From Candidatus Bathyarchaeota archaeon (GTDB lineage Archaea; Thermoproteota; Bathyarchaeia; Bathyarchaeales; Bathycorpusculaceae): 64,000 bases of DNA. The stretch covers positions 744,001 to 808,000 of the forward strand of contig JAOZHT010000001.1 in NCBI GenBank assembly GCA_026014735.1, in the 5' to 3' direction. The notes below the pieces were generated by a model that worked only from the letters and a program-made list of their open reading frames with translations, did no database searches and was not told the DNA's origin. How positions within the stretch are numbered: the stretch's first letter is position 1; each line of letters opens with the position of its first letter. Positions 1-64,000 of the stretch are shown piece by piece. The position numbers were made by a program, and so were the translations under genes.

Positions 1-2322
1 GTAGTTCCCATTGGCATCAATGACATCGATTACCACATCGACACCTGTGAAGTTCGTCGGCAACGGTTTTTGCTGGTAGATATAGCTCATCCAATCAGTC
101 ATACTCTCATCCGATACGACTGGAACGCCATGTGGGAAGCGTGCTGCTTGCTCATCCTGTTGTGTGCCTGCGGAGATGTCGGTGACTGTGCCTTTAATTA
201 CGAGACCAGAGCCGAGGGCAACATTTGCCAATGGTGCATCCACTGTTAGGGCACTTGGGCCTCTGCCTAAAGTGTAGATTTGGTTGTCGTAGCCGTTGAA
301 GTAGTTGCAGTAGCCATCTGCGATGGCATAGCTGTAGGAGTGGAATTCACCAGTGTAAGCTGAAAGCTGCCAAAGTTCGGAGCCGTCAGTTGCATTGATT
401 GCTCTGACTGTTGCGCCTTTGTAGATGGGTGTGTTGACGGTGTGTTCGGTGGTGACAGTGTAGATGACGCCGTTTCCGATAGCATTAATCGCCATTGGAT
501 AGTTGCCTGGGACTGCAAAGCCACTGTTGGTGCTGTTGCCTTCGCCTCCGTTACCATAAGTCCACAGTAAGTCGCCGGTGAATTCGTCGTAACAATAGAC
601 TATGCCAGAGAATTCTGAGCTATAGACTTTGCCGTATGCTATGGAGCAGACGCGGTCTTCAATGCCGGGGATGCCGTAATAGTCCAGTGCTGCTTGAGAG
701 TCTGTTGGACCCCACATCTTCTTGCCAGTGTCAAGGTTGTATGCGTTCCACTGCATTGTTTCTTTGTATCCTTCCAGGAAAACGCGCCCGATGGGGTCAG
801 CCCCGCTTTGTACAACGGTGATGTTGCCAGATGGCGGTTGGATTGTGTTCTGCCATAGGATAGAACCAACAGTGCCCTTTGAGGAGTTTAGGTTAACAGC
901 GAAGTAGGTGAAAGGTGTCCAGCTAGTCATAGAGGGTAAGGTGCCATTGTAGCAAAGCATTACGTCTTCAGGCCATGCAGCAACTACTGTAGTTTGCGTC
1001 ATTGTGCTGCGCCAAGTTATAGGAATGTCGTAGTCATAGCGTGCGGGGGAGCTTGCGTTTACTGTGCCAGTGTTTGGGTTAATGTCAATTGCGGGTGTGA
1101 TGCCGAAGCCAGATCCCAGGCTCTTAAAGCCAACGCCAGTCCACATGTTAGTTGAATTCCACTGCATTAATCGCCAGTTCGGCTCGCTTGTTGTGCCTGC
1201 ATTGGTTATTACATAGCGTATTATTTCGCCGTTTGGACCCATCGCTGATGTAACTGCGTTTGGAAGCTGTGTAACATTGAATAACAATAGACCTGTGTCT
1301 GCATCATATGCCTGCGCAAAGTTGGCTGTAAAGAGAATTGCCGGTAGGACACCGTGCTGCTGGGGGTCTTGTAGGTCATAGATCAATGCGAAGGACAACG
1401 CTGGAATGTTCTTGGACCATATGAGTTTACCCGTGTGTAAATCAACGCAGTTAGTCGCGCCATAGCTAGCACCGCCAAGCATTGAGAATTCCGAATTGAT
1501 TCCCTTGGGATCAGTGTAGTAGAGTTTCCCGTTAACGATTATGGGGTTGGTGTATCGGGGGATGTATGCTGAACCATCAAAGTAGGTGTCGCCAATGATT
1601 TCAAAGTCGTCTCCGCCCACTACACCACCGTTCTGGAGGGGTTTAGTCCACATAACGTGTGACGTTAATGAGCCGACGCCGTCAGGTAGAAAACGCGAAC
1701 TGTATACTCCGAACATGTTGTTTATCTTAGGCGAGCCGTTACCAAGCCAGTTGGATGAAACTGTATACCAATAAGGATTTTCGCCGTAGATTGGTCGTGT
1801 CCAGTATTCAGATGGAAGCGGGTAACTATCTGGATAAGATGCGATTGGTTCTTCTTGGACGATGAGAAGAGTTGTTGCCCTGCTGGCTAGGTAGGTGTCA
1901 TTTACATAATCGCCACTAGTACCTGCATAATTTTGCCCTGGAAAGTTGAAGGTTAAGTTGTAGGTGCCGGTCTGCGTTGGAGTAAATGAGAAACCTTGGC
2001 TGGAGGTTGTGTCTTCGATTGTGGCAAATGTTTCAGTTGTCACTTCGCCGTTTGGCGCAGTGATTGTTAATTGATAGTCATGGAATCGGATGTCGTTTCC
2101 GATAGCTGAGCCGGTTTGCACTTTATCGAGCCACATGTAGATGTATGCTGCTTGGTTGACGCCGATTGGGTTAGGTACTGCCTGGATGTAAGCGTAGGTT
2201 GGTATTTGCCAACCTGGGGTATGTGCTGTGGTGCTTGGTAGAAGTACCATTGAGGCACCCATTGAGATTATCAGGAATGTCGCTAGAAAAATGGCGTATG
2301 TTTTGGTGTTTGAAGATTTCAT
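1..2322 (-). CDS. Secreted PQQ-like beta-propeller repeat protein (3' end cut by window edge)
   Basis: The reading frame is open from an ATG at 2322 to the left edge, giving about 774 residues without a stop, so the C-terminus lies outside. The N-terminus is a signal peptide (hydrophobic run followed by TTAHTPGWQIP). An Ig-like domain follows, then repeated blades containing motifs such as DLQTGKLIW-type segments and YCYDEFTGDLLW, as in PQQ-like/PQQ_2 propellers. It is a clear paralogue of the protein at 23226-25796: the N-terminal domain, the propeller and the later PTNFTGVDV...DANGNY stretch align. By analogy the missing part should be roughly 80 residues carrying a C-terminal membrane anchor. 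A strong AAAGGAG site lies just upstream. The role is probably at the cell surface (binding or adhesion). No enzymatic residues could be assigned, and binding of PQQ itself is not implied. Confidence 0.88.
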   Translation of the reverse strand, partial: MKSSNTKTYAIFLATFLIISMGASMVLLPSTTAHTPGWQIPTYAYIQAVPNPIGVNQAAYIYMWLDKVQTGSAIGNDIRFHDYQLTITAPNGEVTTETFATIEDTTSSQGFSFTPTQTGTYNLTFNFPGQNYAGTSGDYVNDTYLASRATTLLIVQEEPIASYPDSYPLPSEYWTRPIYGENPYWYTVSSNWLGNGSPKINNMFGVYSSRFLPDGVGSLTSHVMWTKPLQNGGVVGGDDFEIIGDTYFDGSAYIPRYTNPIIVNGKLYYTDPKGINSEFSMLGGASYGATNCVDLHTGKLIWSKNIPALSFALIYDLQDPQQHGVLPAILFTANFAQAYDADTGLLLFNVTQLPNAVTSAMGPNGEIIRYVITNAGTTSEPNWRLMQWNSTNMWTGVGFKSLGSGFGITPAIDINPNTGTVNASSPARYDYDIPITWRSTMTQTTVVAAWPEDVMLCYNGTLPSMTSWTPFTYFAVNLNSSKGTVGSILWQNTIQPPSGNITVVQSGADPIGRVFLEGYKETMQWNAYNLDTGKKMWGPTDSQAALDYYGIPGIEDRVCSIAYGKVYSSEFSGIVYCYDEFTGDLLWTYGNGGEGNSTNSGFAVPGNYPMAINAIGNGVIYTVTTEHTVNTPIYKGATVRAINATDGSELWQLSAYTGEFHSYSYAIADGYCNYFNGYDNQIYTLGRGPSALTVDAPLANVALGSGLVIKGTVTDISAGTQQDEQAARFPHGVPVVSDESMTDWMSYIYQQKPLPTNFTGVDVVIDVIDANGNY

Positions 2323-2367
2323 TTTGTTTTTTCTCCTTTAATTGTAAGCTCTTTCTTGCTTGCTTTT

Positions 2368-2380
2368 AGTATTTAACATT
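2368..2380 (-). promoter_or_regulatory. TATA-box promoter of the beta-propeller gene
   Basis: On the minus strand the sequence reads AATGTTAAATACT about 45 bases ahead of the ATG. This fits an archaeal TATA element with a short leader that then carries the AAAGGAG ribosome binding site. Confidence 0.4.
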
Positions 2381-2519
2381 TTCCTAGAATACAGTAAAAA
2401 ATCGGAAAAAGTAGTTATTAGCAGTTTGATGATAATCGTTTTTTACGAAATTTTGATTTGTAAATACGAAAGAAAAAAGCGAAGCGATTAATATAGTACC
2501 GCTCAAAATATCTCATGAG

Positions 2520-3473
2520 ATGTCATCAAGTATAGACCTAATCGACGCAGCCATCCTAAAAGAACTCCTCATCGATGGACGCCAGAGTTTCACCCAGATT
2601 GCGATTAAAAACGGCACAACGAAAGAGGTCATTGCCAATCGATACAAAAAACTAAATAAAAACGGAGTTATAGTGGGCTCAACAGTACAAACAAGCCCTG
2701 TTTGTTCTGGAAACCAATTTGTCGCTGACTTCTTTACCGTCACGAACTTTCAGAATCTAAATCAACTAATGAACCTTGCATCAAAAATCCCCAACGTAAT
2801 TGCTGCGATACCAATTAGAATAAAACGTACCATCATTGTGATCGCTGCCCTGAAGGATATGCAGCAGTTAGAGGCTGTTAGGGGGCAGCTTAAGAAATTG
2901 CCTTTGGTTGAAGATATTGATGTTAGAATCATAATGGGGGTGAGAACCATGCCGCACAACCTTTCAGTACTATCAGCCATTAAGGCACCCGAGGTTAAAT
3001 TTAGGCGTACTGCGGAAACCGATATAGACGAATTGGACACACGAATTGTAAATAAGCTTCTAGTTGACTGTAGGGTGCCGTTTTACAAGATTGCCAAAGA
3101 GTTTGGTGTTTCAACCGACACAATAACCCGGAGGTACCAGCGGCTAAAACGCAACTGGCTCATTAAGCCGATCATTCAAATTAACGCTACTAAAATTGGT
3201 TATTTTGCCTTCGCAACGTTTAATCTATCGGTTTCAGAAAAAAACATGCAGGAAGCTATCGATCTCGTAACACACATTGAGAACGTTAACTTACTTGAGA
3301 AAACAAGTGGAAAATTTGACCTCTACTTTACTTTAATGATTAAAGACATTGAACAATTCACAACTGTGCAGGAGAAAATTGTGAATCTACCGGGCTTAAC
3401 CAACCTAGAAGTGTACGTTATGAAGATGTTTGAAATTTGGCCGCCGGTTGGGGAGCTCATTTCGAACTTCTGA
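2520..3473 (+). CDS. Tandem Lrp/AsnC-type transcriptional regulator
   Basis: The 317-residue protein consists of two successive Lrp/AsnC-like units. The first has a winged HTH at about residues 4-55 (DAAILKELLIDGRQSFTQIA), followed by a ligand-binding-like alpha/beta region to about 145. The second begins near residue 168 (IDELDTRIVNKLLVDCRVPF) and again has an HTH followed by a RAM-like region. Ordinary Lrp proteins are about 150 residues with one unit, so this is a duplicated or fused form. It is divergent from the beta-propeller gene across about 200 bases, so that gene or itself may be a target (inference). The start is the ATG at 2520. No strong ribosome binding site is seen. Confidence 0.88.
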   Translation: MSSSIDLIDAAILKELLIDGRQSFTQIAIKNGTTKEVIANRYKKLNKNGVIVGSTVQTSPVCSGNQFVADFFTVTNFQNLNQLMNLASKIPNVIAAIPIRIKRTIIVIAALKDMQQLEAVRGQLKKLPLVEDIDVRIIMGVRTMPHNLSVLSAIKAPEVKFRRTAETDIDELDTRIVNKLLVDCRVPFYKIAKEFGVSTDTITRRYQRLKRNWLIKPIIQINATKIGYFAFATFNLSVSEKNMQEAIDLVTHIENVNLLEKTSGKFDLYFTLMIKDIEQFTTVQEKIVNLPGLTNLEVYVMKMFEIWPPVGELISNF

Positions 3474-3696
3474 CCTCTACTGGCTAGATGAAACACGGCC
3501 GTGTACACCATCCTTAGCGAGAGAGAATCGTTATTCTAAAAAGCTTCAATTTTGCTTGATTGCTACATCCCGACTATCTTGTACTTCGAATTGGATCCGG
3601 TGCAAAAGGGCAAGCGTTAGACTTTCCCGGAAGAAAAGGCGGCTTCTATTAAATAGTAAAATACCCTGTTTTAACTGCTATACGCAAAAGAGGTGG

Positions 3697-3773
3697 TGGC
3701 GCCGCCGAAAGGACTCGAACCTTTGACCTACTGATTAACAGTCAGTTGCACTACCGGGCTGTGCAACGGCGGC
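3697..3773 (-). tRNA. tRNA-Asn (GUU), CCA encoded
   Basis: Read on the minus strand, a full cloverleaf can be drawn: seven-pair acceptor stem GCCGCCG/CGGCGGC, D arm GCAC/GTGC, anticodon stem ACTGA/TCAGT around loop CTGTTAA (anticodon GTT), and T arm AAAGG/CCTTT with loop TTCGAGT. Discriminator G at 3700 is followed by an encoded CCA (3697-3699). No intron is seen. Confidence 0.97.
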
Positions 3774-3810
3774 AAACCATCGGTGCTTCTGCCACTTTCA
3801 CATCAAAATA

Positions 3811-3822
3811 AGTATTTAAGCT
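3811..3822 (-). promoter_or_regulatory. TATA box for tRNA-Asn
   Basis: Minus-strand GCTTAAATACTT lies about 40 bases ahead of the mature tRNA 5' end, the usual place for an archaeal tRNA promoter with a short 5' leader. Confidence 0.45.
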
Positions 3823-3848
3823 TAGTCGTTGCATCGCAGAATTATGCC

Positions 3849-5327
3849 CTATTCTACTTGCCGTACTTTGTGTTTTGCAATCGCCGAGAAGCCCTTGTAG
3901 AATTCCTTCATGATGCTCTGGTACCATTTGCCTTGGAAGGACATGTCGATGAGGCTGTCGACCCAGCGGAAATCATGTTCTGCGCATTGAATTAGCAGCT
4001 GCTTGTGGCGTTCGCCAAGTTGGGTTTTGTTAAACCAGTCTCTGGATTTAAGGTGCCCCAGCGGAACAAAGAACAGCGGCACGATGAGGCTGCGCATCTC
4101 CTTGAGGTCGTCGACCAGATCCATTGTTTGGGTAATGTCCTCCTCGGTTTCCTCGGGTAACCCCACGATGAGGGTGCATGCTGGAACCAGCTTGTTATCA
4201 TGCATCAACCCCATACCATCCACGACCACGTCATGCCAGTTGTCAGCGCTAAACGGATGCGCTTTTGCAGGCATAATTTTCTTCGCGACCTTTGCTGAGC
4301 CGGTTTCGATGCCGATTTCTGCGCCCCACCAAGCTTGCTTTTGTAGAATAATTTGGGAGATTTGATTAAAAAGCTTAGGTGCTGCTGCGACGGCGGCGAG
4401 GGAGCAGTGGCTCCAGCTTATGCTTTCAATGGGTGCCATCACGGTCTGGTGGAGTTTTAGTAGTTTCTCCGGGTTGGGTATGGTGTCTTTTGAGCCGTAT
4501 AACATGACGTCTTCGGCGTGGAGGCAGGCGCCTTTCACTCTGCCCGAGGATAGGTTAACGGTTAATTCATGCTGGATTTTCTCGATGGGGTACCATCTTA
4601 ATGGACGTAGGGTAACGTTGCAGAATTGGCAGCCTCTACAGCAGCCGCGGCCGATTTCAAGCAATCCGTTGATGGATGGCCCCACAATATCTGGGATTTC
4701 CTCAACAGTAGGCACTTCTCCAAAGTTCACTTCGTAGTGGCGGGGTAATTCCTGCCCCTCCAGCGCAGCGCGGAAAAGTTTACCGATGACGTTTTCGCCT
4801 TCGCCCTCCACAACGCAGTCTATGCCTAACTCTTTGATGGCTTTTTCTCTGTACTTAAACTGCCAGGCGCCGGGTCCGCCGACGATGATTTTTAAGCCGT
4901 TCTGTTTAGCCTGCTGTATCTCTTGGCTTGTCAGCATGGCATGGAAGTACTTGGCTAGGTAGGGTTCTTTTTTAAATAGGGCTGCCAAGGTGGTGGATGC
5001 GGGGCCCAGGCCAAAGGGATCCATGGCGTGTATGCCTAGCACTTTGGCGTCTTTGAGTTTATATTTCAGGTGGTTGGGGCTTACTGTGTCGACGTTAAAA
5101 CCCTCTTTTATTAGCTGCGCTTCGGTTTTCCGCAGTCCATAGGGCACCGTTTCGGGGTTTTCGCTGGTGACGTCAAGCGGTGGAAAAAACAGGTAACTGT
5201 AGAGCCATTCGGGGATGAAGTTTGGGGGTGCGCAGGTGCCGAAGCCGAGGAATTCGTTATGGTGGTAATTACTCATTAGGGTTCGGTCGGCGGTTAAAAT
5301 TATGTCAGCCTGCTTTTGATATTCCAT
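3849..5327 (-). CDS. B12-binding-type radical SAM protein
   Basis: The 492-residue protein has an N-terminal cobalamin-binding-like Rossmann region (about residues 60-190, with VLGIHAMDPFG and IIVGGPGAW segments and VVEGEGE). A radical SAM core begins at about residue 220 with the cluster motif C229-x3-C233-x2-C236, followed by a conserved GIETGSAKVAKKIMP segment. The motif CIVGLPEET-like (TLIVGLPEETEED) is typical of this superfamily. Members include methyltransferases and the archaeal tetraether lipid ring synthases (Grs), but the exact substrate cannot be read from this sequence. A GAGGAGG site sits seven bases before the ATG. The gene is alone, convergent with nothing and flanked by tRNA-Asn. 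Confidence 0.88.
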   Translation of the reverse strand: MEYQKQADIILTADRTLMSNYHHNEFLGFGTCAPPNFIPEWLYSYLFFPPLDVTSENPETVPYGLRKTEAQLIKEGFNVDTVSPNHLKYKLKDAKVLGIHAMDPFGLGPASTTLAALFKKEPYLAKYFHAMLTSQEIQQAKQNGLKIIVGGPGAWQFKYREKAIKELGIDCVVEGEGENVIGKLFRAALEGQELPRHYEVNFGEVPTVEEIPDIVGPSINGLLEIGRGCCRGCQFCNVTLRPLRWYPIEKIQHELTVNLSSGRVKGACLHAEDVMLYGSKDTIPNPEKLLKLHQTVMAPIESISWSHCSLAAVAAAPKLFNQISQIILQKQAWWGAEIGIETGSAKVAKKIMPAKAHPFSADNWHDVVVDGMGLMHDNKLVPACTLIVGLPEETEEDITQTMDLVDDLKEMRSLIVPLFFVPLGHLKSRDWFNKTQLGERHKQLLIQCAEHDFRWVDSLIDMSFQGKWYQSIMKEFYKGFSAIAKHKVRQVE

Positions 5328-5423
5328 AAGCTTGCCTCCTCTAACTGCACTTTTTAGAGGAAAATCTAGTCATTCAAAGAGGGATATAACTTTATTGCTT
5401 GCTCGCTATGTAACAACTTCTCT

Positions 5424-5435
5424 GCGTATAAATAG
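5424..5435 (+). promoter_or_regulatory. Possible TATA promoter of the por operon
   Basis: GCGTATAAATAG at this position resembles an archaeal TATA box on the plus strand and is the best candidate upstream of porG. It would give an unusually long leader (about 150 bases) containing a short 19-codon ORF at 5484, so the assignment is tentative. Confidence 0.3.
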
Positions 5436-5604
5436 GCAGACTTTCAGGTTTAGGGACAAGTTACCCTGAAGCTAACAGTATCTATGTCAAAGCGCAAGCT
5501 AGGAAATTTTACATTAACGGAGATGTTTTTGCGTTTTGACTAGAAAAATGTATATCAAGGGATTCGTCATTTTTACTGAGACACACTTTAGAGAAGGGAC
5601 TGCT

Positions 5605-6171
5605 TTGAACACAATGGTAGAGTTTAGATGGCACGGTAGAGGCGGTCAGGGCGCTTGGACGGCCAGTGAACTTTTGGCCAGAACTGCCCTCGACGAAGGC
5701 AAATATATTCAGTCGTTCCCCGAGTTCGGTCCTGAACGGATGGGGGCGCCTGTGACTGCGTTTACCCGAATCAGCACACAACCAATACGGTTGCACTGCG
5801 CAATCTATGACCCCGACGTTGTCGTGGTACTGGACAACACGCTTTTGAAAACGGTACCTGTAACGGCCGGATTAAACCGCGATGACGATTGTCTAATCAT
5901 AAACTCAAGTGAAGACCCCCGAGAATTAAAGGAGCACCTGCGGGTTGTGAAAGGCAAAGTATGGACTGTTCCCGCAACCGAAATTGCCCTAAAGATTCTG
6001 GGAGCACCGATAACCAACACTGCCCTGCTGGGAGCAGTTGCCAAAGCCACCGATATAGTGAGTCTCTCCGGCATCGAGAAGACACTGGGGGGTCGTTTCC
6101 GCAAGGATTTGGCAGAGAAGAACTTTGCCGTTATCCAGGAAGCATACAAGGAGGCAAAATCCAGTGAGTAA
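5605..6171 (+). CDS. porG: 2-oxoacid:ferredoxin oxidoreductase, gamma subunit
   Basis: The protein begins MVEFRWHGRGGQGAW, the hallmark of the gamma subunit of pyruvate/2-ketoisovalerate:ferredoxin oxidoreductases, and continues with the ELLARTALDEGKYIQSFPEFGPERMGAP segment of this family. It is about 185 residues, the usual length. The start is uncertain: TTG 5605, preceded by AGAAGGGA, or ATG 5614 are both plausible, while the frame extends to a TTG at 5536 without family similarity. It is the first gene of a porG-D-A-B operon and overlaps porD by eight bases. The complex oxidises a 2-oxoacid to acyl-CoA, CO2 and reduced ferredoxin in the cytoplasm. Confidence 0.94.
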   Translation: MNTMVEFRWHGRGGQGAWTASELLARTALDEGKYIQSFPEFGPERMGAPVTAFTRISTQPIRLHCAIYDPDVVVVLDNTLLKTVPVTAGLNRDDDCLIINSSEDPRELKEHLRVVKGKVWTVPATEIALKILGAPITNTALLGAVAKATDIVSLSGIEKTLGGRFRKDLAEKNFAVIQEAYKEAKSSE

Positions 6172-6448
6172 AGAGAAAGGTTGGAAGGAAATCGCGTTGG
6201 CAGGCGTCTGCCCTAAATCCAGCATCGGATTCATGACAGGCGACTGGAAAACATTCATGCCTATACGAGACCTCGAAAAATGCAGCGTCTGCTTGACCTG
6301 CGTGATGATGTGCCCCGAAGGAGCAATTCGGCATCGTCCCGAGGCGGGTAAGGTAGAGTTTGATATGACCTTCTGCAAGGGCTGCGGCATATGCGCTAAC
6401 GTCTGCCCCACGAAGGCAATAACCATGAAAATAGAGGAGGAAGAATAG
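6164..6448 (+). CDS. porD: 2-oxoacid:ferredoxin oxidoreductase, delta (ferredoxin) subunit
   Basis: The roughly 95-residue protein carries two complete [4Fe-4S] motifs, CSVCLTCVMMCP and CKGCGICANVCP, which accept electrons from the thiamine-dependent catalytic subunits. The GTG at 6164 is chosen because AAGGAGG lies ten bases upstream and the reading frame before it matches no family sequence. It overlaps the end of porG by eight bases and is followed directly by porA, so the genes are probably co-translated. Confidence 0.93.
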   Translation: MSKEKGWKEIALAGVCPKSSIGFMTGDWKTFMPIRDLEKCSVCLTCVMMCPEGAIRHRPEAGKVEFDMTFCKGCGICANVCPTKAITMKIEEEE

Positions 6449-7681
6449 TTGGCACAGCAAACTAAGCAGGAAACAATGGCTCTTAACGGCGACGAAGCAG
6501 TAGCCCATGCAGCTAAACAATGTAACGTCGATGTCGTCGCAGCCTACCCCATTACTCCCCAGACCATTATGGTTGAGAAATTCAGCGAATACGTCGCCAA
6601 CGGCGAAGTCCAAACGCAATTCGTCTGCACCGAATCCGAACACAGCGCCATGACCGCATGCATCGCTGCCGCAGCGACGGGTGTACGCACCTTCACGGCA
6701 AGCGCCTCAGCTGGGTTGGCTTTGATGAATGAAATGCTCTTTGTCGCCTCAGGCTGCCGCACACCCATTGTTATGGCGATTGCAAACCGCGCGTTATCTG
6801 CGCCGCTCAACATTCACGGCGACCAATCTGACAGCATGGCGGCACGTGACAGCGGCTGGATGCATGTTTACGTTGAGAACGCACAGGAAGCCTACGACTC
6901 CATCATTCAAGCCTTCAAGATTGCCGAGGACCTTGATGTGTCTTTGCCGATGCTTGTGGGTTTAGACGGCTTCACTTTGAGTCACTCGCTGGAAAACGTC
7001 AACGTCTTGCCGGACGATGTGGTTGCCAAATTCGTTGGAGACCGGCAACTGCCCAAGGTGTTGACCCACGAGGGGAAAACTGTGCCGTTTAAGCTTGACC
7101 CCGCCAACCCCATGACTATGGGGCCCGTTGCGTTCCAGAACTACTATTTCGAGTTCAAGCGGCAACAGGAAGAAGGCATGGCGAACGCGCTCAAGAAGAT
7201 CCGACAAGTCCACGATGAATACGCTAAGCTCAGCGGACGAAGCTACGGCAACGGGCTAGTTGACCGCTACCGCCTCGACGACGCCGAAGTCATCGTTGTC
7301 TGTGTTGGCTCAACCGCAGGCACCCTTAAAGTCATCGTGGATGAACTTCGCGGCGAAGGCATCAAAGCTGGATTGCTGCGGCTACGCACTTTCCGTCCGC
7401 TGCCTGTTGAGGAACTGCAGAATGCACTAAAGAACGCTAAAGCCATCGCCGTTATGGATAAAAGCATGAGTTTCGGTGGATTCGGAGGCGCAGTTTTCCA
7501 TGAAGTCCGCCATGTACTCTACGACACCGGCGCACGGATGCCCGTCGTTAACTTCATCTATGGCCTTGGCGGCAGAGACTACAGCACCCGTGAACTCCGC
7601 AAAGTCTTCGAGTACCTAACCACCATTGCAAAGTCAGGTAATGCCGAAACCAAAGTGCATTATCTGGGACTCAGGGAGTAA
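6449..7681 (+). CDS. porA: 2-oxoacid:ferredoxin oxidoreductase, alpha subunit
   Basis: The 410-residue protein matches the alpha subunit: N-terminal MALNGDEAVAHAAKQ and AYPITPQTIMVEKFSEY (pyrimidine-binding domain), SEHSAMTACIAAA with the conserved glutamate region, and a C-terminal domain with GSTAGTLKVIVDELR. It starts with TTG one base after the porD stop, behind GAGGAGGAAG. Subunit features suggest pyruvate as substrate, but 2-ketoisovalerate or another oxoacid cannot be excluded from sequence alone. Confidence 0.95.
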   Translation: MAQQTKQETMALNGDEAVAHAAKQCNVDVVAAYPITPQTIMVEKFSEYVANGEVQTQFVCTESEHSAMTACIAAAATGVRTFTASASAGLALMNEMLFVASGCRTPIVMAIANRALSAPLNIHGDQSDSMAARDSGWMHVYVENAQEAYDSIIQAFKIAEDLDVSLPMLVGLDGFTLSHSLENVNVLPDDVVAKFVGDRQLPKVLTHEGKTVPFKLDPANPMTMGPVAFQNYYFEFKRQQEEGMANALKKIRQVHDEYAKLSGRSYGNGLVDRYRLDDAEVIVVCVGSTAGTLKVIVDELRGEGIKAGLLRLRTFRPLPVEELQNALKNAKAIAVMDKSMSFGGFGGAVFHEVRHVLYDTGARMPVVNFIYGLGGRDYSTRELRKVFEYLTTIAKSGNAETKVHYLGLRE

Positions 7682-7695
7682 GGAGGAAAAAAACC

Positions 7696-8664
7696 ATGAC
7701 TACACAAGAATGGAAATTCACCGCAAAAGACATCGCGGCAAAACCCGACCTGTTCCTTTCTGGTCACCGGGCCTGCGCAGGCTGCGGACCTGCTTCTGCA
7801 CTGCGTCTGGTCATGAAAGCCACCCGTGGACCAACCATCGTCACTCAAGCAACCGGCTGCATGGAGGTTGTCTCCTCGATTTACCCCTACACTTCATGGG
7901 CTGTTCCCTGGCTGCACACTGCATTCGAGAACGCTGCGGCGAACGCCTCAGGCATCGCGGCGGCGCTTAAAGCCCTCGAGCAGAAGGGCCAACTCAAAGA
8001 GCATGTTGACGTCATCGCCATCGCCGGCGACGGCGGCACCTTTGACATCGGATTGCAGGCTCTCTCAGGCGCTGTGGAGCGGGGACATGACTTCCTTTTT
8101 GTACTCTACGATAACGAAGGCTACATGAACACTGGCATCCAGCGCAGCGGCGGCACCCCCACGGGCGCAGCCACCACCACAACCCCCGCGGGCAAAGTGA
8201 TACCTGGCAAACTGGAAAAGAAAAAACCCATCGCTGAAATCATGCTGGCGCACGAAATGGAATACGTTGCTACAGCCTCGCCTTACTACTGGAAGGATAT
8301 GCTGACAAAAATCCGCAAGGGCCTAGAAGTGGAGGGACCCGCGTTTGTGCATCTGTTTGCTCCTTGTCCCCGAGGCTGGAGAAGCGACCCTGCAAAAACG
8401 ATGGAGTACGCTAAGCTCGCAGTGGAGTCCTGTGTGTTTCCGCTTTGGGAAGCAGTTAACGGGAAACGGCAGCTCTCGATCCCCAGCAAAGTAATCTCTA
8501 TGGCGCCCCAGAAGAAGCGGCCTGTCAAAGATTACCTGGAGGGTCAGGGTCGGTTCCGTCACCTCTTTACCCCGCAGTTCAGCCACGTCCTGCAGGAGAT
8601 TCAGCAGGTGACTGATGAGCGCTGGGCAAAGCTGCTGCAGAAATGTGATGGATCAGTTCCCTAA
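7696..8664 (+). CDS. porB: 2-oxoacid:ferredoxin oxidoreductase, beta (thiamine pyrophosphate) subunit
   Basis: The 322-residue protein has the cysteine motif CAGCGP (about residues 27-32), TQATGCMEV, the thiamine-diphosphate motif GDGGTFDIGLQALSGA, and YDNEGYMNTGIQRSGGTP, all typical of the beta subunit. Cysteines fit a third [4Fe-4S] cluster. AGGAGG lies ahead of the ATG, 14 bases after porA. It ends the operon. Confidence 0.95.
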   Translation: MTTQEWKFTAKDIAAKPDLFLSGHRACAGCGPASALRLVMKATRGPTIVTQATGCMEVVSSIYPYTSWAVPWLHTAFENAAANASGIAAALKALEQKGQLKEHVDVIAIAGDGGTFDIGLQALSGAVERGHDFLFVLYDNEGYMNTGIQRSGGTPTGAATTTTPAGKVIPGKLEKKKPIAEIMLAHEMEYVATASPYYWKDMLTKIRKGLEVEGPAFVHLFAPCPRGWRSDPAKTMEYAKLAVESCVFPLWEAVNGKRQLSIPSKVISMAPQKKRPVKDYLEGQGRFRHLFTPQFSHVLQEIQQVTDERWAKLLQKCDGSVP

Positions 8665-8701
8665 ACCTTTCCCTTTTTTGTTTTCCCGATATATTATCGG
8701 T
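8665..8701 (+). terminator. Terminator-like T-rich tract and hairpin after porB
   Basis: Directly after the porB stop is a pyrimidine tract (CCTTTCCCTTTTTTG) followed by the hairpin CCGATA-TAT-TATCGG. Archaeal termination usually depends on T runs, so the T tract is the likelier signal. Confidence 0.4.
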
Positions 8702-8830
8702 TGGTTAGCTGCTTATCGTTACCCTACACGCTTGTTTCTACTATTTGCCCCTGTGATATCTGAGGTTTACGATTTTTTACAGTGATTATTTAACTAGGAG
8801 AAACACAGCTTTCTGATTGACCGTGATGTA

Positions 8831-9523
8831 GTGAGCCAAAAAAACATCCTGCAGCTAAACCTCGCCAACGTCGAACAATCCCTCCTCGACGTCCAAACAA
8901 ACTGGAAGAACATCGACGATGAGTTAGCCCGCAGAAAAATCGGTCGCCGCGACACCGCCTTCGATGGGGTAGTCCGAGGCAGAATGATGGCTGCCTACCG
9001 TCACCTCGACGTGCAGCTACGGCGGGGGGTTGAGCCGTTTTCGCAGGCAAGCATCCCTGAGATGCTGGAGCTCAACTGCCTGGTGCATTACGGCGTTGAC
9101 TGGGACCTGCGGCTGGAGTACCACAAGGCAATAATGGCGACGTCTGAGAAATTCTACAGCCAAATCATCCCCCTCCAGAAATGGTACAGAAAACACATGA
9201 AGGGCGAACCGCATCCGCTTAAAGTCGCCGCGGAAATCTACGTGGCAATACTTGGTCACCCCCAGCTGTTCATAGAGGGCAACCACCGCACCGGCAGCAT
9301 AATCTCAAGCTGGATAAGCATGTACCATGGCCGCCCACCTTTCGTGCTCAGCGTAGATAACGCAGTCGCGTACTTTAAGCCCTCTGCGGAAATCAAAAAG
9401 TTCGCTGACAAAGCCACCTGGCGTGGACGACAGCGTCTGCCCAAGTACCGCCGAAGCTTCAAGGAGTTCTGGGAAGCAAACATCGACGCCAAATACGTCG
9501 AGGGCGCCAAACCTAAAAAGTAG
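8831..9523 (+). CDS. Fic/DOC-like protein with a degenerate active-site motif
   Basis: The 230-residue protein contains HPQLFIEGNHRTG at residues 143-155, which resembles the Fic motif HPFxxGNxRxxR of AMP-transferases, within an all-helical protein. Compared with the canonical motif, two residues are inserted between the histidine and the phenylalanine, the glycine after GN is a histidine (H152), and the final arginine is serine. Activity may therefore be altered or lost. It starts at GTG 8831 with no strong ribosome binding site. It stands alone between porB and a tandem hairpin, with no obvious antitoxin partner. Confidence 0.72.
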   Translation: MSQKNILQLNLANVEQSLLDVQTNWKNIDDELARRKIGRRDTAFDGVVRGRMMAAYRHLDVQLRRGVEPFSQASIPEMLELNCLVHYGVDWDLRLEYHKAIMATSEKFYSQIIPLQKWYRKHMKGEPHPLKVAAEIYVAILGHPQLFIEGNHRTGSIISSWISMYHGRPPFVLSVDNAVAYFKPSAEIKKFADKATWRGRQRLPKYRRSFKEFWEANIDAKYVEGAKPKK

Positions 9524-9538
9524 CTTCTGAGAGGGTCA

Positions 9539-9583
9539 CCTTTTCGAAAGGGACGCCCTTGAAAAGGACTCAAATGAGTTTTG
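9539..9583 (+). terminator. Two tandem hairpins with T run
   Basis: A long hairpin pairs CCTTTTC with GAAAAGG and AAGGG with CCCTT (9539-9567). It is followed at once by ACTCA-AA-TGAGT and TTTT. It lies 15 bases after the Fic-like gene and fits a terminator or a processed 3' end. Confidence 0.5.
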
Positions 9584-9625
9584 CCATCGGGAAATTTTTA
9601 AAGTACAAGGCAGGGATAGTAATCG

Positions 9626-10267
9626 GTGTGTTGTAGTACGCAGGCCATCGCTTTCCTGACTGCAGAGGTAATTATTACCTTACTCTTTGCTTTGTTTATC
9701 TCAGACTTTAGAAGCAAAAAGGGGACCGCTCCCTTAGTGAATCAGAAATTTATCACCCTAATGAAGCTTCTTTACCTGTTTCCCCTTTGCATTTCTTTCT
9801 ATGCCCTCTTGTCTCTCTCATGGATATCGCTCCTAGACGTTATCGGTCTAGCAATTACAGCTTTAGGAACAGGGCTTGTTATAAAAGCAAAGATTGACTT
9901 GGGAAAATGCCATTCCTGGACGGGGTATTGCTTCAAAAATTCAAGCCTAAAATTTCACGGAGTCTACGCTTACATTAGGCATCCCCTATACACGGGTATA
10001 TTTCTTTATGCCCTGGGCGGTTTGGTTATATTGATTCCGCATGTCGCATGGTATTTTTCCGCAATCGTGCTTTTTTCTTTGGCGTATATACTGCCCTTTA
10101 TTGCTTATTTGGCTCGCAAAGAAACCCTCTATCTTACTGAAGCATTCGGAGCCTCTTTTTTGGACTACAAAAGTCAAGTTCACGCCTTTTTACCACTGCG
10201 AAAATATTCAACCAAACCGCCATCAACTGTTGTAGGTGGGCTCTTAGGTGGCAAATCATCTGTATAG
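9626..10267 (+). CDS. Isoprenylcysteine carboxyl methyltransferase-like membrane protein
   Basis: The 213-residue protein has about five membrane segments and a C-terminal half with GVYAYIRHPLYTGIFLYALG and FIAYLARKETLYLTEAFG. This is the signature of the ICMT/PEMT-type membrane methyltransferase superfamily, where the RHP and late E/R residues bind S-adenosylmethionine. The natural substrate in archaea is unknown, and lipid or small-molecule methylation is possible. The GTG start lies about 26 bases after a TATA-like ATTTTTAAAG (9593-9602), so translation may be leaderless. Confidence 0.8.
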   Translation: MCCSTQAIAFLTAEVIITLLFALFISDFRSKKGTAPLVNQKFITLMKLLYLFPLCISFYALLSLSWISLLDVIGLAITALGTGLVIKAKIDLGKCHSWTGYCFKNSSLKFHGVYAYIRHPLYTGIFLYALGGLVILIPHVAWYFSAIVLFSLAYILPFIAYLARKETLYLTEAFGASFLDYKSQVHAFLPLRKYSTKPPSTVVGGLLGGKSSV

Positions 10268-10289
10268 CTAGGGACAAGCCCTAAACTTG

Positions 10290-10454
10290 TCATTTTCGCC
10301 ACCTCACACTCAAGATCCACATCATCTTTGTGTCTGCGGGGCCAGACTCGTCATCGCCCACCCAACCCAAAACAGCCCCATCAGCCTTTAAATGTTCAGG
10401 TAGCCCCCGAAGAATCCGTTTTTCTGCATCAAAGTTTAAAGGGCGCCGAATCAT
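10290..10454 (-). CDS. Possible 54-residue protein, unknown
   Basis: A minus-strand frame starting at ATG 10454 encodes 54 residues (MIRRPLNFDAEKRILRG...). The translation looks protein-like, with balanced charge and few rare residues. It is divergent from the zinc-ribbon gene at 10482. No ribosome binding site is seen and the TATA-like TTTTTTAAATG is too close to the start, so the call is weak. No family was recognised. Confidence 0.3.
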   Translation of the reverse strand: MIRRPLNFDAEKRILRGLPEHLKADGAVLGWVGDDESGPADTKMMWILSVRWRK

Positions 10455-10481
10455 CAATCATTTAAAAAATAAAGTGACCTT

Positions 10482-11318
10482 ATGCCGTTTTGCCGAAAAT
10501 GCGGACGCCGCCTCGTCGAGTACAGCGAGTGCTGCCCAGACTGCGGAACCTCCACCACCGCCCCCATGGTGAACTTCAAAAAAGCTAGCAGAAGCCATAA
10601 CTTCAAGGCGCCCGAAAAAGGCAAAGTCATCAGGGCAGTTCTTCCCCCCGCCTCGCCCGTGGTCATAAAAGTAAAATCCCCCTCCAAAGCCTCCGCACCC
10701 ACCGAAAAGCATGAGATAGCAGCGGAAATCCTCATTCCACCCCAAGCAAAAGCCCCCGCCCCAGCTAAACGACCCGTAAAGATTGCGCCGCCGGCGGAGG
10801 ATGCGCCCATCAAGATTTTCGTTCCGCCTAAGGCATCAGCGGCGGCTAAACCTATTTTCTCCACTAAACATAAGCTAACAACTAAACGCAAAGTTACCCT
10901 GCCCCCCCGGGTCGTAATAAGACCCACTGAGGTAACCACGGAACCCCCCCTTGCGCGTCAGCCGCCTAAACCTGCAGCTCAAATCCAAAAGCCAAAACCT
11001 GAAAAGCCCCCGGCACCACCCAAACCCGCCGAAGCATCTAAACCGGTTGTCCCGCCTAAACCCGTCACGCCTGCCCCCGTTTATCCACCTCACAAAATCA
11101 TAAAGAGCAACGTGTCGGTTAAAGAGGACATCTTAGCTAACCCCCATGACTACGAGTCGGAGAGCTTCGAGTTTGACCTCACATGCGAAAACGGGCACTT
11201 CTTTGCCGAGGGAACTTCTCTTCCGGTTTCTAAGGGTAAAGCGTACTGTCCCCAATGCGGCGAGCAACTGCGAAAGCCTAAGCCTAAACATGGCAGGCGC
11301 CGATACCACCGCTACTAA
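10482..11318 (+). CDS. Double zinc-ribbon protein with proline/lysine-rich linker
   Basis: The 278-residue protein has a zinc ribbon at each end: N-terminal CRKCGRRLVEYSECCPDCG (residues 4-22) and C-terminal CENGHFFAEG...YCPQCG. About 180 residues of low-complexity sequence rich in Pro, Ala and Lys lie between them (repeated PPKP, KAPAPAK units), probably a flexible linker. The C-terminus is strongly basic (KPKHGRRRYHRY), which could contact nucleic acid. The function is unknown. Many archaeal zinc-ribbon proteins of this layout are unassigned. Confidence 0.8.
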   Translation: MPFCRKCGRRLVEYSECCPDCGTSTTAPMVNFKKASRSHNFKAPEKGKVIRAVLPPASPVVIKVKSPSKASAPTEKHEIAAEILIPPQAKAPAPAKRPVKIAPPAEDAPIKIFVPPKASAAAKPIFSTKHKLTTKRKVTLPPRVVIRPTEVTTEPPLARQPPKPAAQIQKPKPEKPPAPPKPAEASKPVVPPKPVTPAPVYPPHKIIKSNVSVKEDILANPHDYESESFEFDLTCENGHFFAEGTSLPVSKGKAYCPQCGEQLRKPKPKHGRRRYHRY

Positions 11319-11329
11319 CAGGCAGAGCG

Positions 11330-11899
11330 CTAGATTTTGACGCTGATTTCCACGCCGTCCCCAGCTAATTCAACGTAGCGGCTTTGGTAGTTGCCGCTGG
11401 TCCGCACGTAGCTAAGGTAATCCGCCATTTGGTCAGCGAAGACCCCTGCGTTATCCGCGAAGATTACGGCGCCGCTGCTCAGCAAAGGCTCAGCGAGCTT
11501 GAGGTATTGTAGGTACTCGGCTTTTTCTGCGTCGATAAAGGCGAAGTCGAAGGGTCCATGTAGCGTAGCTATAACGTCGAGGGCGTCTCCTACGATGACG
11601 TTGATTTTAGGGGGCACGTTGGCTCTCTGGATATTCAGGTTTGCCAGTTCTGCTTCGTCCTCGTGGATTTCTATGGTTATCATCTCTGAGTCCGCAGCCA
11701 TTTCCCTGCCCATCAAAATCGCTGAGTAGCCAATCAAGGTGCCTACCTCCAGCACATGCTTAGGCTGGGCTTTGTGCACTTCCTCCGCTAGCAGCTTGCC
11801 CTTGACGGGTCCGATGATGGGTAGAAAACTCTTCTGCGAAGCCTCCTCAATCTGCCCAAGCACCCCCTCCGCCCCGCTAAGCATCGATTCTGCTGTCAT
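11330..11899 (-). CDS. SAM-dependent O-methyltransferase (catechol OMT-like)
   Basis: The 189-residue class I methyltransferase contains VLEVGTLIGYSAI (motif I, SAM binding), ITIEIHEDEAELA (acidic ribose contact) and FDFAFIDAEKAEYLQYL (metal/catalytic region), as in the O-methyltransferase 3 family. The first codon overlaps the msrA stop by four bases (ATGA), so the two genes are one transcription unit. The substrate cannot be told from sequence. Confidence 0.88.
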   Translation of the reverse strand: MTAESMLSGAEGVLGQIEEASQKSFLPIIGPVKGKLLAEEVHKAQPKHVLEVGTLIGYSAILMGREMAADSEMITIEIHEDEAELANLNIQRANVPPKINVIVGDALDVIATLHGPFDFAFIDAEKAEYLQYLKLAEPLLSSGAVIFADNAGVFADQMADYLSYVRTSGNYQSRYVELAGDGVEISVKI

Positions 11900-12462
11900 A
11901 GCGGCACCTTCATTTTATCTAGAAACTTTGCTTGCAGCTTAGCCACTTTGGGTGCGATGACGGCTTGGCAGTAGGGTTCTTTGGGATGCAGCTTGTAGTA
12001 GTCTTTATGGTAGGTTTCAGCCCTGTAGAAGTGGGTGAGGGGCACCACTTCGGTGACGATGGGGCGGCTCCAGATGTCCTCGTCGTTAAGTTCATCGATA
12101 AGCTCCACCGCGATTCTCCGCTGTTGCTCGTTCTGGTAGAATATGGCGCTGCGGTACTGTGTGCCCACGTCGGCGCCTTGGCGGTTAAGCGAGGTGGGAT
12201 CATGCATGGTGAAGAAGATTTCGAGGATTTCGCGGTAGCTGACGGCTTTGGGGTCAAAGTAGATTTGCGCTGCCTCCGCATGCCCCGTTTCGCCCGTGGA
12301 AACCTGCTCGTAGCTGGGGTTAGGCACGACGCCGCCGGTGTAGCCGGGCATGATGAATTCGACGCCCCGGATGATGCCAAACGCCGCTTCAGTGCACCAA
12401 AAGCACCCTGCCGCCAACGTGGCAACCTCGAGGTTCTTAGCTTCGCTTGATTTGTCACTCAT
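11896..12462 (-). CDS. msrA: Peptide methionine-S-sulfoxide reductase
   Basis: The protein carries the MsrA active-site motif GCFWCTEAAF near its N-terminus, followed by GVEFIMPGYTGG, TGETGHAEA and the HDPTSLNRQGADVGTQYRSA signature. It is about 188 residues, normal for MsrA. The start at 12462 (MSDKSSEAK) is chosen because the upstream extension is not conserved sequence. It reduces methionine sulfoxide in proteins using thioredoxin. A thioredoxin-like protein lies elsewhere in the window at 51944. Confidence 0.96.
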   Translation of the reverse strand: MSDKSSEAKNLEVATLAAGCFWCTEAAFGIIRGVEFIMPGYTGGVVPNPSYEQVSTGETGHAEAAQIYFDPKAVSYREILEIFFTMHDPTSLNRQGADVGTQYRSAIFYQNEQQRRIAVELIDELNDEDIWSRPIVTEVVPLTHFYRAETYHKDYYKLHPKEPYCQAVIAPKVAKLQAKFLDKMKVPL

Positions 12463-12563
12463 ACAAAACACGCCTACACCTTTAATGCTAGCAGCGGGGG
12501 CATTAATGGTTTGTGGCAGAGGGCTGGGAATGTTTTTACCCGTCAAGCTGCATCCAAATAGGC

Positions 12564-13565
12564 ATGGCGAAGGCAATGGCTACTCCACTGAGTAAAATCA
12601 AAGTTACGCCGCTGGCATCGGAGAGCTTCGGCGTGCGCTCCATGTGCACACTGGTGCAGACCCCCGACGTAGCCGTGCTCCTCGACGCAGGCATCTCGCT
12701 TTGTCCCTACCGCTTCAATTTGCCCCCCCATCCCATCGAATTCCAAACTATCCAGCGCCTGCGCCAAACCATCGCAGCCGCCGCCGACCACGCCTCCGTC
12801 GTCACCATCAGCCACTACCACTTCGACCACCACACCCCCAGCTACACGGATTGGGTCGTAAACTGGACCGAGGATGGCGAGACAGCGCGGCAAATCTATG
12901 GGGGCAAGGTGGTGCTGGCAAAAAACGCCAAGGAGAACATTAATGCGAGTCAGCGGCAGCGGGCATGGATGTTCCAGAAGACAGGCGGCAAGTACGCGGC
13001 GTCTGTTGAAGCGGCAGACGGCAAAACCTTCCGCTTCGGCGAAACGGAGCTGCAGTTTTCGGTGGCGGTGCCGCATGGCGCCGAGGATGGCATGCTGGGC
13101 TGGGTCATCATGACGTCGGTGCAATGCGGCGGGGAACGGTTTATGCATGCCCCCGACGTACAGGGCCCCATGTCCACAGGCACAGCCAACTTGATTCTGC
13201 AAGCTAAACCAGATGTGCTCATGCTTGGGGGACCGCCGCTGTATCTGGCGGGGTTCCGCGTTGAGCAGAGCCAGCTTGATTTGGCGCAGAGAAACCTTGA
13301 GCGCCTCGCCGAGGCGGTGCCAGTTGTGGTTTTGGAGCATCATGCGCTTCGGGATGAGTTCTGGCGAAGCAAAATGGATGCGATTTACCAGAAAGCCCAA
13401 GATGCGGGACACCAAATCATAACTGCCGCCGAGTACGCAGGCAAAGAAAACCTGTTCTTGGAAGCTAAACGGAGGCAGCTCTACCATGACTATCCGCCTT
13501 CGGAGGAATTCAAGCAGTGGACTAAGACGCTAAACCGCAAAGAAATCGCCAAACCCCCCCTCTAG
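12564..13565 (+). CDS. UPF0282-type metallo-beta-lactamase-fold protein
   Basis: The roughly 333-residue protein has the MBL-fold metal motif SHYHFDHH (HxHxDH) and downstream HAPDVQGP, LMLGGPPLYL and LEHHALRD, matching the archaeal UPF0282 family of predicted hydrolases. The start is ambiguous among ATGs at 12564 and 12576; the frame extends further upstream without similarity. It is divergent from msrA. The family is conserved in archaea, but the substrate is not established to my knowledge. Confidence 0.88.
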   Translation: MAKAMATPLSKIKVTPLASESFGVRSMCTLVQTPDVAVLLDAGISLCPYRFNLPPHPIEFQTIQRLRQTIAAAADHASVVTISHYHFDHHTPSYTDWVVNWTEDGETARQIYGGKVVLAKNAKENINASQRQRAWMFQKTGGKYAASVEAADGKTFRFGETELQFSVAVPHGAEDGMLGWVIMTSVQCGGERFMHAPDVQGPMSTGTANLILQAKPDVLMLGGPPLYLAGFRVEQSQLDLAQRNLERLAEAVPVVVLEHHALRDEFWRSKMDAIYQKAQDAGHQIITAAEYAGKENLFLEAKRRQLYHDYPPSEEFKQWTKTLNRKEIAKPPL

Positions 13566-13571
13566 ATGCAG

Positions 13572-15575
13572 CTACATTTGCCGCCGCAGAGTCTGGCTGT
13601 TAACTGCAACGATAACCGTGCTTAAAGTCATCAAAACCGCGCCTACCGCCGGGTCGACAACTATGCCCAATCCCGCAAAGACCCCTGCAGCAAGGGGCAG
13701 AGCAAAAATGTTGTACCCCGCCGCCCACCAGAGATTCTGCACCATCTTGCGGTAGGTCTTCCGCGAAAAACAGATGGCGCATGCGACGTCTTTGGGGTTG
13801 CTCTTCACCAAGATTACATCTGCGCTCTCTATTGCCACATCGGTTCCCGCGCCAATAGCTATACCTACATCGGCGCTTGCCAACGCAGGGGCATCGTTGA
13901 TTCCGTCGCCCACCATAGCCACACGGTACCCCCGCTGCTTAAGCTCCACTATTTTCTGGGCTTTCTGCTCCGGCAGCACACCCGCAAAATAATCCTCGAT
14001 GCCAAGCTCCACTGCAACCCTGCCCGCAACCGCCTCGGAATCCCCCGTTAACATGAAAACTTTGATGCCCTGCGCCTTCAACTCCGCCACTGCAGCCCGC
14101 GACTCAGCTCTCACTTGATCAGCCAAAGCAAAAGCCCCCGCCAATCGACCCTCAACAACCGTGAAGACAACGGTTTTCCCCGTCTGAGCAAGAGCCAAAA
14201 TCTTCTCGTCGGTTACCGATATGTCCAGCTCCGACAGCAGACTGGGGCCGCCCACATAGACGGTTTTGCCCATGACAACTGCTTTGGCTCCTCTGCCTGG
14301 CAGCGCTTGGAAACTGCTGCTTTGGGGTATAGAGGTTTTTTTGACTTTCGCGTTCTCAACGATTGCTTTGGCGATGACGTGCTCGGAGTTCTGCTCCACC
14401 GCCGCCGTCAACTCCAAAAGCTCGCCCTCAGCAATCAAAGAAGCCGTGTCGGTGACGCCGAATTTACCTAAAGTCAAGGTGCCTGTTTTGTCAAAAATAA
14501 CCGCGTCGATGCCTCGGGCGTCCTCGAATGCTTTTCGGTCACGGATCAAAATCCCGCTTTTAGCAGTAAGCGAAGTGGATAATGCAACCACCAAGGGAAT
14601 AGCTAAACCCAACGCATGGGGGCAAGCTATCACCAGCACCGTGACGGTTCGGGTTAACGCAAACTCGACGTTACCGAGCAGTGACCAGACAGCAAACGTA
14701 ACCATCCCCAAAGCTACGGCAACATAGAAGAGCAATGCGGCGGCTCGGCTAGCAAGGTCTTGTGTGCGGGATCTGCTTTGCTGAGCTTGCTGGACAAGCA
14801 AAATAACCTGGGCAAGATAGGTTTCTTTTCCTGTCCTCTCAATCTGTAGCTTCAGCGAGCCCTCACCGTTCACTGCGCCGCCCACCACCCTATCGGGTGC
14901 CCGTTTCTGCACGGGAGCAGATTCACCGGTGATTAGCGCCTCGTTCACGGTAGATATTCCCTCAACAACTATACCGTCAGACGGCACTTTCTCGCCGGGT
15001 CGAACCAGCACCAAGTTGCCGACCTGGAGCTCCGAAACCGGCATATCCATAACTTCACCGTTCATTTCCACATGCGCCACCGTCGGCATAACCTTCACCA
15101 GCTCCTCAAGCGCCCGCGAGGCCCCCATGACGCTTCGGGCTTCAACCCAATGCCCCAACAGCATAACATCGATTAAAGTGGCAAGTTCCCAAAAGAAATC
15201 CATCCCGACCGGAAAGAACACAGTGGCTGCAGAAAAAAAGAAAGCAACCGAAATCGCGGTGCCAATCAGCGTCATCATTCCTGGCTGGCGAGCTTTCGCT
15301 TCGCCGATTAATCCGATGAGGAAAGGCCAGCCACCGTAGATGTAGATGGCAAACGCTAAAGCCAGCAGGATAAAGTTTTGGTAGGGCACCATTAGCGTGA
15401 AGCCAAACCAGGTTTGAATGGTTTGGGACAACACCAATACCGGTATGGTGAGGATGAGGCAAAAGATGAAACGTGTTTTGAGGGTTTTATTACGCATGCT
15501 ATGCATCATGGGCGCTTCATGGTTCATCTCGCGCCTGCTCTCTTTTTGGTGCATGCTATGGTTGTTGTGGTTCAA
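13572..15575 (-). CDS. copB: Copper-type P1B-ATPase (CopB class)
   Basis: The 667-residue heavy-metal ATPase begins with a His/Met-rich stretch (residues 2-28) instead of a CxxC metal-binding domain. It has TGES (217-220), the transmembrane motif CPH (318-320), the phosphorylation site DKTGTLT with D362, and GDGINDAPAL near the end. CPH together with a histidine-rich N-terminus is characteristic of CopB-type copper/silver exporters. The usual SEHP motif reads SEHV here. TTG 15575 is preferred because CGAGGTCACC lies upstream. It sits 45 bases after a small membrane ORF with an internal TGA (15621-15734). Confidence 0.94.
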   Translation of the reverse strand: MNHNNHSMHQKESRREMNHEAPMMHSMRNKTLKTRFIFCLILTIPVLVLSQTIQTWFGFTLMVPYQNFILLALAFAIYIYGGWPFLIGLIGEAKARQPGMMTLIGTAISVAFFFSAATVFFPVGMDFFWELATLIDVMLLGHWVEARSVMGASRALEELVKVMPTVAHVEMNGEVMDMPVSELQVGNLVLVRPGEKVPSDGIVVEGISTVNEALITGESAPVQKRAPDRVVGGAVNGEGSLKLQIERTGKETYLAQVILLVQQAQQSRSRTQDLASRAAALLFYVAVALGMVTFAVWSLLGNVEFALTRTVTVLVIACPHALGLAIPLVVALSTSLTAKSGILIRDRKAFEDARGIDAVIFDKTGTLTLGKFGVTDTASLIAEGELLELTAAVEQNSEHVIAKAIVENAKVKKTSIPQSSSFQALPGRGAKAVVMGKTVYVGGPSLLSELDISVTDEKILALAQTGKTVVFTVVEGRLAGAFALADQVRAESRAAVAELKAQGIKVFMLTGDSEAVAGRVAVELGIEDYFAGVLPEQKAQKIVELKQRGYRVAMVGDGINDAPALASADVGIAIGAGTDVAIESADVILVKSNPKDVACAICFSRKTYRKMVQNLWWAAGYNIFALPLAAGVFAGLGIVVDPAVGAVLMTLSTVIVAVNSQTLRRQM

Positions 15576-15620
15576 AAACAGGTGACCTCGCGCCTGCTGC
15601 CTTGAGTGCGCGTAAGCGGC

Positions 15621-15734
15621 CTAGAGCAGACCCAACACATCTATGAGTGCGCCGTTGATAATAGCTATTGCCCAGAGTAACCAGAAAAATACGCCTCAGA
15701 TACCTCTTGGGATTGGTTCTGGATTAGCGCGCAT
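15621..15734 (-). pseudogene. Small membrane ORF with in-frame TGA, upstream of copB
   Basis: A minus-strand frame from ATG 15734 reads MRANPEPIPRGI, then TGA (15696-15698), then GVFFWLLWAIAIINGALI and VLGLL before a TAG. The part after the TGA is a convincing transmembrane helix. A single change of the TGA to TGG would give a continuous 37-residue membrane protein with a tryptophan-rich start of the helix. It is in the copB orientation. It could be a decayed gene, a sequencing error or a recoded codon. No selenocysteine insertion element was looked for beyond visual inspection. Confidence 0.45.
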
Positions 15735-15888
15735 GCCTTAAACATTTACCGGTGCCATCCCCATCAGGCAGGCAGATTTTGGACCCAGAGCCTGAATAAC
15801 TCCCCCATAAACTGTGCTTTAACAAGTTATTTTAAGGGGTGCATCGCAAAAACCTTAACTTGCACCCTACAGCTAGATGTTCCAGTGA

Positions 15889-16539
15889 ATGATTATGGAT
15901 CGCTCAGCGGTTATTTTGGCGGGAGGACTTTCAACGCGGTTCGGCGGAGAAGACAAAGGCCTGTCCACCCTCGACGGCAAACCCATGCTTAACTATGTGG
16001 TAGACGCCGTGAAGGGTCTGGTAGATGAAATCATCGTAGTTACAAGCTCGCAGGAACGCGCGGATGCCTACAGTAAAATCGTTTCTGCCCCCGTCCGCTT
16101 CGCAGTCGACATCGAGCAGCAGAAGGGCCCCCTGATCGGTGCCTTAACAGGTTTTGAAGCCGCCGCCGGCACCTACACGCTGCTTTTACCTTACGATAGC
16201 CCATTCCCCAACCGCGAGGTCCTTGCGTTGATGCTGGATTTATGCATCGGCAAATCCGCGGTGGTGCCACGGTACACTGACCAAGAAATTGAGCCGCTGC
16301 ACGCCGTCTACAACACCAAGCTGGCGCTGCAGGCTGCAAAAGAGGAGGCGGCGGAGGGCACATATGACATGCATACGCTGGTGGAGAAGCTGCACGGTGT
16401 ACGTTACCTCTCCACGCTGGTTATCGAGCAGTTGGATCCGGATTTTAAAACCTTCCTCAACGTCAACCGCCCATTGGACCTTAAAACTGCGCAGGCCCTA
16501 AGCAAGCCCCGGCCAACCAAAGCCAAGAAGCGACGTTAG
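15889..16539 (+). CDS. MobA-like nucleotidyltransferase
   Basis: The 216-residue protein starts with the NTP-transferase motif LAGGLSTRFGGEDKGL, followed by GKPML and LLPYDSPFPN, where MobA proteins have the metal-binding PCDMP-like loop. This fits molybdenum cofactor guanylyltransferase (GTP + molybdopterin), although the aspartate loop reads PYDSPF and no other cofactor genes are nearby. A related sugar-phosphate nucleotidyltransferase activity is possible. Starts ATG 15889 or 15895 are equivalent. Confidence 0.8.
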   Translation: MIMDRSAVILAGGLSTRFGGEDKGLSTLDGKPMLNYVVDAVKGLVDEIIVVTSSQERADAYSKIVSAPVRFAVDIEQQKGPLIGALTGFEAAAGTYTLLLPYDSPFPNREVLALMLDLCIGKSAVVPRYTDQEIEPLHAVYNTKLALQAAKEEAAEGTYDMHTLVEKLHGVRYLSTLVIEQLDPDFKTFLNVNRPLDLKTAQALSKPRPTKAKKRR

Positions 16540-16733
16540 CGGGTTTAGGCGCCTGCTCGGTTAGCTGTGGTAGTTTGGGTGCAGTCACAAGATTATTTAT
16601 GACTCCGCGCCTCCTATGGGTAATAACCGCTTTAAGATGTGATAGCATCCAAGGGCGGCAAGCAAGCAACGGTTTACCCGCCGCTTAATGGGGCAACCGA
16701 TGCCTGCGAAAAATTATCTTTGGAGGAAGCAAT

Positions 16734-17084
16734 ATGGAGTTTTGTAGTCAATGCGGTTCTGTTCTAAAACCCGCCAAGATACGCGTTGGAAACCAAGTTA
16801 TGTTGATGCTTGCCTGCAGTAAATGTGGGCAGAAAAAACCTGAAGCGGAAGCCAACCGCAAAGTTAACGGAAAATACATCGAGCATACCCCCAAGCAGTT
16901 TGTAGCCGTCATAGGCAGAGAAGAGCAGGAACTCACTACGATGCCTACGATTCATATGGATTGCCCCCGACGCGGAAACAACACCGCTAACGTTTGGCTG
17001 GTGCAAACCCGCGGCAGCGACGAATCCTCCACGCAGTTTCTGCGGTGCATTCGATGCGGCTACACCTTCAGAGAATACACCTAG
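16734..17084 (+). CDS. tfs: Transcription factor S (TFIIS/RPB9-like), paralogue 1 with a lost zinc ligand
   Basis: The 116-residue protein has an intact N-terminal ribbon (C4, C7, C28, C31) and a C-terminal ribbon with QTRGSDESST, containing the acidic D96-E97 pair that stimulates RNA cleavage by RNA polymerase. The second cysteine of the C-terminal ribbon is replaced: C77-P-R-R80, codon CGC, where paralogue 2 at 53061 has CEKC. C105 and C108 remain. One transition would restore cysteine. A GGAGG site lies seven bases before the ATG. It could be a specialised or inactive TFS, as known for divergent TFS paralogues in Sulfolobales. Confidence 0.9.
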   Translation: MEFCSQCGSVLKPAKIRVGNQVMLMLACSKCGQKKPEAEANRKVNGKYIEHTPKQFVAVIGREEQELTTMPTIHMDCPRRGNNTANVWLVQTRGSDESSTQFLRCIRCGYTFREYT

Positions 17085-17181
17085 CTCCCTAGCACTAACG
17101 GCGACGGCTTGGCGGTTGTCACAGCCATCAGCAAAGAAACGTTGCAAACCCAAAAAGCAGCCGTTCCCAGACGCATTTTGG

Positions 17182-17205
17182 CCTATATATAAGGGGGATA
17201 GAGGT
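17182..17205 (-). repeat. Dispersed TATA/G-tract motif, copy 1 (divergent)
   Basis: The plus strand reads CTATATATAAGGGGGATAG, the weakest of four copies of a motif whose best form is CTATAAATAGAGGGGGGAT. It lies 50 bases from copy 2 in the same orientation. It is assigned to the minus strand so that all copies follow the 3' end of a gene. Confidence 0.5.
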
Positions 17206-17236
17206 TGATGGAGCAGCCGACGTTTGCGCTATGTTG

Positions 17237-17274
17237 CTATAAATAGAGGGGGGATAGAGCTTTGCAAGCAACAG
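17237..17274 (-). repeat. Dispersed TATA/G-tract motif, copy 2
   Basis: The plus strand reads CTATAAATAGAGGGGGGATA, then GAGCTTTGCAAGCAACAG. The same layout (TATA-like palindrome, G tract, TAGAG, then GCAACAG) recurs at 20816-20854 and 42477-42516. It lies about 70 bases after the minus-strand gene ending at 17345. Confidence 0.6.
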
Positions 17275-17344
17275 CAACCGTCTCTATAACGGTTTATGTG
17301 CCGAAGAAAAAGCCACTCCAAAGAGGCGATATCAAAAACCGGGG

Positions 17345-17587
17345 TTAGGAAAGTTGCTGCGGATTATTGGGTAAACCCTCTTTTTCCATGTCTAGGCGCA
17401 GAAAGCGGTGTTTGCATTTGGTGTCTTTGCAGCCGTAGAGGAGCAGGTTGGGGTTGCTCTGGTTTAAAGCCAGAATCTCCGCTGCTGATTTACAGTTGAA
17501 GCAGCGTTGCCCCCGAACTTGCCCGTTAAGCATAAAGCCTTCCTCGAGCAAAACGCTCCATGATTTCTCCTTAATTGTGCTAAGCAA
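17345..17587 (-). CDS. Small cysteine-containing protein, unknown
   Basis: The frame encodes up to 80 residues with cysteines arranged CFNC...GCKDTKC, which could bind zinc. No family was recognised. The start is uncertain: TTG 17587 gives the full frame, while ATG 17533 is preceded by GAGGAAGG at suitable spacing. It lies in the same orientation as the membrane protein upstream at 17674 and is followed by the paired TATA/G-tract motifs. Confidence 0.55.
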   Translation of the reverse strand: MLSTIKEKSWSVLLEEGFMLNGQVRGQRCFNCKSAAEILALNQSNPNLLLYGCKDTKCKHRFLRLDMEKEGLPNNPQQLS

Positions 17588-17673
17588 AAAACCGCATTCC
17601 TGATGTATATGTGCAAATGCCTTGGCGACTTAAAACATTTTGTTGGTTACCCGCAACAACCACATCAACCGCT

Positions 17674-18549
17674 TCAACATGGTTTTTTGAGAAGAAAACC
17701 AAGGCCCAACACAACCAAACTGGAGGCCCAGAAATCAGTCAACCAAAGATAACTGAGGTAGCCACCGCTAAAAGCAGCAACCAGCAGGTAAACCAGAAAA
17801 TACGCGCCTACAAAACACAGCCCAACACCTAAAACTCGGCGGTGATAACCGGCTTTGCCTTTCATCGTTGGGAAGAGGGCAAAGAGCACAAGCAGGGCGC
17901 CTACAAGCAGGGTAATTATGGAGTTAGCTGAGCCTATAAGCAAAATGGGACTGGCTGAATCGGCGGGAAGGGCGTAGAGGCTAAAGAGGAAATGCTTGAT
18001 CCACAAGGCAAAGGTGAAGGTGACGGCGCAGAGGGCAAACCATTTTTTTATGCCAAGGTTCAGTTGTGGGCTGCGGAGTTTAATGTAGAGGGCAAGGAAG
18101 GCAGGGGTGATTAGGAGGGCTTGCAGGATGTAGGAGGAAGCGGCAAGGTGATAGGCCATTGAGGCATTAGGCGAGAAAAGCTCCAAGCCTATAAATGGAA
18201 TAAAGAAGAGATAGTAGAGACCTTCAAGCAGAATGGCTTTACGCAGCAGGGCAAACCGCGGAGTTCTCCGCCACAGCAGCCACATAGTAAAAGCCAAAAG
18301 CAGGCAAGCCCCGCTGAACCGCACAAACAACCCGACCTCACCCACCAACTCGGAGAATAACCAGTAAACCTTCCAAAAATCAAACCCGTGCTCGGAAACG
18401 TAGGCGGCGACAGTTTGATAAATCCGGTAATCAGCAGAAAAAGAATTCAACAGCAAGCAGAGAAGGTACACAAAAAATGCGCCGACAACAACGCATAGGA
18501 AGGGAGCTAGTTGCCTTGTGGCTTTGGTTATCGTCTGTGTGCTTTCCAT
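17674..18549 (-). CDS. Multi-pass membrane protein, unknown
   Basis: The 291-residue protein has about eight hydrophobic helices, starting at about residue 17 (LCVVVGAFFVYLLCLLL). Short charged loops separate the helices and the protein ends in LKKPC. No catalytic or transport motif was recognised. The start ATG 18549 is followed by a hydrophilic stretch of 15 residues. An AT-rich region upstream probably holds the promoter. Confidence 0.8.
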   Translation of the reverse strand: MESTQTITKATRQLAPFLCVVVGAFFVYLLCLLLNSFSADYRIYQTVAAYVSEHGFDFWKVYWLFSELVGEVGLFVRFSGACLLLAFTMWLLWRRTPRFALLRKAILLEGLYYLFFIPFIGLELFSPNASMAYHLAASSYILQALLITPAFLALYIKLRSPQLNLGIKKWFALCAVTFTFALWIKHFLFSLYALPADSASPILLIGSANSIITLLVGALLVLFALFPTMKGKAGYHRRVLGVGLCFVGAYFLVYLLVAAFSGGYLSYLWLTDFWASSLVVLGLGFLLKKPC

Positions 18550-18762
18550 AAATTGATTTTTGTGTTCTTAATATTATTATTTTTGGTTTTGAAATTGTAC
18601 AGTTATTTTGCAACATACATCAAGTTATCTGTAACTTAGCCTACTATAGATTCGATGATGGGTATCAGGCGAATCAGAGGTAAATACCGCGTCTTCGAGG
18701 GTTTGCGTTAGGTTTAGAACTACTTATTTATGATTCAGAGGTTGCCTTCATAAGTCAGTTAT

Positions 18763-18993
18763 ATGGCTTGCACATATTTGGAGTACGTTAATAATTTGAG
18801 GATGTGTGTGAGTATGAAGCAATTTGCGGAAAAAAACAGAAAAGAACTTGAGGCAAAATTCGCCAACGTTTTCGATGAACAAATCAATTATTTGTCAACC
18901 GAATTGCGTGATATATTGCTAGATGACATGGTGACTGCCTTCGAAAATAGATTAAACGTGTTAAACAACATCATAGAAAAATCAGCCAACTAA
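18763..18993 (+). CDS. Small helical protein, unknown
   Basis: The frame gives 76 residues. The conserved-looking part starts at MKQFAEKNRKELEAKF and is amphipathic helical with alternating Leu/Ile, so it may form a coiled coil or dimer. A later start (GTG 18808 or ATG 18814) is possible because GAGG lies just before it. TTATTTAT at 18723 could be the TATA box. It precedes a winged-helix gene in the same direction. No family was recognised. Confidence 0.6.
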   Translation: MACTYLEYVNNLRMCVSMKQFAEKNRKELEAKFANVFDEQINYLSTELRDILLDDMVTAFENRLNVLNNIIEKSAN

Positions 18994-19079
18994 ACGCCAC
19001 CATGGTTAATAATACTGATTACCAATCCATAAACGATAAATATAAAGAAACAAGAAAATAGACAAAAGAGGAAACACAA

Positions 19080-19373
19080 GTGCGCCGATCAAAACTGGAA
19101 ATGTATGTCGACATTCTGACGGTACTCGCTCACCGAGGACCCTTAAAGCTAACACACGTAATGTACAAAGCCAACGTCAACTGCAGCGTACTCAAAGAAT
19201 ACCTCGACTTCCTAATGAAACAAGGTCTAGTCGAGGAACGTACCATCGGCAAACGCCGAGTAGTCTTCGCCATCACCCAACGCGGCATTACAGTTCTAAA
19301 GTACTTCAAGGAACTAAAACAGGTCTTGCCTATCGTCGAAGAAGCACGAAACCAAGCACCAGTTCCCTTCTAA
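19080..19373 (+). CDS. Winged-helix DNA-binding protein (HTH_45-like)
   Basis: The 97-residue protein is a single winged helix: KLEMYVDILTVLAHRGPLKL, a recognition-helix region around NVNCSVLKEYLDFLMKQGLV, and a wing with RVVFAITQRG. This layout is typical of the archaeal ArnR1-like/PF14947 group. The GTG start is preceded by AAAGAGGAAA. It lies upstream of the HTH-MinD pair in the same direction but is 190 bases away. Confidence 0.85.
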   Translation: MRRSKLEMYVDILTVLAHRGPLKLTHVMYKANVNCSVLKEYLDFLMKQGLVEERTIGKRRVVFAITQRGITVLKYFKELKQVLPIVEEARNQAPVPF

Positions 19374-19564
19374 ACCCCCATCTTCCCAACAACATTTTCC
19401 TTTACTGCTTTTCAAACTAATTCCCTTCTTAACCGTCACAGTGTTTTTCTGGTTAACTTTTTTTGGTTTCATCCATCTGTAGTTCAGTATCGCAAGACTT
19501 AATAAACAGTAATGGTTTTAGTATACAACAATAGTACAGATGAAATACAATTCAGGGATAATGC

Positions 19565-19951
19565 GTGATAAGAAACGACCTGTCTAGTAAAAAGCCGCTG
19601 AGCATACTTGAGAAGATAGAAGAAAATCTTGTCAAGCTTAACGAGAAGATGGAAGTCATGATTGAGATTCAGAAAAACGGATCCGGGGAGACTTCTCGGG
19701 TTATGCCTAGCGTGCCTGATGCATCCTTGGATGTTATGACTCTGCTTTCTATGCCTGATCATCTGCGAAAGACCGCCATGACTATTTGTCGATGCAGCCG
19801 CGCGACTGCAGAGGAAGTTGCGGGTCAGACGCAGCGTGCCAGGGCGGTTGAGAGTGCGTATCTTAATCAGCTGGTCATTATGGGTTATGTAAAGAAGGAA
19901 CGTAGGGGTAGAAAGGCATACTTTTACATAGATAGGGAAACACAGAGTTGA
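19565..19951 (+). CDS. HTH-domain protein coupled to MinD-like ATPase
   Basis: The 128-residue protein has an N-terminal coiled coil (ILEKIEENLVKLNEKMEVM), a short linker and a C-terminal winged-helix region (LRKTAMTICRCSRATAEEVA to KKERRGRKAYFYID). It ends five bases before the ATPase gene, implying joint translation and probably a physical partnership. It may link the ATPase to DNA, as ParB-type or other adaptors do, but it is not a ParB homologue. Confidence 0.8.
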   Translation: MIRNDLSSKKPLSILEKIEENLVKLNEKMEVMIEIQKNGSGETSRVMPSVPDASLDVMTLLSMPDHLRKTAMTICRCSRATAEEVAGQTQRARAVESAYLNQLVIMGYVKKERRGRKAYFYIDRETQS

Positions 19952-19955
19952 GTTT

Positions 19956-20735
19956 ATGAGCAAAATCATTGCTGTTCACAGCTACAAGGGCGGTACCGGT
20001 AAAACCTCGATGTCAGTTAACTTGGCGGCGACATTTGCCAAGATGGGGAAACGAGTTTGCCTCTTTGATTTGGACTTCCGTGCACCCAGCTTGTTTGCTA
20101 TCCTTAAAGCCCAAAACATCGAACACTGGTTTAACGATTACCTAAACAGCACCTGCGAAATCAACCAAGCCATAGTGGACCTTAGCAGCAGACTTACGGG
20201 CACCGGAAAATTCTATGCTTGCCTTGCCAACCCATCCACCGAAGCCATCCGCGACATGTCCAGCAAAGACCGCAAATGGGAAATGCGGGCGCTCGGACGG
20301 CTCTTGGCGCTGCGGGAAGTGCTGCTTCGGGACCAAAAATTCGATTACCTAGTCTTTGACACCAGCCCAGGTCTTCAGTACTCCTCAATTAACGCCATTG
20401 TAGCCGCAGACTTCGTGGTGGTGGCGACAACCGGCGACCGCAGCGATGTAGACGGCACCAAACGCATGCTAGCAGAACTCTACAACCTCTTCGAGAAGAA
20501 AACCGGGTTGGTACTAAACAAGGTTCTTGACCCCTCCGCGACTTCACGCAAAGCCGAAATGGCCGCAAAAATCAAAACCGACTACCAAGTTCCACTGCTA
20601 GGCATAATGCCCTGCTTCTGCGAGGTTCTACGTGCCGAAGGCAACTTCATCTTCGTCCAAGACAAACCCGATCACCCCTTCACAAAAATCGTTTCAGAGA
20701 TGGCTAAAAAAATCGACACCGACCAAGTCAACTAA
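19956..20735 (+). CDS. MinD/ParA-family P-loop ATPase
   Basis: The 259-residue ATPase has the deviant Walker A KGGTGKTS (residues 11-18), FDLDFRAPS (switch/Walker A' region) and FDTSPG (Walker B). The C-terminus lacks an obvious amphipathic membrane-targeting helix. ParA/MinD ATPases position proteins or DNA through nucleotide-dependent dimerisation. The partner here is the HTH protein immediately upstream. No partner septum or parS elements were noticed. Confidence 0.92.
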   Translation: MSKIIAVHSYKGGTGKTSMSVNLAATFAKMGKRVCLFDLDFRAPSLFAILKAQNIEHWFNDYLNSTCEINQAIVDLSSRLTGTGKFYACLANPSTEAIRDMSSKDRKWEMRALGRLLALREVLLRDQKFDYLVFDTSPGLQYSSINAIVAADFVVVATTGDRSDVDGTKRMLAELYNLFEKKTGLVLNKVLDPSATSRKAEMAAKIKTDYQVPLLGIMPCFCEVLRAEGNFIFVQDKPDHPFTKIVSEMAKKIDTDQVN

Positions 20736-20815
20736 ATTCCCGCTTGACGCTACATTCCTTTCTTTTCTGAAAAGGGCTTTTTCTTTACTATCTACTGTAG
20801 CTACATAGCGTAGTC

Positions 20816-20854
20816 ACTGTTGCTCTGCTGCCTCTATCCCCCCTCTATTTATAG
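20816..20854 (+). repeat. Dispersed TATA/G-tract motif, copy 3
   Basis: The plus strand reads ACTGTTGCTCTGCTGCC, then TCTATCCCCCCTCTATTTAT. On the opposite strand this is CTATAAATAGAGGGGGGAT followed by AGAGGCAGCAGAGCAACAGT. It lies 80 bases downstream of the MinD-like gene and matches copy 4 over about 40 bases. Confidence 0.65.
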
Positions 20855-21024
20855 TCAAAAAAGCGGGTGGAAAAGGCTGCTTTTTTCGTTTACATTGTTT
20901 CTCTATACCTGAAAGGAAGCGGCAGAGATTTTCTAAATGCTTGTCGCTTAATTAGATAAGGTTTTTTATGTTTTATTAAAGTGGTTTCAACGGGTCGCTT
21001 GATGGCTTGGCGGCGGCATGCGGT

Positions 21025-21357
21025 TTAGCGGTTCATGATGTCTGCGAGGGCTAAAACGAAATCTTCGATGCAGTCGAAGGTTTGCCCAAACTGCAGCGTC
21101 GAGGTTATCGTGGTAACGGGGGTTTCTCCGCTGACGAGCATATGTGTGGCGTTCTGGTTATGTTTTAGATTCACTTTCAGGGTCGAGCCATATGATGTGA
21201 GGGTGTCTGCTGTTTTAATGGTTATTTGATGGGTGGCTACGTCTTGGCCCAGGATTTCCCAGTCGAATTCATCGACTGCTTTGTGTATCGCTTTCCACAC
21301 TGAATCGAGGGGGAAATCAATGTCGACTTCCTTTGTTTGTTCCCTAAGATAAGCCAT
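21025..21357 (-). CDS. Small alpha/beta protein, unknown
   Basis: The 110-residue protein starts MAYLREQTKEVDIDFPLDSVW and has alternating strand and helix character, with a GSTLKVNLKH strand pair and a final helix FVLALADIMNR. The VWKAIHKAVDEFDWEI segment resembles lipid/START-like small domains, but the resemblance is too weak to name a family. The gene stands alone, convergent with the MinD operon. Confidence 0.65.
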   Translation of the reverse strand: MAYLREQTKEVDIDFPLDSVWKAIHKAVDEFDWEILGQDVATHQITIKTADTLTSYGSTLKVNLKHNQNATHMLVSGETPVTTITSTLQFGQTFDCIEDFVLALADIMNR

Positions 21358-21558
21358 ACTTATCCAGCAGAACTCTGTTTGCCCAATGTAATATCTTTTA
21401 TTTCAATCCAGCCTTCGCAGCCAAATACGGCTAACCCTGTATGCATGTTGCCATTTGCCATTAGATTTTGGACACTTGTTCATACAGCATGTTGCCACAT
21501 ACTGCTATAAACTCCTGCCTTCCACGGTATAGTGGTGATTTTCTTGGTAGTCGAACAT

Positions 21559-22011
21559 ATGATGGAAAAAGCAAGCGGCAGAACTATGGGACCCGTGGAC
21601 TATCTAATTGTGGGGTTCCCGGGAAACAAATTCAACGGCAAAATCGTGCCTGAAATGGTGGATCTGGAGAGGCGCGGCATAATTCGTGTAATCGACTTAG
21701 TCTTCGTTACAAAAGACGCCAACGGAGCAATCTTTGTTACTGAAGCAAGAGACCTGCAGGGTGATGAGGGTAGAGCGTTTGAGAAGTTAGCTGGTAACCT
21801 TAAGGAGTGGTTCTATGAAGGTGACATAAACGCGTTGGGCGAGTCGTTGCCTAATGAGAGTTCAGCGGCTTTGTTGTTGTTCGAGAACCTTTGGGCTATA
21901 CGCTTTAAAGAGGCATTGATTGATTCGGATGCTGTCTTAATCGATATGGGCCGTATTCCCCCGGAGAATCTGGACAAAGTCAGAGCGTTATTCGATGAAG
22001 GAGGCGACTAA
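21559..22011 (+). CDS. DUF6325-family protein
   Basis: The protein contains MGPVDYLIVGFPGNKFNGKI and LERRGIIRVIDLVFVTKDANG, the signature of the DUF1269/DUF6325 proteins, and ends with RIPPENLDKVRALFD. The start is uncertain: GTG 21532, ATG 21559 or ATG 21586. It is followed after two bases by a SHOCT-domain gene, a pairing common in bacteria. The function is unknown. Confidence 0.85.
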   Translation: MMEKASGRTMGPVDYLIVGFPGNKFNGKIVPEMVDLERRGIIRVIDLVFVTKDANGAIFVTEARDLQGDEGRAFEKLAGNLKEWFYEGDINALGESLPNESSAALLLFENLWAIRFKEALIDSDAVLIDMGRIPPENLDKVRALFDEGGD

Positions 22012-22013
22012 TC

Positions 22014-22295
22014 TTGCGCGGTAGAGGATTAATGCTTGTGGGCGGAATGGCTATGGGACGAGCTTCTGCCCAGCGACAAGCTCAAGCACAGCAGCAGGCG
22101 TATAATCAGGGCGCACAGGCGCAGCAACAGCAAAGCCAGCAGGCACAGCAAGTTCCACCTGCACAACCCGCTCAGCAGACTGCACCCCAACAGGAAGATA
22201 CCATTGCTCAACTGCAGAAACTAGGTGAACTGCACAGCTCCGGTGTACTGTCAGATGAAGAATTCGCTGCGGCAAAAAAGAAACTGATAGGTTAG
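22014..22295 (+). CDS. SHOCT-domain protein with Gln/Ala-rich linker
   Basis: The 93-residue protein has a short hydrophobic N-terminus (GLMLVGGMAMG), a Gln/Ala-rich low-complexity middle, and a C-terminal SHOCT helix pair (IAQLQKLGELHSSGVLSDEEF, then AAAKKKLIG). The TTG start is two bases after the DUF6325 stop, behind GGAGGCGAC. SHOCT domains mediate oligomerisation or attachment. Confidence 0.85.
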   Translation: MRGRGLMLVGGMAMGRASAQRQAQAQQQAYNQGAQAQQQQSQQAQQVPPAQPAQQTAPQQEDTIAQLQKLGELHSSGVLSDEEFAAAKKKLIG

Positions 22296-22387
22296 CGCCC
22301 CAGAAGCTTGCATTATCGCCTTGTTCTGCGCAAGCTCCCTTGTTTATTTCCATTAATTTGATTTTGAAAAACGCGGAGGTGAATTTA

Positions 22388-22738
22388 TTGACTGAACCAT
22401 CGTATGAAACTACATCCACAACAACTTCTTCTGGCCGCAACATTGGCTCAGCTATGGCTTTCATCGGTAGCATAATTTTGATTATCGTCGGCGGCTTAGC
22501 GATGCTTGGGATTTTTGCTTTGATATGGTATCCGTTGTATGCTTTGGCTGCGTTCTGGTGGGGACTTGCCATTCTGATCATTGGTTTTCTGGCGCTTGGC
22601 GCGTCGAGGTGGGTTAATAATGTCGGCGCTGCGCTTTGGCTGATTCTTCTTGCTATAATCGCGGGCATTTTTGGGGCATGGTGGGGCTCATGGCTCATCG
22701 GTCTTGGAGCCATCATCGGCTTGGTGACAAGAAGATAA
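22388..22738 (+). CDS. Small membrane protein, three to four helices
   Basis: The roughly 116-residue protein starts at TTG 22388, six bases after a perfect GGAGGTGA. A polar Thr/Ser-rich N-terminus is followed by hydrophobic helices (IILIIVGGLAMLGIFALIW and later ALWLILLAIIAGIFG) and a basic end VTRR. It follows the DUF6325-SHOCT pair in the same direction, so it may be the membrane component of the same unit (inference). Confidence 0.78.
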   Translation: MTEPSYETTSTTTSSGRNIGSAMAFIGSIILIIVGGLAMLGIFALIWYPLYALAAFWWGLAILIIGFLALGASRWVNNVGAALWLILLAIIAGIFGAWWGSWLIGLGAIIGLVTRR

Positions 22739-22999
22739 CGCCGCCAAGCCCCCATAATCATTAACTCCCGATTTATTGATCTCAAAATTTCCTGCAGCCG
22801 GCACCTGCAACTTTTTTTGGAATTCTAGTTTTGGAAGCAAAGTATCGTTTTAACTCGTCTAATTCCCAGATGGTATGCTGCGTTTGGCAGGCGCTGGAAA
22901 ACTGCTTTTTTGGGGTGGGACGGCTTTTTTGTGGTCTGTAGCTTGCTTTGGAAATGTAGAGTTTATTAGGTAGTTTTTAGTTTGTTCGTTGCGCTATAC

Positions 23000-23073
23000 G
23001 CGGTAATAGTACAGCTTGGTTAGTACATAGGCTTGCCAAGTCTAGGACCCGGGTTCAAATCCCGGTTACCGCA
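23000..23073 (+). tRNA. tRNA-Gly (GCC)
   Basis: The cloverleaf has acceptor GCGGTAA/TTACCGC, D arm GTAC/GTAC, anticodon stem TAGGC/GTCTA around loop TTGCCAA (anticodon GCC) and T arm CCGGG/CCCGG with loop TTCAAAT. Discriminator A is at 23073. The following bases are CTT, so CCA is not encoded, unlike tRNA-Asn in this window. Confidence 0.96.
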
Positions 23074-23225
23074 CTTCCATTCTTAACTCGATTTGAGTCG
23101 TTGTCTCTTTTGTCTGGCTAATGGAGAGTGGAAATCAACCAGATTTTTTTTAGTTTAGTCAAAAATGGCTATGCCTGGAAGCTTTTATCTTGGTTTAAAC
23201 AAAAAAAAGAAAAGGGAAGGAAATT

Positions 23226-25796
23226 TTAGGGCTTTTTTCTTGTAACCAGCAATGCCAGAATAGCGCCGACCACGATTATGGTCACGATGATTCCAGCTAT
23301 TCCGGGTAGCAGGTAGGTTTCGGAAGCTGTAGCAACGGGTATTGGGCTTGGTGTCGGTGTTGCTGGTGCGGGGTCCACTGCAAATGCTGTTTCTGCCTGT
23401 GAGGGCCAATAGGATTCGCTGCCTGCGAATGAGGCGTATACTACGAATTTGCCTTCTATGTCTGGTGTCCACTGGTAGCTGTATGCTCCGTTAGAGTCTG
23501 TTGTTGTAACGCCGATTTCTCGGTAGTTGCCGTTGTCATCTACGACGCTTAACGTCACTGGAACGCCTGTTGTATTGGCTGGCCGTGGCTTCTGCATGTA
23601 GACGTATTCCATCCATTCGCCCATGCTTTCGTCGGATACTGCTGGTACGCCGTTGGGGAATCTGGCTGCCTGTTCATTCTGCTTTGTGCCTGCTGCAATA
23701 TCAGTTACTGTTCCGCTGATAACCAGTGATCTGCCGAATTCTATGGATGCTTTAGGTGCATCTACCGTCATTTGGCTGGGTCCTTTGCCGACACAGTATA
23801 TCTGTGAGTCATAGCAGTTGAGGTAGACGAAGAAGCCGTCTGCGACAAGGTCACTTTGGCCCACGTACATACCTGTGCCCCAACCCATCATAGTCCAGAT
23901 TTCTTCACCTGTGGTAGCGTTGATGCATCGGTATTGCGCGTCTTTGTAGAAGGGTGAGTCAGGCGAGTGCTCGGTTGTGCCTAAAATGATTTTTCCGTCA
24001 GCCACAACGTCCGCGAAGATCGGGTACACTCCCCAGGCTGTTTCCAGACCCGAGTAGGTTGTGTTGCCTGGTCCGCCGTTGCCGTATGTCCAAATTAAAT
24101 CTCCCGTTTTAATGTCGTAGCAGTGCATTATGCCATCAAAGCCAGAAACGTAGAGGTTTCCGTAAGCCGCAATAGTGGTGCTTCGCATGGTGTCCCATTT
24201 TGCATCTTCAGGTTGCACATCCCATATCATGCTTCCATCGGTGAGGCTGTAGCCGGTGAGCCTTAGGTTCTCTTTGTCCTGCATGGTAAATACGCCTGCG
24301 TCTCCATCGATTGCCATGATTTTCCTTGTTGCGTTGTCTGGTGCTGCCTTGTAGAACTTGTTCCACAGGATTTGTCCTTGGGAGCCTTCCTTTATGCTGA
24401 TTGCGGTTACGTTCATGCCTGCCTGCGGGTCTCTTGGGCCGCCCATGCTTCCTTGTGTGAGCAGCAGAAGCTGTCCTGGAACTAAATGTCTGTTCACGGT
24501 CCATGTGCCTGAACTCAGTGACGGGATCGTAACGTTCCAGTCATAACGTGCTGCGGTTCCTGCATCTATGGTTCCTGTGTTTTCCACTGTGAATACTTTG
24601 GATGAGTTCCATTGGCCTAACCATTTTCCCGCGGAGTTATAGATGTATCGTAGGACTTCTCCCTGTGATCCAGCAGCTGCAGCTAAGCTTGAGGGCACGT
24701 TTGTTATGTTAAGTCCCATGACTCTGCCCGTTGCCGGGTCGTATGCTCTGGCAAAGTTCAACGTGAATAGATAACCATTGGGTGGAACGCCGTGTTGATT
24801 CATCATGTCGTATGAGTAGAGGTAGCCAGCAACTGGTTTTCCAACTGAGGCTATTGTGGTGTAGTTAACTCGCCAAATTTCTTCTCCTGTGCGTAAGTCA
24901 ACGCATATGTAGTCGCCGCCGCTGCCTGAGTTGCCCCATGGTTCAAGATAGGATAGTCTTCCGTTCATAACGACTGCTTCAGTGAATCTTACGTTGTAGG
25001 AGCCGCCCATGTAGTAAGTTTTGCCTAAGACATCATAGCTGCCACCGCCGACGACGCCGCCGTCCTGTATGGGGCGTGTCCACATTATGTGTGGGCTGTT
25101 TGGTAATGTGCCGTCTGGTTGGTATCTGCCGTAGCCGCCTTGGGTGTCGCATGTCGAGGTTGCGCCTTGTGTGCCGCTGTCTCCGATGCGGATGAATGGG
25201 GGATTAAGCCAGTTAGAGGAGATCTTCCACCAGTCAGTGTTTTGTCCTTCTATGGGCCGCGTCCAGTATTCAGTGGGTAAGGGGAAGCCTAGAATGGGTG
25301 CAGTAACGGGGTCCTCTTGTACTGTTATTGTCGTTGTGTCGTTGGCCGGCTTGAAGTAATCGTTTGTCCAGCTGCTTACCGCTGTAGCATTCCATGTGAA
25401 CTTTTGGCCTTTGTATTGGAATAGCAGAGTATAGTTGCCTACTTGGGTGGGTGTGAAGAAATATGATTGTACGCCAGTTGTATCCACGACTACTGGCCAC
25501 TCGGTTACTTCGGTGGTGCCGTCTGGCTTTGTAATCGTGAGTACATAGTCGTGTCGTCGGTAATCGTTGCCTTCAGCTGAGGAGGGCATGGGTGCATCGA
25601 CCCACATGAAGACACTCACTTGTTGTCCTGCGCCGACTAGTGTAGGCTGTGCTACTACGAACGCAAAGGATGGGATCTCCCAGGCGGGTGAGTGCGCGTT
25701 TGTGGCTGGGAACTGTATTATTTGAACGCTGATTGTTACGATTAGAATTGTTGCAATTACTGTAGCTATTGCTCTTTTATTCGAGAATTTCTTCAA
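23226..25796 (-). CDS. Secreted, membrane-anchored PQQ-like beta-propeller protein
   Basis: The 856-residue protein has a signal peptide (AIATVIATILIVTISVQIIQ), an Ig-like N-terminal domain with a ligand-like WVDAPMPSSAEGNDY segment, and propeller blades with repeated W-type motifs (TGEEIW, TGDLIWTYGNGGPGN). A second Ig-like domain follows (VPVTLSVVDDNGNYREIGVT), then a low-complexity PTPSPIP linker and a C-terminal transmembrane helix (LPGIAGIIVTIIVVGAILAL) with RKKP. The layout suggests the protein is held in the membrane with the propeller outside. TTG 25796 follows AAAAGGAGAAA. It is a paralogue of the gene at 1-2322. Confidence 0.93.
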   Translation of the reverse strand: MKKFSNKRAIATVIATILIVTISVQIIQFPATNAHSPAWEIPSFAFVVAQPTLVGAGQQVSVFMWVDAPMPSSAEGNDYRRHDYVLTITKPDGTTEVTEWPVVVDTTGVQSYFFTPTQVGNYTLLFQYKGQKFTWNATAVSSWTNDYFKPANDTTTITVQEDPVTAPILGFPLPTEYWTRPIEGQNTDWWKISSNWLNPPFIRIGDSGTQGATSTCDTQGGYGRYQPDGTLPNSPHIMWTRPIQDGGVVGGGSYDVLGKTYYMGGSYNVRFTEAVVMNGRLSYLEPWGNSGSGGDYICVDLRTGEEIWRVNYTTIASVGKPVAGYLYSYDMMNQHGVPPNGYLFTLNFARAYDPATGRVMGLNITNVPSSLAAAAGSQGEVLRYIYNSAGKWLGQWNSSKVFTVENTGTIDAGTAARYDWNVTIPSLSSGTWTVNRHLVPGQLLLLTQGSMGGPRDPQAGMNVTAISIKEGSQGQILWNKFYKAAPDNATRKIMAIDGDAGVFTMQDKENLRLTGYSLTDGSMIWDVQPEDAKWDTMRSTTIAAYGNLYVSGFDGIMHCYDIKTGDLIWTYGNGGPGNTTYSGLETAWGVYPIFADVVADGKIILGTTEHSPDSPFYKDAQYRCINATTGEEIWTMMGWGTGMYVGQSDLVADGFFVYLNCYDSQIYCVGKGPSQMTVDAPKASIEFGRSLVISGTVTDIAAGTKQNEQAARFPNGVPAVSDESMGEWMEYVYMQKPRPANTTGVPVTLSVVDDNGNYREIGVTTTDSNGAYSYQWTPDIEGKFVVYASFAGSESYWPSQAETAFAVDPAPATPTPSPIPVATASETYLLPGIAGIIVTIIVVGAILALLVTRKKP

Positions 25797-25842
25797 TTAT
25801 TTTTTCTCCTTTTATTTTTCGGTGTATCGTTGTTAGTTGATT

Positions 25843-25856
25843 ATGTTTATAAAAAA
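25843..25856 (-). promoter_or_regulatory. TATA-box promoter of the second beta-propeller gene
   Basis: Minus strand GTTTTTTATAAACAT lies about 50 bases before the start codon, with a ribosome binding site between. The layout is the same as at the first paralogue. Confidence 0.4.
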
Positions 25857-26322
25857 CACTCACCTAAAGTGATTCATTAAATGGTGCTATTTCGATTGGT
25901 TTATGAATATTTTTGACCATATTTTTAGATAGGTTTATGTAAAAAAAATAACGTTTTAGTTATATGAATAAAACATTAGCTGCTATAACCAGAAAACCAT
26001 AAAAACAACCAAGCCAACCCCACAAACTCTGCCTGGACACCCTCCAGGTTTCAGCCTGACGCTAGACGTGGGCGACCCGCAAAGCAGCATATTTTCAAAG
26101 GCAAAATCAGTCCCAAAAATGTGTTTCTTAAGCCCGGGTTTAAATATAATCCGCGCTCAGCCTACATGATTTCCATACAAACCCACGTATCCCAACCATC
26201 AAAACCGCCAAGCTCTTTAAAGAATAATATAAAAACCATCCAGGTGGGCAAGTGCGGTTTTAACTATTTTGAGCGAACACTCTTTTATGCAAGGCGCCTC
26301 AGTGGAGTGCTGAGGAATAGCT
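25857..26322. other. Gene-free stretch between beta-propeller gene and cdvB
   Basis: No convincing coding frame is seen. It contains an AT-rich upstream part, a compact hairpin CCTGGA-CACCC-TCCAGG at 26032-26048, a TATA-like TTTAAATATAATC near 26139, and another AT-rich element, AATAATATAAAAAC, near 26222 that may serve cdvB. Confidence 0.5.
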
Positions 26323-26970
26323 TTGGTTAGACGTTTTGTTGACCGATGGAGTAAACCAAAAGAGGACTCGATAACTTCCAAAATAGCCAATGTTGGCAAG
26401 CCATCGGAGAACATAAAGGACCAAATCGCGCAGGTCACACAGCGCTTAGATATGCAAACAAAAACGCTTGACAGCGCAGTTCTGCGTTTCCAGAGCCGAG
26501 ATGCGGAAATCTTTAATCGCGTCGTCAAAGCCATGGCTATGCATGATGGAGCAAGAGCTAACATCCTTGCCACGGAGCTGGCTGAGATTCGCAAAGTCGA
26601 GAAAATGCTCACGAATGCCTCGCTTGCCCTGCAAAGCGTTTCCATGCGGCTGCGTACGGTGTCTGAACTGGGGGACTTAGTTACGGTGCTTGCCCCCGCA
26701 AAAAGCATGCTAAACAACATACGTGGCGAGATGTGCGGCATCATGCCTGAGGCAAGCCAGGAACTGGGCAACATCGGTAATTTGCTAACCGACATAGTTG
26801 GCTCCACTAACCAAAGCAACGATATTTCTGTAAACACGATTACGGCAAACGCCGATGCCCTGCAGATTTTGGAAGAAGCCGAAGTTGCCGCGGAAAGCCG
26901 ACTTAGAGACCAACTGCCCGATGTGTCCGCTGAAAAGGAAATTCGGAGACGAAGCAGCTTAGGCGCCTAA
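26323..26970 (+). CDS. cdvB: ESCRT-III-like (Snf7/CdvB family) protein
   Basis: The 215-residue protein is basic at the N-terminus (VRRFVDRWSKP) and then forms long helices with the pattern of the archaeal CdvB/Snf7 core (TQRLDMQTKTLDSAVLRFQS, then RVVKAMAMHDGARANILATELAEIRKV). An acidic to mixed C-terminal tail ends RRRSSLGA. ESCRT-III proteins form membrane-remodelling filaments in division or vesicle release. No Vps4/CdvC ATPase or CdvA is present in the window, so this may be a solitary paralogue. The TTG start at 26323 has only weak upstream signals. Confidence 0.85.
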   Translation: MVRRFVDRWSKPKEDSITSKIANVGKPSENIKDQIAQVTQRLDMQTKTLDSAVLRFQSRDAEIFNRVVKAMAMHDGARANILATELAEIRKVEKMLTNASLALQSVSMRLRTVSELGDLVTVLAPAKSMLNNIRGEMCGIMPEASQELGNIGNLLTDIVGSTNQSNDISVNTITANADALQILEEAEVAAESRLRDQLPDVSAEKEIRRRSSLGA

Positions 26971-26992
26971 GTTTTCTATGGCTCTGACTGCT

Positions 26993-27250
26993 TCATCTGA
27001 CGTTTTCTGCTATTTTTTCGATGATTTGCAGGATAAAATCGTCGATGCATTCCTCGGATTTGATGCATGCGCTGCAGGACTTAGGAACCACTAGTACAGC
27101 TGCATCTTCTGAGATGATATACTCTATTCTGAGTTTTCGTATTCTGCAACGCTTAATCGCTTTGTTGGGTTCAACTGTTATGATGCCTAAGATTGGTTTA
27201 TCGCAGCTGACACCCTTGGTTGATTCGCCAAAAACTTTGCTACACCTACA
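26993..27250 (-). pseudogene. Protein-like frame without a start codon
   Basis: The minus-strand frame is open for 85 codons and reads ...CDKPILGIITVEPNKAIKRC..., then EYIISEDAAVLVVPKSC and SACIKSEECIDDFILQIIEK before a TGA. It contains several cysteines and looks like a small alpha/beta protein. It contains no ATG, GTG or TTG that could begin it and is bounded upstream by TGA and TAG. A separate frame starts at ATG 27264, just after a TATAAATAA element, and stops after 25 codons in the region where this frame begins. A one- or two-base frameshift would join them, so a decayed gene or assembly error is likely. Confidence 0.45.
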
Positions 27251-27435
27251 TCACTAGCTGTCATTGAATTATTTATACCCTTATTTAGGCGGTTGCACAG
27301 CGCACCCAGATAACCCAGATATGTTGAACCATAATTATACGCGGTTTATCATACAAGCATTGTCACTTAAGTTGCTGTTTGCCTACAATCACATACCGTT
27401 ATCTCCCAATGTCCACTACTAACCATTTGACTTAG

Positions 27436-28440
27436 ATGCCCGATATCATCACGGTAAAAAACTTGGTTGAAGTATACTCAGACGGTACCAAAGCAGTGGA
27501 CGACATATCCTTCAACGTCAAAGAAGGCGAATTCTTCGGTTTCCTGGGACCCAACGGCGCCGGAAAAAGCACCACCATAAAAATCCTCACAACTCTGCTC
27601 CACAAAACCCTTGGCACAGTTAAGATAGCGGGATATGACATCGAATCAGGCGCCAATTCTATTCGAAAAGTAATAGGTGTTCAAAGCCAGGATACAACTG
27701 TCGATGGCGACTTAACGGGCAGAGAAAACCTTGCTTTGCAGGGGCACTTCCAGCAGATGGACGGCATTAAACTCAAAGCACGCATAGCTGAGCTTCTGCG
27801 GTTGGTGGGGCTGGAATCAGTTGCGGATAAGCGAGCCCGCAACTACAGCGGCGGCATGAAGAAGCGGCTGGATTTGGCGACTGCGCTGGTCCATGAACCC
27901 AGAATCGTTTTTCTCGATGAGCCAACCACGGGGCTAGACCCGCAGTCAAGGCTGGCTATCTGGTCGTACCTTGAAGAAATCAACAAGGCAGGCACAACGA
28001 TTTTCCTAACAACCCAGTATCTTGAGGAAGCCGACCGCCTCTGCAAACGATTAGCCATAATTGATTTCGGCAAAATCGTCACCAGCGGCTCCCCAGCTGA
28101 GTTGAAACGGGAAATCGGCGCGGATTCCATCAGGATTTCGATTGATAACTGTCAGCGTGATAAAGCCCGTGCCAAGGATCTTTTGAAGTCTCTTTCAGGC
28201 GTCAACAACGTGGAGGAATTAGGGGGCGAGGAATGCCTAAACGTCTACGCTAAGAACGCTGGGCCACTGGTAGCAGATATTGTCCGCGCCTTCGACAGCA
28301 GCGACATCCGATTGCTCTCCGTGACTTTTTCGTCGCCGTCGCTTGATGACGTTTTCCTCAAACACACGGGCAGGCGAATACGCACCGAAGATCTAGTGAA
28401 GGCACCAAGCAGCAGCACCTTTGGAGGACGCCCAAGATGA
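27436..28440 (+). CDS. ABC transporter ATP-binding protein (DrrA/ABC-2 type)
   Basis: The 334-residue ATPase has Walker A GPNGAGKSTT, signature YSGGMKKRLDLATAL, Walker B IVFLDEPTTGLDP and a long C-terminal extension, as in the DrrA-type multidrug/antibiotic export family. It overlaps the permease gene by four bases. The pair would export a hydrophobic or lipid-like substrate. No resistance gene is adjacent. Confidence 0.94.
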   Translation: MPDIITVKNLVEVYSDGTKAVDDISFNVKEGEFFGFLGPNGAGKSTTIKILTTLLHKTLGTVKIAGYDIESGANSIRKVIGVQSQDTTVDGDLTGRENLALQGHFQQMDGIKLKARIAELLRLVGLESVADKRARNYSGGMKKRLDLATALVHEPRIVFLDEPTTGLDPQSRLAIWSYLEEINKAGTTIFLTTQYLEEADRLCKRLAIIDFGKIVTSGSPAELKREIGADSIRISIDNCQRDKARAKDLLKSLSGVNNVEELGGEECLNVYAKNAGPLVADIVRAFDSSDIRLLSVTFSSPSLDDVFLKHTGRRIRTEDLVKAPSSSTFGGRPR

Positions 28441-29222
28441 CCCTGCTTGCCGACACATGGTACATTTTTGTTAGATACATGAAGAAGCTAATCCGAACCC
28501 CTATCCTGCTCTTTTTTTCGCTTTTTCAACCCATCATTTTCCTGCTTCTCTTCACCCAGCTTCTAGGCAGCTTCTCAGATATACCCGGGTTTGAACAAGC
28601 CACCGGCACAAGCAGCTACGCAGTTTTCGCCGCCGCTGGGATTCTGCTTCAAAACGCCTTTGGAAGTGCTTTGCAGTCGGGCAACTCGATTGTCGCCGAC
28701 ATCGATTCGGGTTATCTGCAGAAGATGCTGGTTACTCCAGTGAGCCGCTACGCTATTCTGCTGGGACGGCTACTCAGCGATGCATTCCGCGTAACCATTC
28801 AATCCACGATTATAATTGCGCTTTCATTTTTGCCCTTCATCGGCGTCACATACGTTACGGGGCTGCCTGGTATTCTGCTGATTTTGTTGACGATAGCGTT
28901 TTTTGGGTTAGCATGGTCGGGGATTTCGTTGGCAATCGGCATGAAGACCCGCAACTCCGAAACGGTTTTTGCCATCGGCGGCTTCATCACTTTTCCGCTA
29001 CTTTTCTTAAGCACGGCTTTGGTGCCGCAAAGTTTCCAGCCGCCCTGGATACAGACAATCTCCATGTTTAACCCCATAACCTACGCTGTGAATGCATGCC
29101 GTGTGTTGATGATAAATGGGTTTGATTGGCCCACGATTCTGCAGGCGTATGGCGTTATCGCGCTTGTGGGCATTGTGACGTTGAGTGCGACGCTTTATCA
29201 GTTCCGAAAAGTGGTCAGTTAG
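28437..29222 (+). CDS. ABC-2 type permease (DrrB-like)
   Basis: The 261-residue protein has six transmembrane segments and the ABC-2 signature region FLSTALVPQSFQPPWIQTIS followed by MFNPITYAVNACR, which is diagnostic of this permease family. It is translationally coupled to the preceding ATPase. Confidence 0.93.
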   Translation: MTLLADTWYIFVRYMKKLIRTPILLFFSLFQPIIFLLLFTQLLGSFSDIPGFEQATGTSSYAVFAAAGILLQNAFGSALQSGNSIVADIDSGYLQKMLVTPVSRYAILLGRLLSDAFRVTIQSTIIIALSFLPFIGVTYVTGLPGILLILLTIAFFGLAWSGISLAIGMKTRNSETVFAIGGFITFPLLFLSTALVPQSFQPPWIQTISMFNPITYAVNACRVLMINGFDWPTILQAYGVIALVGIVTLSATLYQFRKVVS

Positions 29223-29394
29223 GAAGCGTCGGCGGCCTTAGCGCTCTCGATAATTATCGCCGTTTCCCCTATACTATATATTCTAAGCTTGAACTACGGG
29301 AAAAACTGCCCTGCCTATATAACTCTAATATACTTGAATGTCAACTATCTTTCCCCCTTGAGCAATAACCACCCTTGAAGTCAGGAGCGGCACC

Positions 29395-31083
29395 TTGCTA
29401 GATAAACTCTGGAACACACTCAATGGCTTATCTTCTAAAAAATCCATAAAATACACCCTCTACCTCTCAGCTGTTATCTTGTTCTTCGCCCTGATTCTCA
29501 TCCCGCCCATCATCGGCATCCTAACCAAGGCGGGATCTCTTCAAAACGTCTTGGATAACCCTGAATTGATGAATGTCGCGTTGGGGGCAATCTCCGCCTC
29601 CTTCATCATTGGCCTCGTAGTCGCTGGCTTGGATTTGTTGGCTGGCGTTCCCTTGGCGTGGCTCATCGTCCGGGGAAAATCCCGTTGGTTAACCGTGCTC
29701 GATACGCTGGCTGATCTGCCCTTTGTGGTTCCAACGGCCGCTCTGGGTTACTCTCTGCTGCTTTTTTGGAGTTCCAGCGGCGGAATCTCTGATCTTTTCG
29801 GTACACCCTTCGTTTCGCCTGGTTGGATGCTGGTTATGCTTTTGCATTTCACGTTTTCGTACCCCGTTGTCGTCCGTGTTCTAGTGGGGGCATTGCTGGA
29901 TTACAAAATGGAGTATGAACGTGCCTCCCGAACGCTTGGAGCGCCCCCTCTTACGGCTTCCCGGACAGTAACTTTCCCAATAATTAAGCCCTCCCTGATC
30001 GCAGCCTACACCCTTGCCTTTGCCCGCTCGCTCTCTGAAACAGGCGCCACCTTCATCGTTGCCGCCGGCGTTTTCCTTAATGGACCCGTATTCATTCAAA
30101 CGGTAAGTAACCAATTTAAAAGCGGAGCCATCTCTCAAGCAACCTATGAGGGCGCCACAGTTTTTGCCAGTATAATTCTCATCACGGTGTCTTTGGCGAT
30201 TTTTGCGTGTATACGCATATTAGGGCAGCGACTAAAGCTTCCCTTCGGCCATGGCTTGCCAAGCTTTGAGAAGAAGCTAAGCTACAAGAAAGGCGTTTGG
30301 ACCCGTAACGGCGTCGCTTTAGCAGTCTTCTTTTTCCTCGTACTGATCCCCTCCATGTTTGTTGCGTTGCCTGCATTCCAAGCAATAACCACCGGAACAA
30401 CCCTCACCGACGCATTTTCGGCCTCAGGCGTCTGGGCAAGTTTCTGGCAAAGCCTCGCCCTCTCATATGGACTGGCGGCTATAGTAACGGTGCTAGGCAT
30501 CGCAACCGGTTTACCCATGGCTATCCTTATTTCTAGAAAAACCTTCGGCAAATGGATATCCGCGGCGCTTGACACCCTGATTAACATCCCCATAATCGTT
30601 CCCTCCATTGCCCTGGGCATTTCCTTAAAGTTCTTCTGGACCGGCGTGCCGGGTATCCCTGAGCTTCTTCTGCTAATCTTTGCGCATTTAGCCATTACTT
30701 ATCCCTACTTCGTGCGTTCCATGTCCGCTGCCATGGAGCGTATAAGCGTAGAGATGGAGGAAGCCTCTAAAACTTTAGGTGCAAAACCCATGACTGTTTT
30801 CCGCACCATCGTGTGGCCCATAACTAAATACTCGATTTTTTCAGGCGCAATCATCGTCTTTACACGCAGCGTCAGCGAAACAGGCGCCTCTTTGGCGGTG
30901 GCATCGCAGCTACAAACAGCCCCGGTTTTGATAGTTAACTGGGTTAACTCCGTTCGGGGCGCCATTTCACCTATTGCTGGGGTGAATGCGTTAACGGTTA
31001 GTTTAGGCTGCGGTTTACTTATCCTGTTTAGCTTCATCATACTGCTGGTGCTCAGGCTTATAACCCGAAAAGGAAAAGCATAG
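29395..31083 (+). CDS. Fused ABC importer permease (FbpB/ThiP-like)
   Basis: The 562-residue protein has about twelve helices in two homologous halves, each with a BPD permease EAA loop: ERASRTLGAPPLTASRTVTF (first half) and EEASKTLGAKPMTVFRTIVW (second). This layout matches iron(III), thiamine or spermidine-type importers. The start is TTG 29395 behind GGAGCGGCACC. No substrate-binding protein is present here, so the substrate cannot be named. Confidence 0.9.
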   Translation: MLDKLWNTLNGLSSKKSIKYTLYLSAVILFFALILIPPIIGILTKAGSLQNVLDNPELMNVALGAISASFIIGLVVAGLDLLAGVPLAWLIVRGKSRWLTVLDTLADLPFVVPTAALGYSLLLFWSSSGGISDLFGTPFVSPGWMLVMLLHFTFSYPVVVRVLVGALLDYKMEYERASRTLGAPPLTASRTVTFPIIKPSLIAAYTLAFARSLSETGATFIVAAGVFLNGPVFIQTVSNQFKSGAISQATYEGATVFASIILITVSLAIFACIRILGQRLKLPFGHGLPSFEKKLSYKKGVWTRNGVALAVFFFLVLIPSMFVALPAFQAITTGTTLTDAFSASGVWASFWQSLALSYGLAAIVTVLGIATGLPMAILISRKTFGKWISAALDTLINIPIIVPSIALGISLKFFWTGVPGIPELLLLIFAHLAITYPYFVRSMSAAMERISVEMEEASKTLGAKPMTVFRTIVWPITKYSIFSGAIIVFTRSVSETGASLAVASQLQTAPVLIVNWVNSVRGAISPIAGVNALTVSLGCGLLILFSFIILLVLRLITRKGKA

Positions 31084-31133
31084 AATGATAACCTACAAAA
31101 CAATCATAAACATCACAGGAGAAAAAAGAAGCT

Positions 31134-32237
31134 ATGCCCGACGTTAAAGTCCTAAACGTTACAAAACAATATGGCAAAGTCTACGCTTTAGACCATGTCA
31201 GCTTAACCATCCATGACCAAGAATACTTCTCGCTGCTGGGACCAAGCGGCTGCGGCAAAACCACGCTTCTGCGCCTCATCGCCGGCTTGATTGACCCTGA
31301 CAGCGGTGAAATCCACATCGGAGACCGTCGAGTCGACAAGGATCCCCCTGAAGACCGTGAGATCGGTTTTGTCTTCCAAACCTTCGCGCTTTTTCCCCAC
31401 ATGACCGCTTGGAGCAACGTTCTTTATGGCCCAAAAGTCAAAAACTACGATGCCAAAAAAGCGGAAACCATCGGTCACGAGGTGCTTGAACTCGTTAAGC
31501 TTAGCGAGCGGCTAGATGCCTACCCCAGCGAGCTCAGCGGCGGTATGATGCAGCGTATAGCGGTTGCACGCGCGCTGGCGGCAGGCGGCAAAATATTGCT
31601 TTTGGATGAACCGTTGGGGCAGCTTGACGCTAAGGTCCGAAATGAAATTCGATACGAAATCCGCCGGATGGCAAAAGACCTCAAGTTAACGGCGATTCAT
31701 GTGACTCATGACCAGGCTGAAGCCATGTCTATCTCGGATCGAATTGCCGTCATGAAGAAGGGCAAAATCGTTCAAATCGGCTCCCCAAAAGAGCTCTACA
31801 TGAACCCCAACAGCCTTTTTGTGGCGCATTTCATCGGGGAATCCAACTTTTTGGAGGGCTACATAACTAAGGTTGATGGCGGCATGGCTGAAATTGAACT
31901 CAGAGAGGGTCTTAAAATCAACGCTTTCAATGAGCGTGGGATTGAGGGGGAGGAGCGGGTTGTTTTGGCTATCCGCCCTGAGACCTGTGAGATGCATCGG
32001 GGGCATAATGCTGTGGCTAATGCTCTTTTTGGGAAGGTTGATAAGACGACCTTTGAGGGTACGGTTGTGCGTTATGAGATTCGTCTTGATAATGGGGATC
32101 GCTTTGTGATTAATCGTCCTTCTTTGACTGAGGATTGGGTTAGTATCGGTGAGGAAGTGACGATTACTTATCCGCTTGATAAGGCTCATCTGTTTCCGTA
32201 TCCGGCGAATGGACTTAGCGATGAGGTAGCCGTATAA
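31134..32237 (+). CDS. ABC importer ATP-binding protein (FbpC-like)
   Basis: The 367-residue ATPase has Walker A GPSGCGKTT, LSGGMMQRIAVARAL, Walker B LLLDEPLGQLDA, a switch histidine (HVTHDQAEAM) and a C-terminal TOBE-type domain (about residues 230-360). It belongs with the fused permease 50 bases upstream. It precedes the hydrogenase-like operon but is separated by a promoter-like region. Confidence 0.93.
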   Translation: MPDVKVLNVTKQYGKVYALDHVSLTIHDQEYFSLLGPSGCGKTTLLRLIAGLIDPDSGEIHIGDRRVDKDPPEDREIGFVFQTFALFPHMTAWSNVLYGPKVKNYDAKKAETIGHEVLELVKLSERLDAYPSELSGGMMQRIAVARALAAGGKILLLDEPLGQLDAKVRNEIRYEIRRMAKDLKLTAIHVTHDQAEAMSISDRIAVMKKGKIVQIGSPKELYMNPNSLFVAHFIGESNFLEGYITKVDGGMAEIELREGLKINAFNERGIEGEERVVLAIRPETCEMHRGHNAVANALFGKVDKTTFEGTVVRYEIRLDNGDRFVINRPSLTEDWVSIGEEVTITYPLDKAHLFPYPANGLSDEVAV

Positions 32238-32305
32238 ATGCGATATTACTGGGCGGTAACATCAAGATTTGTGTGAAAAATCATGAAATTTCGCATAATC
32301 TGACG

Positions 32306-32320
32306 CTTAAAATTTAAATG
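32306..32320 (+). promoter_or_regulatory. TATA-box promoter of the complex-I-like hydrogenase operon
   Basis: The sequence CTTAAAATTTAAATG fits a BRE plus TATA element. Transcription would start about 25 bases downstream, giving a leader that contains TAGGAGAG ahead of the first gene at 32375. Confidence 0.5.
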
Positions 32321-32374
32321 CAAGTGTAGTACCTTTACTGAACTATCTCGGGGCGTATAGGAGAGAAAAAACCA

Positions 32375-32593
32375 ATGGGAGAGACGACACTAGGATACCT
32401 AAGTGAAACCGGCTGCTCTGCACCCGCAACATATCTGTCTTTCTCCAGCAAACCTGCGCATTTGGCTAGTCACCATGTCGATAACCTTAAATACGGTTAC
32501 ACCGACGCTTTTGGATATAACAAGCGCCGATTCGGCTCAACCCTTGAGGTCGCCTTGATGGAAAAAATCATTAATGGAGAGAAAACCGCATGA
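32375..32593 (+). CDS. Small protein at the head of the hydrogenase operon
   Basis: A 72-residue frame (MGETTLGYLSETGCSAPATY ... INGEKTA) lies behind AGGAGAG at suitable spacing and ends with an ATGA overlap into the nuoA-like gene, which argues for a real, translationally coupled gene. It is soluble, with an Asn/Tyr-rich middle (HVDNLKYGYTDAFGYNKRRF). No family was recognised. It might be a specific assembly factor or accessory subunit (inference). Confidence 0.65.
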   Translation: MGETTLGYLSETGCSAPATYLSFSSKPAHLASHHVDNLKYGYTDAFGYNKRRFGSTLEVALMEKIINGEKTA

Positions 32594-32922
32594 TTGTTGA
32601 AGCCCTCATCGCCTTCTTACTAATATTCATCGTAACTCTCGGAATCTATGTTATAGGAAAACGGGCCGCCCCTAAAACCGCCATAAGCGAAAACGAGCAG
32701 GCTGCCTACGCATGCGGAGAACAAGTTAATTTTCAAGGACTAAAAATAAACGTGTCCCTCTACAAGTACATCATCTACTTCGTAGTATTCGACGCCTCCG
32801 TACTTGTATTAGCCTTCGCATCAATCGCGTTGGCAAGCACCAATTGGCTTCTTTTAATCCTGTACCTGGGCATAATCCTCGCCGCAGGTGTCGCGCTTCT
32901 TGAAGGAGGAGGAAAAGATTAA
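32590..32922 (+). CDS. nuoA: Complex-I-like subunit A (NuoA/FpoA family)
   Basis: The 110-residue membrane protein has three predicted helices, the conserved YACGE (family YECG) between helices 1 and 2, and FVVFDASV, the FDxE region. NuoA forms part of the link between the hydrophilic and membrane arms. Its stop and the next start overlap by one base. Confidence 0.9.
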   Translation: MIVEALIAFLLIFIVTLGIYVIGKRAAPKTAISENEQAAYACGEQVNFQGLKINVSLYKYIIYFVVFDASVLVLAFASIALASTNWLLLILYLGIILAAGVALLEGGGKD

Positions 32923-33407
32923 TGACCGATACAAAAACTTGGGCCCGCGTAAAATCCCCTTGGGTATTGCATTTTAACTCAGGCGCCTGCAACGGCTGCG
33001 ACATCGAAGTCGTCGCGTTGTTAACGCCTAAATATGACGTTGAACGCTTCGGCGTAAAACTCGAGCCGTCCCCACGTCATGCTGATGTATTGCTGGTTAC
33101 GGGGGCTGTTACTCACCAATGCGCCGAACGTCTCAAACGCGTCTACGACCAGATGCCTCAGCCTAAATTCGTCGTCGCCATCGGCGCATGTGCCTGCGGC
33201 GGAGGCGTCTTCGATGGTTCATATGGCGTATTGGGCGGCGTTGACAAGGTTATTCCAGTTACAGCTTACATTCCGGGTTGTGCTCCGCGCCCCGAAGCAA
33301 TCATAGATGGTGTCGTGAAGCTTCTAAACGCTCTCAACCCGCCAAAACAGAAAAAACCAAAGGCTGAAGCCGCCCAAGCAGTGGCTCCAGTAGCAAAGGA
33401 GGCATAA
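32922..33407 (+). CDS. Small electron-transfer subunit, group 4 [NiFe]-hydrogenase type (NuoB/HycG family)
   Basis: The 161-residue protein has SGACNGCDIEVVALL, a cysteine spacing CxxC followed by GACACGG and PGCAPRP. This is the proximal [4Fe-4S] cluster arrangement of HycG/Ech/Mbh small subunits. In NuoB of complex I the first pair is adjacent (CC). The ERFGVKLEPSPRHADVLLVTG segment closely follows HycG. A Lys/Ala/Pro-rich tail ends the protein. It sits between the nuoA-like and nuoCD-like genes with 1-2 base spacings. Confidence 0.9.
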   Translation: MTDTKTWARVKSPWVLHFNSGACNGCDIEVVALLTPKYDVERFGVKLEPSPRHADVLLVTGAVTHQCAERLKRVYDQMPQPKFVVAIGACACGGGVFDGSYGVLGGVDKVIPVTAYIPGCAPRPEAIIDGVVKLLNALNPPKQKKPKAEAAQAVAPVAKEA

Positions 33408-33409
33408 AG

Positions 33410-34984
33410 ATGTCAAACAGTAAGGTTGATGTCATAGGCTTAGTTGAATCTAAATTCGGCGACAAAATCCAAGTGAAACGTGGAGAATTGGAAGCAGCCG
33501 CCATAATCGCCAACAACGGCTTACACTACGATGTCCTTAAAGCCATGATAGATGCCGACGAAAAAACCGGCATAACCGCCATCACCGGCATTGACTTCGG
33601 CGAAACCATAGGCGTATACTACCATGTACATACCGCCGCTCCATTCCTCACCATCAAAGCATTTGTGCGCAAAGAAAACCCGCGGCTAAAAACAATCGTT
33701 GACATCCACCCAGGCGCCGCATTCCATGAACTCGAAGTAACAGACTTAGTCGGCGTGATATTTGAGGGCAATGAGTTCCAGGGGCACTTTGTGCTCTCTG
33801 AGAACTGGCCCGACGGTGTTTATCCGCTACGCAGAGACGTCGACGCAACCAAAGTTAAGCTTGTTCCCACACCTGAACGGGAAGCCAATGTCCCCGCAGA
33901 GGGCAGACAAGTAAAAATAATCATCGGTCCCCAGCACCCCGCGCTTTTGGAGCCCGAAAAATTCTCCGTAACCGTAGACGGCGAAACCGTCACGAAAGTT
34001 GAACCCCGCATCGGTTATGTGCACCGCGGCATCGAGAAAACCTCTGAGTCCCGCACTTACCTGCAGGACACTTATCTGGTTGAGCGTGTCTGCGGCATCT
34101 GCAACGCCTGCCATGCCTACGCCTTCGTGGCTACTGTGGAAAAAATCCTTAAAGCCTCCATTCCTGAGCGCGCTGAGTATCTGCGGGTCGTAGCCTTAGA
34201 ACTCAACAGGCTGCACAGTCACCTCTTAACTTTAGGCCACGCTGGGCTCGAAATCGGCTATGAAACCCTCTTCCAGTACTTCTGGAGAGACCGAGAACCC
34301 ATCATGGACCTCATCGAGTTAACCAGCGGCAACCGCGTCTACGGTTCCTTGATGACGGTGGGCGGTGTTAGACGTGACCTTAACCCAGAGAACATACCCA
34401 AAATCAAATCGGTTCTCTCTGATTTAATGTCAAAGATGCCCTTCTACCGCAAAATGTACCAAGAAGAGCCAACGCTGCGTCTGCGCATGAAGGATGTGGG
34501 AACCCTCAGCCGAGCCGACGCACTCAAACTCTCCGTTGTCGGACCCGTCGCAAGAGCCTCGAATGTCGACATGGATATTCGCTTCACTCAACCCTACTCT
34601 GCCTACGGTGAAATCCCCTTCAAACAAATCGTTTACACTGACGGCGACACCTGGGCAAGAATGAATGTGCGCCTTGATGAGGTTGAGGAAAGCGTCAAAA
34701 TCATCGAGTATGCACTGGATCATTTGCCATCGGGTCCAATCAAGGTGGATTTGCCCCGAAGTGTCCCTGAAGGCGAAGCAGTAACCTGCATTGAAGCGCC
34801 CCGAGGCGAACTCTTTTACTTCGTTCGAAGCAACGGAACCGACATGCCTTACCGCGTTAAAATCCGAACACCGACGTTCGCTAACATCCCCTCGTTCCTG
34901 CAGACAGCCATAGGTGAAAGCATCGCTGATGTTCCGCCGAACTTTGTTAGCTTAGATCCATGCTTCTCATGTACGGACCGGTGA
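33410..34984 (+). CDS. Fused C-D subunit with intact [NiFe]-hydrogenase motifs
   Basis: The 524-residue protein fuses a NuoC-like domain (about 1-150) to a NuoD/hydrogenase large-subunit domain beginning at IGPQHPALLEPE. The catalytic L1 motif is E225-R-V-C228-G-I-C231-N-A-C-H235. The L2 motif DPCFSCTDR gives C518 and C521 and ends exactly at the stop codon. Complex I NuoD has lost these cysteines, so this subunit should hold a Ni-Fe site and react with H2 or protons. The layout is like HycE (fused C-D). Annotation as NADH-quinone oxidoreductase subunit D would be misleading. Confidence 0.93.
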   Translation: MSNSKVDVIGLVESKFGDKIQVKRGELEAAAIIANNGLHYDVLKAMIDADEKTGITAITGIDFGETIGVYYHVHTAAPFLTIKAFVRKENPRLKTIVDIHPGAAFHELEVTDLVGVIFEGNEFQGHFVLSENWPDGVYPLRRDVDATKVKLVPTPEREANVPAEGRQVKIIIGPQHPALLEPEKFSVTVDGETVTKVEPRIGYVHRGIEKTSESRTYLQDTYLVERVCGICNACHAYAFVATVEKILKASIPERAEYLRVVALELNRLHSHLLTLGHAGLEIGYETLFQYFWRDREPIMDLIELTSGNRVYGSLMTVGGVRRDLNPENIPKIKSVLSDLMSKMPFYRKMYQEEPTLRLRMKDVGTLSRADALKLSVVGPVARASNVDMDIRFTQPYSAYGEIPFKQIVYTDGDTWARMNVRLDEVEESVKIIEYALDHLPSGPIKVDLPRSVPEGEAVTCIEAPRGELFYFVRSNGTDMPYRVKIRTPTFANIPSFLQTAIGESIADVPPNFVSLDPCFSCTDR

Positions 34985-34990
34985 TAAATT

Positions 34991-35992
34991 ATGATCGACT
35001 ATTTCCTGCTGATCTTCCGAATACTCGTCTTTCCAGGCTTCACCTTCATATTATTCCTGACTTTGTTCTGCGACTGGGTAGAGCGCAAGCTCGAAGCCCG
35101 AATCCAGAACCGAGTTGGACCCATGGTTGCTGGACCCGCAGGAATCCTGCAGCCCCTCGCCGATATAATTAAACTCTTAACCAAAGAAGACATCGAACCA
35201 CGCGACACCAAAAAATTCGTGTTTCGATTTGCGCCTCTGGCAGCATTCGCCGTCATGGTGTTTGCCATGTGCTTCTTGCCCATCGACGGAGCAAGTGTCC
35301 TCTCAATAGGCGGCTTTAACGGTGACTTAATCATTATCTTGGCGTTCTCCACGATTGCTAACTTCCTATTGTTCCTCGCAGGCTGGGCATCATCTAACCC
35401 CTACGGCACCATAGGCTCCGCCCGAGTTTTAACCCAGTTCCTCGGATACGACATCCCACTGTTCCTCCTTGCGTTGTCTCCAGCATTCATCGTGGGCAGC
35501 ATAACCGTCTCCCAAATCGCCAATGCCCCCTTGCCCCTGATACTGCTGGCGCCCTGGGCGTTTGTATTGTTTATAATAACCCTTCAAGCAGAACTTGAAA
35601 AAGACCCCTTCGATGTGCCCCACTCAGAATCCGAGCTGGTCGGAGGCTTAGAAACCGAGTACACAGGCGCCAAACTGGCGTTTCTGCACTTAACCCGCGA
35701 CGTCCAAGTTGTGTTTGGCTCAGCGCTGGTTGTCACGCTCTTTTTGGGCGGATCCAACGGGCCAGTGCTGTTTGGTCCAGCCTGGATCTGGTACACGCTA
35801 TGGTTTGTGCTAAAGCTGCTGGTGGTAGTTGTTATCAGCGAGTACATCACAACCGTGGTTGCCCGCCTACGCATCGACCAGGTGCTTTCAGGCAACTGGA
35901 AGATACTCTTGCCGGCGGCTTTGATCTCGCTAATGGTTACCCTTGCGTTGGTAACTTGGGTGTATAACCCATTGTTGGGTATAGGAGTGTAA
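34991..35992 (+). CDS. nuoH: Membrane subunit H (NuoH/HycD family)
   Basis: The 333-residue protein has eight or nine helices and the signature VERKLEARIQNRVGP, GILQPLADIIKLLTKE and PFDVPHSESELVGGLETEYTG. The charged loops joining quinone- or hydrogenase-facing parts are conserved. It starts six bases after the CD stop. Confidence 0.94.
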   Translation: MIDYFLLIFRILVFPGFTFILFLTLFCDWVERKLEARIQNRVGPMVAGPAGILQPLADIIKLLTKEDIEPRDTKKFVFRFAPLAAFAVMVFAMCFLPIDGASVLSIGGFNGDLIIILAFSTIANFLLFLAGWASSNPYGTIGSARVLTQFLGYDIPLFLLALSPAFIVGSITVSQIANAPLPLILLAPWAFVLFIITLQAELEKDPFDVPHSESELVGGLETEYTGAKLAFLHLTRDVQVVFGSALVVTLFLGGSNGPVLFGPAWIWYTLWFVLKLLVVVVISEYITTVVARLRIDQVLSGNWKILLPAALISLMVTLALVTWVYNPLLGIGV

Positions 35993-35996
35993 AAAG

Positions 35997-36440
35997 ATGG
36001 CAAACAAGAAGTCACGCATATCCCCCATATTCAAACGAGCAGTATCGCATCTATTCACTAAACCCGCCACAACCAAGTATCCCTTCGTGAAGCCCACGCT
36101 CCCCGAGGACAGCCGAGGCAAACTAGTCTACGAAATCAAATCCTGCAACTGCGTTGACTTCGCAGCTGGCCCCGACTTCGTCTTGGATGTCAAAGCAGTT
36201 ACGGGTTCAAACTGCCGCGTCTGTGAACGCGATTGCCCCGCCGGCGCCATCGAAATTGTCGAGGTGGACGGCAAGATGCGCCCGCAGATTAACCTCAACA
36301 AATGCATCTTCTGCTATCAATGCGTAGAGACCTGCCCCCGAGCAGCCATCAAGCAATCTGAACTCTACGAGTTAGCCACAACCGACAAGGCAACGTTGAT
36401 TATGAAACCGGAATTCAAAACCAAAGGTGACGCCCAATGA
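35997..36440 (+). CDS. nuoI: Ferredoxin-like subunit I (NuoI/HycF family), first cluster motif incomplete
   Basis: The 147-residue protein has two [4Fe-4S] motifs: GSNCRVCERDCP, which lacks the first cysteine of the usual CxxCxxCxxxCP, and CIFCYQCVETCP, which is complete. Upstream cysteines (SCNC) might supply the missing ligand. It would conduct electrons from ferredoxin to the B subunit cluster. Confidence 0.92.
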   Translation: MANKKSRISPIFKRAVSHLFTKPATTKYPFVKPTLPEDSRGKLVYEIKSCNCVDFAAGPDFVLDVKAVTGSNCRVCERDCPAGAIEIVEVDGKMRPQINLNKCIFCYQCVETCPRAAIKQSELYELATTDKATLIMKPEFKTKGDAQ

Positions 36441-36916
36441 TCTTTGACGTAACAATCATTTTTGACATCCTCGCAGTAGGCTTAATCATCTCAGCGGTCC
36501 TCGCGTTGTTCCTCGACGAAGTCGTCTACTCCGTCGCGGCGCTATCAGGAACATTCCTCTTCACCGCGCTGATTTACTTCCTCAACGGCGCCATCTACGC
36601 TGCAATTTTCCAGTTCGTCGTAGGCGTAGGCACTTTAGCAGTGCTGTTTCTCTCAGGCGAAATGCTCGGTGAGAAACCAACCAAAAAAGCCTCTCCGACA
36701 CGCGTCGGCGGCTTAGTGGGGGCAGGCTTTGCGCTTTCGCTTCCCGCAATTTTCCTCTCAGTATCCGGTTCCCCCGCAGCGGGGGCTGATGTATCCTTCG
36801 GCGATGCCCTCTGGAACCTGCGCGGCGTCGATGTGCTGCTGCAGGCAATCGTAATTTTGACGGTGGCGGTTGGAATCGCCATTGTGCTTTATGAGAAACG
36901 CAAGGGGGCTAAATGA
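36437..36916 (+). CDS. nuoJ: Membrane subunit J (NuoJ family)
   Basis: The 159-residue membrane protein has five helices. It has the NuoJ-like FQFVVGVGTLAVLFLSGEMLG and a final hydrophobic stretch VLLQAIVILTVAVGIAIV before a basic end. It overlaps the I gene by four bases. Confidence 0.88.
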   Translation: MIFDVTIIFDILAVGLIISAVLALFLDEVVYSVAALSGTFLFTALIYFLNGAIYAAIFQFVVGVGTLAVLFLSGEMLGEKPTKKASPTRVGGLVGAGFALSLPAIFLSVSGSPAAGADVSFGDALWNLRGVDVLLQAIVILTVAVGIAIVLYEKRKGAK

Positions 36917-37236
36917 TGGACTTTGTCATATTATCTGTTGTGATGTTGGCAATCGGCATCTATGGCCTGTTAACTAACCGCCAGCTCCTCAAAGTTTTCA
37001 TATCCATTGAGCTCATCGCCACCGCAGCCACGCTTAACTTCGTGATGCTGTCCTCGGCTATGGGCATCGGTCTAGGCGAGGCCTTCCTGGTTTTAGCCTT
37101 CGCAACCGACACCGCAGTAAGCGGCGTAATCTTAGCTCTGATGGTTATCGTGTCTAAGCGATACGGCACAAGCGACATCAGCAAAATAATCAAGCAAATG
37201 CAGGAAAAAAGCGAAACCGAGGTTGAAGAACAATGA
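36913..37236 (+). CDS. nuoK: Membrane subunit K (NuoK family)
   Basis: The 107-residue protein has three helices, with the conserved membrane glutamates in SIELIATAATLNF and GLGEAFLVLAFATDTAVSGV, as in NuoK/MrpC proteins. A hydrophilic C-terminal tail follows. The ATG at 36913 overlaps the J stop; a second ATG at 36916 is possible. Confidence 0.9.
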   Translation: MMDFVILSVVMLAIGIYGLLTNRQLLKVFISIELIATAATLNFVMLSSAMGIGLGEAFLVLAFATDTAVSGVILALMVIVSKRYGTSDISKIIKQMQEKSETEVEEQ

Positions 37237-39176
37237 TACTACAACAGTTCTCTGCATGGTTCGTCTGGATAATTCCCCTTATAGCAAGCTTATTTGTCCC
37301 CGTAATTGCTAAGTACAGCGAAAAAGCCCGCAACTACTATGTCATAGCCATCGCTTCGGTAGTAGCGGTTTTGGCGGTCAGCCTTGTGCCCAGCGTCTGG
37401 GGCAACCTTGAATCAGTCACCTCCTACACGGTAACTTGGATTCCAGGCATTGATGCAGGCGTTTACCTTGACTCGCTCAGCGTCATATTTACCTGTCTGG
37501 TAGCCTTTTTTGCACTCATCATCGCGGTTTACTCTCAGGGCTACATGAAGGGCGAAGAAGGCTTAACCCGCTACTACTATTTGCTGCTGCTCTTCATCGG
37601 CTCCATGATCGGCTTAGTTATCTCCGATAACATGCTCCAGATGTTCATCTTCTGGGAAATGGTGGGCCTATGCAGCTATGCCCTGATTAGCTTCTGGTAC
37701 AAAAAACCCGAATCCATCCGCGCCGGCGTCAAAGTTTTCCTGATGACCCGCATCGGCGACATCTGCATGCTCGCCGCCATCGGTATCCTATTCATGCTGT
37801 TTGGCACCTTCAGCTTCCACGGCACCATCGCCGGCATCGAGGAAGCAGCCACAGCCGGAACCCTCAACACAGGGCTACTGGTTATCACGGCGTTTCTGAT
37901 TTTGGGCGCAGCAATCTCGAAATCCGCGCAGTTCCCCCTCTTCACCTGGCTCTACAGCGCCATGGAAGCACCTACCTCGGTCAGCGCGTTGCTCCACGCC
38001 GCCACCATGGTTAAGGCAGGTATCTATCTGCTTTCAAGATTCATCCTCATCTTTGCAGCTGCACCTATGCTTATCCTGGCACTGCAGGACTACTGGTTCC
38101 CAACCATCGCCTGGGTCGGCGTCATAACCGCATTCATCGGCGCATCTTTAGCCTTAAAGACCACCGACATCAAAGGAGTCCTCGCCTACTCCACCATCAG
38201 CCAAATCGGCTTCATGATGGCGGGCTTAGGCACCGGCATGGCACACACCACCGACGTGGCACTGTCCACCGGCTGGTTTGCAAGCATCTTCCACATGGTC
38301 AGCCACGCCTTCTTCGAAGGCCTCGGATTCCTCTTGGCAGGCGGCATCATCCACGCCTTGGGCACCCGCGACATGCGCCTTATGGGTGGACTTAAAAAAT
38401 CCATGACCATAACCTTCGCATTAATGGTCATCATGATCATCACCACAAGCGGCCTGCCGCCGTTTGCAGCCTTCTTTAGCAAAGGCTTAATCTTGACCAG
38501 CGTAGCCGAAGTCGGCACCACCGCAGGCCTCATCCAAACCATCATCCTCTACGCCTCCGCCGCCATCACCTTCGCTTACTGTCTACGCATGTTCAGCTTG
38601 GTCTTCATGGGCAAACCCAGCGAGCACATCGAGAAAGGCCATGTTCATGAAGCACCCAAAATCATGCTGGTTCCAGCCGCAATCCTCGCCGGTCTCTGCA
38701 TTGTCTGGGGTCTATCGCAGCCGCTGGTCACAAGCTTCATGGGCGTCGAAATCGAGCAGACCCTGCTAAGCGCATTCACTTCGCTTGAGTTCCCGATCTT
38801 TATGTCTATACTGCTGCCGGTGTTTCTGCTGGCGTACTGGAGCTACTACAAGAACTTCATGGGCATACGCAACTTTGCAGCAAGCAAAAACCCACTCACC
38901 ACCCTGCTGGGCCACGCCTACTTCGTCGATGACGCCTACAACGCCGTCGCCCGCGGCATAACCGCATTCTCCAACGGCTTAACCCGCGTTGAAAACGCAC
39001 TGTTCTCACGCATACCCGACAAGGCAGGCAAAGACATCGGCGACGCCGCAGAGCCAGGCAAAGCCTTAACGCTCAAGAAGGGACCCTCGGATTCCTTCAG
39101 AAACTACGTAGCCGCAGCCGTGCTGGGCTTTATACTCATAATGATACTGGTAATCTTGACTTTAGGAGGAGCATAA
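37233..39176 (+). CDS. nuoL: Antiporter-like membrane subunit L (NuoL family)
   Basis: The 647-residue protein has about 16 helices. Proton-pathway residues are present: glutamate in FWEMVGLCSYALI, lysine in HAATMVKAGIYLLSR, and later lysines and histidines around LLAGGIIHALGTRDMRLMGG. The long C-terminal region (about 540-647) suggests the lateral helix of NuoL. It would pump ions driven by the hydrogenase reaction. Confidence 0.95.
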   Translation: MILQQFSAWFVWIIPLIASLFVPVIAKYSEKARNYYVIAIASVVAVLAVSLVPSVWGNLESVTSYTVTWIPGIDAGVYLDSLSVIFTCLVAFFALIIAVYSQGYMKGEEGLTRYYYLLLLFIGSMIGLVISDNMLQMFIFWEMVGLCSYALISFWYKKPESIRAGVKVFLMTRIGDICMLAAIGILFMLFGTFSFHGTIAGIEEAATAGTLNTGLLVITAFLILGAAISKSAQFPLFTWLYSAMEAPTSVSALLHAATMVKAGIYLLSRFILIFAAAPMLILALQDYWFPTIAWVGVITAFIGASLALKTTDIKGVLAYSTISQIGFMMAGLGTGMAHTTDVALSTGWFASIFHMVSHAFFEGLGFLLAGGIIHALGTRDMRLMGGLKKSMTITFALMVIMIITTSGLPPFAAFFSKGLILTSVAEVGTTAGLIQTIILYASAAITFAYCLRMFSLVFMGKPSEHIEKGHVHEAPKIMLVPAAILAGLCIVWGLSQPLVTSFMGVEIEQTLLSAFTSLEFPIFMSILLPVFLLAYWSYYKNFMGIRNFAASKNPLTTLLGHAYFVDDAYNAVARGITAFSNGLTRVENALFSRIPDKAGKDIGDAAEPGKALTLKKGPSDSFRNYVAAAVLGFILIMILVILTLGGA

Positions 39177-39177
39177 A

Positions 39178-40797
39178 ATGGAGTTCCCCGCGTTACTCTT
39201 GGTATTTCTGATAACAAGCTTAAGCATACCCTTCGTTTACTGGACTGGAAAGAAATCAATCAAGGGCGCAGCAGCGTTTGTTGCTTCAATCGCAGCAGTA
39301 AACATGGCTCTAGTCGCCTCCACCATCCCCACCGTCATGAACAGCGCGGAACACCAATACTTTGAAACTTACACGTGGATACCAGACATCATCAACACAG
39401 AGTTCACCTTATTTGTGGACGGCATAAGCGTTTCAATTGCCCTCATCAGCCTGGCACTCATCTTCGTAGCCTCCATATACTCCATCAACTACATGGCAGG
39501 CAAAAAGAACCTCCCCGCCTACTACGCCCTACTCACCATGCTCAGCGTAGGCTTGATCGGCGTGTTCCTAACCAGCAACATGATCCTGTTCTACTTCTGC
39601 TGGGAACTCATGCTGGTCCCCGCCTACTTCATAGTCGGCGAATGGGGCTACCGCAACAGCTACAAATCCGCGTTGAAACTCTTCATATTCACCCATGCAG
39701 GTGCAGTCTTTGTGCTGCTGGGCATCGGAGCACTCTACTGGCTAACAGGCTCCACAGATATGTTCACTGCACAAAGGGGTTTGTTAACATCAACTGTACC
39801 TGACGCCGTCAACATCGCTAAATACGTCCTTATCGCTTTAACCGCGGGCTTTGCCGTAAAGATGGCTGTGTTTCCAGTGCACCTCTGGCTCCCCGACGCC
39901 CACTCAGAAGCACCCGCACCCATGTCTGCCCTGCTCAGCGGCGTCATCATCAGCGCCGGAGCTTACGCGATACTACGTCTCTCCTTCGGCGTCGTGTTCC
40001 CCGCCGTCGGCGTGGCATTCGGCACAAATTTCCTCCATGTCCTGACAATCTTTGGCATAGTAACCGCCTTCTTTGGCTCACTGCTCTCGCTGGTCGCAAC
40101 CGACATTAAACGAGTCATCGCGTACTCCTCAATCGCGCATATGGGCTACATTATGTTCGGCCTCTCACTGTTCCCAGTGGCGCTGGCAAGCGGCAACCAA
40201 GTGCTTCTGGCATCGGCAACCTCAATCGCAATCGTCGGCACCGTCCTGCACATAGTCACCCACGCAGCAAGCAAGGGGCTTTTCTTCCTCACCGCAGGAG
40301 GCGTCATGCACCAAACCGAAAAACGCGACATCCGCGAAATGGGCGGCCTCGCCAGCAAAATGCCCTTCTCCGCGGTCTCAGGAACCATCGCAGCCCTCAG
40401 CATCGCAGGTGCCCCGCCGCTGGCATGCTTCATCAGCGAATTCCTCATCTTCGTAGGCGCATTCCAAATCATCAACACACCCGGCGGCAGCTTCTACATC
40501 TGGCCCACAGCAATCATGCTCATCGCAACCGTGTTCTCCTTGGCGTACTCGCTAAGATTCATCTCCAAAGTATTCCTGGGACAATCCAAGGACGAAATGG
40601 GCCTGGTTGAAGTTGCCCACGACGCACATGGCAGCCAAAGCCCCGCAGAAGCCAAACCTGAGGGACATGGCCACAAAATCATCGATATACCCAACTACAT
40701 GAAGGCGGCTCTGGCAATCTTGGCGGTGCTGGTTGTGTTAATCGGCATTTACCCAACCTTCTTCATGCAACTAATACAGACGGTGACATTTGGTTAG
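39178..40797 (+). CDS. nuoM: Antiporter-like membrane subunit M (NuoM family)
   Basis: The 539-residue protein has about 14 helices with CWELMLVPAYFIVGEWGYR, WLPDAHSEAPAPMSALLSG and IAHMGYIMFGLSLFP, matching NuoM. A His-rich loop (VAHDAHGSQSPAEAKPEGHG) precedes the last helix. It starts one base after the L stop. Confidence 0.95.
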   Translation: MEFPALLLVFLITSLSIPFVYWTGKKSIKGAAAFVASIAAVNMALVASTIPTVMNSAEHQYFETYTWIPDIINTEFTLFVDGISVSIALISLALIFVASIYSINYMAGKKNLPAYYALLTMLSVGLIGVFLTSNMILFYFCWELMLVPAYFIVGEWGYRNSYKSALKLFIFTHAGAVFVLLGIGALYWLTGSTDMFTAQRGLLTSTVPDAVNIAKYVLIALTAGFAVKMAVFPVHLWLPDAHSEAPAPMSALLSGVIISAGAYAILRLSFGVVFPAVGVAFGTNFLHVLTIFGIVTAFFGSLLSLVATDIKRVIAYSSIAHMGYIMFGLSLFPVALASGNQVLLASATSIAIVGTVLHIVTHAASKGLFFLTAGGVMHQTEKRDIREMGGLASKMPFSAVSGTIAALSIAGAPPLACFISEFLIFVGAFQIINTPGGSFYIWPTAIMLIATVFSLAYSLRFISKVFLGQSKDEMGLVEVAHDAHGSQSPAEAKPEGHGHKIIDIPNYMKAALAILAVLVVLIGIYPTFFMQLIQTVTFG

Positions 40798-40807
40798 GTG
40801 AAAATGT

Positions 40808-42316
40808 ATGGTTACACTAATTGACGTCATATTACCCATCTTCACTCTGATAATCGCAGCGCTACTAACCATCCCCATCTATAAGGTAATCCGCAAAAGC
40901 AGCACCCACCGAACAGCGTTGACGCTGGCATGGGTCCTCGCTGTCTTTGCCATAGCCTGCTTAACCGTCGCTAACCTTACGCTCAGCTACTACAGCGTAT
41001 CCAACCCCGGCGCCATAACCTTAACTTTGGATGGCTCAGCTGACGCCGCAATCAGCACCTCCTTCCTAGTCGACGCCATATCCATCTACATGGCCATCAT
41101 AATGGTCGCCGTCGCCGCAGTCGTAGTCATCTACACCGTGTTCTTCATGAACACCAACGAGCGCCCCTCAGACCGCTACCTCGCCATCATGCTCATACTC
41201 ACCGCCACACTCATAGGCGCAGTCCTCGCAGGTGACCTGTTAACCTTCTTCATCTTCTGGGAAGCCGCCACCGCAGGCGCAGCGTTCTTGATGATGTACC
41301 GCAAAAACGCCTTCAGCCTAAACGCGACCCTCAAGTACCTGGTTATGGTCATCATTGCCTCAGCGTTTGTGCTGCTGGGCTTATCCATCGTTTACGGCAT
41401 CACGGGCACACTCAACTACATCGCGCTCCGCGACGCCTTAGGCACAATATCATCAGCTAACATGAACTTGCTCCTAATCGCCTTCGTCTTCGTTGCCGCC
41501 GGCTACGCGATTGAAGCAGCAATCGTTCCCTTCCACTTCTGGCTCCCCGACGCATACACCGCCGCCCCCGCGCCCTCAGCCGCGTTCCTCTCAGCGCTTG
41601 TGGACCAGGGCAGCTACTACATCCTCATCCGCATCCTACTCTACATCGTGCTTCCACCCAGCCAAGGACCCATCGACTGGACAATAATGCTGGCTATACT
41701 GGCAGCGTTAACCATGATTGTAGGCAACATCTTTGCGCTTATCCAAAACAACATCAAACGCCTCATCGCATACATCTGCGTCGCAGACGTCGGCTACAAC
41801 CTCGTCGCCATCACCAGCGCAACCAGCCTCGGATTAGCAGGCAACCTCTACTTCTTCCTAATCGGCGCCTTAACCACCGCAGCAGCCTTCATGGCAGTCG
41901 GTATCATGAACCGCCATGGCTTCCACACACTCGAGGACTTCCAGGGACTCGGCAAAAAGATGCCCTACTCAAGCATCGCCCTGGTTTTGGCGGGCCTTAG
42001 CTTCGCGGGTGTTCCGCCTCTAGCGGGCTTTATCGCTAAATACTTCGTGTTCACCGCAGCCATCACCGTAGACCTCACATGGCTAGCCGTCATCGGCGTC
42101 TTAACCAGCGTGCTGCAAACCGCATACATATTCCGCCTCATCAACATCATGTACGGCAAACCATCAAAAATCACCACCGACATCAAAGAAAACAAATACG
42201 TGCTCATCCCCGTCTTCATACTCGTCATCGCCATCTTCATCCTGGGCCTCTTCCCCAACACGGTGCTCCAGCTAATCCAGCCAGCAACAACACAGCTACC
42301 CTTCATAACACCATAA
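40808..42316 (+). CDS. nuoN: Antiporter-like membrane subunit N (NuoN family)
   Basis: The 502-residue protein has about 14 helices with FIFWEAATAGAAFLMMY, PFHFWLPDAYTAAPAPSAAF and LIAYICVADVGYNLV, matching NuoN. It ends the operon. Downstream T-rich segments (CCTCCTTTTCTG, TTTCTTAATTTTC) are candidate terminators. With A to M it completes ten subunit functions, without NuoE, F, G or FpoF. Confidence 0.94.
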   Translation: MVTLIDVILPIFTLIIAALLTIPIYKVIRKSSTHRTALTLAWVLAVFAIACLTVANLTLSYYSVSNPGAITLTLDGSADAAISTSFLVDAISIYMAIIMVAVAAVVVIYTVFFMNTNERPSDRYLAIMLILTATLIGAVLAGDLLTFFIFWEAATAGAAFLMMYRKNAFSLNATLKYLVMVIIASAFVLLGLSIVYGITGTLNYIALRDALGTISSANMNLLLIAFVFVAAGYAIEAAIVPFHFWLPDAYTAAPAPSAAFLSALVDQGSYYILIRILLYIVLPPSQGPIDWTIMLAILAALTMIVGNIFALIQNNIKRLIAYICVADVGYNLVAITSATSLGLAGNLYFFLIGALTTAAAFMAVGIMNRHGFHTLEDFQGLGKKMPYSSIALVLAGLSFAGVPPLAGFIAKYFVFTAAITVDLTWLAVIGVLTSVLQTAYIFRLINIMYGKPSKITTDIKENKYVLIPVFILVIAIFILGLFPNTVLQLIQPATTQLPFITP

Positions 42317-42476
42317 ACCCCCGCCCTCCTTTTCTGTGGGCACCGGGCTTTCTTAATTTTCATAAACTCAAAAATGTGGGTCTAAGCCATACAGCAACCA
42401 CATCGCCTATAGCAACCTCCAAGAAAGCAATAATAATGCTTTAAAAAAATCGGCTTTAAGTTGAACTATTAGTTGA

Positions 42477-42516
42477 CTCTATATATAGAGGGGGGGTAGA
42501 GCTGGCAGAGCAACAG
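42477..42516 (-). repeat. Dispersed TATA/G-tract motif, copy 4
   Basis: The plus strand reads CTCTATATATAGAGGGGGGG, then TAGAGCTGGCAGAGCAACAG, ending right at the proA stop. It matches copy 3 in the GCAGAGCAACAGT part and in the TATA-palindrome plus G tract. In gene orientation it follows proA. Confidence 0.65.
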
Positions 42517-43758
42517 TTACTTCCTGATCTGTCCCTCGCCCACAACCACATACTTGGTGGTGGTCAAGTGGCGGATGCTCATGGGCCCCCGAGCATGCAG
42601 CTTCTGAGTGGAGATGCCGATTTCAGCGCCCAGCCCAAACTGGTTACCATCCGTGAAGCGCGTTGAAGCATTCCAATAAACCGCGGCGGAATCCACCTCG
42701 TGCAGAAACCGCTGCGCTTTGCTAAAGCTGCGGGTTATGATGCTGTCGCTGTGGTGGGTGCCGTATTTGTTTATGTGGGCTATGGCTTCGTCGAGTCCGC
42801 CGACGACTTTGACGCCGATTTTAAGGTCCAAGTATTCGGTGCCCCAGTCCTCTTCAGTGGCGGCTAAAACGTCGGGCACGATTCTTTGGGTTTCTGCATC
42901 GCCCCTAACTTCCACGCCGTTTCTGCGTAGCTCAGCAATCACCACTGACAGGTAGCTTGCGGCGATTTTTCTGTCCACAATTAGCTTTTCGGCGGCGTTG
43001 CAGACGCCGGGCCGCTGCACCTTCGCGTTAATCACAATCGGCGTAGCCATGGCAAGGTCGGCTTCTTCTTCCACGTAGATATGGCAGTTGCCTGTGCCGG
43101 TTTCGATAACGGGAATCCGCGACTTCTCCACAACCGTGTTAATGAGGTCTGCGCCGCCCCTTGGAACCAGCACATCAATGTACTTGCGCATACCCATCAG
43201 TTCCTCCGCGACTTTTCGGTCAGGCGAATTTATGATTTGAATCGCATCCACAGGCACACCGGTACCCGAGACCGCACCACGCAGAACCTCGCCTATGGCA
43301 ACGTTGCTGTTTAGGGCATCTGAGCCGCCCCGCAGAATCACGGCGTTGCCTGATTTAATGCAGATGCCGGCGGAATCGGAGGTGACGTTGGGGCGGGATT
43401 CATAGATGACGCCGACAACGCCCATGGGAACACGGATTTGGCTGATTATCAAGCCGTTGGGGCGCGTCCAAGTGGCGAGGACTTCACCTATGGGGTCAGC
43501 TAAAGCGGCGACTTCACGGAGCTCCTTTGCCATGGTGACGATTTTCTTGTGGTCCAGCGCCAACCGATCCAGCAATGAAGCTTTAACTCCCCGCGACCGC
43601 GCGGCTTCCACATCGAGTTTGTTGGCAGCCAAAACCTTCTCCTCAGATGCCTCCAACGCGTCTGCCATGCGGCACAACGCAAGGTTTTTGGTGTCGGCGG
43701 AGAGCTTGCCCATCTCGAAGGCGGCGGCTTTGGCTTTTATGCAGATTTCCTCTATCAT
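42517..43758 (-). CDS. proA: Gamma-glutamyl phosphate reductase
   Basis: The 413-residue enzyme is of the aldehyde dehydrogenase superfamily: ALEASEEKVLAANKLDVEAA near the start, VPMGVVGVIYESRPNVT and the substrate region NAVILRGGSDA. The catalytic cysteine lies in KVQRPGVCNAAEKLI. It reduces gamma-glutamyl phosphate to glutamate semialdehyde in proline synthesis. It overlaps proB by four bases. A bacterial-type pathway in an archaeon suggests acquisition by transfer (inference). Confidence 0.96.
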   Translation of the reverse strand: MIEEICIKAKAAAFEMGKLSADTKNLALCRMADALEASEEKVLAANKLDVEAARSRGVKASLLDRLALDHKKIVTMAKELREVAALADPIGEVLATWTRPNGLIISQIRVPMGVVGVIYESRPNVTSDSAGICIKSGNAVILRGGSDALNSNVAIGEVLRGAVSGTGVPVDAIQIINSPDRKVAEELMGMRKYIDVLVPRGGADLINTVVEKSRIPVIETGTGNCHIYVEEEADLAMATPIVINAKVQRPGVCNAAEKLIVDRKIAASYLSVVIAELRRNGVEVRGDAETQRIVPDVLAATEEDWGTEYLDLKIGVKVVGGLDEAIAHINKYGTHHSDSIITRSFSKAQRFLHEVDSAAVYWNASTRFTDGNQFGLGAEIGISTQKLHARGPMSIRHLTTTKYVVVGEGQIRK

Positions 43759-44891
43759 TTGGCTTCCTCGCTTAAGTGTATGTTTTTGTGCTCTATTACC
43801 TCTTTGGGTTTATCCGCGCCGAGTCTGCGTTGGACCTCCGATACCTGCAGCCCCTTTATGAGGTTTAGCTCTGCGCTGCTATAGTTGGGGTTGCCCCGAG
43901 CGAATCCGACGCCCCTCTCGTCTGCAAGCACCACCACGTCGCCTTCATTGAAGGTTCCGAGGACACCCACAACGCCTACGGGGAGCAGACTGGCGCCTTC
44001 CAGTATGGCTTTTTTTGCGCCCTCATTCACCTGTATGGTGCCTTTCACTGCGGCGCCAAAGGCTATCCAGCGCTTAACAGCAGGCATTCTCTGCTGAGGC
44101 TTAAAGTAGGTGCCTACCTCTTTGCCTGCTAAGATATCCACAATCACGTTTATGCGGCGGCTGTTAGCGATGACCAGGGGGATGCCGCAGGAAGTGGCGA
44201 TTTCGGCGGCTTTAAGTTTGCTTTGGATGCCGCCTCTGCCCCGTTTACTTTTGCCTTTAAGCCTTGTTTTAAGGTCATCGCTGACCATATCAACGGTTTT
44301 AATTAACTGGGCGCCCGGCTCCGAAGGGTCAGCAGTGTAGAGTCCCTCCACATCGGAGAGGATAATCACCAAATCAGCGCAGATGGCGCCTGCCACAAGC
44401 ACTGCGAGGTTGTCATTATCGCTAAAATTTACCCTATAGCCCTCCGCATGCAGCAATTCATCAACGGAGGTTACATCGTTTTCGTTAATAATCGGGATTA
44501 CTCCCACTTTAAGTAGCAATCCAAGCACATCGCATGTGTGCACGTATGAGGCGCGGTTGGAGAGGTCCTCGGCGGTGAGCAGAATCTGCGCCACCTTCAA
44601 GTCATGTTTCTGGAAGAGCTTACGGTAAAGCGCCATCAGTACGCTTTGCCCCGTGGCTGCGGCGGCTTGCTGAAACGTCACATCCTTGGGTTTAGGGGGA
44701 ATGCCTAGTTCCTCTATGCCTGCGGCGACTGCGCCTGAGCTGACCAGCACGATTTTGTCGCCTTGCCTGTTGGCTGCTTCAATTTGGGCGGCGAGGTTTG
44801 CCATTTGATCCTGGTCAAGTTTGCCGTCGCGGGTGGTTATTCCGCCGGTTCCGACTTTGACTACGATTAATCTTTGAGGCATATTTTTCAC
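43755..44891 (-). CDS. proB: Glutamate 5-kinase
   Basis: The 378-residue amino-acid kinase has VKVGTGGITTRDGKLD (phosphate-binding), VLVSSGAVAAGIEELG, NENDVTSVDELL and KLKAAEIATSCGIPL. A C-terminal PUA-like domain (about 285-360) follows. It phosphorylates glutamate as the first step of proline synthesis and is usually feedback-inhibited by proline. The start is GTG 44891 or ATG 44882; no ribosome binding site is seen, so leaderless translation is possible. Confidence 0.95.
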   Translation of the reverse strand: MKNMPQRLIVVKVGTGGITTRDGKLDQDQMANLAAQIEAANRQGDKIVLVSSGAVAAGIEELGIPPKPKDVTFQQAAAATGQSVLMALYRKLFQKHDLKVAQILLTAEDLSNRASYVHTCDVLGLLLKVGVIPIINENDVTSVDELLHAEGYRVNFSDNDNLAVLVAGAICADLVIILSDVEGLYTADPSEPGAQLIKTVDMVSDDLKTRLKGKSKRGRGGIQSKLKAAEIATSCGIPLVIANSRRINVIVDILAGKEVGTYFKPQQRMPAVKRWIAFGAAVKGTIQVNEGAKKAILEGASLLPVGVVGVLGTFNEGDVVVLADERGVGFARGNPNYSSAELNLIKGLQVSEVQRRLGADKPKEVIEHKNIHLSEEAK

Positions 44892-45000
44892 GTTTGGGGG
44901 TTCGTATTTGGTATATGTGGGGCTTGCTTAAAAATGCAATCAAGTCCCCCTCCAAAAGAATCGCTGATTATGCATCCGAGCTAGAGATTTTATCATAATT

Positions 45001-45030
45001 TAGCATTAAAAATGCTAGCAAATTTTATAA
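45001..45030 (+). promoter_or_regulatory. Palindromic operator and TATA box between proB and hppA
   Basis: TAGCATT-AAA-AATGCTA is a perfect seven-base inverted repeat (45001-45017) lying just ahead of the TATA-like TTTTATAA (45023-45030). The ATG of hppA is about 25 bases after the TATA, as in leaderless genes. The palindrome sits in the BRE region and would suit a repressor or activator. Confidence 0.5.
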
Positions 45031-45049
45031 GGAAAATGGGCATGCGTTC

Positions 45050-47206
45050 ATGTCCATGTACATACCCCTACAAACACTAACCTTTCTGGATAATCCAAAC
45101 GTATTCTGGATTGCCCCGATAGCTGGCATAATCGCAATAATAACATCCCTTTTACTCATGCGGAAAATCAACAAAATAAGCCCCGGATCACCAAAAGCCA
45201 TCGAAGTAGGCAACGCTATCCGCGAAGGCGCATATGCGTTCCTAAAGCGACAGTACAAGACCATCACTGCAATTATCGTGATACTGTTTGCTTTGATTGC
45301 GGTGGCCCTCGGCATTGGAACCGCGGTTGCTTTTCTCATAGGCGCAGTTTTCTCGTTAGCTGCAGGTTACATCGCCATGGATAACGCAACCAAAGCCAAC
45401 GTCCGAACGGTTTCTGCAGCCAAAAACGGACCCAACGCTGCCCTCCAAACAGCATTTTATGGCGGCGCAACGATGGGTTTTGCTGTAGTCGGTTTATCCT
45501 TGTTGGGTGTAAGTTTACTGTTTTTAGCTTATGGCGGCTGGGATGTCCTTTTTAGCGGAACATTCCAAGTTGGCTCACAGACCGGTATTGAAGTTGCAAG
45601 CGCCATAGTCGGTATGGGTTTTGGCGCCTCGCTTGTTGCCCTATTCGCACAGTTAGGCGGCGGAATCTACACTAAGGCCGCTGACGTCGGCGCAGACCTA
45701 GTCGGGAAAGTCGAAGCCGGAATCCCCGAAGACGACCCCCGTAACCCCGCAGTCATCGCAGACAACGTCGGCGACAACGTGGGAGATAGCGCTGGACGCG
45801 GAGCAGACCTCTTCGAATCCGCGGTGGGCGAAAACATCGGTGGCATGGTTATCGGTGGACTCGTCAGCGCAGTAACAGGAAACATACTCTTCTTGATATT
45901 CCCACTGGTTGTCCGCGCCTTAGGCATCTTTGGAACCCTAATCGCCATGCCCTTCGTAAAGCTAAAGCCCAACGAAGTGCACACCCCAATGAAAGCCCTC
46001 CGCAAAGGACTCAACGCAGCCACCATCGTTTCAGGCATCATGTTCCTAGCCGCTTCCATAGCGTTCTTTGGAGAAAACTGGTACTACATCTTCGGATGCT
46101 TGCTAACTGGCCTAATTTCAAGCGTGTTAATCGACCAGATCACAGATTACTACACAGGACGCGACAGAAAGCCAGTTAAATCCATCGCTGAAGCAAGCCA
46201 AACCGGAAGTGCAACCAACATCATCACAGGCTTCGCAGTCGGATTAGAAACAACGGCATTGCCAATCATAACCCTAGTCATCGCATTACTGGTATCCTAC
46301 GTGTTAGGTTCCCAGTTTGGAGCAGCCGTCGGCATTGACCCCTACACAGGCGGAGTCTACGGAACGGCACTGGCAACAATGGGTCTGCTTGCAGTCATGG
46401 GCACAGTATTAGCCCTCGACGGCTTTGGTCCGATCGCTGACAACGCAGCCGGCATCGCAGAAATGGCAGGCGAAACCTCCGGCATAGAAACCATGGAAGC
46501 CCTAGACGCAGTCGGCAACACAACCAAAGCGTTAACCAAAGGCTTCGCGTTGGGTTCAGCATTACTTGCAGCGCAGCTACTCTTCCAGACTTATGCAACC
46601 GAAGCCATGGCTAAGCTGAATCTATCAAGCTTTGTTGTCAACATCGCCGAACCAACAGTTCTAGTCGCAGGTTTCATCGGCGCAATGATACCCTTCCTCT
46701 TCAGTGCACAGGCAATCAGCGCAGTAGGCAAAGCCGCATCACAAATGGTCGCCGAAGTTAGACGCCAATTCAAAGAAATCCCCGGAATCATGGAAGGCAC
46801 CGGCAAACCAGACTATGGCAAAGCAGTTGACATCAGCACCAAAGCAGCCCTCAAAGGCATGGTTATACCCGGCGTAATCGTGGTGGCAGTTCCAATCATC
46901 GTCGGTATCCTCTTAGGGCCAATTGCGGTCGGAGCACTCGTCATCGGAGCAACAATCAGCGCGGTACCACTGGCACTATTCATGAACACAGGCGGCGGCG
47001 CATGGGATAACGCAAAGAAATACATCGAGGCAGGCCACTTCGGCGGCAAAAACAGCCCCGCTCACGGCGCAGCAGTAGTCGGCGACACAGTCGGCGACCC
47101 ACTTAAAGACACAGCTGGACCAAGCCTACACGTGCTCATAAAGCTCCTCAGCACCCTAAGCATCGTGTTCATCCCGCTGTTCCTTAACCTGCTACACCTG
47201 ATCTAA
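45050..47206 (+). CDS. hppA: Membrane-bound H+-translocating pyrophosphatase
   Basis: The 718-residue integral membrane enzyme has about 16 helices. It contains the family motif DVGADLVGKVEAGIPEDDP and DNVGDNVGDSAGRGADLFES, and a final GDTVGDPLKDTAGPSLHVLIK. The motif GNTTKA has lysine K493, where potassium-dependent enzymes have alanine, so this should be the potassium-independent, H+-pumping type. It hydrolyses pyrophosphate and pumps ions outward. The ATG at 45050 gives MSMYIPL. Confidence 0.96.
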   Translation: MSMYIPLQTLTFLDNPNVFWIAPIAGIIAIITSLLLMRKINKISPGSPKAIEVGNAIREGAYAFLKRQYKTITAIIVILFALIAVALGIGTAVAFLIGAVFSLAAGYIAMDNATKANVRTVSAAKNGPNAALQTAFYGGATMGFAVVGLSLLGVSLLFLAYGGWDVLFSGTFQVGSQTGIEVASAIVGMGFGASLVALFAQLGGGIYTKAADVGADLVGKVEAGIPEDDPRNPAVIADNVGDNVGDSAGRGADLFESAVGENIGGMVIGGLVSAVTGNILFLIFPLVVRALGIFGTLIAMPFVKLKPNEVHTPMKALRKGLNAATIVSGIMFLAASIAFFGENWYYIFGCLLTGLISSVLIDQITDYYTGRDRKPVKSIAEASQTGSATNIITGFAVGLETTALPIITLVIALLVSYVLGSQFGAAVGIDPYTGGVYGTALATMGLLAVMGTVLALDGFGPIADNAAGIAEMAGETSGIETMEALDAVGNTTKALTKGFALGSALLAAQLLFQTYATEAMAKLNLSSFVVNIAEPTVLVAGFIGAMIPFLFSAQAISAVGKAASQMVAEVRRQFKEIPGIMEGTGKPDYGKAVDISTKAALKGMVIPGVIVVAVPIIVGILLGPIAVGALVIGATISAVPLALFMNTGGGAWDNAKKYIEAGHFGGKNSPAHGAAVVGDTVGDPLKDTAGPSLHVLIKLLSTLSIVFIPLFLNLLHLI

Positions 47207-47216
47207 GCAGCCAAAA

Positions 47217-47252
47217 GGGAAGTTTCTTTTCTTCCCACCCTTCTTTTGTTTC
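47217..47252 (+). terminator. Hairpin and pyrimidine tract after hppA
   Basis: GGGAAG-TTTCTTTT-CTTCCC is followed by ACCCTTCTTTTGTTTCTG. The T-rich 3' side is consistent with an archaeal terminator. Confidence 0.45.
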
Positions 47253-47257
47253 TGTCT

Positions 47258-47593
47258 CTATACGTTATCTAATGGTGTACTCTGTGGCACGGCGCCGCTG
47301 TAGCCTTCTGCTTTGGTTTTTTTTGCAATCTCCATGCCTGCGTCGGTGAGGTAGAAGAGTTTATAGCGGTTGCGTCCATCCCTTGTCGCCTTTACTTCCT
47401 CCCGAAGCAGACCCGCATTAACTAATACCTCGCATTGCAGGATATCCTTTGACCCCGTTGGAGTCCCTAAACTCTCATCCAGCAAGCTTAGGTAATGTCG
47501 CCTGCTGTCATAAACCGCGATTAAGCAGCCCTTAAGCGCTTCAGTTTGGGTTCTCATGTACCCGCAGATATAATCCTCTAAAGTTTCAACCAT
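47258..47593 (-). CDS. Winged-helix-like regulator, small
   Basis: The 111-residue protein (MVETLEDYICGYMRTQTEAL...) looks like a winged-helix domain: TGSKDILQCEVLVNAGLLR and EEVKATRDGRNRYKLFYLTDAG, with the wing ending YLTDAGMEIA. ATG 47593 is chosen because TAGGTG lies six bases before it, although the frame extends to a GTG at 47602. It is divergent from pelA, so it may influence that gene. The target is unknown. Confidence 0.78.
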   Translation of the reverse strand: MVETLEDYICGYMRTQTEALKGCLIAVYDSRRHYLSLLDESLGTPTGSKDILQCEVLVNAGLLREEVKATRDGRNRYKLFYLTDAGMEIAKKTKAEGYSGAVPQSTPLDNV

Positions 47594-47646
47594 AAAAAAC
47601 ACCTAAAAACCGACATTAAGTCTAGGATAAGAAAGGATTTAAGGTT

Positions 47647-48774
47647 TTGTCCACTCCTGTTGTGGCAACAAAGAAGTGGATCAGCTTGAAAATCGTCGAG
47701 AAAAACCTCCATCAGGGCTTCGTTAAAGTCGTCGCGGACACCTCAGATGACCTCTGGCACCTCTACAACGTCATCTACAGAGGCGACGAAGTCTACGCTA
47801 TGAGCAGCCGCGCCATCAAAACCGACAGTGAAAGCAGCCGCCCCAAAAGTGCTGAACGCGTCACCGCATTCATGGGTGTTAAGGTGGAGTCGGTGGGCTG
47901 GGACAAGTTCCTGGGGAAACTGCGTGTCCACGGCTTAATCATCCATGCCCCCGATATCATCCCCACGGGCGCCCATCATACCTTAGCCATCGCGCTTAAT
48001 CAGCAGATGACCATCGTCAAAAAAGAGTGGCCCAAGCATCTTCTGGACCGATTAACTAGAGCCAGCGAAGTCGAGAAGCCCCTTTTGATTATATCCATAG
48101 ACGATGAGGGCTTTGCCATAGCCGAAACCAAGCAGTACGGCTACGAAACCCGCGTGGAACAGCGTATGCGGCTGCCCGGTAAACAGGACGCTGATAAACG
48201 CGTCGAAGCCACCAAAGCCTACTTCCGGCTGGGACTTGACAGCCTCGAGAAGCTCTGGCGCGTCAAATGCAACCCCATAGTGGTCATAGGCGCTGGATAC
48301 GTCAAAAACGACTTTGTGAATTATCTGCAGGACGAATCCAAGGAGCTCTTCAAATCCGTGGTGGACATCAAAAGCGTCAACAATGGCGGCACCGCAGGCA
48401 TCGATGAGGCACTGCGTTCGGGTGTTCTGCTTAAGACCGCGCATGATTTGCGTATTGTGGAGGAAACCGAGGTTATGGAGGAAGTTATGAAGCGCCTAGG
48501 CAAGGGCGAGGGCACCGTAACCTATGGCCTTGAACCCGTCGAGAACGCGGTGTTGATGGGGGCCGTGGAGAAACTCATCGTCGCTGACACCACATTGCGC
48601 GACGCCGACGAGGAGATGCGGGTTAAACTCGAGGATTTGATGCGTCAAGTGGAGAAACGCAACGCCTCCGTAACCGTGGTAAGCACCGAGCATGAAGCGG
48701 GTTCTAAGCTGCTTTCTCTGGGCGGCATCGTTGGTCTGCTACGTTACCCCCTCTACCGTGAGGCAACAAGCTAA
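47647..48774 (+). CDS. pelA: mRNA surveillance protein Pelota
   Basis: The 375-residue protein has the Pelota three-domain layout: N-terminal Sm-like domain (1-130, with VGWDKFLGKLRVHGLIIHAP), central domain (about 131-260, IISIDDEGFAIAETKQYGYE) and C-terminal L7Ae-like domain ending EHEAGSKLLSLGGIVGLLRYP. It rescues stalled ribosomes (no-go decay) with aEF1A/ABCE1 in archaea. No GGQ motif is present, as expected for Pelota. It starts at TTG 47647. Confidence 0.95.
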   Translation: MSTPVVATKKWISLKIVEKNLHQGFVKVVADTSDDLWHLYNVIYRGDEVYAMSSRAIKTDSESSRPKSAERVTAFMGVKVESVGWDKFLGKLRVHGLIIHAPDIIPTGAHHTLAIALNQQMTIVKKEWPKHLLDRLTRASEVEKPLLIISIDDEGFAIAETKQYGYETRVEQRMRLPGKQDADKRVEATKAYFRLGLDSLEKLWRVKCNPIVVIGAGYVKNDFVNYLQDESKELFKSVVDIKSVNNGGTAGIDEALRSGVLLKTAHDLRIVEETEVMEEVMKRLGKGEGTVTYGLEPVENAVLMGAVEKLIVADTTLRDADEEMRVKLEDLMRQVEKRNASVTVVSTEHEAGSKLLSLGGIVGLLRYPLYREATS

Positions 48775-48806
48775 AATGGAAGCATGCCTTCAGATGGGTG
48801 ATTGCC

Positions 48807-49142
48807 ATGATGTCTCCTGACTGGAAATACGCTGAAACCGTCCAGAAACGCATAAGGATAACCCGCGTTGACCCCAAAAGCCACCACGTCGACGCATCTG
48901 ACCTTGACTTCGGCGGGCACCTCTGCCTAGACGCCGACGCAGCGCTGGATCTGGGTAAGGTTAAGCGGGCAAAAATCTATGTCGCCACCATCAAGGTTTA
49001 CCATGCCGAATTCACCGATGACCTGGAGCGGCAAATGACCGAGTCCGCGCTGGGCGACATAGAGCATCTGCGGGCAATCCAAGCCATGAAGGCGACGGGT
49101 TCAGCCTTAACTAAGCTGCAGTTGACGGCTCTTAAGCACTAG
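48807..49142 (+). CDS. Small protein downstream of pelA, unknown
   Basis: The frame gives about 111 residues (MMSPDWKYAETVQKRIRITR ...), with an acidic beta-strand-like middle (DASDLDFGGHLCLDADAALD) and a helical C-terminus rich in Ala/Leu. GGGTGATT lies before the ATG at 48807 and serves as ribosome binding site, 33 bases after pelA. It may be part of the pelA transcription unit. No family was recognised. Confidence 0.65.
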   Translation: MMSPDWKYAETVQKRIRITRVDPKSHHVDASDLDFGGHLCLDADAALDLGKVKRAKIYVATIKVYHAEFTDDLERQMTESALGDIEHLRAIQAMKATGSALTKLQLTALKH

Positions 49143-49512
49143 CCCATCCACTGCCTGCACCTCTGCCGCTTACGCACAGACCTCCCTCCCCTTACATAAA
49201 GCAGCAAGCCGTTTTTCTATAGTTGTTGTTGTGGGAGACCCCCCTTTACACAACAACAACCCAAGGTTTGTGCCAAACAATCCGATTTGGCTTCAGGCTT
49301 TAGGGCGCACTGCAGGCTGGTTGTGCAATTTGCCACAAGCAGAACACCCAAACACCACCCACCCCTCTCTCTTCCTCGAACCACTAATAGAAGCCAAATA
49401 TGCCTGAACCGATCTTCCCCGCTATAGGTGAAATCAGTCATAGTAAAACTCGTTTTATGTTTAAGTAACAAACTTGGAAGAGTCTGCACGCTGAGATTTA
49501 AGGAAATGTTAT
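49143..49512. other. Gene-free stretch containing a perfect 12-base inverted repeat
   Basis: Between the pelA downstream gene and the secreted protein at 49513 lies an arm GTTGTTGTTGTG at 49222-49233 and its exact complement CACAACAACAAC at 49249-49260, separated by 15 bases. Several purine/pyrimidine-rich runs follow. No convincing gene was found here. Confidence 0.55.
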
Positions 49513-50286
49513 ATGCACAAGGGACAACAAGCCTGTATGGCTGCTTTACTTTCAAGCAAACGGAAAAAAAGCTTTATCGCTATCGCAGTTATCCTGCTTG
49601 CTTTCTCTATCCTCGTTATCGGCGGGATAGTTTTAAGTCAGTTATCCAATGCTAACTCGGAGCCTAAACCGCTTGAAATGGAGGATTCCACCTCATTTCA
49701 AGTGATTCTGCTGATAAATCAAACAAATGCATTGCAAGACGGCTATTTGCCCGCCCAGGTAACCGTAATAACCTCCGAGGAAAACGAAAACTCCTCCTTA
49801 ATCTTTGAATCAAACTTGCCCGATTTAGAGTGCCAATTCAGTCCTCCAATAATTAGCTCTAACGGCACAAGCACTCTGTGGATACATGTACCCGAATCTA
49901 CACCGACGGGCAACTACACCTTAACCATCACTGGCCAAAGCAATCAAAGGGCAGATAACGATTCCTGCGTCCTCTCAGTGGTTGACACGTCTGTTCTGAA
50001 CCGCGCTGTCACTGTCCACGGGTTTGCCATCGATGCACGGAACCCTCATGCCGTCTTAGATTCGATACTGTTTGTAGATACTGAAACTGGTCAAGGAGAA
50101 ATCCGACAAGCTATAAGTGGCAATTACGGCGCTGCCCTGTTAAATCAGCACATATACAATGTTACAATAAAAGCAACCCGAATGGATATAACGCCGCATC
50201 AACCACTCACCTATAAAACAGTGCTGTATGTTTATGCTCCCGAAGGCGAAAACTCAATGTATTCAAGCTGGTGTATCCCAGATTAG
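49513..50286 (+). CDS. Secreted or membrane-anchored protein, unknown
   Basis: The 257-residue protein has an N-terminal hydrophobic helix (FIAIAVILLAFSILVIGGIVL) preceded by basic residues. An extracellular region rich in Ser/Thr/Asn follows, with several N-glycosylation sequons (NQT, NGT, NYT). It is likely beta-sandwich in fold: STLWIHVPESTPTGNYTLTI is an Ig/FN3-like strand pair. The function is unknown. Confidence 0.75.
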   Translation: MHKGQQACMAALLSSKRKKSFIAIAVILLAFSILVIGGIVLSQLSNANSEPKPLEMEDSTSFQVILLINQTNALQDGYLPAQVTVITSEENENSSLIFESNLPDLECQFSPPIISSNGTSTLWIHVPESTPTGNYTLTITGQSNQRADNDSCVLSVVDTSVLNRAVTVHGFAIDARNPHAVLDSILFVDTETGQGEIRQAISGNYGAALLNQHIYNVTIKATRMDITPHQPLTYKTVLYVYAPEGENSMYSSWCIPD

Positions 50287-50397
50287 AGGATAAATTATAA
50301 CGAAGCGGATAACTCACCAATCACTTTAACAACTCTCTCGTCGCCAGCTTCATTTGCATAACTACGTTTTTGTATCTCTTCGCTCTTTTGCGTTGGT

Positions 50398-51138
50398 GTG
50401 GTAGCTTTGAAGGTTATTCCGGTACTTGACCTCTTAAACGGCTCCGTCGTGCATGCAGTGAGGGGGCAGCGCAGCCAATACATGCCCATCAAAAGCGTGC
50501 TCAGCAAATCCGCCGACCCAGCCGAGGTTGCAGCATCATTCAAGGCGCTGGGCTTTTCGGAGCTCTACGTCGCCGATTTAGACGCCATCATCGACTGTAC
50601 CCTCGCCTTCCCCGTAGTCAAACGCATCGCCGCGCAAACCGGACTCTCGCTGATGGTGGATGCTGGCGTAACCAGCCTCGACCGCGCCCAGCGGCTGCTC
50701 AGCGGCGGCGCTTCCAAACTCGTCGTCGGAACCGAGACGCTGCAAAGCAAAAGCTTCATTTCAGAAGCCATCAAGCGTTTTGGGGCAAACCGCGTCGTGG
50801 TCAGTTTAGACATGAAGGGCACTCAGGTAGTGGCTAAAGCGGGGTTTGACGGCAGCAAAGAGCCCCTGGCGCTGCTGGAGGAATTCCGTGCGCTGGGCGT
50901 GGAGGAGGTTATTGTGCTGGATTTGCTGCGCGTGGGCAGCGGCGAAGGCGTCAACGTCGAATTCATCCGCCAAGCCATCGGCGTCGGCGTTAAGGTTGTT
51001 GTGGGCGGGGGCGTCCGCGGCATAGAAGATTTAGTTGAACTCAGACAGCTGGGGGCGTCTGGGGCGCTGGTGGCCTCGGCGCTTCACAGCGGCAAAATTA
51101 CGGTTGCAGACCTCAAAGCAGCCGGTATGCTGCCCTAA
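50398..51138 (+). CDS. HisA/HisF-family protein (not clearly HisA)
   Basis: The 246-residue (beta/alpha)8 barrel has KVIPVLDLLNGSVVHAVRGQ, VADLDAI, VVVGTETL-type (LVVGTETLQS) and VVVGGGVRGIEDLVELRQLG, the HisA/HisF barrel signature, where aspartates in strands 1 and 5 act in catalysis. The archaeal group known as hisA/hisF-related proteins is distinct from true HisA, and no other his genes are here. The stop overlaps the minus-strand gene by sharing CTAA. The start GTG 50398 or TTG 50407 is uncertain. Confidence 0.85.
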   Translation: MVALKVIPVLDLLNGSVVHAVRGQRSQYMPIKSVLSKSADPAEVAASFKALGFSELYVADLDAIIDCTLAFPVVKRIAAQTGLSLMVDAGVTSLDRAQRLLSGGASKLVVGTETLQSKSFISEAIKRFGANRVVVSLDMKGTQVVAKAGFDGSKEPLALLEEFRALGVEEVIVLDLLRVGSGEGVNVEFIRQAIGVGVKVVVGGGVRGIEDLVELRQLGASGALVASALHSGKITVADLKAAGMLP

Positions 51139-51848
51139 ACCCGCCTCAAAAGGCACACGATGCCGCCAAGCTGCGTTAACCGTGCGCCGGCTCCGGATTC
51201 AGCATCTATCACGCGGGTTTTAACTTGGCGGTTTTGGGCAACCTGCATGAGGCGGTGCACCCGGTTTTTCTGGCGGCTCTCGCTCAGGTACTGGTTGGTG
51301 AGGAGCAGGTAGTCGGGCTGGGGTTTGCCGGGGAGCTGCTGGTCAAAAATGAGGTTTTCGGCTTCAACCAGCGAGAAAGAAACCAAATTCTCGTTTAATC
51401 TGCGCTCCAAAAGCTCAAGCAGATTCTCCGTTTCCTCCGCGGCGTTCTGGGCGATGAGCTCTTTGAAGCTGGGTTTCTGGGTTAACGCGGCGACCTGCGG
51501 CGGCGCCGAGGCTGAGCCGGCTATCAGGGCAATGGATACTTTGTTTGTACCCGAAAAAAGCCATGCATGATGCCCCGATAGGTGGTTTTGGAGTTCCTGC
51601 CCAAAGCTGCTGCGGGGCGGCGAGGCAATGATGATGCTTCGTACGCCTTCTTTTAGGGTGGGGCGCAGGGCGTTGATGATGGCTTCGTGGAAGTTGTAGA
51701 GGCCTTTTTGGTCGCGGCGGTCGGGCAGGGGGATTTGCTGTTGGTGTTTGGCGACTTGGCTGAAGATTTGCCAGATTGATGCGTGGTCAGCTTCGACGCC
51801 CACGAGGACCGCGACGGGGTAGCCGCGTCTGTAGCTTTTAGGTTTCAT
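51135..51848 (-). CDS. Short Pelota/eRF1-like protein lacking the N-terminal domain
   Basis: The 237-residue protein starts PVAVLVGVEADHASIWQIFS, a central-domain (eRF1/Pelota domain 2)-like strand-helix pattern, and ends SGAGARLTQLGGIVCLLRRV, which parallels the Pelota end EHEAGSKLLSLGGIVGLLRY. No Sm-like N-terminal domain is present and no GGQ motif is seen, so it is not a normal release factor. It may be a stand-alone ribosome-associated factor related to Pelota or the VLRF1 group (inference). Confidence 0.75.
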   Translation of the reverse strand: MKPKSYRRGYPVAVLVGVEADHASIWQIFSQVAKHQQQIPLPDRRDQKGLYNFHEAIINALRPTLKEGVRSIIIASPPRSSFGQELQNHLSGHHAWLFSGTNKVSIALIAGSASAPPQVAALTQKPSFKELIAQNAAEETENLLELLERRLNENLVSFSLVEAENLIFDQQLPGKPQPDYLLLTNQYLSESRQKNRVHRLMQVAQNRQVKTRVIDAESGAGARLTQLGGIVCLLRRV

Positions 51849-51943
51849 AGTTTTCAGCTTACTCTCTGTGTATGGGCTATTTTAGATGTTGCCCTGTGCA
51901 TGGAACGGCACGTTTATGAAAGCCAACGCCGCCTAGTAAATGG

Positions 51944-52285
51944 ATGCTTATGGTTAAAATCTCAACGCAGCCAGAGCTCAAAGAAGAACTCTCCAAAACC
52001 AAGACGGCGATGGCGCTCTTCTACGCCAACTGGTGCGGATACTGCATGCGTTTCCTGCCCAGCTTCCAGCAGTGGGTAGACGGGCAGAAATTCGAAGCCG
52101 TCATCTACGTGGTCCTCGACGACTACGATAGCCCACTCTGGGACGACTTCCAAATCTCAGCGGCGCCATCGGTGATCTATTTTGTCGACGGCAAAGTCAG
52201 CAGGCGCCTAGACGCCAAACTGGGCAGAGGCATAACCCAAGCTGACTTTGAAGCTTGGATAAAAGACTTCAAGCTGCAGCGTTAA
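51944..52285 (+). CDS. Thioredoxin-like protein (CGYC)
   Basis: The 113-residue protein has the redox motif WCGYC (C31-C34) preceded by LFYANW, and a cis-proline region SAAPSVIYFVDG. It could be the electron donor for MsrA or other reductases (inference). The ATG start at 51944 is one of two close ATGs. It is convergent with the methyltransferase, sharing a TTAA stop overlap. Confidence 0.88.
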   Translation: MLMVKISTQPELKEELSKTKTAMALFYANWCGYCMRFLPSFQQWVDGQKFEAVIYVVLDDYDSPLWDDFQISAAPSVIYFVDGKVSRRLDAKLGRGITQADFEAWIKDFKLQR

Positions 52286-52917
52286 GCCCTATAGCCCGAG
52301 AGCAACGCAACCTCGAGCCATTTCCAGCTGCAGTCCACATCGACGTAGCCTATTTCGCGGAGCCACCCAAGTTGCGTTTCCACATTCTGCAGCCGATTGG
52401 ATGGGTCTTCGGTTTGGGGGGTTTGCCCTATTTTGGCTATGAAGCGGCTGTGCAGCGTCGGCGTGGGGGAGCTGACGTGTTCGAGGTTGCAGAAGACGCC
52501 GCCCGCGTTTAGGATGCGGTGGATTTCGCTGTAAAGCTGCTTTTTGCGTGGGTCCTCAAGGTGATGGATGGCGAGGCTGGAAACGACGGCGTCAAAGCAG
52601 CCCAGATCCGGCAGCGGCTCGCTGAAATCGTGCCTAACGATGGTTACGCGGGGTTTGTCTTTGAAGTTTGCTTTAGCCTCCGCTAGCATTGGCATGGAGA
52701 AATCCAGCGCCACCCCCTCCGCCTCAGGGTACTTAAGCAGCACCAGGGAAAGCAACCTGCCGTTGCCGGTTCCTAAATCCAAAACGCGCCTGCAGTTGGC
52801 GGGAAGCAACTCCAGCAGAACTCCCTCGCCCTCGACGCGGTGCGGCAGCTTATCTGCCCGGGAAAGATACTCTAATGCATGGTTGACGTTTTGCCATTCG
52901 CTTCCGTTGTGAGCCAT
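52282..52917 (-). CDS. SAM-dependent methyltransferase (class I)
   Basis: The 211-residue protein has VLDLGTGNGRLLSLVL (motif I), GVALDFSMPMLAEAK (acidic ribose contact), FDAVVSSLAIHHLEDPRKK (motif IV) and LNAGGVFCNLEHV, typical of class I small-molecule methyltransferases. The substrate is unknown. The stop overlaps that of the thioredoxin-like gene on the opposite strand. Confidence 0.88.
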   Translation of the reverse strand: MAHNGSEWQNVNHALEYLSRADKLPHRVEGEGVLLELLPANCRRVLDLGTGNGRLLSLVLLKYPEAEGVALDFSMPMLAEAKANFKDKPRVTIVRHDFSEPLPDLGCFDAVVSSLAIHHLEDPRKKQLYSEIHRILNAGGVFCNLEHVSSPTPTLHSRFIAKIGQTPQTEDPSNRLQNVETQLGWLREIGYVDVDCSWKWLEVALLSGYRA

Positions 52918-53060
52918 AGGTTTTGCCTCAATGGTGCTTGCTGCACCTGTTTTATTATAGGTTCCCCCGTTTATCTCCTGAATTTATGATGCAGCAAAAA
53001 CAAACCTTATATTTCCAGGCAGAGTTTTTATGGGGAAATATAGAGAGGGATTTTGAAGAG

Positions 53061-53405
53061 ATGGAATTTTGTCCCAATTGCGGTTCACGCCTCGAAATCA
53101 GAAAAACCGGCGTCGGCACCAACTTTGTGCTCTGCTGCGCAAAATGCAACTACACCAAGCAGCCAGAGGACAAAAAGGTTGAGGCACGCACCGGCGCAGT
53201 CATCCAGCCTAAGCCAAAGCCCTTCATGACGGTTGTCGGCAACGAAGACGAAGTTAACACGATGAGCAAAATCAAAAAGCAATGCGAGAAATGCGGCAAC
53301 TGGGAGGTCTACGTGTGGATGGTTCAGACGCGGGGCGGAGACGAAGCCATGACGCAGTTCATGCGGTGCACTAAATGCGGTCACACCTTTAGGGAATACG
53401 CCTAA
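53061..53405 (+). CDS. tfs: Transcription factor S (TFIIS/RPB9-like), paralogue 2
   Basis: The 114-residue protein has two complete zinc ribbons, CPNCG...CAKCN and CEKCG...CTKCG, and the cleavage-stimulating acidic pair in QTRGGDEAMT. It resembles paralogue 1 at 16734 across the full length but keeps all ribbon cysteines, so it is the likelier functional TFS. The start at 53061 follows GAGAGGGAT; the frame extends upstream without similarity. TTTTTATGG about 30 bases upstream may be its TATA element. Confidence 0.93.
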   Translation: MEFCPNCGSRLEIRKTGVGTNFVLCCAKCNYTKQPEDKKVEARTGAVIQPKPKPFMTVVGNEDEVNTMSKIKKQCEKCGNWEVYVWMVQTRGGDEAMTQFMRCTKCGHTFREYA

Positions 53406-53470
53406 AAAACGCTTATTCGTCTGCATCTTTAGAAAGATATTAAAGGCTAACTGACATAAAATCTGTACTG

Positions 53471-53572
53471 ATGATTATGCCCAGCAAGCAAGGTAAACCT
53501 CTAACTAAAAAAGAGAAAGACGAGAAAAGAAAGGCCAAGAAAGCAAAAGGAAGCAAAACCGAGAAAAGCTAA
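53471..53572 (+). CDS. 33-residue lysine-rich protein
   Basis: The frame MIMPSKQGKPLTKKEKDEKR and KAKKAKGSKTEKS is extremely lysine-rich and overlaps a terminator-like hairpin at its 3' end. The composition is like small nucleic-acid-binding proteins. ATG 53471 or 53477 may be the start, with AT-rich promoter sequence upstream. No family was recognised. Confidence 0.5.
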   Translation: MIMPSKQGKPLTKKEKDEKRKAKKAKGSKTEKS

Positions 53573-53614
53573 ATTAGCCTTTAAGTTAGCTTTTCCCTTG
53601 TTTTTATTTTTTTT
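53564..53614 (+). terminator. Hairpin with long T tract
   Basis: AAAAGCTAA (53564-53572) pairs with TTAGCTTTT (53586-53594) and is followed by CCCTTGTTTTTATTTTTTTT. This is the clearest terminator-like signal in the window. Confidence 0.6.
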
Positions 53615-53717
53615 AACCTCCAGTGATAACTCGCCTCTTTTTATGTTGTGTTTGCGGAAGACTTTTTACTAAAGCAGCCTATCATGCAAGCAACCCATAA
53701 CAGGCATGTGACAGGGC

Positions 53718-54470
53718 ATGAAGACAAAAACCAAATGGCTCCTCTCAACCGCAGCAATCCTATTTATCCTTATCAGCGCATTCTACGTGGCATGGCAAAA
53801 CCAAGCCAGCGCATCCTCCGCCCCCGAGAAGGACATGCTTTTTCAGCTCTCAGCCTTCAACACCTTCTCGGCTGGCAAATACTCGGGTTTCATGAACTAC
53901 TCCGATTTGGCGCAGCACGGCGACTTTGGCATCGGAACCTTCGATAGCTTAGACGGCGAAATGCTTGCCCTCGACGGCGTCTTCTACCAGATCCCCCACA
54001 GCGGCGTCCCCCGCCAAGCCGACCCCGCCCAAACCGCGCCCTACGCCACCATCACCTACTTCGATGTCGACCAAACCTACACCCTTTCAGGCGTAAACTA
54101 CACGGGTCTTAAGGCTTTTCTCGACGAGAAATTAACCGATAAAGACGCGATTTACGCCCTCAAAGTCAGCGGCGACTACAGCTTTGTGCAGGCTCGCAGC
54201 CCCCAAAAGCAAAATGAGCCTTACCCCGATTTAACTGGCGCCCTCAAAGACCAAGCTGTCTTCAACTTCACCAGCGTCAAGGCAACCGCGGTGGGCTTCT
54301 GGTTTCCCCAATGCATGGATGGCGTCGACTACGTGGGCTACCACCTTCACGTAATAACCGCGGACCACGCTGCAGGCGGACACCTGCTTGACTGCGTCAT
54401 AGAGAACGCATCCGTCGAGGTCGATATCATCAAAAGCTACCAGCTTATTCTGCCTCCGGCTACTGCTTGA
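53718..54470 (+). CDS. budA: Exported alpha-acetolactate decarboxylase
   Basis: The 250-residue protein has an N-terminal hydrophobic segment (LLSTAAILFILISAFYVAW) and then the acetolactate decarboxylase domain. FGIGTFDSLDGEMLALDG is a signature region with E81, and zinc ligands H209, H211 and H222 lie in YHLHVITADHAAGGH. The enzyme converts alpha-acetolactate to acetoin. The signal/anchor implies an extracytoplasmic location, known for some bacterial enzymes. Overlap with the convergent acyltransferase gene is 11 bases. No acetolactate synthase is present here. Confidence 0.92.
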   Translation: MKTKTKWLLSTAAILFILISAFYVAWQNQASASSAPEKDMLFQLSAFNTFSAGKYSGFMNYSDLAQHGDFGIGTFDSLDGEMLALDGVFYQIPHSGVPRQADPAQTAPYATITYFDVDQTYTLSGVNYTGLKAFLDEKLTDKDAIYALKVSGDYSFVQARSPQKQNEPYPDLTGALKDQAVFNFTSVKATAVGFWFPQCMDGVDYVGYHLHVITADHAAGGHLLDCVIENASVEVDIIKSYQLILPPATA

Positions 54471-55662
54471 TTTTTAGGCTGGACTTAATTTTGGTTGCCA
54501 GCCAACGGTGCCTTTTCTCCCCTACATATGCCAAGCAGAATGCAACCTCGTTGGCTAAAAGCAGTATCAGCGGAAACATCACAAGGCGATCCACATCCAT
54601 GTTTAATCCGTTGAGGAACAGAATCAGCGGGTAATGTATCAGGAAAAGGGTGTAGGAGAAAGCTGCTATGCCATGGCTGGTTTGGGCGACGCGTTTTCTT
54701 AGAAGCACCCCTGAGATATGGGGCAAATGGGCGTTGTTGAGCAGCAAAAGCCCCAGAAAGACGCAGCCGGACACCAGCAGCCCAAAGAGCAGGTTGAAGG
54801 ATTCATGGGACACCGCATAGATTACATAGCCCTCCCAAACCACAGCGGCAAAAACCAAAACTAGAAGCGCCGCCAACACCTTGCCCGCAACGGGATTTTT
54901 AAGCTTGCTCTGCACGGCTGGGCTGCTGGCTGCAACCATCACCAAAGCCCCCAAAAACCACACAAGGATAAAGGCACTGTACTCCCAGGCTAAAACCGCC
55001 AAAACCACTCCGAAAGCACCCCCAAAGGCCAAAAACATCGCCTTCTTTGCTCTTGTCTTATCTGAGCCGGAAAGCCCCACTCCGCCAAGGATAAGCCAGC
55101 CGATGAACATGTAAATCCACCATTCCACCACCAGCGTCCAGAGCACAGCGTTAAAACCGAAGGGCCCCACATTCTGCGGCGCAACGGCACCGCCGAAGAG
55201 CACGTGGGTTGTCACGTTGAATGGGCCGCTTGGGAAGTCTTCAACCATCACTGCGGTGGCCAGGAAGCTTTGAAGCGTCGGTGCAGATTCAATTTCGCTT
55301 AGATGATTGAAGTACACGTTGTTGCTCAGGTAGATGGCGCCTGCTATGGCGGCGGTGAAGAGCATACAGGGCAGCAGGCCCGAGTAGATGCGGCTGAAGC
55401 GGTCGACAAGATAGTTGCGGAATCGGTACTGGCGGTTCTGCATCTTCTGCAGCAGCGAATACGAGATTAAAAAACCGGAGATGGCAAAGAAAACAAACAC
55501 GCCTACGCCGCCGAGCATGCCGCCTAGGAAAAAAGACGTTAACGCCATGGGGCGGTAGCTGGTTATGAAGTGGCTTACAACCACGAGCTCCGCGGCGAAT
55601 AAGCGTAGCACGTTGAGGTACACTGAAGCCTGCGGTGAGAGGGCATTTAGGGTGAGCTTCAA
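54460..55662 (-). CDS. Acyltransferase 3 family membrane protein
   Basis: The 400-residue protein has about ten to eleven helices. It has the signature LNVLRLFAAELVVVSHFITS (catalytic-type His in VVSHF), GVFVFFAISGFLISYS and SRIYSGLLPCMLF, typical of the OafA/YrhL-type acyltransferase 3 family. These enzymes acylate surface polysaccharides or other exported molecules. The ATG 55662 start is supported by MKLTLNALSPQ. Confidence 0.9.
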   Translation of the reverse strand: MKLTLNALSPQASVYLNVLRLFAAELVVVSHFITSYRPMALTSFFLGGMLGGVGVFVFFAISGFLISYSLLQKMQNRQYRFRNYLVDRFSRIYSGLLPCMLFTAAIAGAIYLSNNVYFNHLSEIESAPTLQSFLATAVMVEDFPSGPFNVTTHVLFGGAVAPQNVGPFGFNAVLWTLVVEWWIYMFIGWLILGGVGLSGSDKTRAKKAMFLAFGGAFGVVLAVLAWEYSAFILVWFLGALVMVAASSPAVQSKLKNPVAGKVLAALLVLVFAAVVWEGYVIYAVSHESFNLLFGLLVSGCVFLGLLLLNNAHLPHISGVLLRKRVAQTSHGIAAFSYTLFLIHYPLILFLNGLNMDVDRLVMFPLILLLANEVAFCLAYVGEKRHRWLATKIKSSLKIKQ

Positions 55663-55748
55663 CGGATTCGCCTATCAAAGCTTTGTTGCAGGCGGTTATC
55701 AAGCTTACGCAAATTCTGGGGCTTGGCGAACAGTTTTATGTTAGGCTA

Positions 55749-55806
55749 CGCAACTTTCAGTTGCGCCGATGAAGATAATTGCACGTAAGCACTGGACTCT
55801 GTCCAG
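55749..55806 (+). other. Two consecutive small hairpins
   Basis: CGCAACT-TTC-AGTTGCG (55749-55765) and CTGGAC-TCT-GTCCAG (55792-55806) lie 26 bases apart in the region before the gene at 55898. They could be a structured leader or small RNA. Box C/D or tRNA features are not convincing. Confidence 0.3.
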
Positions 55807-55897
55807 AGTGGCTGAAAATTTTAATCGGTACGGAGGCGCATCGCAGGGCTGGGGCAACGTTAATTAGTGCTCATTGGCGGTTAATGCTGTGATTGCC

Positions 55898-56215
55898 ATG
55901 CCCAAGAACCCCACAGGTCCCTTCTGGTTCATCAAAGAAGGCAGCAGATTCATCCAAACCAGCAAAGAAGCCTTCGACCAAGCTATCCGCGAAGGCAAAA
56001 GCATCAAGTACAACGGCTACCCCAACCGGCGGACAGAAAAAATCGCGGAGCACCTTGAAGAAGCACGCGTAGCCTTTCTGGCTCAACCTGACTTGCCAAC
56101 CAAATTCCGCTCATTACTAACCAACCCCCAATCAGTGATTCAAATCCAAATCATAGAGGCAAACGACCCCGAATTCTGGACTCGCGAATCAAAGGAGCCC
56201 AAGTACCAAAAATAG
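55898..56215 (+). CDS. Small protein, unknown
   Basis: The frame gives 105 residues from MPKNPTGPFWFIKEGSRFIQ, with a mixed helical, positively charged middle and a hydrophilic end EFWTRESKEPKYQK. ATG 55898 is preferred over the upstream GTG at 55874. No family was recognised and no partner gene is adjacent. Confidence 0.6.
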   Translation: MPKNPTGPFWFIKEGSRFIQTSKEAFDQAIREGKSIKYNGYPNRRTEKIAEHLEEARVAFLAQPDLPTKFRSLLTNPQSVIQIQIIEANDPEFWTRESKEPKYQK

Positions 56216-56323
56216 GGTTGGCTAACCAACTGCCGACGACTTCGCCATAATTTTCAGCTGCCTCCAAACAGCCTAAGGGTAGTGTTTAAAGCTTAAGCGG
56301 AAGCATATACACTGGGTTAGATT

Positions 56324-56800
56324 ATGCGTGCTATTGTGCTGTATGCTTCTAAAAGCGGTAACACCAAAAAAATCGCGGACTCCATATCTGACCAAACAGG
56401 CGCTCCATCCATAAGAATCACTAAAGATTCATGTGCTTCCTCGAAGGATTTAGAGGGCTACGACCTGATTTTTCTGGGCACAGGACTATACGCGGGCACA
56501 CCCAACGAAGACCTCGTAGCATACCTTAAAAACCTAAAGTTAGAAAGCACCGCGCTGTTTGCGCTTTTCATCACCTGGGGCGGCGCACCCCGAAGCGACA
56601 AGATGGCGCTGACAAAGCTTAGGGCGCTGCTGGAAAGCAAAAAGCAGAGGGTGCTTGAGGAGCATTTTGCCGCATATGGCGGATGGAAAGGTATTTTGAT
56701 GAAGCGCGGTCACCCTAAAAGCGACGAGGTTGCCGCTGCGGGCGTCTGGGGAAAAAAGGTTTTCGGGGAAGTTGAGAAACAAGTAAAGCTTAAAGCGTAA
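56324..56800 (+). CDS. Flavodoxin-like protein
   Basis: The 158-residue protein starts MRAIVLYASKSGNTKKIADS, with the flavodoxin phosphate-binding loop (ASKSGNT), then YDLIFLGTGLYAGTPNED and LFITWGGAPRSDK. FMN would bind in this fold, and the protein may serve as an electron carrier alongside ferredoxin (inference). The ATG start follows AT-rich sequence. Confidence 0.88.
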   Translation: MRAIVLYASKSGNTKKIADSISDQTGAPSIRITKDSCASSKDLEGYDLIFLGTGLYAGTPNEDLVAYLKNLKLESTALFALFITWGGAPRSDKMALTKLRALLESKKQRVLEEHFAAYGGWKGILMKRGHPKSDEVAAAGVWGKKVFGEVEKQVKLKA

Positions 56801-56842
56801 GCTATCTTTTGTGCCTGGCTGTTTTAAGTTAGGCTTATCGAG

Positions 56843-57085
56843 CTATTTTTTATCTGTTTCTTGGCGTCGTTCGGATTCAATGAAGGCTTCCCACTTTAAG
56901 CGTTCATTGGCGATTTCTAGGGGGCAAATAACTTGGGCGATTCCTTCAACGACCCCTTCGTTGCTGCCGTGCCTGCAGACTAGGTGCCCGCCGTCGTTTA
57001 TGCGTATATCGCAGGGTTTAGTGTCAAAGCAGAGGCACTCTATCTCCATTGTAGGTTTGGGTAACAAGCAAACTATCTCAGTCAT
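56843..57085 (-). CDS. Small cysteine-containing protein, unknown
   Basis: The roughly 80-residue protein (MTEIVCLLPKPTMEIECLCF...) has cysteines at CLCF, KPC, VCRHG and VICP, perhaps a metal site. The ATG at 57085 is preceded by AGGAGGACAC, so translation is well supported. It is convergent with the flavodoxin gene. No family was recognised. Confidence 0.7.
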   Translation of the reverse strand: MTEIVCLLPKPTMEIECLCFDTKPCDIRINDGGHLVCRHGSNEGVVEGIAQVICPLEIANERLKWEAFIESERRQETDKK

Positions 57086-57225
57086 GTGTCCTCCTACCTG
57101 CAACCATAATTTATCGGAGAATGCTTATAACAATTTGCTTTATCCCTCACGCAGTCACATCACACTAAAGAAAGCACCAGCTTCTCTGCTTAATCACCCC
57201 CTCAAATGCATATAAAGCCACTTTG

Positions 57226-57258
57226 CAAGCTTTGCGAAGTCTGCTTCGCAAGAGCTTG
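57226..57258 (+). other. Strong 14-pair hairpin with tetraloop upstream of a secreted protein gene
   Basis: CAAGCTTTGCGAAG pairs with CTTCGCAA-g-AGCTTG around a TCTG loop, with one bulged G. A TATA-like GCATATAAAG lies about 20 bases upstream. It is about 90 bases before the ATG of the gene at 57350 and could be a leader structure, a protein-binding site or a terminator. Confidence 0.45.
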
Positions 57259-57349
57259 TTAGACTTTGCAAATTAGCGTTAATGGAGTTTTCAAAAAACC
57301 ATAAAATAGATTCAGTTAATATCTGACGCAGATTCAGGAAGAGAGAAAA

Positions 57350-58384
57350 ATGCAGAAACATATCTCCTTAACAAAAACAACGCAATTCCTCAAAAGCAGA
57401 AAAAACACCAAATCAATCGCTATTTGCCTCTGTGCACTCTTCTTGGTCAGCGCGTTGACGACGTTGGTGATGGCGCAAGCCGCATCAACACCGCTCAGCG
57501 GCGGATACTGGATCATGCCAGTTCCAGCTGACCAGAGCACAGGCAAAGTAACCCAGACAGAGCTTTCCAACGGTGTCACCGGCTACATTCCCGGCGACTG
57601 CTATGGCGCATACCCCACCATCGCAAACAAAAACGGCTACCCCTACTGGGACTTAACAAACACACCTTACCTGTCCTTTGACATCTATATCAACGAATTC
57701 TGGCAAGGCGACCTAAAAGACCACACTGGACTCTCAGTAATCATATTGGATGCAACCAACAACGGATGGAACCCCTCGCTGGAATCACGCTGCGACCTAT
57801 CAACCACCTACGGCCACGCGGTCACACTCAAAGACGGCTCCGTTATGCGCGTCGCTGACTCCTCTTCACCTACACACTACACTATTGATCTTAGAAATCT
57901 AGGTGTTCCATTGAACCACATTGCCCAACTCGTCTTCAGTGTCCGTCCCGGCATGAAAGGAATCGGATTAAGTTACGAAATCACTAACGTACAATTATCC
58001 AGCAGCGGCGGCGTATCGAACCCTGCCCCAACACCTACTGCAACTGCCACACCCACACCGGCCCCAACAGCCACAGCAACTCCTAAACCCACTGTAACCC
58101 CAACAAAAACCCCCACAGCAACCCCAACCGCAACCCCCTCGCCGACCGAAGCCCCGACCCCCACACCTACCTCAGCGCAACCACCCGTCACCCGGCCTCC
58201 ACACTGGCATTACCCAACCCCGACAGCTGCGCCAACCACAGCGCCAACGTCATCACCAACTCAGCAGCCTACATCTTCGCCGACACCGTCAAACACAAAT
58301 CAGCCGTCTGCTCCCCAGTATAGCTGGTGGTGGAACATCTTTAGCTGGAACCGCTTTAACCTGTGGTTCCTGCGTATGTACTAA
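57350..58384 (+). CDS. Secreted protein with Thr/Pro-rich tail, unknown
   Basis: The 344-residue protein has a signal peptide (SIAICLCALFLVSALTTLVMA) and a globular domain (about 45-220) of beta-sandwich character, resembling carbohydrate-binding modules (YLSFDIYINEFWQG, IDLRNLGVPLNHIAQLVFSV). A long Thr/Pro/Ala-rich linker (about 225-325) follows, and a very aromatic C-terminus (WWWNIFSWNRFNLWFLRMY) that could anchor to lipid or another protein. The function is unknown. Confidence 0.82.
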   Translation: MQKHISLTKTTQFLKSRKNTKSIAICLCALFLVSALTTLVMAQAASTPLSGGYWIMPVPADQSTGKVTQTELSNGVTGYIPGDCYGAYPTIANKNGYPYWDLTNTPYLSFDIYINEFWQGDLKDHTGLSVIILDATNNGWNPSLESRCDLSTTYGHAVTLKDGSVMRVADSSSPTHYTIDLRNLGVPLNHIAQLVFSVRPGMKGIGLSYEITNVQLSSSGGVSNPAPTPTATATPTPAPTATATPKPTVTPTKTPTATPTATPSPTEAPTPTPTSAQPPVTRPPHWHYPTPTAAPTTAPTSSPTQQPTSSPTPSNTNQPSAPQYSWWWNIFSWNRFNLWFLRMY

Positions 58385-58416
58385 AAAACCAATCCAACTC
58401 CCCTTTTTAATTTTCT

Positions 58417-59142
58417 TTATCTCGACAGCGGATGCCTCAGATACATTAGCGGTTTCTTGTTGCAGATGCCTTCTCCGTTTAACCAGGCGGTGACATCGAA
58501 ATATTTCTCGTACACACGGCTCTTTGTAGAATCCCAAACGCATTCGTGACCCTTAAATTCCTCAACTAATACTGCGCAGCCTTCTCGGGGCTTGGCTGAA
58601 AAAAAGACCTTGTTTTTATAAGGAAGTTTCAGGAAGCGCTGGAAATATTCTTCTTTAAAGTCATATTCTGCACCTGCCGCGACGCCGGCGCCATCTGAGT
58701 AAATGATGAATAAATCATCCCAGTTTATCCTCTTTACCCGCCGCATCCACTTATCCATGGCCTCTTGAGCTGTTGTATAATGTAGGAAATGAACTTCTAT
58801 ATCGCCCACGGTGGCTACGGGGTAAACATGTGTTTTTGCCATTAACTCGTTCGCTGAGGGATGCAGCACTGAAGAATTGCTGAACTTGAAAGGCTGATTA
58901 AGGTACCAGCGGGGGTTCTCTAGAAATTTTATGTAATCTTCTGAAAAAAAGAACAAGCCAATCGTGGGCGTGGTGTATTTTAAGCCAAACTTGTGGTAAA
59001 TGCCGCTTGCTACACAGTTGTTACAGAGGATCGTGAAATTCCTGTTTTTCAGTTTAGCTCGCGCATTTAGTGAAAAATACTTATCAGTGAAGTTCCATGT
59101 AAACTCCTGCTTTTGAGCATTAGCAAACGCAAAAAAATCCAT
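58417..59142 (-). CDS. DUF1919-family protein
   Basis: The 241-residue protein carries the DUF1919 pattern: LCNNCVASGIYHKFGLKYTT, PTIGLFFFSEDYIKFLENPR and YPVATVGDIEVHFLHY, then W-rich DKWMRRVKRINWDD. This family is found with exopolysaccharide and glycosyltransferase genes in bacteria and is predicted to act in surface carbohydrate synthesis. Context here is only the secreted protein gene nearby. Confidence 0.82.
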   Translation of the reverse strand: MDFFAFANAQKQEFTWNFTDKYFSLNARAKLKNRNFTILCNNCVASGIYHKFGLKYTTPTIGLFFFSEDYIKFLENPRWYLNQPFKFSNSSVLHPSANELMAKTHVYPVATVGDIEVHFLHYTTAQEAMDKWMRRVKRINWDDLFIIYSDGAGVAAGAEYDFKEEYFQRFLKLPYKNKVFFSAKPREGCAVLVEEFKGHECVWDSTKSRVYEKYFDVTAWLNGEGICNKKPLMYLRHPLSR

Positions 59143-59287
59143 TCAGCATATCCCTTCGATTCTTTAGAAGTTATGGAACGTCTAGAAGTAGCCTTAATAC
59201 TTTATGCCAAAAAAGTACGGTTAAACCTAATGCTTATTTTAATTTCAAAGCATAAAAGGGTCCAACAGTTGTTGCAGTATCTGGATG

Positions 59288-59485
59288 CTAAAGAGGTCTT
59301 CTGCCTATCCGCCTGAGCAGCAGATTGGCAACGCCAGCGACCACCAAATCGGCAAGGATCCACACCAAAAAGTCAATATATTGCAGAATGGCAAGCACAG
59401 TGAAAATTAACAGGAGTACAATCGCCGCTGCGCCGACGGCTCGTTTTTTGTTGCGTACGCTCTCGGGTAAATCAGAGGCTGACAT
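59288..59485 (-). CDS. Small membrane protein, unknown
   Basis: The 65-residue protein (MSASDLPESVRNKKRAVG ...) has two hydrophobic segments (AAAIVLLLIFTVLAILQYI and FLVWILADLVVAGVANLLL) and an RRIGRRP end. The ATG lies next to GCGGAG, too close for a typical ribosome binding site. No family was recognised. Confidence 0.6.
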   Translation of the reverse strand: MSASDLPESVRNKKRAVGAAAIVLLLIFTVLAILQYIDFLVWILADLVVAGVANLLLRRIGRRPL

Positions 59486-59549
59486 CTCCGCTTAAGTAGG
59501 TGCTTTATAATTTTAAGGTTACCGTGAGAAGCTGCATTAATCCAACTGT

Positions 59550-59813
59550 TTACCTAACCAGCCTACTTCGCGGAGGTATGCTTGGAGATTTGGGAATCGA
59601 TAAACGCCTGTGGCGCTTATGCCTCAGCCAAAACACAACTGACACTACCGAGGAAGCAGCCATTACTATGTAGAAGGGTGCTGAACCAAACCCAAAGAGT
59701 GCACTGCCACACACAGCCGCGATCAAGATGTCGTCTAGGGGGCTTAAGACAAATATGGCGACGACCACAGCCATGTATGATGATAGGCGCCTGTTTTTGC
59801 TTTCTTTTAACAA
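59550..59813 (-). CDS. Possible small membrane protein
   Basis: The 87-residue frame starts at TTG 59813 and has two hydrophobic stretches (YMAVVVAIFVLSPL... and FYIVMAASSVVSVVFWL), followed by a basic tail (RHKRHRRLSIPKSPSIPPRSR). The ribosome binding site is weak, so it is uncertain whether it is expressed. Confidence 0.42.
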   Translation of the reverse strand: MLKESKNRRLSSYMAVVVAIFVLSPLDDILIAAVCGSALFGFGSAPFYIVMAASSVVSVVFWLRHKRHRRLSIPKSPSIPPRSRLVR

Positions 59814-59848
59814 TTTCTCAATCTGCCTATCTGGTTCTGCTGCACACT

Positions 59849-60139
59849 TTAGGTGGGGCAGAAGGCTTTGTTACGGGTTTCCCCGCGTCGCCTAGGGGTG
59901 GACTGAATCTTGTCTAAATCAGTTAAGTGAATGAAGCTTGTGCATCTTTTGCAGTAAAGCACCAATTCTGCAAGCTTATCGCCATGCGTGTTGACTTCCC
60001 AAATCATGTAGGTTTCTTCGGAGTGGTCGTCGGGTGAAATTTTTGCGCCGCAGCCTGGGCAAAGTAGGGTGCCGCTTGGGGTTGTTTGGGTTATATTGAT
60101 CTTGTAGGCGTTGGCTTGTTGAGTTGTTTTTTGTTTCAT
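59849..60139 (-). CDS. Small zinc-ribbon protein
   Basis: The 96-residue protein (MKQKTTQQANAYKINI...) contains LLCPGCGAKISPDDHSEE and later LYCKRCTSFIHLTD, a CxxC...CxxC zinc ribbon. ATG 60139 is chosen since GAGGAAT lies seven bases upstream; the longer frame has no support. No function is known. Confidence 0.72.
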   Translation of the reverse strand: MKQKTTQQANAYKINITQTTPSGTLLCPGCGAKISPDDHSEETYMIWEVNTHGDKLAELVLYCKRCTSFIHLTDLDKIQSTPRRRGETRNKAFCPT

Positions 60140-60407
60140 GTTTATTCCTCGATTAGCTGGTTGCTGGGATAATATTAATTGATTTTTCAGATTTACCACA
60201 ACATTGTGCCCAAATTTAGCCCAACTCGGCGGAAAGAGCTGGTTCTTCATCCAGGTTGGCTTCTGGCAGGATTCGATTTCTGTACATTTGTCCATATTGT
60301 TCTCGTTTAAAAGTAAATATTTAAACTATTGTCGTAATTTTAGGTAAAAAATGAACAAACGACAATTATTTAAGAGAGGGGCACGTATCCTAAAATGGGG
60401 ATAATGA

Positions 60408-60569
60408 ATGGAAAACAAGCATTGGGGTCCAATTCCCCACTGGAACAACTTCACCCTCGCAGACCTAAAACAAATCCTGCTGCACTGCCAAGCCCTCGAG
60501 GAACTCGGCATCGCCCAAGACACTGAACTGATGGAGTCCATCCGGCGAGACATAGCCCTGAGAAGTTAA
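60408..60569 (+). CDS. 53-residue protein, unknown
   Basis: The frame MENKHWGPIPHWNNFTLADL (first 20 residues), with KQILLHCQALEELGIAQDTE and LMESIRRDIALRS, gives an amphipathic, conserved-looking small protein. ATG 60408 is preceded by GGGGAT, and a TATA-like TATTTAAG lies about 40 bases upstream. It is followed by the histidine kinase gene after about 100 bases. Confidence 0.6.
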   Translation: MENKHWGPIPHWNNFTLADLKQILLHCQALEELGIAQDTELMESIRRDIALRS

Positions 60570-60666
60570 ACTGCAGTCATCACCGTAAACTCCAAGAGCA
60601 ATCCTTCTTATCATAAACAGTAAAGCTTTAAAGTAAAAACCTAAGATACAGTTTCATAGGTAAACG

Positions 60667-61782
60667 GTGTCCTCGCAAAATTTTTCAATCGAAGTGCTAA
60701 GTAAGCTTAAAGACCCAGTAATATCTTTAGACGAGCAGTTCCGCATCGTTTTCGTCAACGAAACCCAACCGCAGATTTTTGGAATAACAAAAAACGAAAT
60801 GCTCGGCAAGAGCCTCTGGCAAGTTGCCCCTAAAACCGCTGGCACCCTTATGGAGCATAAACTAAGGGAAGCTCAGCTTACCCGAAAAATCATTACGTTC
60901 CAATGGGTCGGCGCGTACACAGGAAACATTCTTGACTCAACAATTTATCCCTCCGGCTCTGGATTAACCATTATCAGCGTTGACGTCACCGAAAGCCGAA
61001 ATGCCCAAGCCGCCCTTAAACAGCGAACCGAGAAGCTTGAGCAGACACAAAGAGAGCTTGAGGCATATGCCAGCCAGATGGAGCAGCTTGCCAATGAAAG
61101 AGCTAAGCAACTGCAGGAAAAAGAGCGTCTTGCCGCTATCGGCGCCACGGCGGGTATGGTGGGGCATGACATCCGCAACCCGTTGCAGGCAATCATCGGC
61201 GACGTGTTTCTTCTAAGAGATGCCTTAACCGCAATGCCTGAGCAAACCAAGCCTGAAGTCAGCGAAAGCCTGGATAGTATCGAAAAAAACATCGGGTACA
61301 TCAACAAGATTGTCGCTGACCTGCAGGATTATGCTAGACCCCTAAAACCCGAGTACTCCTATGTTGACCTCTCGGAGATTATGACCTGCATCGTTGGGGA
61401 CATAAGGGTTCCTGGCAACATCAACGTTATTGTAAGCTCTAATTCTTTTCAGAAGATAAAAACTGAACCGACCTTCATTCGGCGCATACTCACCAACCTC
61501 GTTATTAATGCGGTTCAGGCGATGCCGGAGGGCGGAAACCTGGAGCTGTCCAGCCTCATCGGCGAAAAAGTATGCATCACGGTTGCAGACACGGGTCTTG
61601 GCATCCCTGACAGCGTTAAACCCCGATTGTTCGCGCCGATGGTGACGACGAAGTCTAAGGGGCAGGGTTTAGGCTTAGCTGTTGCCAAGCGCCTCGCTGA
61701 GGCTCTTAGTGGCAAAATCAGTTTTGAAAGTCAAGTTGGGAAAGGCACCAAATTCACTATAGAGCTGCCCCTCCAGCAATAG
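60667..61782 (+). CDS. PAS-domain sensor histidine kinase
   Basis: The 371-residue protein has one PAS domain (about 8-110), a coiled-coil linker (about 112-152) and a histidine kinase core: H167 in GMVGHDIRNPLQAIIGD, N-box RRILTNLVINAVQAMPEGG, and G-boxes ADTGLGIPD and KGQGLGLAVAKRL. No transmembrane segment is present, so it is likely cytoplasmic. No response regulator was found nearby. GTG 60667 is the start. Confidence 0.92.
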   Translation: MSSQNFSIEVLSKLKDPVISLDEQFRIVFVNETQPQIFGITKNEMLGKSLWQVAPKTAGTLMEHKLREAQLTRKIITFQWVGAYTGNILDSTIYPSGSGLTIISVDVTESRNAQAALKQRTEKLEQTQRELEAYASQMEQLANERAKQLQEKERLAAIGATAGMVGHDIRNPLQAIIGDVFLLRDALTAMPEQTKPEVSESLDSIEKNIGYINKIVADLQDYARPLKPEYSYVDLSEIMTCIVGDIRVPGNINVIVSSNSFQKIKTEPTFIRRILTNLVINAVQAMPEGGNLELSSLIGEKVCITVADTGLGIPDSVKPRLFAPMVTTKSKGQGLGLAVAKRLAEALSGKISFESQVGKGTKFTIELPLQQ

Positions 61783-61874
61783 GTCCTAACGGGGCATTGA
61801 TGTATTAGCAAGGATGTTTGGTTGCACCCTTAGAGTTAGTCTTTCAAGGCGATTATTTCAGGCTGAGCGTCCGT

Positions 61875-64000
61875 TTATTCCCAACTAGCGGTCTGCCTGT
61901 CAGCTATATTGGTCGGTAGTTCAATTAGGAATTTTGTTCCAGCCCCCACTTGGCTCTCAAAACTGATTTTCCCGCCAAGTGCCTCAACTAACCTTTTCAC
62001 CACCGCTAAACCTAACCCCTGACCCTTAGCTTTAGTGGTCATCATGGGCGTAAACAGTTTCGGCTGGACATCTTCAGGAATCCCCACCCCTGAATCTGAG
62101 ACATAAATAACAACAGAGTCCTGTTTTGCTAGGCTTGCCAACTCTAATGTTCCTCCTTTAGGCATTGCTTGAATGGCGTTGTTGATGAGGTTGGTTAAGA
62201 TTCGCCGGATAAACGTGGGGTCTGTTTTTAGCTTTCTAAAGGTGTTGGTGCTAATTGAAACCTCAATTTCTTTTGGAACCGCCAGTTCTTCAACCACGGT
62301 AGCCATAACTTCGGAGATTTCAACCTCGCTATACTCGGGCCTTAGGGGTTTTGCGTAGTCTTGGAGGTCAGCGACGATTTTATTGATGTAGGATATGCTT
62401 TTTTCTATGTTTCCGATTTCCTCCAGAAGGCTCTCTTTCTGAAACAGAGGTGAATCTAGTTCCATTCTCATAAGGTACAGGTCGCCGATGATGGCTTGCA
62501 GTGGATTACGGATATCATGCCCTACCATGCCGGCTGTTGAGCCAATGGCGGCGAGTCGTTCTTGGTCTTGTAGTTGCTTCTCTAGTTGTCTGCGTTCTGT
62601 AATATCTGTGGCTATAAGCACAATGCCTTCTGCTGAGGGGTAGGTGGTTATTAGCTTGTATCTTTCTGAGTATTGACCTAATAATTCAAAACGCTTGATT
62701 TCTCCTTTATCCATCGCTTCCCTTAGGCTTGTTTCGATGTATGTGCCTTTGTTTTGCGGGTACAGTTCCCAGAAGTTTCTGCCAACTATCTCTTTAGGTT
62801 CCAGCCCGAGTATTTTTCCGGCTTGACTGTTCGCGTAGAGATAGTTCCAGTTGTGGTCAAGCACCATCAGATCATCCGATATGCTCTCCACAATCTCATT
62901 TAGCCTCTGCTTGCTTAATCTGAGTGCCTCTTCGGTTTTTTTCCGCTCAGTTACATCCCTAAATAATATACCTACTTTCCCTTGGGCATAGGGGAAAAAG
63001 TAGGAGTCAAACCACTTATTGGAGTACCTGTTAAACGCTTCATGACGAATGGATCGGCCGGTTTCACATACCTCGCCGCTTAACGCGATTACCTCGCGTT
63101 CAAGGTCTGGAGCGGCTTGGCTTGCCCGTTTCCCTAAAACATCATCTGCCTTAGAGCCCGTCATGCGTTCATATGCAGAGTTAAGTTTGAGGAACAGAAA
63201 ATCGCATGGGGTGCCCTTTTCGTCGAATATGGGTTCAAGCAGCATAAAGCCGTCTTCGCTGTTATCAAAGAGGGTGCGATAGAGTTTCTCGCTTTCTTTA
63301 AGGGCTTCTTCAGCATTCTTGCGTTCTGTAATATCGGTTAGGATAGATAGGAGATATTTTTCTCCATGAATAATAATGATTGAACTTGACATGTCCGCGG
63401 GAAAGCTGGTTCCGTCTTTTTTGAGAAAAAATATCTCTCGATTGTGAATTGAACCTTTTTGGGATAGTTCAATCATAAACTCCGTTCGGTCGCGGGGGTC
63501 TGCCCAGAAACCAAGCGATTCTTTTCCGATTGCCTCCTCGGGATTAGTGCCGAAAAGGCGGATGGCGGATTCATTAGCCTCCATGACCCTGCCGTCGCTT
63601 AGGCGTGTTAACGTGACTGCGTAGGGGCTGTTTAGGAATGCCTTAGCGAACTTGTCTTCGGATAGTCTTAGGGCATCTTCCAATTTTTTCCGGCGGGTTA
63701 TGTCCTGAGCGAAAACCAGCACTGCGGAGGGTTTTCCCGCGGCAAATATTACCTTTGAATTAAATAGCCCCCATAAGGTGGAGCCATTTTTTGTTTTTAC
63801 CTGCACTTCTGAGCTGAAATGTGTCTGCTTAGATGTAATTGCCTTTTGGATGTTGGCTTGGAAAACCTCCTTGCTGTCTCCGCAGAGCAGGTCAGTTACT
63901 TTTAGCTCTGACAGCTCCGTTTCAGAGTAGCCCAGCAGGCTGCTGACGTATCGGTTTGCCCATTTCAGTTTAAGGGTGGACAGGTCGAGTTCATAGATTG
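61875..64000 (-). CDS. Multi-PAS sensor histidine kinase (5' end cut by window edge)
   Basis: The minus-strand frame runs open to the right edge, giving about 708 residues in the window and continuing outside. It has about four PAS domains in series: an edge one (IYELDLSTLKLKWANRYVSS), then EDKFAKAFLNSPYAVTL, KLYRTLFDNSEDGFMLL and LNEIVESISDDLMVLD. PAC-like ends read ITRRKKLEDA, ITERKNAEEA, VTERKKTEEA and ITERRQLEKQ. The C-terminal kinase core, with GMVGHDIRNPLQAIIGD and KGQGLGLAVVKRL, matches the convergent neighbour closely. No transmembrane region is seen. An internal GTG at 63806 is not needed as a start. Confidence 0.9.
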   Translation of the reverse strand, partial: IYELDLSTLKLKWANRYVSSLLGYSETELSELKVTDLLCGDSKEVFQANIQKAITSKQTHFSSEVQVKTKNGSTLWGLFNSKVIFAAGKPSAVLVFAQDITRRKKLEDALRLSEDKFAKAFLNSPYAVTLTRLSDGRVMEANESAIRLFGTNPEEAIGKESLGFWADPRDRTEFMIELSQKGSIHNREIFFLKKDGTSFPADMSSSIIIIHGEKYLLSILTDITERKNAEEALKESEKLYRTLFDNSEDGFMLLEPIFDEKGTPCDFLFLKLNSAYERMTGSKADDVLGKRASQAAPDLEREVIALSGEVCETGRSIRHEAFNRYSNKWFDSYFFPYAQGKVGILFRDVTERKKTEEALRLSKQRLNEIVESISDDLMVLDHNWNYLYANSQAGKILGLEPKEIVGRNFWELYPQNKGTYIETSLREAMDKGEIKRFELLGQYSERYKLITTYPSAEGIVLIATDITERRQLEKQLQDQERLAAIGSTAGMVGHDIRNPLQAIIGDLYLMRMELDSPLFQKESLLEEIGNIEKSISYINKIVADLQDYAKPLRPEYSEVEISEVMATVVEELAVPKEIEVSISTNTFRKLKTDPTFIRRILTNLINNAIQAMPKGGTLELASLAKQDSVVIYVSDSGVGIPEDVQPKLFTPMMTTKAKGQGLGLAVVKRLVEALGGKISFESQVGAGTKFLIELPTNIADRQTASWE

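What the first reader, a model, noticed from the sequence alone, without database searches (positions are those of the whole stretch)
15621..15734. Small membrane ORF with in-frame TGA directly upstream of copB
Seen: 12 sense codons, TGA, then 24 codons forming a transmembrane helix (GVFFWLLWAIAIINGALI), in the copB direction. TGA to TGG would restore one protein. Inference: either a decayed accessory peptide of the copper exporter, a sequencing error, or stop-codon recoding.
Basis: partly seen in the sequence, partly recalled or inferred. Interest (0 to 1): 0.55.

Follow-up and report, generated by a model that had tools for sequence, protein, structure and literature searches.

The report
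Broken gene stub beside copper pump
The odd small reading frame is the leftover tail of a membrane-protein gene that relatives keep whole next to the same copper pump, so it is an ordinary dead gene and not a sign of an altered genetic code.

Summary
In detail: minus strand 15734-15621 reads 12 codons, TGA, 24 codons, TAG, ending 45 nt before the copB start. The last 17-20 codons are homologous (50-60% identity to five intact copies) to the C-terminal helix of an about 140-residue, four-helix DUF420-like membrane protein. Three Bathyarchaeota of the same genus (G011, G013, G018) have that gene whole, directly upstream of copB. Here the first three quarters are gone; a mobA-TFS block, inverted relative to G013, occupies the place. 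Upstream of the tail the TGA frame shows no homology; a frame offset by 4 nt does (9 of 2000 shuffles reach it; post hoc test). So the TGA is most likely out of frame with the old gene, and TGA to TGG would restore nothing. No tRNA-Sec or SelB passes its cut-off in this genome. Best reading: a vestige left by rearrangement and decay. Side point: copB is paired with a DUF420-like gene in genomes without a COX1 match, in line with a proposed copper-export role for CtaM/DUF420.

The parts
   Evidence: translation
15621..15683 (-). vestige of the C-terminal helix of a DUF420-like membrane protein (WLLWAIAIINGALIDVLGLL and its TAG stop)
   Evidence: tblastn and profile alignment to the five intact homologues; DNA alignment
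15679..15708 (-). probable continuation of the vestige in the other frame (KRYLRRIFLV against KKWMTPIFIV), 4 nt out of phase with the tail; contains the TGA letters at 15696-15698 as CTG|AGG
   Evidence: frame-shift extension test, score 17.6, 9 of 2000 shuffles as high; weaker than the tail and devised
13572..15575 (-). copB: heavy-metal (copper) P-type ATPase, TTG start, GAGGT about 10 nt upstream
   Evidence: TIGR01511 586 bits; orthologues align from the same start
15889..16539 (+). MobA-like nucleotidyltransferase; with the next gene forms the block that now faces away from copB
   Evidence: PF12804 5.6e-32; a 66% identical gene precedes TFS-DUF420-copB on one strand in G013
16734..17084 (+). 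TFS-like zinc-ribbon protein; in 7 of the 9 relatives examined a like gene lies upstream of copB on the same strand
   Evidence: TIGR01384 63.9 bits, just under its cut-off of 64.75; relatives by inspection of ORFs and by match

Best explanation
The feature is a pseudogene vestige. An ancestor had TFS-like, DUF420-like and copB genes in one direction. In this lineage the mobA-TFS block was inverted next to copB, the first three quarters of the DUF420-like gene were lost, and the remaining tail drifted, taking a 4-nt insertion and a change (His to Asp) at a residue that the six closest intact relatives share. The TGA is probably a triplet that was never in the reading frame of the gene and looks like a stop only in the frame one reads backwards from the conserved tail. 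It has no decoding function; copB keeps its own start and a ribosome-binding-like site. Shown: homology of the tail, its place before copB, absence of the rest, changed gene order. Inferred: the order of events, the exact insertion, lack of function.
For: Tail homology and position. Intact gene directly upstream of copB in G011, G013, G018. G013 has ParA-mobA-TFS-DUF420-copB on one strand while the window has mobA-TFS facing away. No other piece of the gene upstream of the tail: best ungapped score 17.0 against a shuffle mean of 20.3. In-frame extension past the tail scores 3.8, the +4 frame 17.6. copB tree: the window groups with G011/G018 (support 0.643, weak) inside a clade in which G013, G011 and G018 keep the gene and G022, G009, G021 and G006 do not.
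Against: Eight of the ten invariant positions in the C-terminal 20 columns of A1 are still intact, which is high for a dead fragment, so either decay is recent or the helix has some residual use. The frame-shift test is modest and post hoc; DNA alignment to G011 alone (score 32) did not beat its best of 200 shuffles (35), while the other four did. The profile search of the own genome did not list the tail at E <= 0.1. The frame-shift-aware alignment with a stiffer penalty did not extend past the tail.
Confidence: 0.88

Rival explanations
1. Stop-codon recoding: TGA is read as selenocysteine or tryptophan within one short membrane peptide.
For: One open frame if TGA is read through. A SelD-like protein passes its cut-off (227.9 bits).
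Against: tRNA-Sec: 0 of 6 matches over cut-off, and at all six places ARAGORN finds ordinary tRNAs (Ser, Lys, Cys, Ser, Leu, Lys). SelB: 0 of 7 over cut-off. TGA terminates 7 of 40 long ORFs. The 12 codons before TGA have no homology; none of the relatives examined has the short form.
Confidence: 0.02
2. A sequencing or assembly error split an intact gene.
For: A frame-shift of 4 nt near 15675-15678 is the kind of change an assembly can introduce.
Against: Some 100 codons of the gene are absent and their place is taken by unrelated, intact genes in a changed order; a local error cannot do that.
Confidence: 0.04
3. The tail was kept and serves as a small membrane peptide that acts with CopB.
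For: Position directly before copB; 8 of 10 invariant positions kept; still a hydrophobic helix.
Against: No start codon near the beginning of the part after TGA; the ATG peptide stops at TGA after 12 codons; no free-standing helix of this kind before copB in the 9 relatives examined.
Confidence: 0.06

Closest known systems
DUF420 / CtaM (YozB) family, Pfam PF04238
   Same: Intact Bathyarchaeal homologues: about 140 residues, four long predicted helices (low-confidence model), conserved His positions; the G048 copy matches PF04238 at 5.7e-5 over nearly its whole length.
   Different: Scores lie under Pfam's gathering score (23.8 against 30.5 bits for G048; G011 copy not matched); the copB-side copies of G011, G013 and G018 are not listed by the PF04238 search at E <= 0.1. 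10 of 11 genomes have no COX1 match, whereas known CtaM serves heme-copper oxidases. The window copy is only the last helix.
Ordinary pseudogene remnants at rearrangement points
   Same: Truncation, frame-shift, stop triplets, intact orthologues in the same place in relatives.
   Different: Nothing unusual.

Membership tests
DUF420-like gene upstream of copB (orthologue of the G011/G013/G018 gene) | C-terminal helix with N-G-A-L-[IV]-H-x-L-G-[LM]-L | tested here: met
   window NGALIDVLGLL; all but the His kept
DUF420-like gene upstream of copB (orthologue of the G011/G013/G018 gene) | lies directly upstream of copB on the same strand | tested here: met
DUF420-like gene upstream of copB (orthologue of the G011/G013/G018 gene) | full length with helices 1-3 and their His residues | tested here: not met
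   no such sequence upstream of the tail or, above chance, elsewhere in the window
DUF420 (PF04238), for the intact relatives | match over the curated gathering score | tested here: not met
   23.8 bits against 30.5 for the G048 copy; G011 copy not matched
Selenoprotein / TGA recoding | tRNA-Sec and SelB in the genome | tested here: not met
Selenoprotein / TGA recoding | TGA conserved at the place in homologues | tested here: not met
   the five intact homologues carry W or L in the column that the TGA frame would give, and no stop
Selenoprotein / TGA recoding | SECIS element | not tested
   not searched for

The most novel reading that the evidence does not exclude
The gene that was lost here is a partner of the copper pump: in Bathyarchaeota with no COX1 match, a DUF420/CtaM-like four-helix protein is paired with CopB and works in copper export or handling. 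That would free the DUF420 family from its oxidase-assembly role and agree with the recent proposal that B. subtilis CtaM exports copper. The window lineage would then be one in which the partner was dispensed with.
Probability: 0.35. Interest if true: 0.4.

Novelty: new member of a known kind. Interest (0 to 1): 0.13.

Why it matters
For the finding itself, little: it is a gene remnant, and it removes a false lead for stop-codon recoding in this archaeon. The useful by-product is the pairing of copB with a DUF420-like gene in archaea that show no COX1 match, which bears on what DUF420/CtaM proteins do.

Tried and rejected
Recoding by selenocysteine: looked for tRNA-Sec, SelD and SelB and rejected. 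Stops listed inside two copB relatives were looked at: in G021 the aligned part (query 1-664) has no stop, and the G022 copB is split in two pieces by a frame-shift; neither suggests recoding. A scan for the missing 5' part of the gene over the whole window gave only scores of the size expected by chance. A search of solved structures with the family profile gave nothing. The structure model of the intact relative is of low confidence (mean pLDDT 61.5) and was not used for a fold search. Most of the 27 of 100 genomes with a match at E <= 1 (the window's own is one of them) look like chance matches: I kept five (G005, G048, G013, G011, G018) because they are one family on inspection, and did not follow up the others.

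Full report
What is there. The minus strand of 15734-15621 reads MRANPEPIPRGI, TGA, GVFFWLLWAIAIINGALIDVLGLL, TAG. copB (TIGR01511, 586 bits) starts with TTG at 15575 on the same strand, aligned with ATG starts in G006, G009 and G021. As a pattern this is not rare enough to carry weight by itself: two cases in the window against 0.45 on average in 20 shuffles.

What it is. Searching 100 related genomes with the read-through peptide gave 27 with a match at E <= 1, one of them the window's own. Five of the others (G005, G048, G013, G011, G018; E 0.0018 to 0.025) match from residue 13-19 to 37, that is, only the part after the TGA, and in each it is the very C-terminus of a membrane protein in an open frame of 135-163 codons. 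The remainder look like chance and were not followed. The profile of the five gives 68.2 for the window tail against at most 29.6 in 30 shuffles; identity over 19-20 residues is 50-60%. Named records of the family come from Candidatus Bathyarchaeota MAGs.

Where the intact gene lies. I looked about 1.5 kb upstream of copB in the 9 relatives whose copB is 59-75% identical (of 22 of 32 genus genomes with any match at 1e-100; of the more distant ATPases only G029 was examined, and it has no such gene). In 3 of 9 (G018, G013, G011) the order is TFS-like, DUF420-like, copB on one strand. In 3 of 9 (G009, G021, G022) the TFS-like gene is followed by copB with no such gene. In G006 a different, 200-codon membrane protein stands between them. 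G025 and G001 have neither. In the window the TFS-like gene and mobA point away from copB, while G013 has mobA, TFS-like, DUF420-like and copB all in one direction: a block was inverted with a break in or beside the DUF420-like gene. The surroundings differ further (ParA and other genes sit elsewhere), so more than one rearrangement has happened. Only the last helix is left here; nothing of the first three helices is found upstream of the tail or, above chance, elsewhere in the window.

The TGA. If TGA stood for a lost Trp, the 12 codons before it should resemble the family. They do not: in the TGA frame the homology stops at WLL (score 3.8), whereas the frame 4 nt away gives KRYLRRIFLV opposite KKWMTPIFIV at the expected columns (17.6; 9 of 2000 shuffles reach this). 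DNA alignment to G013 shows the same 4-nt gap, to G048, G005 and G018 a 1-nt gap, and to G011 gaps of 3 and 1 nt, all amounting to a frame change at the same place. In that frame the letters TGA are part of CTG|AGG. The test was devised after seeing and is moderate evidence.

Recoding. In this genome (99% complete) no tRNA-Sec match passes the cut-off (0 of 6), and ARAGORN finds ordinary tRNAs at those six places; no SelB match passes (0 of 7); one SelD-like protein does, which alone does not make a selenocysteine system. TGA ends 7 of 40 long ORFs of the window.

How it came about. A tree of copB places the window beside G011/G018 (support 0.643, weak) within a clade where G013, G011 and G018 keep the gene and G022, G006, G009 and G021 lack it. 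One ancestral gene with several losses, or some transfer, would both fit. The window shows one loss not yet erased.

Family. The intact relatives are DUF420-like: the G048 copy matches PF04238 at 5.7e-5 along nearly its whole length, under the gathering score, and the G011 copy does not match; the copB-side copies of G011, G013 and G018 are not listed at E <= 0.1, though other DUF420-like genes of the same genomes are. A wider alignment of 35 family members joins the copB-side copies to these. The model has four long helices, the last one corresponding to the window tail, at low confidence. The own genome keeps other, full-length DUF420-like genes at C1:977154 and C1:689254. COX1 is found in 1 of 11 genomes, G006 only.

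Literature. PMC13344008 (passages) reports that a B. subtilis ctaM deletion is copper-sensitive, additive with copA, and proposes that CtaM (DUF420) exports copper or helps to. PMC4958251 (title and one passage) and PMC8239418 (passages) describe CtaM as needed for heme-copper oxidases. PMC12808453 (passages) doubts that DUF420 is related to heme A synthases. Searches for DUF420 with copper and for Bathyarchaeota with copper P-type ATPases (listings only) showed no title on the pairing seen here; I did not read those papers through, so I do not claim it is unpublished.

Verdict. A decayed remnant of a known kind of gene. Low interest; the side observation on the copB and DUF420 pairing deserves a note.

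Noticed in passing
L096, L097, L098 (G013, G018, G011): upstream of copB: A DUF420/CtaM-like four-helix gene directly precedes copB in three Bathyarchaeota with no COX1 match, in line with a copper-export role proposed for CtaM in PMC13344008 (passages). Against it: in 3 of the 6 closest intact copies (G005, G048, G112) no copB was found nearby.
   Followed up: partly
L100 (G006), 10683-11282: In G006 the slot between the TFS-like gene and copB holds an unrelated 200-codon, His-rich membrane protein that looks like a b-type cytochrome by eye; G006 is also the only one of 11 genomes with COX1.
   Followed up: no
L040 / L101 (G022), copB: The G022 copB is split in two overlapping pieces by a frame-shift with a TGA in the overlap; pseudogene or assembly error.
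   Followed up: no
window 15528-15539 and 15587-15598: A 12-nt direct repeat (CTCGCGCCTGCT) lies within the first codons of copB and just upstream of its start; read from the sequence, not tested.
   Followed up: no
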